A stretch of 23,725 nt of DNA from a virus. Within the stretch, counting starts at the first letter, position 1, and each line of letters starts with the position of its first letter. The translations under genes were made by a program, and so were the position numbers. Shown here piece after piece: positions 1 to 23,725 of the stretch. Where the stretch lies: the IMG/VR virus record IMGVR_UViG_3300010430_000456, positions 1 through 23,725 of that record; one strand, 5' to 3'. The notes under the pieces are model-generated. The model was not told the origin of the DNA. It worked only from the letters and a program-made list of their open reading frames with translations, and searched no databases.

Positions 1-441
1 ACTCAATCATATAACGAACTGTCAGCTCGCTACCGCGAGCTGCCAGCAGAATTTTATGTGCCAGAAACTGATCAGATAACTACTCAATCTACTGATAATA
101 AGCAAATGCGTACAACTGAAATTCATCCTAAAGCTGATGATTTCAGAGCATTAATTAATAGACAGAATGGTGAAGCATTTAAAAAATATAAAATGATGCT
201 TGATTTTGGTTGTCCACGAGAATTAGCCAGGTCAGTATTACCAGTAGGTACATATAGTCATATGTTTGCCACTGTTAATCTAAACAATTTATTTAAATTC
301 ATTGCTGAACGTAGCCATGAACATGCTCAATATGAAATCAGAGTTTATTCTGATGCTCTTCTTGAATTAATTGAACCAATTGTTCCTGTAGCTGTATCAG
401 CATTTAAAGCAAAGCAAGCTAAATCAGCTTGGCAAAAATAG
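1..441 (+). CDS. thyX: Flavin-dependent thymidylate synthase ThyX, C-terminal part (5' end outside window)
   Basis: Makes dTMP from dUMP using FAD, NADPH and methylene-tetrahydrofolate, supplying thymidine nucleotides for phage replication. The frame is open from base 1. Its first residues contain the second half of the ThyX signature, S-x-N-E-x-S-x-R-Y (SYNELSARY, bases 7-33), followed by the usual FYVPE segment. The RHR that normally precedes it would lie just left of the window. The C-terminal half has the family's helical block: RELARSVLPVGTYSHMFATV, then a segment ending HAQYEIR, with the conserved Arg used in dUMP binding. A GTG at base 58 could pass for a start, but this would cut the signature, so the gene must extend leftward. 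ThyX is known from several N4-like marine phages. The call is secure; only the N-terminus is missing. Confidence 0.93.
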   Translation, partial: TQSYNELSARYRELPAEFYVPETDQITTQSTDNKQMRTTEIHPKADDFRALINRQNGEAFKKYKMMLDFGCPRELARSVLPVGTYSHMFATVNLNNLFKFIAERSHEHAQYEIRVYSDALLELIEPIVPVAVSAFKAKQAKSAWQK

Positions 442-451
442 GGAGAGAATA

Positions 452-676
452 TTGTCTATATCACCAGATGAAGCAATGAAACAAGCAAAAATGGCTGCAC
501 ATGATTACATGTTATCAGGCATGAATACTGTTCGTGAATTTATGGGCGATGATTTTGAACATGAAAATCCACAAGAATTTGCAATACTTGTTGCTGCACA
601 TATGAGAACAGCAGCTGCAGATTTTCAAGCATGGCAACTAAGTGTTTTATGTGATTATATCAAAGAAGTAACCTAA
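452..676 (+). CDS. Small hypothetical protein (74 aa)
   Basis: Not recognised. The product is a small, mostly helical, acidic soluble protein. The start is a TTG codon at 452, supported by a good purine-rich ribosome site (GGGAGAG) at 441-447 that overlaps the thyX stop codon. No ATG upstream fits this frame. It lies between thyX and a small membrane protein with almost no spacing, so it is probably co-transcribed and translationally coupled with them. No membrane segment, cysteine pair or catalytic motif can be seen. Confidence 0.6.
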   Translation: MSISPDEAMKQAKMAAHDYMLSGMNTVREFMGDDFEHENPQEFAILVAAHMRTAAADFQAWQLSVLCDYIKEVT

Positions 677-678
677 TC

Positions 679-945
679 ATGGAACAAACGAAAGTAGAAT
701 CATTTATTGAAACTATTATTAATATTAGTACTGGTTTCATCGTAGCTTATTCTATTTGGCGTTGGGGATTAAACCCTGTTATTGCCCAAGGTTACCTAAC
801 TATTCATGATAGTTTTGTTATTACAATGATCTTTACTGTAGCGTCTGTAATTCGTTCATATTATTGGCGAAGATTCTTCGCAAGAAGACTTCATAAAACT
901 ATTCATCGTCAACTCACTAAATGCTGGCAAACAACAGGATGGTAA
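679..945 (+). CDS. Small two-helix membrane protein, phage DUF7220-like
   Basis: An 88-residue protein with two predicted membrane segments (about residues 10-35 and 43-60). A positively charged tail follows, starting with the pattern TVASVIRSYYWRRFF. The order (SFIETIINISTGF near the N-terminus, a short loop, then a FT-x-x-S-x-x-RSY-x-x-RR motif) resembles a family of tiny phage membrane proteins that I associate with DUF7220, whose function is unknown. The basic tail is expected to face the cytoplasm. The ATG lies 2 bases after the previous stop. The family name is from memory; the membrane topology is read from the sequence. Confidence 0.6.
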   Translation: MEQTKVESFIETIINISTGFIVAYSIWRWGLNPVIAQGYLTIHDSFVITMIFTVASVIRSYYWRRFFARRLHKTIHRQLTKCWQTTGW

Positions 946-947
946 AT

Positions 948-1109
948 ATGACTGTAAACGATGACCCATGTGAACCAACACAATTAGAATGGGAATGTAA
1001 TGAATGTGCTGAATACATTCTGCAACGACTTGATGATGGTAATAAACTCACTCAAGAAAATTTAGCTATGTGGATTCATGATCATTTTAATGGTCCAGAG
1101 GACAGATAA
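948..1109 (+). CDS. Small acidic hypothetical protein (53 aa)
   Basis: Not recognised. The open frame reaches back to an ATG at 921 inside the preceding gene, but the ATG at 948 is the better start: AGGA at 936-939 lies about 8 bases upstream and the next gene begins 2 bases after the stop. The product is acidic, has a Cys-x-x-Cys pair ([10 protein letters not shown]) and ends in a Trp/His-rich helix (MWIHDHF). Two cysteines alone are too few for a confident zinc site. Confidence 0.5.
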
Positions 1110-1111
1110 TA

Positions 1112-1432
1112 ATGACTCAACAAGGTGATCGTTTTAATAAAGGCAAACCAAAAGTCAGTATGGTATTCGAAGCACAACATGCCATATACGGTACAGCTTT
1201 TGTTCTAGAATTTGGTGCTCAAAAATATGACAGAGCTAATTGGAAGAAAGGATTACCCTGGACTGAAGTAGTTGACAGTTTACAACGTCATACATTGGCA
1301 TTCATGTCAGGAGAAGATTTTGATTCAGATTCAGGATTACCTCATGTGGATCATATGCACTGTAATACTTTATTTCTGGCTGAGTACTTCCGTACTCATC
1401 CTACGATGGACGATAGACCAAAGGCAAAATAA
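1112..1432 (+). CDS. dATP/dGTP pyrophosphohydrolase-type domain protein (DUF5664/MazG-like)
   Basis: A 106-residue all-helical protein matching the phage family annotated as dATP/dGTP diphosphohydrolase N-terminal domain or DUF5664. Diagnostic features in order: [11 protein letters not shown] at the N-terminus; [15 protein letters not shown] (about residues 35-49); DSLQRH (about 57-62); then [19 protein letters not shown] (about 68-86), where the acidic and histidine residues would bind metal and the nucleotide triphosphate. Expected role: hydrolysing selected dNTPs or cleaning the nucleotide pool during phage DNA synthesis, in line with thyX upstream. The substrate cannot be read from the sequence. 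The gene shares one base with the next (TAATG). Confidence 0.75.
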
Positions 1433-1845
1433 TGAAACAAGAACTCATGATTACCTGGATGGCTAAATGGGCAGCTGAACATGATTTTAAATTAGAGCTT
1501 AAAGGTGAAGTTGGCTTCGGTAGAGAATGCGTAGGCATTACTTATGATGGTAGTTACCCAGATTATTACTGGTATGACGAAGATACATACACACGTATTG
1601 ATAACAATGGTGAAGTATGGACTCCAGTAAATGCCTATCATAAACATGAGTGTGTTGCTGTTTTAGGAAGAGATGAAGAATCGATTACTCAGTTATATAA
1701 ATGGCTTCAATGGTTCGAAAATAACAATTTCAAATTTGAGACAGGTGGACTTACTCCTGATCCAGCATTAGGCATGATAGCAATTGTCTTAGGCAAACAT
1801 CGGTATGTCCGATTGGTACGTCAAGATGAAGTACAAGAAAGTTGA
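1432..1845 (+). CDS. Conserved phage hypothetical protein (137 aa)
   Basis: A soluble protein rich in Trp, Tyr and acidic residues, with a central stretch (YPDYYWYDEDTYTRID, about residues 42-57) followed by NGEVWTPVNAYHKHECVAVL. I recognise this pattern as recurring in phage genomes without a known function. Two His and two Cys residues occur (HKHEC and an earlier C near residue 34), but no classical zinc motif. The start overlaps the preceding stop (TAATG at 1430-1434). The 3' end overlaps the next reading frame by about 20-40 bases, depending on the start chosen there. Confidence 0.65.
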   Translation: MKQELMITWMAKWAAEHDFKLELKGEVGFGRECVGITYDGSYPDYYWYDEDTYTRIDNNGEVWTPVNAYHKHECVAVLGRDEESITQLYKWLQWFENNNFKFETGGLTPDPALGMIAIVLGKHRYVRLVRQDEVQES

Positions 1846-2116
1846 TATAGAAATATTCCAAAAATATTTTTCAGTTAATCCAGACGCATTTAATTTAGTT
1901 ATACGAATAAACATGAATGAACATGTTTTTGGAAGATTAGTTGCTATTAAAATGAAAGATCCTGAATTTGGACATGTAGCAGGTTATGGATTAATTCCAA
2001 AAAACTTTAAGAAACGCTATTACGCTCATACTGATCTTGAATACTATTTATGTGGTGAGTATGTACTGAAATTACTATTGGAAGGAGACTTAATATGCCA
2101 GAAAAATCATATGTAG
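1805..2116 (+). CDS. Hypothetical protein overlapping both neighbours (up to 103 aa)
   Basis: Not recognised. Two starts are possible: ATG at 1805 or ATG at 1826; neither has a strong ribosome site, and 1826 gives the smaller overlap with the upstream gene. The middle of the frame (about 1846-2094) lies between two better supported genes and has no competing open frame, which favours real coding. The product is basic with aromatic residues and has no membrane segment or motif I can name. Its 3' end runs 22 bases into the zinc-binding protein gene that starts at 2095. Confidence 0.5.
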   Translation: MSDWYVKMKYKKVDIEIFQKYFSVNPDAFNLVIRINMNEHVFGRLVAIKMKDPEFGHVAGYGLIPKNFKKRYYAHTDLEYYLCGEYVLKLLLEGDLICQKNHM

Positions 2117-2469
2117 GTATGGGGCATACTGTGTGTCCAATATGTACGAAAAAACATAATTCAACCATTCTTATTGATAAGCGATTACGCAACACATTAA
2201 CTAACGATATGGTTACAGATATCGGATTATGTGATGAGCATCAAGAATTGTATGACAAGGGATATATTGCGCTTGTTGCAATTGATGAAGAGAAGTCTGA
2301 ACTTCCGTTCAATCTGGATAATGTTTATCGAACAGGTAAACTAGCTCATATTTCTCAAGAGTTATTCGAACAAATATTTGATGTTCCTGTTCCAGATAAT
2401 CCTGCGAGATTAATGATGTGCCCAGATGATCTAATTGATAAACTACAAACATTACAACCTACGGAGTAA
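2095..2469 (+). CDS. Phage zinc-binding protein of unknown function (124 aa)
   Basis: A probable zinc-ribbon or knuckle protein: CPIC at residues 14-17 and a second pair, Cys46 and His49, in LCDEH, with the conserved spacer LIDKRLRNTLT between them. The downstream half has YRTGKLAHIS and FDVPVPDNPARLM, motifs I recall from a widespread family of phage proteins of unknown function that are occasionally mis-annotated as ATPases. No nucleotide-binding loop is present. The ATG at 2095 has a strong ribosome site (GAAGGAG at about 2080-2087), which makes this start firm even though it lies inside the preceding frame. Confidence 0.7.
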   Translation: MPEKSYVGMGHTVCPICTKKHNSTILIDKRLRNTLTNDMVTDIGLCDEHQELYDKGYIALVAIDEEKSELPFNLDNVYRTGKLAHISQELFEQIFDVPVPDNPARLMMCPDDLIDKLQTLQPTE

Positions 2470-2471
2470 TT

Positions 2472-2762
2472 ATGTCTACAGGAATGCTAATAGTGGGTGG
2501 CTTAAGTGCAATAGGATTCATTATATTGCTTGCTAAAATGAATCGTATTTGGTTACGCCGTTTACTTGGATATGATCTTTATGTTGATATTATCGTTACA
2601 TTAGGATTTATGTATTTTATGGCTGGTACTTACTCAGGTGCTATAGCTGCAGTAATTAGTGGAATTATATTTTCACTAATTTTATGGGTAATCAAATTAA
2701 CAGTTGGAGCTGAAAAGTTAACAATACAGAATGGTTCTCCTACCTGGACACGGATTAAATGA
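2472..2762 (+). CDS. Small multi-pass membrane protein (96 aa)
   Basis: Three hydrophobic segments can be read (about residues 4-20, 37-55 and 57-78), with basic residues after the first (MNRIWLRR). This suggests an inner-membrane protein with a short cytoplasmic loop. There is no signal peptidase motif and no resemblance to a known holin or superinfection-exclusion family that I can name. It begins 2 bases after the preceding stop and overlaps the polymerase start by four bases (ATGA at 2759-2762), so its translation is probably coupled to that of the DNA polymerase. Confidence 0.6.
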   Translation: MSTGMLIVGGLSAIGFIILLAKMNRIWLRRLLGYDLYVDIIVTLGFMYFMAGTYSGAIAAVISGIIFSLILWVIKLTVGAEKLTIQNGSPTWTRIK

Positions 2763-4261
2763 AACATATTTTATTTCACGTAAATCCTAATAATATTTAT
2801 AAGATTGCCGTGCTCATAAAAGAATCTTCTTTTGCAAAACCTACATTAGAAAAAATGTATGTTCAACCTCTAATAGATAGAGGCATTCCACCAGAAGATA
2901 TTATTGCCCTGAGTCTTAAATATAATGACCAGGGAAAAGCTCCTGCTAAATTAATTAAAGATCATCTTCAAATTATTTTACAAGCTTGTGTAAAACTACA
3001 AGTTGATACGCTATTAGTTGCTGATGGTAACTATTTCAAAACTTTAACCAAAGAGCGTAAAGCAGAACCGCATCATGGTTATATTAAAAAATGTGCAATC
3101 AAAACCTTTGAACACATTAATGTAATTTTATCTGTAAATTATCAAGTATTATTTTATAACCCAACTCAACAAGACAAAATAGATATGTCTCTTGATACTG
3201 TCATAGGACATGTCAATGGAACACATCAAGATCTTGGCTTAAACATTATTCATAATGCTTATTACCCAGAGACAACAGCAGATATAAAAGCAATGATTCA
3301 TACATTGCATCAATATCCTACGTTAACATGTGATATAGAAACTTTCTCTTTGGCTCTGGATGAAGCAGGAATAGGAACAATTGCATTTGCATGGAACCAA
3401 AACAATGGATGTGCATTCGCTGTTGATCTGGGACCCACAGATGAGATACGTGATTATCTAAAAGAATTCTTTGTTCAATATGAAGGAACACTCATTTATC
3501 ACAATGGTTGTTTTGATATAAAAATCCTAATTTATAATCTATTTATGAATAGTCCACTAGATACAGTAGGACTATTATATGGATTAGAAATCATGTATCG
3601 CAGTATCCATGATACAAAAATTATTACTTACCTGGCTACAAACAGTACGTCAGGTAATAAGCTTGATCTTAAATCAAATGCTTTCGAATTTGCTGGTAAT
3701 TATGCAGTAGAAGAAATTAATAATATTAAAGCAATACCATTACCAGAATTACTAGAATATAACTTAGTTGATTGTTTATGCACTTGGTATGTACAAAGTA
3801 AAAATTATCCAGTTATGGTTAATGATGATCAACTAGAAATATATAAAAATATAATGCTACCAAGTATGAAAGTTATTACTCATATGGAATTAATTGGTAT
3901 GCCAATGGATTATAATAGAATCCTTAAAATACAACGAAAACTAAAAGTTATTTTACATGCTAAAAAGAAAATTATTTCTGATTCTCCATTAATTAAAGAT
4001 TATGAATGGCGTCTACAACGAGAAGCCATGATTAAAAAGAATCTACTATTGAAAAAGAAAGTTAGACCAATAGAAGATTTCTACGAGCCGTTTAATCCAG
4101 GTTCAGGCAAACAACTTCGAGGATTGTTATATGAAGAGTTTGGCTTTGATGTTATTGATAAAACAGATACTGGATTAGCTGCTACTGGAGGTAAGACAGT
4201 ACAAAAACTTCTTACTAAATTAATGAAAGAGCATAATTTAACAACTGAGGATCTAGAATAA
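2759..4261 (+). CDS. DNA polymerase family A, N-terminal fragment: 3'-5' exonuclease and thumb start (split gene, part 1)
   Basis: Proofreading half of an N4-type replicative DNA polymerase. The first 170 residues form an N4-like N-terminal domain. The 3'-5' exonuclease motifs follow: Exo I D192-I-E194, Exo II Y247-H-N249-G-C-F-D253 and Exo III Y334-N-L-V-D338, all acidic metal ligands intact. The thumb entry (MELIGMPMDY) and the FNPGSGKQLRGLLYEEFGF segment precede a stop at 4259-4261. All polymerase motifs A, B and C are missing here and are found in the gene at 4817-5929, which lies in the same reading frame 552 bases on. The break falls inside the thumb region, after ATGGKTVQKLL. Full length for the family is about 850-900 aa; this fragment is 500 aa. 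Confidence 0.9.
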   Translation: MKHILFHVNPNNIYKIAVLIKESSFAKPTLEKMYVQPLIDRGIPPEDIIALSLKYNDQGKAPAKLIKDHLQIILQACVKLQVDTLLVADGNYFKTLTKERKAEPHHGYIKKCAIKTFEHINVILSVNYQVLFYNPTQQDKIDMSLDTVIGHVNGTHQDLGLNIIHNAYYPETTADIKAMIHTLHQYPTLTCDIETFSLALDEAGIGTIAFAWNQNNGCAFAVDLGPTDEIRDYLKEFFVQYEGTLIYHNGCFDIKILIYNLFMNSPLDTVGLLYGLEIMYRSIHDTKIITYLATNSTSGNKLDLKSNAFEFAGNYAVEEINNIKAIPLPELLEYNLVDCLCTWYVQSKNYPVMVNDDQLEIYKNIMLPSMKVITHMELIGMPMDYNRILKIQRKLKVILHAKKKIISDSPLIKDYEWRLQREAMIKKNLLLKKKVRPIEDFYEPFNPGSGKQLRGLLYEEFGFDVIDKTDTGLAATGGKTVQKLLTKLMKEHNLTTEDLE

Positions 4262-4824
4262 TGTCACTTATATTAAGGAAACAATGTCAAGATGTTCTTG
4301 ATACTTTCAAACTACAAGAATATCACACAGCAATTAGTGAAAGTCAGAATTGCTTAAAAATCGTAACAGAATGTGGAAAGCCTTTAGTTAATATTATTGG
4401 TATTAAATTTAATCGCCAACAACCAACGATAGCTGAAATTGAATTTGCAGTAGAATTACTTACTGCATTCTTGGGAACTCATGCACCTACAATTAATAGC
4501 TATATTACAAAGCTTCGTGCTTTTAATAAACGTCCTCGTTTAGAACGTAAAACAAAAGATTTTGAAATAGACAGTCCATACCGAGCAGAATCAACACAAT
4601 GTACATTCAAAGATGCTCCGTTTAAATTTACAATTAATAATAAAAATAATAAAATTACAGTTAATACATGGGGAGAACCATCTCCATATGCATTAACTAA
4701 ATTTAAGTACAGTCCATCAAAAGAAAAAGCTGCAAGAAAATATCTTAAAGATTTACTAGCGTATGAAAAAGATGCATCAGCTCTAGAAGCTATTAAGTCA
4801 GAACTATCTAAATGTGATGTCTAA
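4261..4824 (+). CDS. Unidentified 187-aa gene inserted inside the DNA polymerase
   Basis: Not recognised. It starts one base into the stop codon of the polymerase N-terminal gene (TAATG), with a possible ribosome site GAGGA at about 4246-4250. It ends 8 bases inside the start of the polymerase C-terminal gene, so three frames are chained. The product has a helical N-terminal half, a basic middle (about residues 80-105, with KRPRLERKTK) and a beta-rich segment (INNKNNKITVNTWG), then a helical, charged tail. None of the homing endonuclease signatures (LAGLIDADG, GIY-YIG, HNH, His-Cys box), no Walker motif and no intein splice block was seen. It may be a DNA-binding accessory protein, or a degenerate mobile gene. 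AT-rich codon use matches its neighbours. Confidence 0.75.
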   Translation: MSLILRKQCQDVLDTFKLQEYHTAISESQNCLKIVTECGKPLVNIIGIKFNRQQPTIAEIEFAVELLTAFLGTHAPTINSYITKLRAFNKRPRLERKTKDFEIDSPYRAESTQCTFKDAPFKFTINNKNNKITVNTWGEPSPYALTKFKYSPSKEKAARKYLKDLLAYEKDASALEAIKSELSKCDV

Positions 4825-5929
4825 AACGACTCGTGAAGAGGCAATAGCACAAGCCAAGATTCTAAAGGCATTAATTGCTATTGCAGAAGCAGAAATCATT
4901 CAGAACACATTCGTATCAGCATTTATTGATAAGGTTGTGCATAAGAGTGATGGAATATGCTATTTACACGGTAATTTTAACCTGGGGGGTACAATCTCTG
5001 GTCGATTAAGTAGTTCAAAAATTAATCTACAGAATTTACCCAGTCATGGTTCAATCTATGCAAAAGATATTAAGCAATGTTTTATTGCACCAAAAGGTTG
5101 GGTATTAATAGGAGTAGACTTTTCTAGTTTAGAAGATAGAATTTCTGCTCTTACAACAAAAGATCCAAATAAATTAAAAGTTTATACTGATGGTTATGAC
5201 GGACACTGCTTACGTGCTTATAGTTATTTTGGTGAGTCAATGCCTGATATTGTTAATACCGTTGCTTCTATTAATTCTATTGAAGATAAATACCCTGATC
5301 AAAGACAGGATTCAAAAGGTCCTACATTTGCTCTGACATATCAAGGCACCTGGCACACATTAGTTAATAATCTGGGACTTTCAGAAAAAGCTGCTAAACA
5401 GATCGAAGAAAAATATCATGATCTGTATATAGTTTCTGATCAATGGGTACAAGATAAACTTATCCAGGCTTCAAAAGATGGATATGCAACAGTTGCATTT
5501 GGTTTAAGAATTAGAACTCCAATCTTAGCAAAGACTATTCTTAATAAAACTTATACACCATATGAAGCGAAAGCTGAGGGTAGAACGGTTGGTAATGCTC
5601 ATGGTCAATCATATGGTATGTTAAATAACCGTGCAGCTATTGATTTCCAACAACGCTTATTAGCATCTGAATATAGTCATGTAATAAAACCAATTTCTCA
5701 CATACATGATTCACAATATTTTATTGTTAAAAAAGATGTAGACACAATTGATTGGTTGAACAACAATCTAATTGAGTGTCTCGAATGGCAAGATCTACCT
5801 GAGATTAAGCATGATCAGGTAAAATTAGGTGGAAAGATAGAAATCTATCTACATAACTGGAGTAAAAGTATTTCTGTTCCAAATAAAGCGTCTAAAGCTG
5901 AAATACGTACCATTTTGGAAGGAGAATAA
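4817..5929 (+). CDS. DNA polymerase family A, C-terminal fragment: palm and fingers (split gene, part 2)
   Basis: Catalytic half of the split polymerase. From the ATG at 4817: a helix block (ILKALIAIAEAEIIQNTF), then GTISGRLSSSKINLQNLP (the TGRLSS/PNLQN region), motif A with D101-F-S-S-L-E106-D-R, motif B with R163, K167 and Y175 at the usual 4 and 8 residue spacing, and motif C H297-D298-S299, where Ser replaces the usual Glu. Both catalytic aspartates are present, so the fragment should be active if it pairs with the exonuclease/thumb product. No strong ribosome site precedes the start; the overlap with the upstream gene suggests translational coupling. A GTG at 4814 is an alternative start. 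Confidence 0.9.
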   Translation: MSKTTREEAIAQAKILKALIAIAEAEIIQNTFVSAFIDKVVHKSDGICYLHGNFNLGGTISGRLSSSKINLQNLPSHGSIYAKDIKQCFIAPKGWVLIGVDFSSLEDRISALTTKDPNKLKVYTDGYDGHCLRAYSYFGESMPDIVNTVASINSIEDKYPDQRQDSKGPTFALTYQGTWHTLVNNLGLSEKAAKQIEEKYHDLYIVSDQWVQDKLIQASKDGYATVAFGLRIRTPILAKTILNKTYTPYEAKAEGRTVGNAHGQSYGMLNNRAAIDFQQRLLASEYSHVIKPISHIHDSQYFIVKKDVDTIDWLNNNLIECLEWQDLPEIKHDQVKLGGKIEIYLHNWSKSISVPNKASKAEIRTILEGE

Positions 5930-6169
5930 ATGATCACTTCAAAAAGACATGATAATGAATTCATCAAAGAACAGATTATATCTTTCTTAGATGAAAATGT
6001 TGTCACCAAGGAAATGAAGGATAAATTTACAGCTGAAACAGCAGTTATTGAGATGCCAGTTAATACCCTGGCTATGCTGATATTGACCTGTTATCACTTC
6101 ATTGAATACCAAGTTCACGAAGATTATCTGGAAAAAAATAACATAGATAAAAAGAAATTTTTACATTAA
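5930..6169 (+). CDS. Small hypothetical protein (79 aa)
   Basis: Not recognised. The ATG follows the polymerase stop directly and has a strong ribosome site (GGAAGGAG at about 5918-5926). The product is helical and charged, with one moderately hydrophobic helix (about residues 44-60) and a Lys-rich C-terminus. It is the last gene before the hairpin-containing gap at 6170-6240, so it may close the first transcription unit. Confidence 0.6.
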   Translation: MITSKRHDNEFIKEQIISFLDENVVTKEMKDKFTAETAVIEMPVNTLAMLILTCYHFIEYQVHEDYLEKNNIDKKKFLH

Positions 6170-6173
6170 AAAT

Positions 6174-6189
6174 GTGCCCATTCGGGCAC
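6174..6189 (+). terminator. GC-rich intergenic hairpin, possible terminator
   Basis: Perfect 6-bp stem GTGCCC/GGGCAC around the loop ATTC, five bases after the stop of the preceding gene and in an otherwise AT-rich gap. There is no U-run directly after it on the plus strand (TAAATATG follows); on the minus strand the stem is followed by ATTTTTAATG, a weak T-tract. It could be a terminator, an RNA-processing site or a structural signal; position makes a terminator or attenuator the simplest reading. Confidence 0.45.
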
Positions 6190-6200
6190 TAAATATGTCA

Positions 6201-6217
6201 AAATAAGCAGCTTATTT
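6201..6217 (+). promoter_or_regulatory. Small 7-bp stem, 3-base loop hairpin upstream of the nuclease gene
   Basis: AAATAAG and CTTATTT pair perfectly around a CAG loop, 11 bases after the first hairpin. N4 vRNAP promoters are also short hairpins (5-7 bp stem, 3-base loop with a central purine), and this has that shape with a central A. However, the stem is AT-rich and the site lies before a replication gene, which N4 would normally transcribe with its other RNA polymerase. A leader hairpin is equally possible. The ribosome site GAGGA at about 6226-6230 follows it. Confidence 0.3.
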
Positions 6218-6240
6218 AACCTCTCGAGGAACCTAAATAA

Positions 6241-7221
6241 ATGTATACAAATAAGACCAATATACCTATTTCTCTCGCTGTATGGCTCTGTAATGACGAT
6301 TACGACCATAACCCTGATACAAACGTAATCAGTGCCACAACCCTGCTAAAACCGCTTAAATCAATCATATTAGCCCGTCAGAACATGGATCTGGACAAGA
6401 TTGCTGACGTTTCCAGCCTGATACCCTCCAGAATGGGAACAGCTCTGCATACGGCTGTAGAGGACGCCTGGAAGGATAAAGAAAAGCTTATACCCCTATT
6501 AAAAAGTCTTGGGTATAACGATGAAGTTATTGACAAGATTTTGATCAATCCTGATCCAGAAGAAATCAAACCAGAATCCATCTGTATTTACATGGAGCAA
6601 CGTGCTCAGAAAGCGTCTGGTAAATATTATATTTCGGGCAAATTTGATTTTGTAATCGAAGGCAGACTTGAAGATTTCAAATCCACTGGTACATACAATT
6701 ACATCAGTGGCTCCAACAAAGAAAAGTATCGTCAACAAGGATCAATATATCGTTGGTTAAATCCAGATATTATTACCAATGATGTAATGACCATTCAGTA
6801 TATATTTACTGACTGGAGTAGTCTCAAAGCCAGGACAGATAAGAATTATCCGTCCGGTCGATTAGTAGAACAAAAAATACCATTAATGAGTCTTGCTGAA
6901 ACAGAAAGTTTTATTAATGCCATTACTAAACAAATAGCAGAGTTTGAGCATACAGATCAGGATGATCTTCCCCCTTGTACTTCAGAAGAACTCTGGGCAA
7001 AACCAGACGTATTTAAATATTACAAAGATCCTGCAAAGCGAGCCAGATCAACTAAAAATTTTCCTACATATCAAGAAGCAGCAGCTAGATTAGCTAAAGA
7101 TGGAAGCGTAGGAATAATTGACACAGTAAAAGGACAAGTTGTTCGTTGTCGTTATTGTGATGTTTCTGGTATCTGTAATCAGGCTGCAAGCTATATTGCA
7201 GACGGGACACTTGTATTATGA
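6241..7221 (+). CDS. PD-(D/E)XK (RecB/Cas4-like) nuclease with probable Fe-S cluster
   Basis: A DNA exonuclease-type protein for recombination or processing of replication ends. RecB-like motifs in order: H70 in GTALHTAVEDAW; D136 in GKFDFV; D145-F-K147 in LEDFKST (the D/E-x-K pair); then a helix with YRQQGSIYRW, matching the QxxxY motif. Cysteines C303, C306 and C312 near the C-terminus and C17 near the N-terminus have the arrangement of the Cas4/AddB 4Fe-4S cluster. The ATG has GAGGA about 10 bases upstream. The first 360-450 bases use more C- and G-ending codons than the rest of the gene. The stop overlaps the next start by four bases (ATGA). Confidence 0.85.
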   Translation: MYTNKTNIPISLAVWLCNDDYDHNPDTNVISATTLLKPLKSIILARQNMDLDKIADVSSLIPSRMGTALHTAVEDAWKDKEKLIPLLKSLGYNDEVIDKILINPDPEEIKPESICIYMEQRAQKASGKYYISGKFDFVIEGRLEDFKSTGTYNYISGSNKEKYRQQGSIYRWLNPDIITNDVMTIQYIFTDWSSLKARTDKNYPSGRLVEQKIPLMSLAETESFINAITKQIAEFEHTDQDDLPPCTSEELWAKPDVFKYYKDPAKRARSTKNFPTYQEAAARLAKDGSVGIIDTVKGQVVRCRYCDVSGICNQAASYIADGTLVL

Positions 7222-8054
7222 ACAAGAAAAAATTATGTATTTATCATGGAAATTGTGCAGATGGATTTGGAGCAGCATGGGTAGTCAGAAAAGCATTCGG
7301 GGAAGAAAATGTAGAATTTCACCCAGGAATATATGGTCAACCACCACCAGATTGTACTGATAGAGAAGTTATTATGGTCGACTTTTCGTACAAACGACTT
7401 ACTCTATTAGATATGGCTGCTGAAGCTAAAAATATCTTCATACTTGATCATCATAAAAGTGCTGAAAAAGATCTCATTGAGCTTCCGCTCAATGTTACAG
7501 CAGTATTTGATATGGAACGAAGTGGAGCAATGCTGGCATGGAATCAATATTTTCCAGAAAGAACAGCTCCTGAATTAATTCGACATATCCAAGACAGAGA
7601 TTTATGGAAATTTGAACTTGATGGAACTCGTGAAATACAAGCTTCTGTATTTTCATATCCATATGATTTTAATGTATGGGATGTATTAATGTCTGCAGAT
7701 AAAACATTATTACAAAGAGATGGTAGAGCTATTGTTCGTAAACAAGAAAAAGATGTAAATGAACTGTTAGGTGTAGGATTGTATCGTACAACGATTGGTG
7801 GACATGAAGTACCTGTGCTTAATGCTCCATATTTCTTTTCATCAGAAGCAGGACAAATAATGTGTAAAGGAGAACCCTTTGCAGCTTGTTATTGGGATAC
7901 ACCCAATAATAGAGTTTATAGCCTTCGATCTAATGAAGACGGTTTAGATGTATCAGAAATCGCATTCAAATTTGGAGGAGGAGGACATAAACACGCTGCA
8001 GGGTTCACTATTTCTTATGATAAATTATTAGATTTAGTTAAAGAGAATCCATAA
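7218..8054 (+). CDS. DHH/DHHA1 family phosphoesterase
   Basis: A manganese-dependent phosphoesterase. Signature residues are complete: D15 in HGNCADGFGAAW, D55 in VDFSY, the D77-H78-H79 triad in LDHHKS, and the DHHA1 substrate-binding loop GGGGH ending at His257 in FGGGGHKHAAGF. At 278 aa it is the compact form close to NrnA/nanoRNase and oligonucleotide or cyclic-dinucleotide phosphodiesterases, and distinct from RecJ (about 570 aa). Likely substrates are short oligonucleotides or a signalling nucleotide; a role in recycling degraded host DNA or in countering a nucleotide-based defence is inference only. It is coupled to both neighbours through start-stop overlaps. Confidence 0.88.
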   Translation: MNKKKLCIYHGNCADGFGAAWVVRKAFGEENVEFHPGIYGQPPPDCTDREVIMVDFSYKRLTLLDMAAEAKNIFILDHHKSAEKDLIELPLNVTAVFDMERSGAMLAWNQYFPERTAPELIRHIQDRDLWKFELDGTREIQASVFSYPYDFNVWDVLMSADKTLLQRDGRAIVRKQEKDVNELLGVGLYRTTIGGHEVPVLNAPYFFSSEAGQIMCKGEPFAACYWDTPNNRVYSLRSNEDGLDVSEIAFKFGGGGHKHAAGFTISYDKLLDLVKENP

Positions 8055-8389
8055 TGATTAAAGGCATCTTACTTAAATTAACTTTAGCGACTATTGTGCC
8101 AAGGTTAATTCATAATGGTATGAATAATTTACCAAAGTTAAAAAACATTATTCCACAAAAGAAAACCAAATTAGATATATTTTTTAATAATATTAAAGAT
8201 ACCCATACAATAGAAATTGATGGAGATTTCTATAAATTAGATGGTTTCATTAATGAAGAAGACGAAAAATATATTTATGTAACTTCATTAGATGATTTTA
8301 ATGGGGAAGAACACATTTTTGATCTTCACGATACTACTGATAGAAAAATTTTAGAAAAAGCCACTTTGTATAAATTAACAAAAATTTGA
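8054..8389 (+). CDS. Hypothetical protein (111 aa)
   Basis: Not recognised. The start shares a base with the preceding stop (TAATG). A short hydrophobic N-terminus (MIKGILLKLTLATIV) is followed by a Lys-rich stretch and an acidic beta-rich domain (IEIDGDFYKLDGF, then EKYIYVTSLDDF). The N-terminal segment is too short and polar to be called a clear signal peptide; it could anchor the protein weakly. Its stop region contains the ribosome site (TTGAGGG) for the primase gene. Confidence 0.55.
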   Translation: MIKGILLKLTLATIVPRLIHNGMNNLPKLKNIIPQKKTKLDIFFNNIKDTHTIEIDGDFYKLDGFINEEDEKYIYVTSLDDFNGEEHIFDLHDTTDRKILEKATLYKLTKI

Positions 8390-8398
8390 GGGTACGAA

Positions 8399-10546
8399 AT
8401 GAAAGATCTTAGTACTGTCGGGCATTTTAAACCTGCCGAAAAATTAGTCAGAATTCTGATGAAGAAAACTCAGAATAATAATCCATTATTTTTTAGAGTT
8501 CTGGTTGCATATTATTTCAGTAAAGTTGCATCAATGATGCGTACTGATATTAAAACTCATGATAGAGGTGTTATTCCTGTTGGAATGTATGCACTCAATC
8601 TGGCTAATTCAGGACATGGTAAAGGCCATTCAACCAATATCATTGAAGACCAGGTTATTAATCAATTTAGAGATAGATTTTTAAATGAAACTTTTCTAGC
8701 AATAGCTGAAAAGAATCTGGCTAAATTAGCTATTAAGCGAGCCATTAAATATAGCGAAGATGAAAGCGATATGCTCGAACGAATTAAGAAAGAGTTTGAA
8801 TCATTAGGAACTTTAGCATTTTCATTTGATAGTGGTACTACAGCAGCTGTCAAACAAATGCGTCATAAATTATTAATGGCAAATGCTGGTTCAGTTAACT
8901 TCGAAATGGATGAGATTGGTTCTAATCTTATGGCAAATACTGAAGTACTGGGCACATTCTTGGAATTGTATGATGTCGGTAAAGTAAAACAAAAATTAAT
9001 TAAAAACACTACTGACAATAAACGATCTGAAGAAATTGAAGGTCGAACTCCTACCAATATGATGTTATTTGGTACACCAAGTAAATTATTAGATGGTGAT
9101 AAAACTGAGAAAGAATTTTATACCATGTTGGAAACAGGATATGCACGAAGATGTATCTTTGGCTTCACAAAACATTTAAGTAAACGTACAGAGCTTACAG
9201 CAGAAGAAGTTTACGACATGATGACTGACCAAAACTCTGCTGATTATCTTGATGAGATTTCTACGAAGTTAGGAAAATTAGCTGATGTTATTAATTTCCA
9301 TTCAACATTAAGTATGACTAAAGATGTAAGTCTGGAGTTAATTAAATATAGACTTGAATGTGAAGAAATATCGGATTCACTAAAAGAACATGAGGAAATT
9401 CTTAAAACAGAAATTGCTCATAGATATTATAAAGTACTGAAGCTATCTGGTACTTATGCTTTTATTGATGGTAGCCATGAGATCACGGAAGATCACTTAT
9501 ATTCTGCAATCAAACTCGTTGAAGAGTCTGGTGCAGCATTTAAGGAAATTCTTAATAGAGAACGTCCTTATGTGAAATTAGCAAATTATATTGCTGATAT
9601 TGGTCGTGAAGTTACCCAGGTTGATCTGGTCGAAGATCTACCATTTTACAAAGGTGGAGAGTCTCAAAAGAAAGATATGATGGCTCTGGCAATTGCCTAT
9701 GGGTATAAAAATAATATCATTATTAAAAAAGCATACAGTGATGGTATTGAATTCCTGAAAGGGGAATCAATGAAAGTTACTGATCTTGATCATATGACTA
9801 TTTCATATAGTAAAGATCTTGCTCAAGGGTATGCAGCTGACACAGCTCCATTCAGTGCTCTTCATAAACTCGTTTGTCTGGATGATTATAATTATACAGC
9901 TCATCGATTTAATGAGGGACATAGAGCTTCGCAAAATGCATTACCAGGATTTAATCTGGTAATCATTGATGTGGATAAAGGAGTAAGTTTATCTACAGCT
10001 CAATTATTATTAAAAGATTATAAATGTTTCTTTGCTACAACTAAGAGACATACTGATCAGGAAAATAGATTTAGAATTATTTTCCCACTATCACATATCG
10101 TTAAATTAGGAGCTACTGAGTATTCCAAGTTTATGCAGAATGTATTCAATTGGCTTCCTTTCCCTTGTGATGATCAGACAAAAGATATTGCCAGAAAATG
10201 GTCATCATTTAATGGTAAATATTATTATCAAGAAGGTGAGCTATTAGATGCAATGCTATTTATTCCGCAAACCAGAAAAGCTGAAGAGCAGAATAGAAAA
10301 GTAATGGATCATCAATCCTTAGATAATCTAGAACGCTGGTTTTATCTCAACACAACATTAGGTAATCGTTCTAATCAATTAATTCGTTATGCGTTAGCGT
10401 TGGTTGACAACGGACAAAGCGAACAAAGTATTAATAATGCTGTAATGACATTTAATACTAAATTGAAAGAACCATTACCTGAAGAAGAGATAAATGGTAC
10501 AATTATGATTACAGTTGCAAAGGCTGTAACGAAGAGAGACATTTAA
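8399..10546 (+). CDS. N4 gp43-like primase/helicase (DUF3987-like ATPase plus AEP-type primase)
   Basis: A 715-residue replication protein of the N4 gp43 type. The N-terminal half is DUF3987-like: a variant P-loop NSGHGKGHS with G72, G74, K75 and S78, then SFDSGTTAA, NFEMDEIGS (Walker B-like acidic pair) and MMLFGTPSK (sensor-like). The C-terminal half (about residues 480-640) shows an archaeo-eukaryotic primase core: D524-V-D526 in FNLVIIDVDKG, H551 in TTKRH and FRIIFPL. A helical C-terminal domain follows. The protein probably primes and helps unwind DNA for the split polymerase. The start has a GAGGG ribosome site overlapping the upstream stop. The primase role is from motifs; helicase activity is inferred. 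Confidence 0.8.
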   Translation: MKDLSTVGHFKPAEKLVRILMKKTQNNNPLFFRVLVAYYFSKVASMMRTDIKTHDRGVIPVGMYALNLANSGHGKGHSTNIIEDQVINQFRDRFLNETFLAIAEKNLAKLAIKRAIKYSEDESDMLERIKKEFESLGTLAFSFDSGTTAAVKQMRHKLLMANAGSVNFEMDEIGSNLMANTEVLGTFLELYDVGKVKQKLIKNTTDNKRSEEIEGRTPTNMMLFGTPSKLLDGDKTEKEFYTMLETGYARRCIFGFTKHLSKRTELTAEEVYDMMTDQNSADYLDEISTKLGKLADVINFHSTLSMTKDVSLELIKYRLECEEISDSLKEHEEILKTEIAHRYYKVLKLSGTYAFIDGSHEITEDHLYSAIKLVEESGAAFKEILNRERPYVKLANYIADIGREVTQVDLVEDLPFYKGGESQKKDMMALAIAYGYKNNIIIKKAYSDGIEFLKGESMKVTDLDHMTISYSKDLAQGYAADTAPFSALHKLVCLDDYNYTAHRFNEGHRASQNALPGFNLVIIDVDKGVSLSTAQLLLKDYKCFFATTKRHTDQENRFRIIFPLSHIVKLGATEYSKFMQNVFNWLPFPCDDQTKDIARKWSSFNGKYYYQEGELLDAMLFIPQTRKAEEQNRKVMDHQSLDNLERWFYLNTTLGNRSNQLIRYALALVDNGQSEQSINNAVMTFNTKLKEPLPEEEINGTIMITVAKAVTKRDI

Positions 10547-10743
10547 TGGTAGTTCAAGAAACCGAACTTCAACAAGAACATGATGCAAAGATTATTTTTA
10601 CTGCAATAGTAAATGGTGATTTTGCATCTTTTGCTGAAGCTGAGTTAGCTGTCACTGAAATGTATATTCCTGATATGAATTTTTCTCGTGCAGGAATATG
10701 TCACGCATTAGATTTATTGAAACAACACTATTATCCAAGTTAA
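10546..10743 (+). CDS. Small hypothetical protein (65 aa)
   Basis: Not recognised. The ATG shares one base with the primase stop (TAATG), so it is translationally coupled. The product is acidic and helical with a single Cys, no membrane segment and no motif. It is placed between the primase and the ATPase, so a role in the replication complex is possible but unproven. Confidence 0.55.
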   Translation: MVVQETELQQEHDAKIIFTAIVNGDFASFAEAELAVTEMYIPDMNFSRAGICHALDLLKQHYYPS

Positions 10744-10752
10744 GGAGATTCC

Positions 10753-11478
10753 ATGTCCAACGAGAACGACAACCTAGTTTTAGTAGGTGGTAAATCAGCA
10801 ACTGGTAAAAGTGCCAGTCTGATGAATATCGAAAAACCAGAAGGTGTAATGTATCTCAATTGTGAGAATAACAAGAAACTTCCATTTAAAAGTAAGTTCA
10901 TGGAACTATCTGTAACTGATCCTTTACAAGTTTATGAAGCATTTGAAAAAGTAGAGGATATGCCAAATATTCATACTGTCGTAGTAGATAGTTTAACTTA
11001 CATGATGGACATGTATGAGACTGTGCATGTCCTTCCGGCCACTAACACCATGCAAGCTTGGGGAGAATATGCACAGTTTATGAAACGATTAATGTCTCAG
11101 TATGTGGCTAAATCTACCAAGAATGTAATTTTCTTGGCTCATACAACAGATGTTATGAATGAAGCTGAAATGATTAATGAAACTCTGGTTAAAGTAAAAG
11201 GTTCATTAATGAATCAAGGAATAGAATCCTATTTCAGTACCGTAATAAGCTGTAAAAAAATTCCGATTACTAAATTGGAAGGCTTCGAAAGTAAGATGTT
11301 AAATCTTTCAGACGAAGAAAATCATCTTGGTTTTAAATATGTATATCAAACCAGGTTAACCAAAGAGACTGTTAATGAACGCATGAGAAGCAGTCTCGGA
11401 ATGTGGGATGTTAAGGAAACTTACATCGACAACAACTTGCAACACGTTATCCAACGGTTGCACGACTATTATCAATAA
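10753..11478 (+). CDS. P-loop ATPase, N4 gp42-like (AAA_24/Sak4-type)
   Basis: A RecA-like P-loop ATPase. Walker A is G13-K-S-A-T-G18-K19-S20, Walker B is hydrophobic residues ending at D79 (TVVVDSLT), and a third strand NVIFLAHT matches the sensor strand. At 241 aa it fits the phage AAA_24 or Sak4-like group, whose members act in recombination or annealing with an SSB; N4 has a related essential replication protein (gp42, from memory). It is followed closely by the SSB gene, supporting a joint role. The strong ribosome site AAGGAG at 10742-10747 fixes the start. Confidence 0.82.
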   Translation: MSNENDNLVLVGGKSATGKSASLMNIEKPEGVMYLNCENNKKLPFKSKFMELSVTDPLQVYEAFEKVEDMPNIHTVVVDSLTYMMDMYETVHVLPATNTMQAWGEYAQFMKRLMSQYVAKSTKNVIFLAHTTDVMNEAEMINETLVKVKGSLMNQGIESYFSTVISCKKIPITKLEGFESKMLNLSDEENHLGFKYVYQTRLTKETVNERMRSSLGMWDVKETYIDNNLQHVIQRLHDYYQ

Positions 11479-11492
11479 ACAGGAGAAATCAT

Positions 11493-12218
11493 ATGTTTGA
11501 TAATCTAAAAACTGATGAAGCCATCAAAGAACAAGGTGACTCATTAGGTGGCTTTATCTTGGACTCTGCGATTTATGACATGGCGATTGACCTGGCATAT
11601 TTCGATACATCTCAGGGTGGAGCAACTAGCCTTAATTTCCATTTCAAAGGAAAGAATGGCGTAAATCTTCGTCAGACGTTCTGGGTCACAAGTGGTAAAG
11701 CTAAAGGCGCAACAAATTACTATCTTGATAAGAATGGTGACAAGCAGTATCTGCCAGGATTCAGTCAGGCTAACAGCATTTGTAAATTGGCTGGTGGTGA
11801 TGACATGGCAAATCTGCCTCATGAAACCAAAACTATTAAGGTTTGGAATTCTGAGCTGAAGAAAGAAGCCCCAATGGAAAAAGAAGTATTGACTGGCCTT
11901 AATGGTAAGGAAATTACTTTGGGTGTTATCCGTCAGGTTGTGGATAAAAATGTTAAGAACTCTGACGGTAAATATGTTCCTTCTGGTGAAACTCGTGAAG
12001 AGAATGAAATCGATAAAGCATTTCGTACCTCTGATCATTTGACCAATGCTGAAATTCAAGCTGAAGAAACAGCAGCAGTTTTCTACGATAAGTGGAAAGA
12101 GAAAAACACTGGTACTATTCGTCAGAAAGCTAAGGCTGCGAAGAATGGAGCTGGTGGAACTGCAGGTACTCCAGCTGGTGCAGCTGGTGGTGAACCAGCA
12201 AAAAGTCTGTTTAATTAA
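11493..12218 (+). CDS. Single-stranded DNA-binding protein, N4 SSB (gp45) type
   Basis: Coats single-stranded DNA in replication and recombination; N4 SSB is also required as an architectural activator of transcription by vRNAP and RNAPII. The 241-residue protein follows N4 SSB along its length as I recall it: SLGGFILDSAIYDMAIDLAY near the start, NYYLDKNGDKQYLPGFSQAN in the middle, YVPSGETREENEIDKAFRT and AVFYDKWKEKNTGTIRQKAK near the end. A flexible Gly/Ala/Pro tail then ends in the hydrophobic peptide SLFN. The strong ribosome site AGGAG precedes the ATG. The same tail peptide ends a neighbouring small protein (12729-12992). Confidence 0.88.
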   Translation: MFDNLKTDEAIKEQGDSLGGFILDSAIYDMAIDLAYFDTSQGGATSLNFHFKGKNGVNLRQTFWVTSGKAKGATNYYLDKNGDKQYLPGFSQANSICKLAGGDDMANLPHETKTIKVWNSELKKEAPMEKEVLTGLNGKEITLGVIRQVVDKNVKNSDGKYVPSGETREENEIDKAFRTSDHLTNAEIQAEETAAVFYDKWKEKNTGTIRQKAKAAKNGAGGTAGTPAGAAGGEPAKSLFN

Positions 12219-12220
12219 GA

Positions 12221-12721
12221 ATGTCTAAGATTGATGTAATAGCATGTGATCCTGGTCAAACAGGATCATTTTGCTTATTACGTTTAGACAGTACTCAACA
12301 GCCTAAGATTTTTTTCATTGAAAATGCTAATCCATTAAATGAAATACAAGCTTGGTTGGCTGATGCTACTACTAATTTGAACATACGAATGTTGATGGTT
12401 GAAGAAGTCCACAGTGTTTTTGGTGCTAGTGCAAAAGCCAATTTTACTTTTGGTAGAAATGTCGGTGTAGTTAATACACTATTAGACTTACTTCCTATAG
12501 GTAAAGACATTGTTCAACCAAAAGAATGGCAGAAATTTTGTGGTATTCCTGCAAAAAAGAAAGGCCAAAAACGATCAACAGCCGATGTAAAGAAGTTAGT
12601 GGCAGTAGCAGCTGACCGCCTTTATCCAGGATGTGATATACGAACTCCTCGAGGACGTATTCTGGATGGTAGAGCTGATGCTCTAATGATTGCACATTTT
12701 TGTGCACACAAATACAAGTAA
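12221..12721 (+). CDS. RuvC-like Holliday junction resolvase
   Basis: A 166-residue RNase H-fold nuclease expected to cut branched DNA before packaging or during recombination. The four acidic ligands are in place: D10 in ACDPGQTG, E61 and E62 in MVEEVHS, and D149 and D153 in DGRADALMIAHF. The conserved FTFGRNVGVV helix and WQKFCGI are also typical of phage and bacterial RuvC-like proteins. The length is close to RuvC (about 170 aa). The gene starts 2 bases after the SSB stop with only a weak ribosome site, so coupling to SSB translation is likely. Confidence 0.87.
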   Translation: MSKIDVIACDPGQTGSFCLLRLDSTQQPKIFFIENANPLNEIQAWLADATTNLNIRMLMVEEVHSVFGASAKANFTFGRNVGVVNTLLDLLPIGKDIVQPKEWQKFCGIPAKKKGQKRSTADVKKLVAVAADRLYPGCDIRTPRGRILDGRADALMIAHFCAHKYK

Positions 12722-12728
12722 GGAGAAG

Positions 12729-12992
12729 ATGGTGCAATTAACATTACAAGATGACGAAATCAGAGATGCAATCTCTCAGTATGTTAGTAAACAGGGGATT
12801 GAAACGTCTGATAAAGTCGTAAAGATCAAAATTAAAAGTGGACGGAAAGGTAATGGTTTAACAGCAATTGTATCTGTTGAAAATAAACCTGAGCCAGAAA
12901 CTAAAATAGCAAAAGAAGCAACTTCTGCTGAATCATCTACTGGTGAAGTTACACAAGAAGATAAGGAAGCAGCTGGTTCGCTGTTTAATTAA
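12729..12992 (+). CDS. Small phage protein with an SSB-like SLFN tail (87 aa)
   Basis: The open frame can be read from 12690 inside the resolvase, but AAGGAG at 12719-12724 fits the ATG at 12729 (or GTG at 12732). The N-terminal domain (LTLQDDEIRDAISQYVSKQG, then KIKSGRKGNGLTAIVSVE) resembles a small conserved phage domain of unknown function that often starts with a similar helix and has a GRKGNG turn. A low-complexity Glu/Thr/Ser linker follows and the protein ends in GSLFN. The SSB encoded two genes upstream also ends in SLFN, so the two may dock on the same partner. Function unknown. Confidence 0.75.
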   Translation: MVQLTLQDDEIRDAISQYVSKQGIETSDKVVKIKIKSGRKGNGLTAIVSVENKPEPETKIAKEATSAESSTGEVTQEDKEAAGSLFN

Positions 12993-12994
12993 TC

Positions 12995-13219
12995 ATGAAT
13001 ATGATTGATGGAGCTAAAGCTTTAGGGATTGCAGTAATTGGTATTATGTTATTTTTACTTTTACCTTTTATTGGTCTTATTTTTTTAGGAGCAATAATTT
13101 TCTTTTTTGCTTATGTATTCATAAGAGAAATGAGAGAAGAAAAATTACAACAAAAATATGAAGAAGCGAAAGCATCTAGAAAGGAGCAATCGCAAGCTCA
13201 AGACCAGCCATGTGAGTAG
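12995..13219 (+). CDS. Small membrane protein at the end of the rightward unit (74 aa)
   Basis: A very hydrophobic stretch (about residues 10-45) can form one long or two short membrane helices, followed by a charged, coiled-coil-like cytoplasmic tail (IREMREEKLQQKYEEAKASRKEQ). This layout occurs in many phage membrane proteins, including holin-like ones, but no specific family is recognised. The last 44 bases overlap the 3' end of the leftward vRNAP gene, so its C-terminal tail codons are antisense to that gene. No terminator separates the converging genes. Confidence 0.6.
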   Translation: MNMIDGAKALGIAVIGIMLFLLLPFIGLIFLGAIIFFFAYVFIREMREEKLQQKYEEAKASRKEQSQAQDQPCE

Positions 13220-16200
13220 CTTCTTTAACAATATCATAAGGCGTATGCATTCTACCGGACATACTTGATGTAATTAGGTTTGAATCATCTATATACGCAA
13301 CATCCATCATTTCTTGTAATGCCATCATAGACATTGCACTTGCTGGGTTATCTCTAAACGTCCTACCAATCACTCGTTGAATTCGGAACAAGAATTTGGT
13401 GAACATCAAAAATCCCATATCATTTAACCATTGCATTTCTGGACTTGTAGGAACATCATAATTTATAAATGTTTCTACAATATCCAGAATCGCATCCTGT
13501 CTTAATTTATGTACTGGATTAGCTTGTATTTTAACTTGTATTTGTTTGCGTTGATCTACATCAGTAGCTTTAGATAATGATGTAACCAATTTGTTATAAG
13601 CTTTAAGCTCATCAGGATGTGATTTTTCAATCTTATTTAAGTTATGTTGCCATAAAGCGTAACGAGCAACAAAGTCACTGTATTGTGTACCTTGTAATAA
13701 TTTCTTATACAAGAATGTATCTTTTGTCATTACTACTTGTTTAGCAACATCAGTAGCAGTCTCAGGCACATACTTGTCAGTAAATGGAGTTATTTTATCA
13801 AGTATTCCTTTTCTATATCCAAACTTATTCTCTTCATTACTGGCAATATTAATATCCTCAACAATGTTCTGGAAGATACCCATATCAACTAATTCAGCAA
13901 TTGGATTAACTCTGATATTGTCATTCAGACGAGTTAATTTATTCTGAATATTGCTCTTGGCAACATCAGATAGATCAGATTGAGTATCTAACCTACGTTG
14001 TAAAATATTACGTTCATTAATTTCAATCTGATAATCATGCAAAGCTTGTAATGCAATAGCCTGATTCTTAGCAATATCTTCCAAAGGTACACCTTTTACG
14101 TATAGTACAAAGTTATTACTGGTTATATTATCTTTCAGTACTACAAAAGATTTAACCACAATATAATCCTTTGCCATTGCAACTACTTCCTGCCAAATAT
14201 CCCCCGCTAATTTCAAATGAAAATCCAATCGAACAAACTCACCAAAAGAAGATTCAGATAACATTTTTACATATTTCTGATCACTCAATGCTATTTTTCT
14301 ATAACCAAAAATAAGATCAATTAATTCTTCTCGAACCTCAATATTATCTTCTCCCCAGATTTCTTTCACATCATCTTTCATGTCTTGAGGCATCATCTGG
14401 TAGATCTCTCGATATCGAGGATCTGGTGAATTTTTACCTACTACTACATATTTACTTGGTTCACGAGAACTGTTCTCAAGATATTCTTCATGAGCTAACT
14501 TCATTGCTCTCCGATTAATTTCCCTGGAGTTCACTTTATCAATGATATTGGCTTCCATATCACCTAATGTTTCAGCAAAATTATTATTCTTCTCGAGGAC
14601 ACGATCTTTCGTATGTTCATTCATCATATAGCGATAAGTCGTAATCTTGCCTTCGGTATCTACTATAGGAACCAGATAATTATTAGTATCAGCAGGATCA
14701 AGCGGTACATTGTTAAACATGTTTTGTGCTGTTGATTCCTGGTTCGCTTTCTTAACAGTCTCTGTTGCTATTACAGCATCAACATTTGCAGCATTACGTC
14801 CTTCATTTTTATAAATATCATAAAGTGAAGTACCTTTAGCCTGCTTACTGGTCAATGAAGTCACACCTTTGATCGTTGGATCAAGTGCATCTACTTTAGA
14901 AACATAGATCACTGTCTCTTTTTCTTCATGAGTATCATGTTTATCTTTTGTAATTGAGTGATCTGGGAAATACCCCTGTTGAGCCATTTCTTTTTCTTGT
15001 GATTTCTTACCCACAATAAAATTAATAGCTGGGTTATAAATTTCTCTGGTATACCCCTTCACCATATTAAATTTATTACCATCAAATAAACTATCCAATG
15101 CCTTAACTTTGTAATTACGATGAATTCTAACAGTTGTTTTTGCACCGTTAATCTCAGGATCACGTTCAAACTCATGTTTAATAACATCAGCAGCCAGAGT
15201 TTTGTGAGCCTGTTCGGTATAGCTCAGTGCTTGTAACGTAGCTAAACGATCAATTAATACTTCAGCTGCTTCAAGATCACCTGTGGCTTCAACATCATCA
15301 ACTGTTGTCATTTGAGCAATGATATGGGCATTCAATAATGGGTCATCTACCAGTGCATTACCTGTGGCCATAATGCTACCCAGGCTTTGTGCTTGTTTAG
15401 TGTAAAAGAATCCATTATCACCATAGGTTGTATGCAATTGGCTCTTGATATCATTAATCTCAGCTGTTAATTCTTTACTATTTTTACTTAGAAATTTTAA
15501 GATGTCTTCTAACTGGTACTGGTCAAACAGTACCTCAACATCTGCTTTTAACAGCACTTTATTCAGAGCTACTATTTCATTCTGAGATAATGGTCTATCT
15601 GGATCAAAATCATCCAATAAGTGCTTCTTAACATTTTCAGAGAGCTGCTTACGAGCTTGGTCAATTAGATGCTTAGAAGTACGTAATAAGTTGTGCCACT
15701 TGGTATCTTTCCGTGTAGGTCCGACTGCATCCCGTGCTAACTTGACCAGGAAATTCTGTTCAGAGAATCCGATCATTCGGTTAATCTGGCTGATTGTTCG
15801 CTGAAATTCATCACTCTTGAGGGCTGAGGCAGCAATAATCGGAATACCTGTAATATCACGCACAACCTTGCCAGGAATCGATAATTTGTCTCCCTTGGCT
15901 ACTAATTTCTCGTTATATTTTCTTAATGGATCAAATATAATCTTATTAAAATTAGCTACAATTTTTGGATTTAATTCATGAATCTTATCAAGATACTTCA
16001 ATATATTAATGTGATTTCTAGTATTAATTCCTACTAAATTCTCTGTAAGTTTTAAGAGAGCTTGATCAGCACTCATGTTCTCAGTGCCTTGCACCTTGTT
16101 AGCAATCCAGTCCAATATATTCAAATAAAGATTATGTAACCGTTCTTTCCAGGTTCCTTGTTTGGTATCCCGCTTGGTTTTACGTTCAATTCTGGACAAT

Positions 16201-19200
16201 ATATCCCCAAATTGCTCATTTGTTAGGCCAAATGCTACGAATTCATGCAATGAATTGGGCGTATTGAAGATGTAATCCATTCTGTCCTGTGCTGCTTTCA
16301 ATTCAGCAGCTGGATCAACGGCTGTAATCAGATTTCCCTGGTTATCGGTACGCAGGAAATCCTGCACGGTAATCACTTCTTTTACCTCATTGAACAGCTT
16401 CAGGAGCTGTTTACGGACGGTAAAGTTCTGATCTATGCCATATTGACTAATTGCATGGATAAGCTCGTGTACGAGTGTCTCCTGTGCAGAGATCTGGCTC
16501 ATATTGCCAATAACACCCTTACCAGCCTGAATACGGATCTTCTCTTCTTTGATGCCACCAAAGACAATATCACCCTCGGTATTCACTTTGAGGTCATATT
16601 CCAGTGGAGCTTTATCCAGAGGGCTAATTACCTTATTAACCAAGTTGTTTAATAGGTCTTTCAGGTACGTCTGACGCTCCTGGGTTTCTTCGACATTACC
16701 GAATACCAGTTTGCCCTTCGAATTAATACTGCCCAGCTCATCAAATATCTGGGTTGAATTTTGACCAGATAATGATTGCTCGTATGTGGCATTAAAATTC
16801 TCAAAATCTATACTACGATTGCTTTGAGCAATAGAGCCTAATCCTTCAGGACCTTCTTCATGCTCTCTGATTTGTTCAGCCAGAAATTCCTCTTCTAAAC
16901 CAGGTGGAACCCTGGTTGGCACCGCACTTAATAAATCGTTTACCAGATCCAGAGCATCATTGGCATCATAGTCCTGTCCATCTATTTTGTGCCCTTGCTC
17001 GTTTAACCATTCAGCTAAAGCATCAAATGAGTGTCCACCCTTGGCAGGGAACAATGGAAATTTACCACCAATACGTTCTTTAAAGATTACTGGATCAATA
17101 CCTTCTTGAGCTGCAGAAGCACGGCTAATACCACCCCATTTACCTAACTGAATAAAGAATTTTCTTGTAACAGTTGGTTTCTCACGACTACTTGTATATT
17201 TCTCTTCGTAATCATTGTTAATCGCATCTGATGCTAACTCAGTAGCAACCTTGGCATCTTCTTGTTCCTGCTTAGCTTGAGTTGGCTTTTTAGCAGTTTT
17301 AGGTTTAACAGACGTTTCAGATTCATGTCTACCACCCAGTAAATTATAATTATTATAATTAGCTGGTTTTATTATTTTACGTGCTTCAATAGTTTCTTTT
17401 TCGAGCACTTCTAGATCAAAAAGAATTGCTTCAATAGAATGAATATCAGCTCTTTCTAAGAACTCATCATCCATGATCTTACCTTCGACTACATCTACAA
17501 GTTCAGGATGTGCTCTTTCCAGACTACTTAATGCATTTTGTAATGACTTTTTAACTTCAGTTACCATGTTGTAACGATCCATAATTACTTGCATGGCTTT
17601 ATTAAAATCTTTAGTACCTTTAAAAGCGTCATCTAACTTGAACATAGATGCATCAAAAATGTTCAGAGAAGCATATTGGCCAAAGATCTCAGCCACAATA
17701 GATGAATCCAATGACTGAATCATTAATACAATACCTGCTGTTGAATTATTAACAGGTACAGATTTACTAATAGTGCCAGTCGAAGACGCTAGAGGCTTAC
17801 CATGATTTTTTCCTGGTCTGGGATCTGAAGTATTATTAATTGGAACACCATGCTCTACTTTTACTTTAGCATTAGGATTCTGATATTCCCTCTGTTGTTC
17901 TGTCTTAAGAATATACAATCGATCCAGAAACTCTTGAGACATTGCTGTTTTAACAGCAGGGAAGAAATTCAACATTCCCTTCATAATAGTATTTACTTCT
18001 TCTGTGCTGAGACTCTTTCTTCTTTCACCTGGTTTTAAATCTTCGTTCTTGGCTTCTTCAGCTTTTGTAAGCTCCAGATTTAATTTCTCTTCGAAGATAT
18101 ACCACATAGCAGTAAAGCCATTCGTGATTTTCTCACGGAATTGTCTATAATTTCCTAGTTCTTCTTCCAATGCAATTTTTAGTGCAGCACCATAAGTATC
18201 GTTTACACGTTTCTGAAACGAAATAGGTATGCTTGGGTGTGCATCTTCAAGCATATAATTTTTAGCATCAGCTACTTTTGGTGGCTTAATTGGAAACTTA
18301 ATTCTTGGTTTACCAAATTCAGACAGTTCTTTAAATAATTCATTAATTTTTTGTTGTGGATTCTCTTTAGCATTAGCTGCTTCCATTAAACGATCATAAA
18401 AATTAGTAAGAGCAGTATCTCCAATAATACTTTGAATTCGTTTAATGCCTGCACCATATCCATTAGTCATTAATGGATCTTTGGCAAGTTTACGTCCTAC
18501 AGTAGAAATAACTTTATCTGGTTCTGTTGTATCTTTAAAAGAACCTAATACTTGTTCCATAAAAATACGATCATCTGCAGAGAAATTCTTTGGATCTAAA
18601 TCTCCTAATGCTCTGTTCCATGCAGTACCTAACTTTTCATAGTTATCCAGATTTACTTCTGGTTCTGCAGCTTTCCATGATCCAATGCCTGTATGCATTA
18701 AATCTCCATAAATACTGGCAGATGCTAATTTCTCTCTGATGTTTGGATCAGTACGAGATTGAAGTAAACCAATAGCAATACCATTAGTAATACCATCTAC
18801 TTCAATAGATAAATTAGTTTCAAATGAAGTCTTAATTGTGAAATCAGTATCTAATGCTGAAGCCAAAGCAGTTAATCCATCCAGAGTAGCTACTGCTTCT
18901 CGATCTTTAACAGCTTCCATGATTGCTTTACGTGCTGCAGTCTTTTGTTTACCAATAAGTGGATTTTTTGTATTTTGACTAGCTCGTAAAGCTGTAATAC
19001 CTTTTTGTATTACTGGATCAGAAATTAATTCATTAAATTTAGTATTAACTTCTGCTTCATCTACGATGTTTTCAATTTTAGTACCAAATGCTTGAAGAGC
19101 AGCCATCATAAATGCTAACTGTCCATCCTGTGTATTAACTTCAGTATTCCAGGCTCTAGCACCTACAAAGTGACGATGTAATTTACTGTTTTGTGGATTA

Positions 19201-22200
19201 ACAGTAGAACTGGCCATTCCAACACGATGATTAACAAATACCTCATGTTCAAAATAGAATACAGAATCTGGATTTTCTAACGATTCTTGAAGATCTAAGA
19301 AGTCATCTATTTCTTTAGTAATGGCTTGGTTACGTGCTTCGATACCTGGACGTTTACTTATATGTTCGTTAGCAACATTACGATTATAACCATAAAGATT
19401 TTCTAACTGAGTACGACCAAGAAACTCTGCAGCTTCTACTACATTTGTTTTAACTTCCCATTCAACTTTTTGGTATGCCTTAATAGCATCACGTAATGGC
19501 TGAGGCACTAATGCAAATGGACTATTCTTTATTTTTTTAACAACTGTTTTAACTGGTTCTAAATGAGGACCTGTTGCAAATTCTTTTATATTGAAAAGAG
19601 TTTTCAGCAAATCTTCACTCTTACGAATAACCTCACGTATCTTAGCCAAAGGACCTGATAATTCTAATTTATATGGATTATCTTGTTCAGGAACTGGATT
19701 ACCAGCAATGCGTACAAAATGTACAATAGCATCAGGAATATCTGTAACTGTATCAGCTCCGCCCATGTCACTAATTTGAGCTGGAGTAAACGAAGTCTGG
19801 AATGCCATATCTCCATGTAACATCGTACTAACAGCAAATTTACCTAATGCTAATTCTATACGTGGAATCATATCTCCAGTAATACCTGGCTTATCTTTTA
19901 AACCAAGTTGTTTAAATATTGCACGGCCTATTGTTTCATCTAATGAATTTCTGGGAACACCTGCATTAGTTAAATTTTTAGTAGCATCATTTGATGGTGT
20001 ACCTTCTTTTGGATTACCTAAAATGATATTAATACTTTCAGGATCATTTATTAATGTGGCTTGTCCTTCATTTGCGATCCAGTCAAGAACAACCATAGCC
20101 ATAGAAGATAATAAATTTTCATTTATATATTTCTTACCATCTTTACCACGCTGTATGAAATATCCAGAAGGATCACCAAAGTTTTCATTAACTAATTCTG
20201 CTTCTCCGGTTTCATCAATAACTCCATCTATCTGACTCTTATTAATCAGATCAGATTTTAAGTTATTGATAATGCCTTCACCTTCTTTTGTTCCTAACAA
20301 GATTTCTTTGAAGCGTCTGTTAAACGCAATCAATGTAGGAAAGGCATCTTTCTGAGCTTTAGTTAATTTTGGAAATGATTTTCTGGCTTCTTTTTTAGCA
20401 GCACTATCTTCTTTGGATGTAACCAATGAGAAAAAATTATGAATCTTCTGAAGAACACTTGTTGTTTTTGGATTAGGATCTACTTCAAGTATATCTTCCA
20501 ATGTAGTTCGTTCATCAATAGGGACAGCTCGATCTGCTTTTGTCCCAGTCTCATATGGAACATTATCCTGAAGAATATTTTTAGCAGTACTACCTTGATC
20601 TACTTCTGGATCATGAACACCTTGAACTTGTCCTGGTTTGGCTACAGTAATACCAGCAATAGCATTGTTTAATACTTTAATTGCTCTATTAACATTCACG
20701 ATACGACCATGTCCTGCTTCCATATTTTTTGGAGCAGTTTCTAATGTATTAATCGCATTTTGTACAGGAACTGTTTTAAGATCTTCAGGCACTGCTTTTA
20801 ATGCTGCTAAAACTTCTGCAACATTATCTGGGGTTACTAAAGGAACTTGCCCTTCAGGGGTAACTGTAGGAGCAACTGCTGGCTCAGCAGCTTTAGCTTT
20901 TGGTTCCACCTTCTCTTCTTTAGGCTTTGGTTTAACTTCTTCCTTGGCCTTAGTTTTAGGTTCCACTTTCTTTTTCTTTTCAGGTTCGGCCTCCTTTGTT
21001 GGTTCTGCTTTAGCAGCTGCAAAACCTGGGGATTTTTTCTTAAAGCCAAATCGATCTATGCCTGCATTATTTAAGACACGAATAGTATCTCTAATTAATG
21101 CTATCTCCAGATTAAGTGCTTCTACAAATTCTGCAGTGTGTTTAATAAACCGTCCATCATCAGTAGTGAAACCTTTTTGAGCTAATTTATTTTTCTGACT
21201 TCTACCAAGTGCTTGTAAATGTTCAATCGTCTGAGTAGCTTTAGCCTTGGCTTTTGCATTATCTTTAATACCAAGAGCACGTTGAAAATCAGTTACATGT
21301 TGATTAACGCCTTTGAATTTTCCTTTACCATTTCGAACCTCTTCATGAACATCTTGTATACCTTTTACTGATACATCCATATGAGCATCAACGGCATCTT
21401 CAGATTCACGAAGTTTCTTAAAGTCTTTTGCTTTTCGTTTTTGTTCTTTTGTAGCATGTTCATCAAATGATTCACTACCTAATGCCCTAATAATCTGGGG
21501 AGTAGTTACATCCATGCTATTTTCAATATTATCAATAAGCGATACAACAGCAGCTTTACCAACTTTTGGACTTAACTTACTGGTCAGATCTGATTTTACT
21601 TTTCTGCCTTCAGCATCAACAGTTGATCGTTCTTGAGGATCAAGTAGTTCTACAGCCTCTGCGAATGCCTTACCTTTTTCTTCTCGTAGTTGCTCTCTAA
21701 TAGTATTAGATAATTTTTTCGTATTCTTAATATAGATTTGTTGCTTCTTAGCTTTCTGTGCTGGGTCAGTAGTTGAATCAATCTCTTTATCCAGCATATC
21801 TAACAACGTATTATAATTATCAAGATGTTCTTCGATCTGTTCTTCTGGTAATGCTGCTATATCGATGTCACTAATCGCACCTAATCCTAATTCGGCGTCT
21901 TCTTCTTCTAAAGCTCGTTTAATAATTTTTTGATTATTACCAATGCCACGTTTTTCTAATGCGTCTAATCCAGCTTTAACAACAGGTACTGCAGCCGTAG
22001 CTACTGCTCCAGGTGCTTTTATAGCAGTTTGCCCACCACGTATACCTTTACCAATGACAGCACCGACTGCAGCATCCGTAAGAATGTCAGATACATCTAA
22101 TTTAGATACATCTTGTTTTGCTGCAAGATCAGTTAATGCTTTCTGTGCTCCTTCAGTTCCACCCTCAACAAAACCTGCTTTAACAATCTCTTTCATTTCA

Positions 22201-23588
22201 CGTAAAGTTTTCTTAACTAATGGTGCTGCAGCTCTAGCTTGTGCTTTCTTAGTTTGTTTAATTTGTTTAGCTGCAGTTTTTAAAGATGCTTTAGCTGCAT
22301 TAAGTGTAACTTGTGCAGTAGCAACACCTGTCTTTTCTGCAATAGCTAAAATTTTATTAGGACTACCTTTAAGTCTTAAGACAAACTTAGCACCCAGAGT
22401 ATCTAAACCAGCAGAAACAAATGATAAGACACCTGCCATAGCTTTTTCAGATTCATTAGGTACTCTTCCATGTTCTGCTTGGAATTCTTCGATTGCTTGA
22501 TCATATTGAGAAATAGCTAATGTACTTGTACCAAATAATGCTTGTCTTGCTAAGACATACATTTGCGGTAATGTATTAGCTAATAATTCACCTGCAGCTG
22601 CTGTATCTTCAATTGCTAAATCTGCAACACCACTTAAAAAGTGACCAATACCTCTCGCATAATCACCTTTAATAAATGACTCTTCTGCTTTTTGTGTTGT
22701 ATCACTTAATTTAGCTAATGCTGGAGCAGTATTATTATCATTGATCCAACCAGATATAGTAGTTAGTCCACTATCAATCGTATCAATAAATACACCACGA
22801 GCTTTTACATCTTGTAAGTTGGAGAATTTATCAGATTGAGCAAACTCTTGTGCTGCAGTAGATAGATCACCTCCTCTTAATACTTCGTTATATAGCAAAA
22901 TATCATTATCTGTAATACCAACTGTATCTAGATAGTTAGCTATATGTGAAGGAGCTTTTAATATATCAGCACCAACTGTTGCAGCTCCTGAGAGAACATT
23001 CAAACCAAGATTAGCAATATAACCAGGTACAGTATCTAAATCTGCATCTGAAATTAGTTGTCTACTTTCACGTTCACTACGGCGTATGTCTTGTGATAAA
23101 CGATCTTGTTCAAGTTGTGCTTCTTTAAGTGCAGCAGCTTTATTTTCAGGACTTAACAATTCATAAGGAATACCAAAACGAGAAGGACCTGTCTCTACAC
23201 TTCCAGAAATAGCTTGTTGTTTATCTGCAGTCTTTTGTGCAACAGATGCTTCTTTATCATCAACTAAAGTAGTAAATCCACCACCTATTAATTTCTCTTT
23301 AGCTTCAGTTGCAGTTAATGTTGAATATTGTTTTTGTTCGGTTGTTGGGGTCTTCTCCATTAAATCACTAAACAAAATATCTTTTGCTTGTTCAGTAGAT
23401 AATGGATCAGCAGTAGCTGCATTAGCAGTAGGAAGTAACTTCTCTCCATTTATTACTAGCGACACACTATTTTGGGTTGCCAATGCTGACTCTGGTGCCG
23501 GCACTTTTGTACAAGACTCATTATTTACCACTAGTGCAGGTGGTAATGGACAAAACGGAAATATGTTTGATCTTGATGCATTAAGCAA
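13176..23588 (-). CDS. Virion-encapsidated RNA polymerase (vRNAP), N4 gp50-like, about 3,450 aa; 5' end doubtful
   Basis: Giant virion protein, injected with the DNA, that transcribes early genes in N4. Residue numbers count from the TTG at 23588. Order: N-terminal region with a hydrophobic stretch (187-213); a Lys/Pro/Glu linker (about 858-915); the RNA polymerase core (about 1002-2084; N4 core about 998-2103); then a long C-terminal region. Core motifs: HRVG...NPQ near R1455 (TxxGR region), motif A D1598 in EVDGITNG, motif B R1699-x3-K1703-x7-Y1711-G, motif C D1979 in IFDAS. These spacings match those I recall for N4 (424, 559, 670, 678, 951 in mini-vRNAP). H2374-E-L-I-H2378 plus E2449 (HEFVAFGL) form a zincin signature. 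The first 45-50 codons (23440-23588) are probably not part of this gene, since a different rightward coding sequence fills them. Confidence 0.92.
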   Translation of the reverse strand: MLNASRSNIFPFCPLPPALVVNNESCTKVPAPESALATQNSVSLVINGEKLLPTANAATADPLSTEQAKDILFSDLMEKTPTTEQKQYSTLTATEAKEKLIGGGFTTLVDDKEASVAQKTADKQQAISGSVETGPSRFGIPYELLSPENKAAALKEAQLEQDRLSQDIRRSERESRQLISDADLDTVPGYIANLGLNVLSGAATVGADILKAPSHIANYLDTVGITDNDILLYNEVLRGGDLSTAAQEFAQSDKFSNLQDVKARGVFIDTIDSGLTTISGWINDNNTAPALAKLSDTTQKAEESFIKGDYARGIGHFLSGVADLAIEDTAAAGELLANTLPQMYVLARQALFGTSTLAISQYDQAIEEFQAEHGRVPNESEKAMAGVLSFVSAGLDTLGAKFVLRLKGSPNKILAIAEKTGVATAQVTLNAAKASLKTAAKQIKQTKKAQARAAAPLVKKTLREMKEIVKAGFVEGGTEGAQKALTDLAAKQDVSKLDVSDILTDAAVGAVIGKGIRGGQTAIKAPGAVATAAVPVVKAGLDALEKRGIGNNQKIIKRALEEEDAELGLGAISDIDIAALPEEQIEEHLDNYNTLLDMLDKEIDSTTDPAQKAKKQQIYIKNTKKLSNTIREQLREEKGKAFAEAVELLDPQERSTVDAEGRKVKSDLTSKLSPKVGKAAVVSLIDNIENSMDVTTPQIIRALGSESFDEHATKEQKRKAKDFKKLRESEDAVDAHMDVSVKGIQDVHEEVRNGKGKFKGVNQHVTDFQRALGIKDNAKAKAKATQTIEHLQALGRSQKNKLAQKGFTTDDGRFIKHTAEFVEALNLEIALIRDTIRVLNNAGIDRFGFKKKSPGFAAAKAEPTKEAEPEKKKKVEPKTKAKEEVKPKPKEEKVEPKAKAAEPAVAPTVTPEGQVPLVTPDNVAEVLAALKAVPEDLKTVPVQNAINTLETAPKNMEAGHGRIVNVNRAIKVLNNAIAGITVAKPGQVQGVHDPEVDQGSTAKNILQDNVPYETGTKADRAVPIDERTTLEDILEVDPNPKTTSVLQKIHNFFSLVTSKEDSAAKKEARKSFPKLTKAQKDAFPTLIAFNRRFKEILLGTKEGEGIINNLKSDLINKSQIDGVIDETGEAELVNENFGDPSGYFIQRGKDGKKYINENLLSSMAMVVLDWIANEGQATLINDPESINIILGNPKEGTPSNDATKNLTNAGVPRNSLDETIGRAIFKQLGLKDKPGITGDMIPRIELALGKFAVSTMLHGDMAFQTSFTPAQISDMGGADTVTDIPDAIVHFVRIAGNPVPEQDNPYKLELSGPLAKIREVIRKSEDLLKTLFNIKEFATGPHLEPVKTVVKKIKNSPFALVPQPLRDAIKAYQKVEWEVKTNVVEAAEFLGRTQLENLYGYNRNVANEHISKRPGIEARNQAITKEIDDFLDLQESLENPDSVFYFEHEVFVNHRVGMASSTVNPQNSKLHRHFVGARAWNTEVNTQDGQLAFMMAALQAFGTKIENIVDEAEVNTKFNELISDPVIQKGITALRASQNTKNPLIGKQKTAARKAIMEAVKDREAVATLDGLTALASALDTDFTIKTSFETNLSIEVDGITNGIAIGLLQSRTDPNIREKLASASIYGDLMHTGIGSWKAAEPEVNLDNYEKLGTAWNRALGDLDPKNFSADDRIFMEQVLGSFKDTTEPDKVISTVGRKLAKDPLMTNGYGAGIKRIQSIIGDTALTNFYDRLMEAANAKENPQQKINELFKELSEFGKPRIKFPIKPPKVADAKNYMLEDAHPSIPISFQKRVNDTYGAALKIALEEELGNYRQFREKITNGFTAMWYIFEEKLNLELTKAEEAKNEDLKPGERRKSLSTEEVNTIMKGMLNFFPAVKTAMSQEFLDRLYILKTEQQREYQNPNAKVKVEHGVPINNTSDPRPGKNHGKPLASSTGTISKSVPVNNSTAGIVLMIQSLDSSIVAEIFGQYASLNIFDASMFKLDDAFKGTKDFNKAMQVIMDRYNMVTEVKKSLQNALSSLERAHPELVDVVEGKIMDDEFLERADIHSIEAILFDLEVLEKETIEARKIIKPANYNNYNLLGGRHESETSVKPKTAKKPTQAKQEQEDAKVATELASDAINNDYEEKYTSSREKPTVTRKFFIQLGKWGGISRASAAQEGIDPVIFKERIGGKFPLFPAKGGHSFDALAEWLNEQGHKIDGQDYDANDALDLVNDLLSAVPTRVPPGLEEEFLAEQIREHEEGPEGLGSIAQSNRSIDFENFNATYEQSLSGQNSTQIFDELGSINSKGKLVFGNVEETQERQTYLKDLLNNLVNKVISPLDKAPLEYDLKVNTEGDIVFGGIKEEKIRIQAGKGVIGNMSQISAQETLVHELIHAISQYGIDQNFTVRKQLLKLFNEVKEVITVQDFLRTDNQGNLITAVDPAAELKAAQDRMDYIFNTPNSLHEFVAFGLTNEQFGDILSRIERKTKRDTKQGTWKERLHNLYLNILDWIANKVQGTENMSADQALLKLTENLVGINTRNHINILKYLDKIHELNPKIVANFNKIIFDPLRKYNEKLVAKGDKLSIPGKVVRDITGIPIIAASALKSDEFQRTISQINRMIGFSEQNFLVKLARDAVGPTRKDTKWHNLLRTSKHLIDQARKQLSENVKKHLLDDFDPDRPLSQNEIVALNKVLLKADVEVLFDQYQLEDILKFLSKNSKELTAEINDIKSQLHTTYGDNGFFYTKQAQSLGSIMATGNALVDDPLLNAHIIAQMTTVDDVEATGDLEAAEVLIDRLATLQALSYTEQAHKTLAADVIKHEFERDPEINGAKTTVRIHRNYKVKALDSLFDGNKFNMVKGYTREIYNPAINFIVGKKSQEKEMAQQGYFPDHSITKDKHDTHEEKETVIYVSKVDALDPTIKGVTSLTSKQAKGTSLYDIYKNEGRNAANVDAVIATETVKKANQESTAQNMFNNVPLDPADTNNYLVPIVDTEGKITTYRYMMNEHTKDRVLEKNNNFAETLGDMEANIIDKVNSREINRRAMKLAHEEYLENSSREPSKYVVVGKNSPDPRYREIYQMMPQDMKDDVKEIWGEDNIEVREELIDLIFGYRKIALSDQKYVKMLSESSFGEFVRLDFHLKLAGDIWQEVVAMAKDYIVVKSFVVLKDNITSNNFVLYVKGVPLEDIAKNQAIALQALHDYQIEINERNILQRRLDTQSDLSDVAKSNIQNKLTRLNDNIRVNPIAELVDMGIFQNIVEDINIASNEENKFGYRKGILDKITPFTDKYVPETATDVAKQVVMTKDTFLYKKLLQGTQYSDFVARYALWQHNLNKIEKSHPDELKAYNKLVTSLSKATDVDQRKQIQVKIQANPVHKLRQDAILDIVETFINYDVPTSPEMQWLNDMGFLMFTKFLFRIQRVIGRTFRDNPASAMSMMALQEMMDVAYIDDSNLITSSMSGRMHTPYDIVKEATHMAGLELAIAPF
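23420..23470. other. Probable breakpoint: vRNAP 5' end fused head-to-head to an unrelated coding fragment
   Basis: Left of about 23430 the minus strand reads as ordinary vRNAP N-terminal sequence (TEQAKDILFSDLMEKTP). Right of about 23455 the plus strand reads as a well-formed secreted beta protein, while the minus reading becomes irregular. Neither gene has a credible start codon with ribosome site near the change: the leftward frame only finds a TTG at 23588 with no ribosome site, and the rightward frame has no ATG before 23563. Two 5'-truncated genes joined head to head indicate a chimeric assembly or a DNA rearrangement. The exact base cannot be fixed. Confidence 0.6.
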
Positions 23589-23725
23589 TGTAACAATTGA
23601 TTTCTTTGATATTCATATTGGTGCCACATCAAGTGAAACGGTTGAAATTTACTGGAAAAACGGAACACATGTTGGATTTGAAAGTAATTCTGCTGCTTGG
23701 ACATTAATAGGTTCGACTACAGTGA
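23441..23725 (+). CDS. Fragment of a secreted or surface-type beta-rich protein (both ends missing)
   Basis: The plus-strand frame is open from well upstream to the window end. From about 23461 it reads as a convincing protein: DTLFWVANADSGAGTF, then a GGNGQNGNMFDLDAL motif, NVTIDFFDIHIG, TVEIYWKNGTHVGFE and AAWTLIGS. I associate this pattern with extracellular beta-sandwich repeats in large bacterial surface proteins, especially those of Bacteroidota, and less often with phage tail proteins. It has no start codon of its own on the vRNAP side, so it is a 5'-truncated fragment and it also runs off the right edge. Codons such as GCC, GGC and GGT are more frequent than in the phage genes. Confidence 0.6.

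Follow-up and report, generated by a model that had tools for sequence, protein, structure and literature searches.

The DNA studied here is the 23.7 kb virus record IMGVR_UViG_3300010430_000456, and "the window" refers to this whole stretch of 23,725 nucleotides. It is of the N4-like type, given that it encodes a giant virion RNA polymerase (a 3470-aa ORF at 13176-23588 on the minus strand, matching phrog_2206), an N4-type primase (phrog_2135), and an N4-type exonuclease (phrog_2139); a single-strand binding protein and a Sak4-like protein are encoded as well. The DNA polymerase is encoded by two ORFs that flank a 187-aa ORF, and each ORF overlaps its neighbor. Chain 1 (2759..4261, plus strand; 500 aa) contains the N-terminal part, the 3'-5' exonuclease, and the thumb, and ends with ...HNLTTEDLE ahead of a TAA stop codon at 4259-4261. 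The inserted gene, of a family that we call F1 (4261..4824, plus strand; 187 aa), begins with the ATG within the sequence TAATG and overlaps chain 1 by 1 base. Chain 2 (4814..5929, plus strand) contains the palm and fingers and is 371 aa long from a GTG at 4814 or 370 aa from an ATG at 4817, overlapping the insert by 11 or 8 bases, respectively. The ATG at 4817 is the probable start, as judged from its alignment with the start in relatives. These coordinates and overlaps are exactly those of the initial annotation, which had described a polymerase in two genes with a third between them and all three frames overlapping.

Together, the two chains make up an N4-like (Schitoviridae) family A polymerase, with phrog_17, PF00476, and PF01612 matched along the length. 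Chain 1 matches PF01612 (3'-5' exonuclease, E 3e-6) and the beginning of PF00476, and chain 2 matches PF00476 positions 71-344 (E 2e-32). On the profile of the phage polymerase family phrog_17, chain 1 covers positions 518-935 and chain 2 covers 931-1246; since these ranges adjoin, the chains jointly cover the profile without a gap. The alignment of both halves to N4 gp39 (859 aa; NC_008720), proposed initially as a check for lost residues, left zero residues missing, with a combined length of 870 aa and identities of 40% for chain 1 and 57% for chain 2. The exonuclease residues D192, E194, D253, Y334, and D338 of chain 1 agree with N4 gp39, and polymerase motifs A, B, and C are all in chain 2, which bears out the earlier claim that nothing catalytic is missing. 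The N4 enzyme is of the same family, with the same motifs and a similar total length, but it is one chain and has a short loop where the window polymerase is broken. In the window, a stop codon and an insert separate the two ORFs, a separation that is kept in relatives, and two neighboring genes cover the entire enzyme, as in naturally split polymerases of the 43A/43B type. The break had been placed in the thumb region; it is indeed near the thumb but lies, more precisely, after the thumb motifs NPxS...STxxxVL, at the thumb-palm boundary. By an alignment of N4 gp39 with Taq, it falls at approximately Taq A525/H526, in a short loop joining the STxxxVLEAL helix to the next long helix.

A shared break with extended termini

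Polymerase loci were collected by profile scans of viral contigs and genome contigs and were counted only where both sides of the junction were readable. This survey for an intact version, which the initial annotation had also suggested, yielded 133 distinct loci, 114 without a stop at the junction and 19 with a stop there; the 19:114 ratio is not a population frequency, given that the loci were fetched by similarity. The closest relative, L007 (contig 3300010430_000602), has the same break around a 206-aa homologue of the insert (43% identity), and its polymerase is about 70% identical in chain 1 and 79% identical in chain 2. In L009, chain 2 begins at the same place behind a different gene. 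No insert is present in L019/L020, L026, L034, and L048, where the halves overlap by 4-8 bases in varying frames. The two halves had been noted to lie in one frame, which is true in the window; this is a coincidence, given that insert-less relatives have their halves in +1 or -1 frames. Among the phage records listed, none from a cultured phage showed this split.

Extended termini are carried by 18 of the 19 broken loci, L047 being counted among them though its extension is less clear in its alignment; L176 represents a separate break without the extension. In the window, junction alignments delimit a C-terminal extension of chain 1, LLTKLMKEHNLTTEDLE (4207..4258, plus strand), and an N-terminal extension of chain 2, MSKTTREEAIAQAK (4817..4858, plus strand), both absent from the uninterrupted polymerases inspected. 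Across 18 loci, the chain 1 extension has the consensus K(L/F)(M/I)xEHNLTEEDL and chain 2 starts with M.(R/K).EAI..A(K/R).L..LI; in their short form, the shared termini read ...N[IL][TS]EE[DE]L and M.[RK].EAI..A. Intact homologues have a short loop at the same place, e.g., VNHTDDP. The gain is approximately 8-10 residues per half, and the added residues are alike among polymerases that are otherwise 45-60% identical. The junction extension was present in none of the phage records listed among the search matches. These extensions could have adapted the halves to existence as separate chains, and a docking hairpin would be the simplest form.

At the DNA level, the chain 1 tail doubles as a translation signal. 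A Shine-Dalgarno-like GAGGA lies in the last chain 1 codons (4243..4252, plus strand), with AGGA 9 nt ahead of the ATG of the insert, and AGGA is found 3-9 nt ahead of the next ATG in 12 of the 15 split loci in which a gene starts directly after chain 1. GAG accounts for about a quarter of the Glu codons in these genes (107/417), yet AGGA is kept in the chain 1 tail. In the window, L007, and L016 (ATGTCTAA), the chain 2 start and the stop of the gene before it overlap; at the other loci, the start comes shortly after that stop.

Both chains are under purifying selection. Between the window and L007, pN/pS was 0.29 for chain 1 and 0.16 for chain 2, and between L032 and L034, dN/dS was 0.10 and 0.13 for the two chains. 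In five split-bearing contigs of 73,023, 69,250, 74,313, 70,355, and 71,214 bp, the split gene is the sole PF00476 gene, and neither a second family A polymerase nor any family B polymerase (PF00136) was found in these contigs of 69-74 kb. N4 requires its own DNA polymerase. Given that these contigs have no polymerase of family A or B besides the split one and that selection acts on both chains, the split enzyme presumably works. Relatives share the cut but have different genes or nothing in the gap, so the enzyme very probably works as two chains.

Contents and history of the slot

The content of the slot between the halves varies among relatives, with inserts that span 230-1140 nt. F1 occupies it in the window, L007, L016/L015, and L038/L051, a second family (F2) in L014, L018/L017, and L009, and a third (F3) in L065, L068, L070, and L072. 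A 163-aa orphan is found in L047, and three small ORFs, the first matching phrog_7880, are found in L160. L159 has a 227-aa HNH endonuclease (phrog_374, E 1e-73) plus two small ORFs, and L032 has a 233-nt noncoding element with a 26-bp terminal stem (z -6.9). A search for the L032 element in other places matched its own contig only, and it had no Rfam match. L032 and L034 are approximately 88-90% identical in both chains and differ in having the element and nothing, respectively, in the slot, showing that slot content changes quickly. F1 and F2 are intermixed among the close relatives of the window, and this pattern points to exchange.

The window insert had no Pfam or PHROG match and no tblastn match in 50,697 phage records. 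Its homologues were found only in the same slot of L007, L016/L015, and L038/L051 (phmmer E 1e-13 to 1e-37); in the 17 records searched, F1 and F2 occur nowhere but the slot, and a direct scan of viral contigs for F1 recovered nothing beyond L007. F1 has been retained in four lineages, always at this site. It is a real gene, with a dN/dS of about 0.44 between the window and L007 at a divergence where that of chain 1 is 0.17, though not a required part of the polymerase in general. An AF2 model of F1 built from 4 sequences (pLDDT 78) had no Foldseek match with E <= 0.001, and fold searches with the F1 and F2 models likewise gave none at E <= 0.001, the best VIA Z of 5.5 and 4.7 being within noise. 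The F1 model opens with three strands and a helix, a feature that is merely suggestive of an HNH/AP2 endonuclease.

Several candidate identities were rejected. The insert is not a relocated gp38, the gene that precedes the polymerase in N4: the two profiles are unrelated (hhalign 0.1-1.2%), and gp38 occurs separately in split relatives. F1, F2, and F3 do not form a single family by phmmer or hhalign, and F1 or F2 as a worn HNH/AP2 endonuclease found no support (hhalign 0.2% for F1 versus the L159 HNH protein). The initial annotation saw no resemblance of the inserted product to a homing endonuclease. This stands for the window insert, in which searches of Pfam, PHROG, and phage records found no HNH, GIY-YIG, or LAGLIDADG domain, but L159 has an HNH endonuclease in exactly that slot, and a homing endonuclease therefore likely belongs to the history of the split.

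We consider the entry of a homing endonuclease, with later loss that left two genes, to be the likeliest cause of the split, given that Schitoviridae polymerases commonly have HNH genes elsewhere in their sequence and that one occupies the slot in L159. A recognizable homing endonuclease is present in 1 of the 19 slots, and its arrival after the split is conceivable. A tree was built without the junction columns, and its backbone is poorly resolved. On this tree, split relatives surround the intact loci L023 and L044, and a parsimony count gave 6 changes. A single clean clade of split loci alone was rejected (AU p 0.016), and a clade of split loci together with L023 and L044 was not (AU p 0.26). 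Given the weak backbone and the 6 changes, the split may have arisen once, followed by two reversals or replacements, or a few times independently. We favor a single origin because the extended termini are shared.

A putative two-chain polymerase, alternatives, and precedents

We think it likely that this lineage has an obligate two-chain polymerase, encoded by overlapping genes with an exchangeable slot between them and probably originating with a homing endonuclease. The sole replicative polymerase would be made as an exonuclease-thumb chain responsible for proofreading and a palm-fingers chain with all polymerase motifs. Both would be translated from one message through translational coupling, for which the signals would be the Shine-Dalgarno sequence carried by the final chain 1 codons and the overlap of the chain 2 start with the previous stop. 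The chains would reassemble without splicing, probably via the pair of helices bordering the break, and the conserved stretch at each new terminus could serve in docking. The gap between the genes would be a tolerated slot with an accessory insert, which a homing endonuclease may have opened by splitting the gene before being lost or replaced. A bolder version seems doubtful to us, namely that a dedicated helical docking extension holds the two-chain enzyme together and that the slot is a standing cassette site at which small, unrelated proteins are exchanged, each produced in step with the polymerase and targeting either that enzyme or the replisome of the host.

Among the alternatives, the one that fares best, though we consider it improbable, is that the F1 product is a third polymerase subunit, such as a processivity factor or a chain-joining clamp, translated in step with the chains. 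The position of F1 between both polymerase genes, its overlap with each, its retention at this site, and some purifying selection on it are all consistent with such a role. However, the close relatives L014 and L009 have the unrelated F2, and L019, L026, L034, and L048 have nothing in the slot, so no F1-type subunit is needed in general; F1 also evolves much faster than the polymerase (43% versus 73-79% identity). Programmed ribosomal frameshifting that joins the halves in the insert-less relatives would fit their short ORF overlaps, but we regard it as very improbable: the shift needed is +1 in some relatives and -1 in others, the chain 2 ATG is always near the same residue, with a Shine-Dalgarno-like sequence ahead of it in part of the loci, and the inserts at the other loci are too long to be bridged.

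Removal of the insert from the message as a self-splicing intron, giving one full-length polymerase, has a basis in the group I introns known in phage polymerase genes (PMC10580990, MEP401 discussion) and in the large gap that nACB1 has at a different site. We give it hardly any weight, given that no Rfam intron match was found in the window or at the junction, that the insert RNA is weakly structured (z -1.6), that the insert codes from TAATG through to its stop, and that the insert-less relatives, with halves in different frames, have nothing to splice. Gene decay or a sequencing or assembly error merits equally little credence and is excluded for the lineage as a whole. Some polymerases among the relatives are damaged or misassembled, with an in-frame TAG in the motif B region of L159 and a second interruption farther along in L047 and L048. 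The same break nevertheless recurs in many independent metagenomes, which excludes chance or an assembly error, the latter being one of the outcomes that the initial annotation had named as overturning its reading; its view of a neat arrangement rather than a decaying gene is upheld by the break and termini shared among 18 loci, the purifying selection on both halves, and the lack of another polymerase. Joining of the chains after translation by a split intein, as known in family B polymerases of T4-like and jumbo phages (PMC11923092; PMC6892783), is the least credible alternative, given that no intein family was matched in Pfam and that the extra residues at each new end fall far below natural split halves of about 100+40 aa, or 15-25 plus a long C part (PMC11923092).

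The relatives provide a natural series at one site of one essential enzyme, which is intact, split with an endonuclease, split with orphan genes, split with a structured noncoding element, or split with nothing in between. This series makes it directly testable how a homing element turns one gene into two subunits and whether the process is reversible. The site also marks where a family A polymerase tolerates a cut between its exonuclease-thumb and palm-fingers halves, which is useful for the design of conditional polymerases. Where annotation or marker-gene trees demand a single polymerase ORF, this lineage may be overlooked or truncated.

Split phage polymerases of this general kind have precedents in the 43A/43B genes and in MEP401/MEP402. 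Gene 43 of Aeromonas phages 25 and 44RR, which encodes a family B polymerase, is split into 43A and 43B, with a seg43 endonuclease between them in phage 25 and an untranslated intercistronic sequence in 44RR, and the gene 43 halves of phage 25 co-purify and show polymerase activity (PMC2988022). The likeness lies in the two adjacent genes for a replicative polymerase and in a spacer that varies among relatives, as in L159 and L032. The initial annotation had cited the T4-like split polymerases as precedents; those enzymes are of family B, whereas the window encodes an unrelated family A enzyme, and the N4-like slot, unlike theirs, also holds orphan genes or nothing and is flanked by conserved extensions. 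The OM43 phages MEP401 and MEP402 (Zobellviridae), as well as most of their group I relatives, have a split DNA polymerase A with a small orphan gene inside (PMC10580990). They resemble the window in having a family A polymerase in two genes around such a gene, but their break, as mapped here, is directly ahead of motif A rather than in the thumb-palm loop, their 77-aa insert is unrelated to F1-F3, and no terminal extension is described.

Our literature search found no description of a lineage of N4-like phages whose family A polymerase is cut in the thumb-palm loop, with new ends that are conserved and a slot that is exchangeable, and split polymerases go unmentioned in a report on metagenome-derived genomes of N4-like phages (PMC10654107). 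The kind of arrangement is already known, and the present conserved form is undescribed. A two-chain N4-like polymerase had been called unusual, but N4 gp39 homologues in two genes around another gene already occur at other sites: HNH genes interrupt the polymerases of Pollock, Pylas, and nACB1, and that of the N4-like phage JA1 is split by an HNH endonuclease (PMC3670811). The Pollock and nACB1 breaks, mapped here, are within the palm/fingers part and not at the thumb-palm loop. In all four phages, the insert is an HNH endonuclease and the new termini are not conserved, and intact close relatives of the HNH-interrupted polymerases exist, e.g., in KpCHEMY26.

A non-coding insertion between polymerase halves

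In L032, a split relative of the window, the two polymerase halves are separated by a non-coding insertion (4765-4997) that has a 26-bp terminal stem and is predicted to fold very strongly as RNA (z -6.9). The insertion is missing from L034, a near relative of L032, and a search among viral contigs recovered it from the contig of L032 alone. It had no match in Rfam. The element resembles the intercistronic sequence reported for the split gene 43 of phage 44RR.

Other breaks and an in-frame stop

The polymerase of L176 is broken at the same thumb-palm loop without the conserved extension (the extra residues on both new ends), and a 97-aa orphan ORF is found at the break (4996-5289). This break is independent of the extension-bearing splits. 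Besides the break at the thumb site, the polymerases of L047 (3342-5689) and L048 (3808-5659) are interrupted further downstream in chain 2, the palm-fingers half, with frame changes, and therefore each may be in at least three pieces. The L159 polymerase is complete except around motif B of chain 2 (about 6196-7310), where an in-frame TAG and approximately three additional codons were observed (PTFLL*LTYGG); this may reflect stop-codon readthrough, a scar, or an error. Breaks elsewhere, within the palm/fingers, were also seen in the N4-like polymerases of L003, L004, L041, L043, L045, L046, L049, and L050, with an additional break in the exonuclease part of L043 and an HNH endonuclease gene annotated in L003 and L004.

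Genes flanking the polymerase

In N4-like phages, the polymerase is preceded by gp38 (L001 2924-3451 and equivalents), a single fast-evolving family that is scattered across several PHROGs (phrog_4881, 24535, 16775) and lies more distant from the polymerase in several split relatives. The gene 3' of the polymerase in Pylasvirus and Pollockvirus records (L002 5056-5418, L003 5751-6128) is annotated as phosphofructokinase, a name that looks doubtful given that the product is only ~120 aa. Immediately 5' of chain 1, the exonuclease-thumb half, the window encodes a small hydrophobic protein (2472-2762) with PHROG matches to function-unknown families. This product, probably a membrane protein, is kept in L007 (2713-3015), the closest relative of the window.
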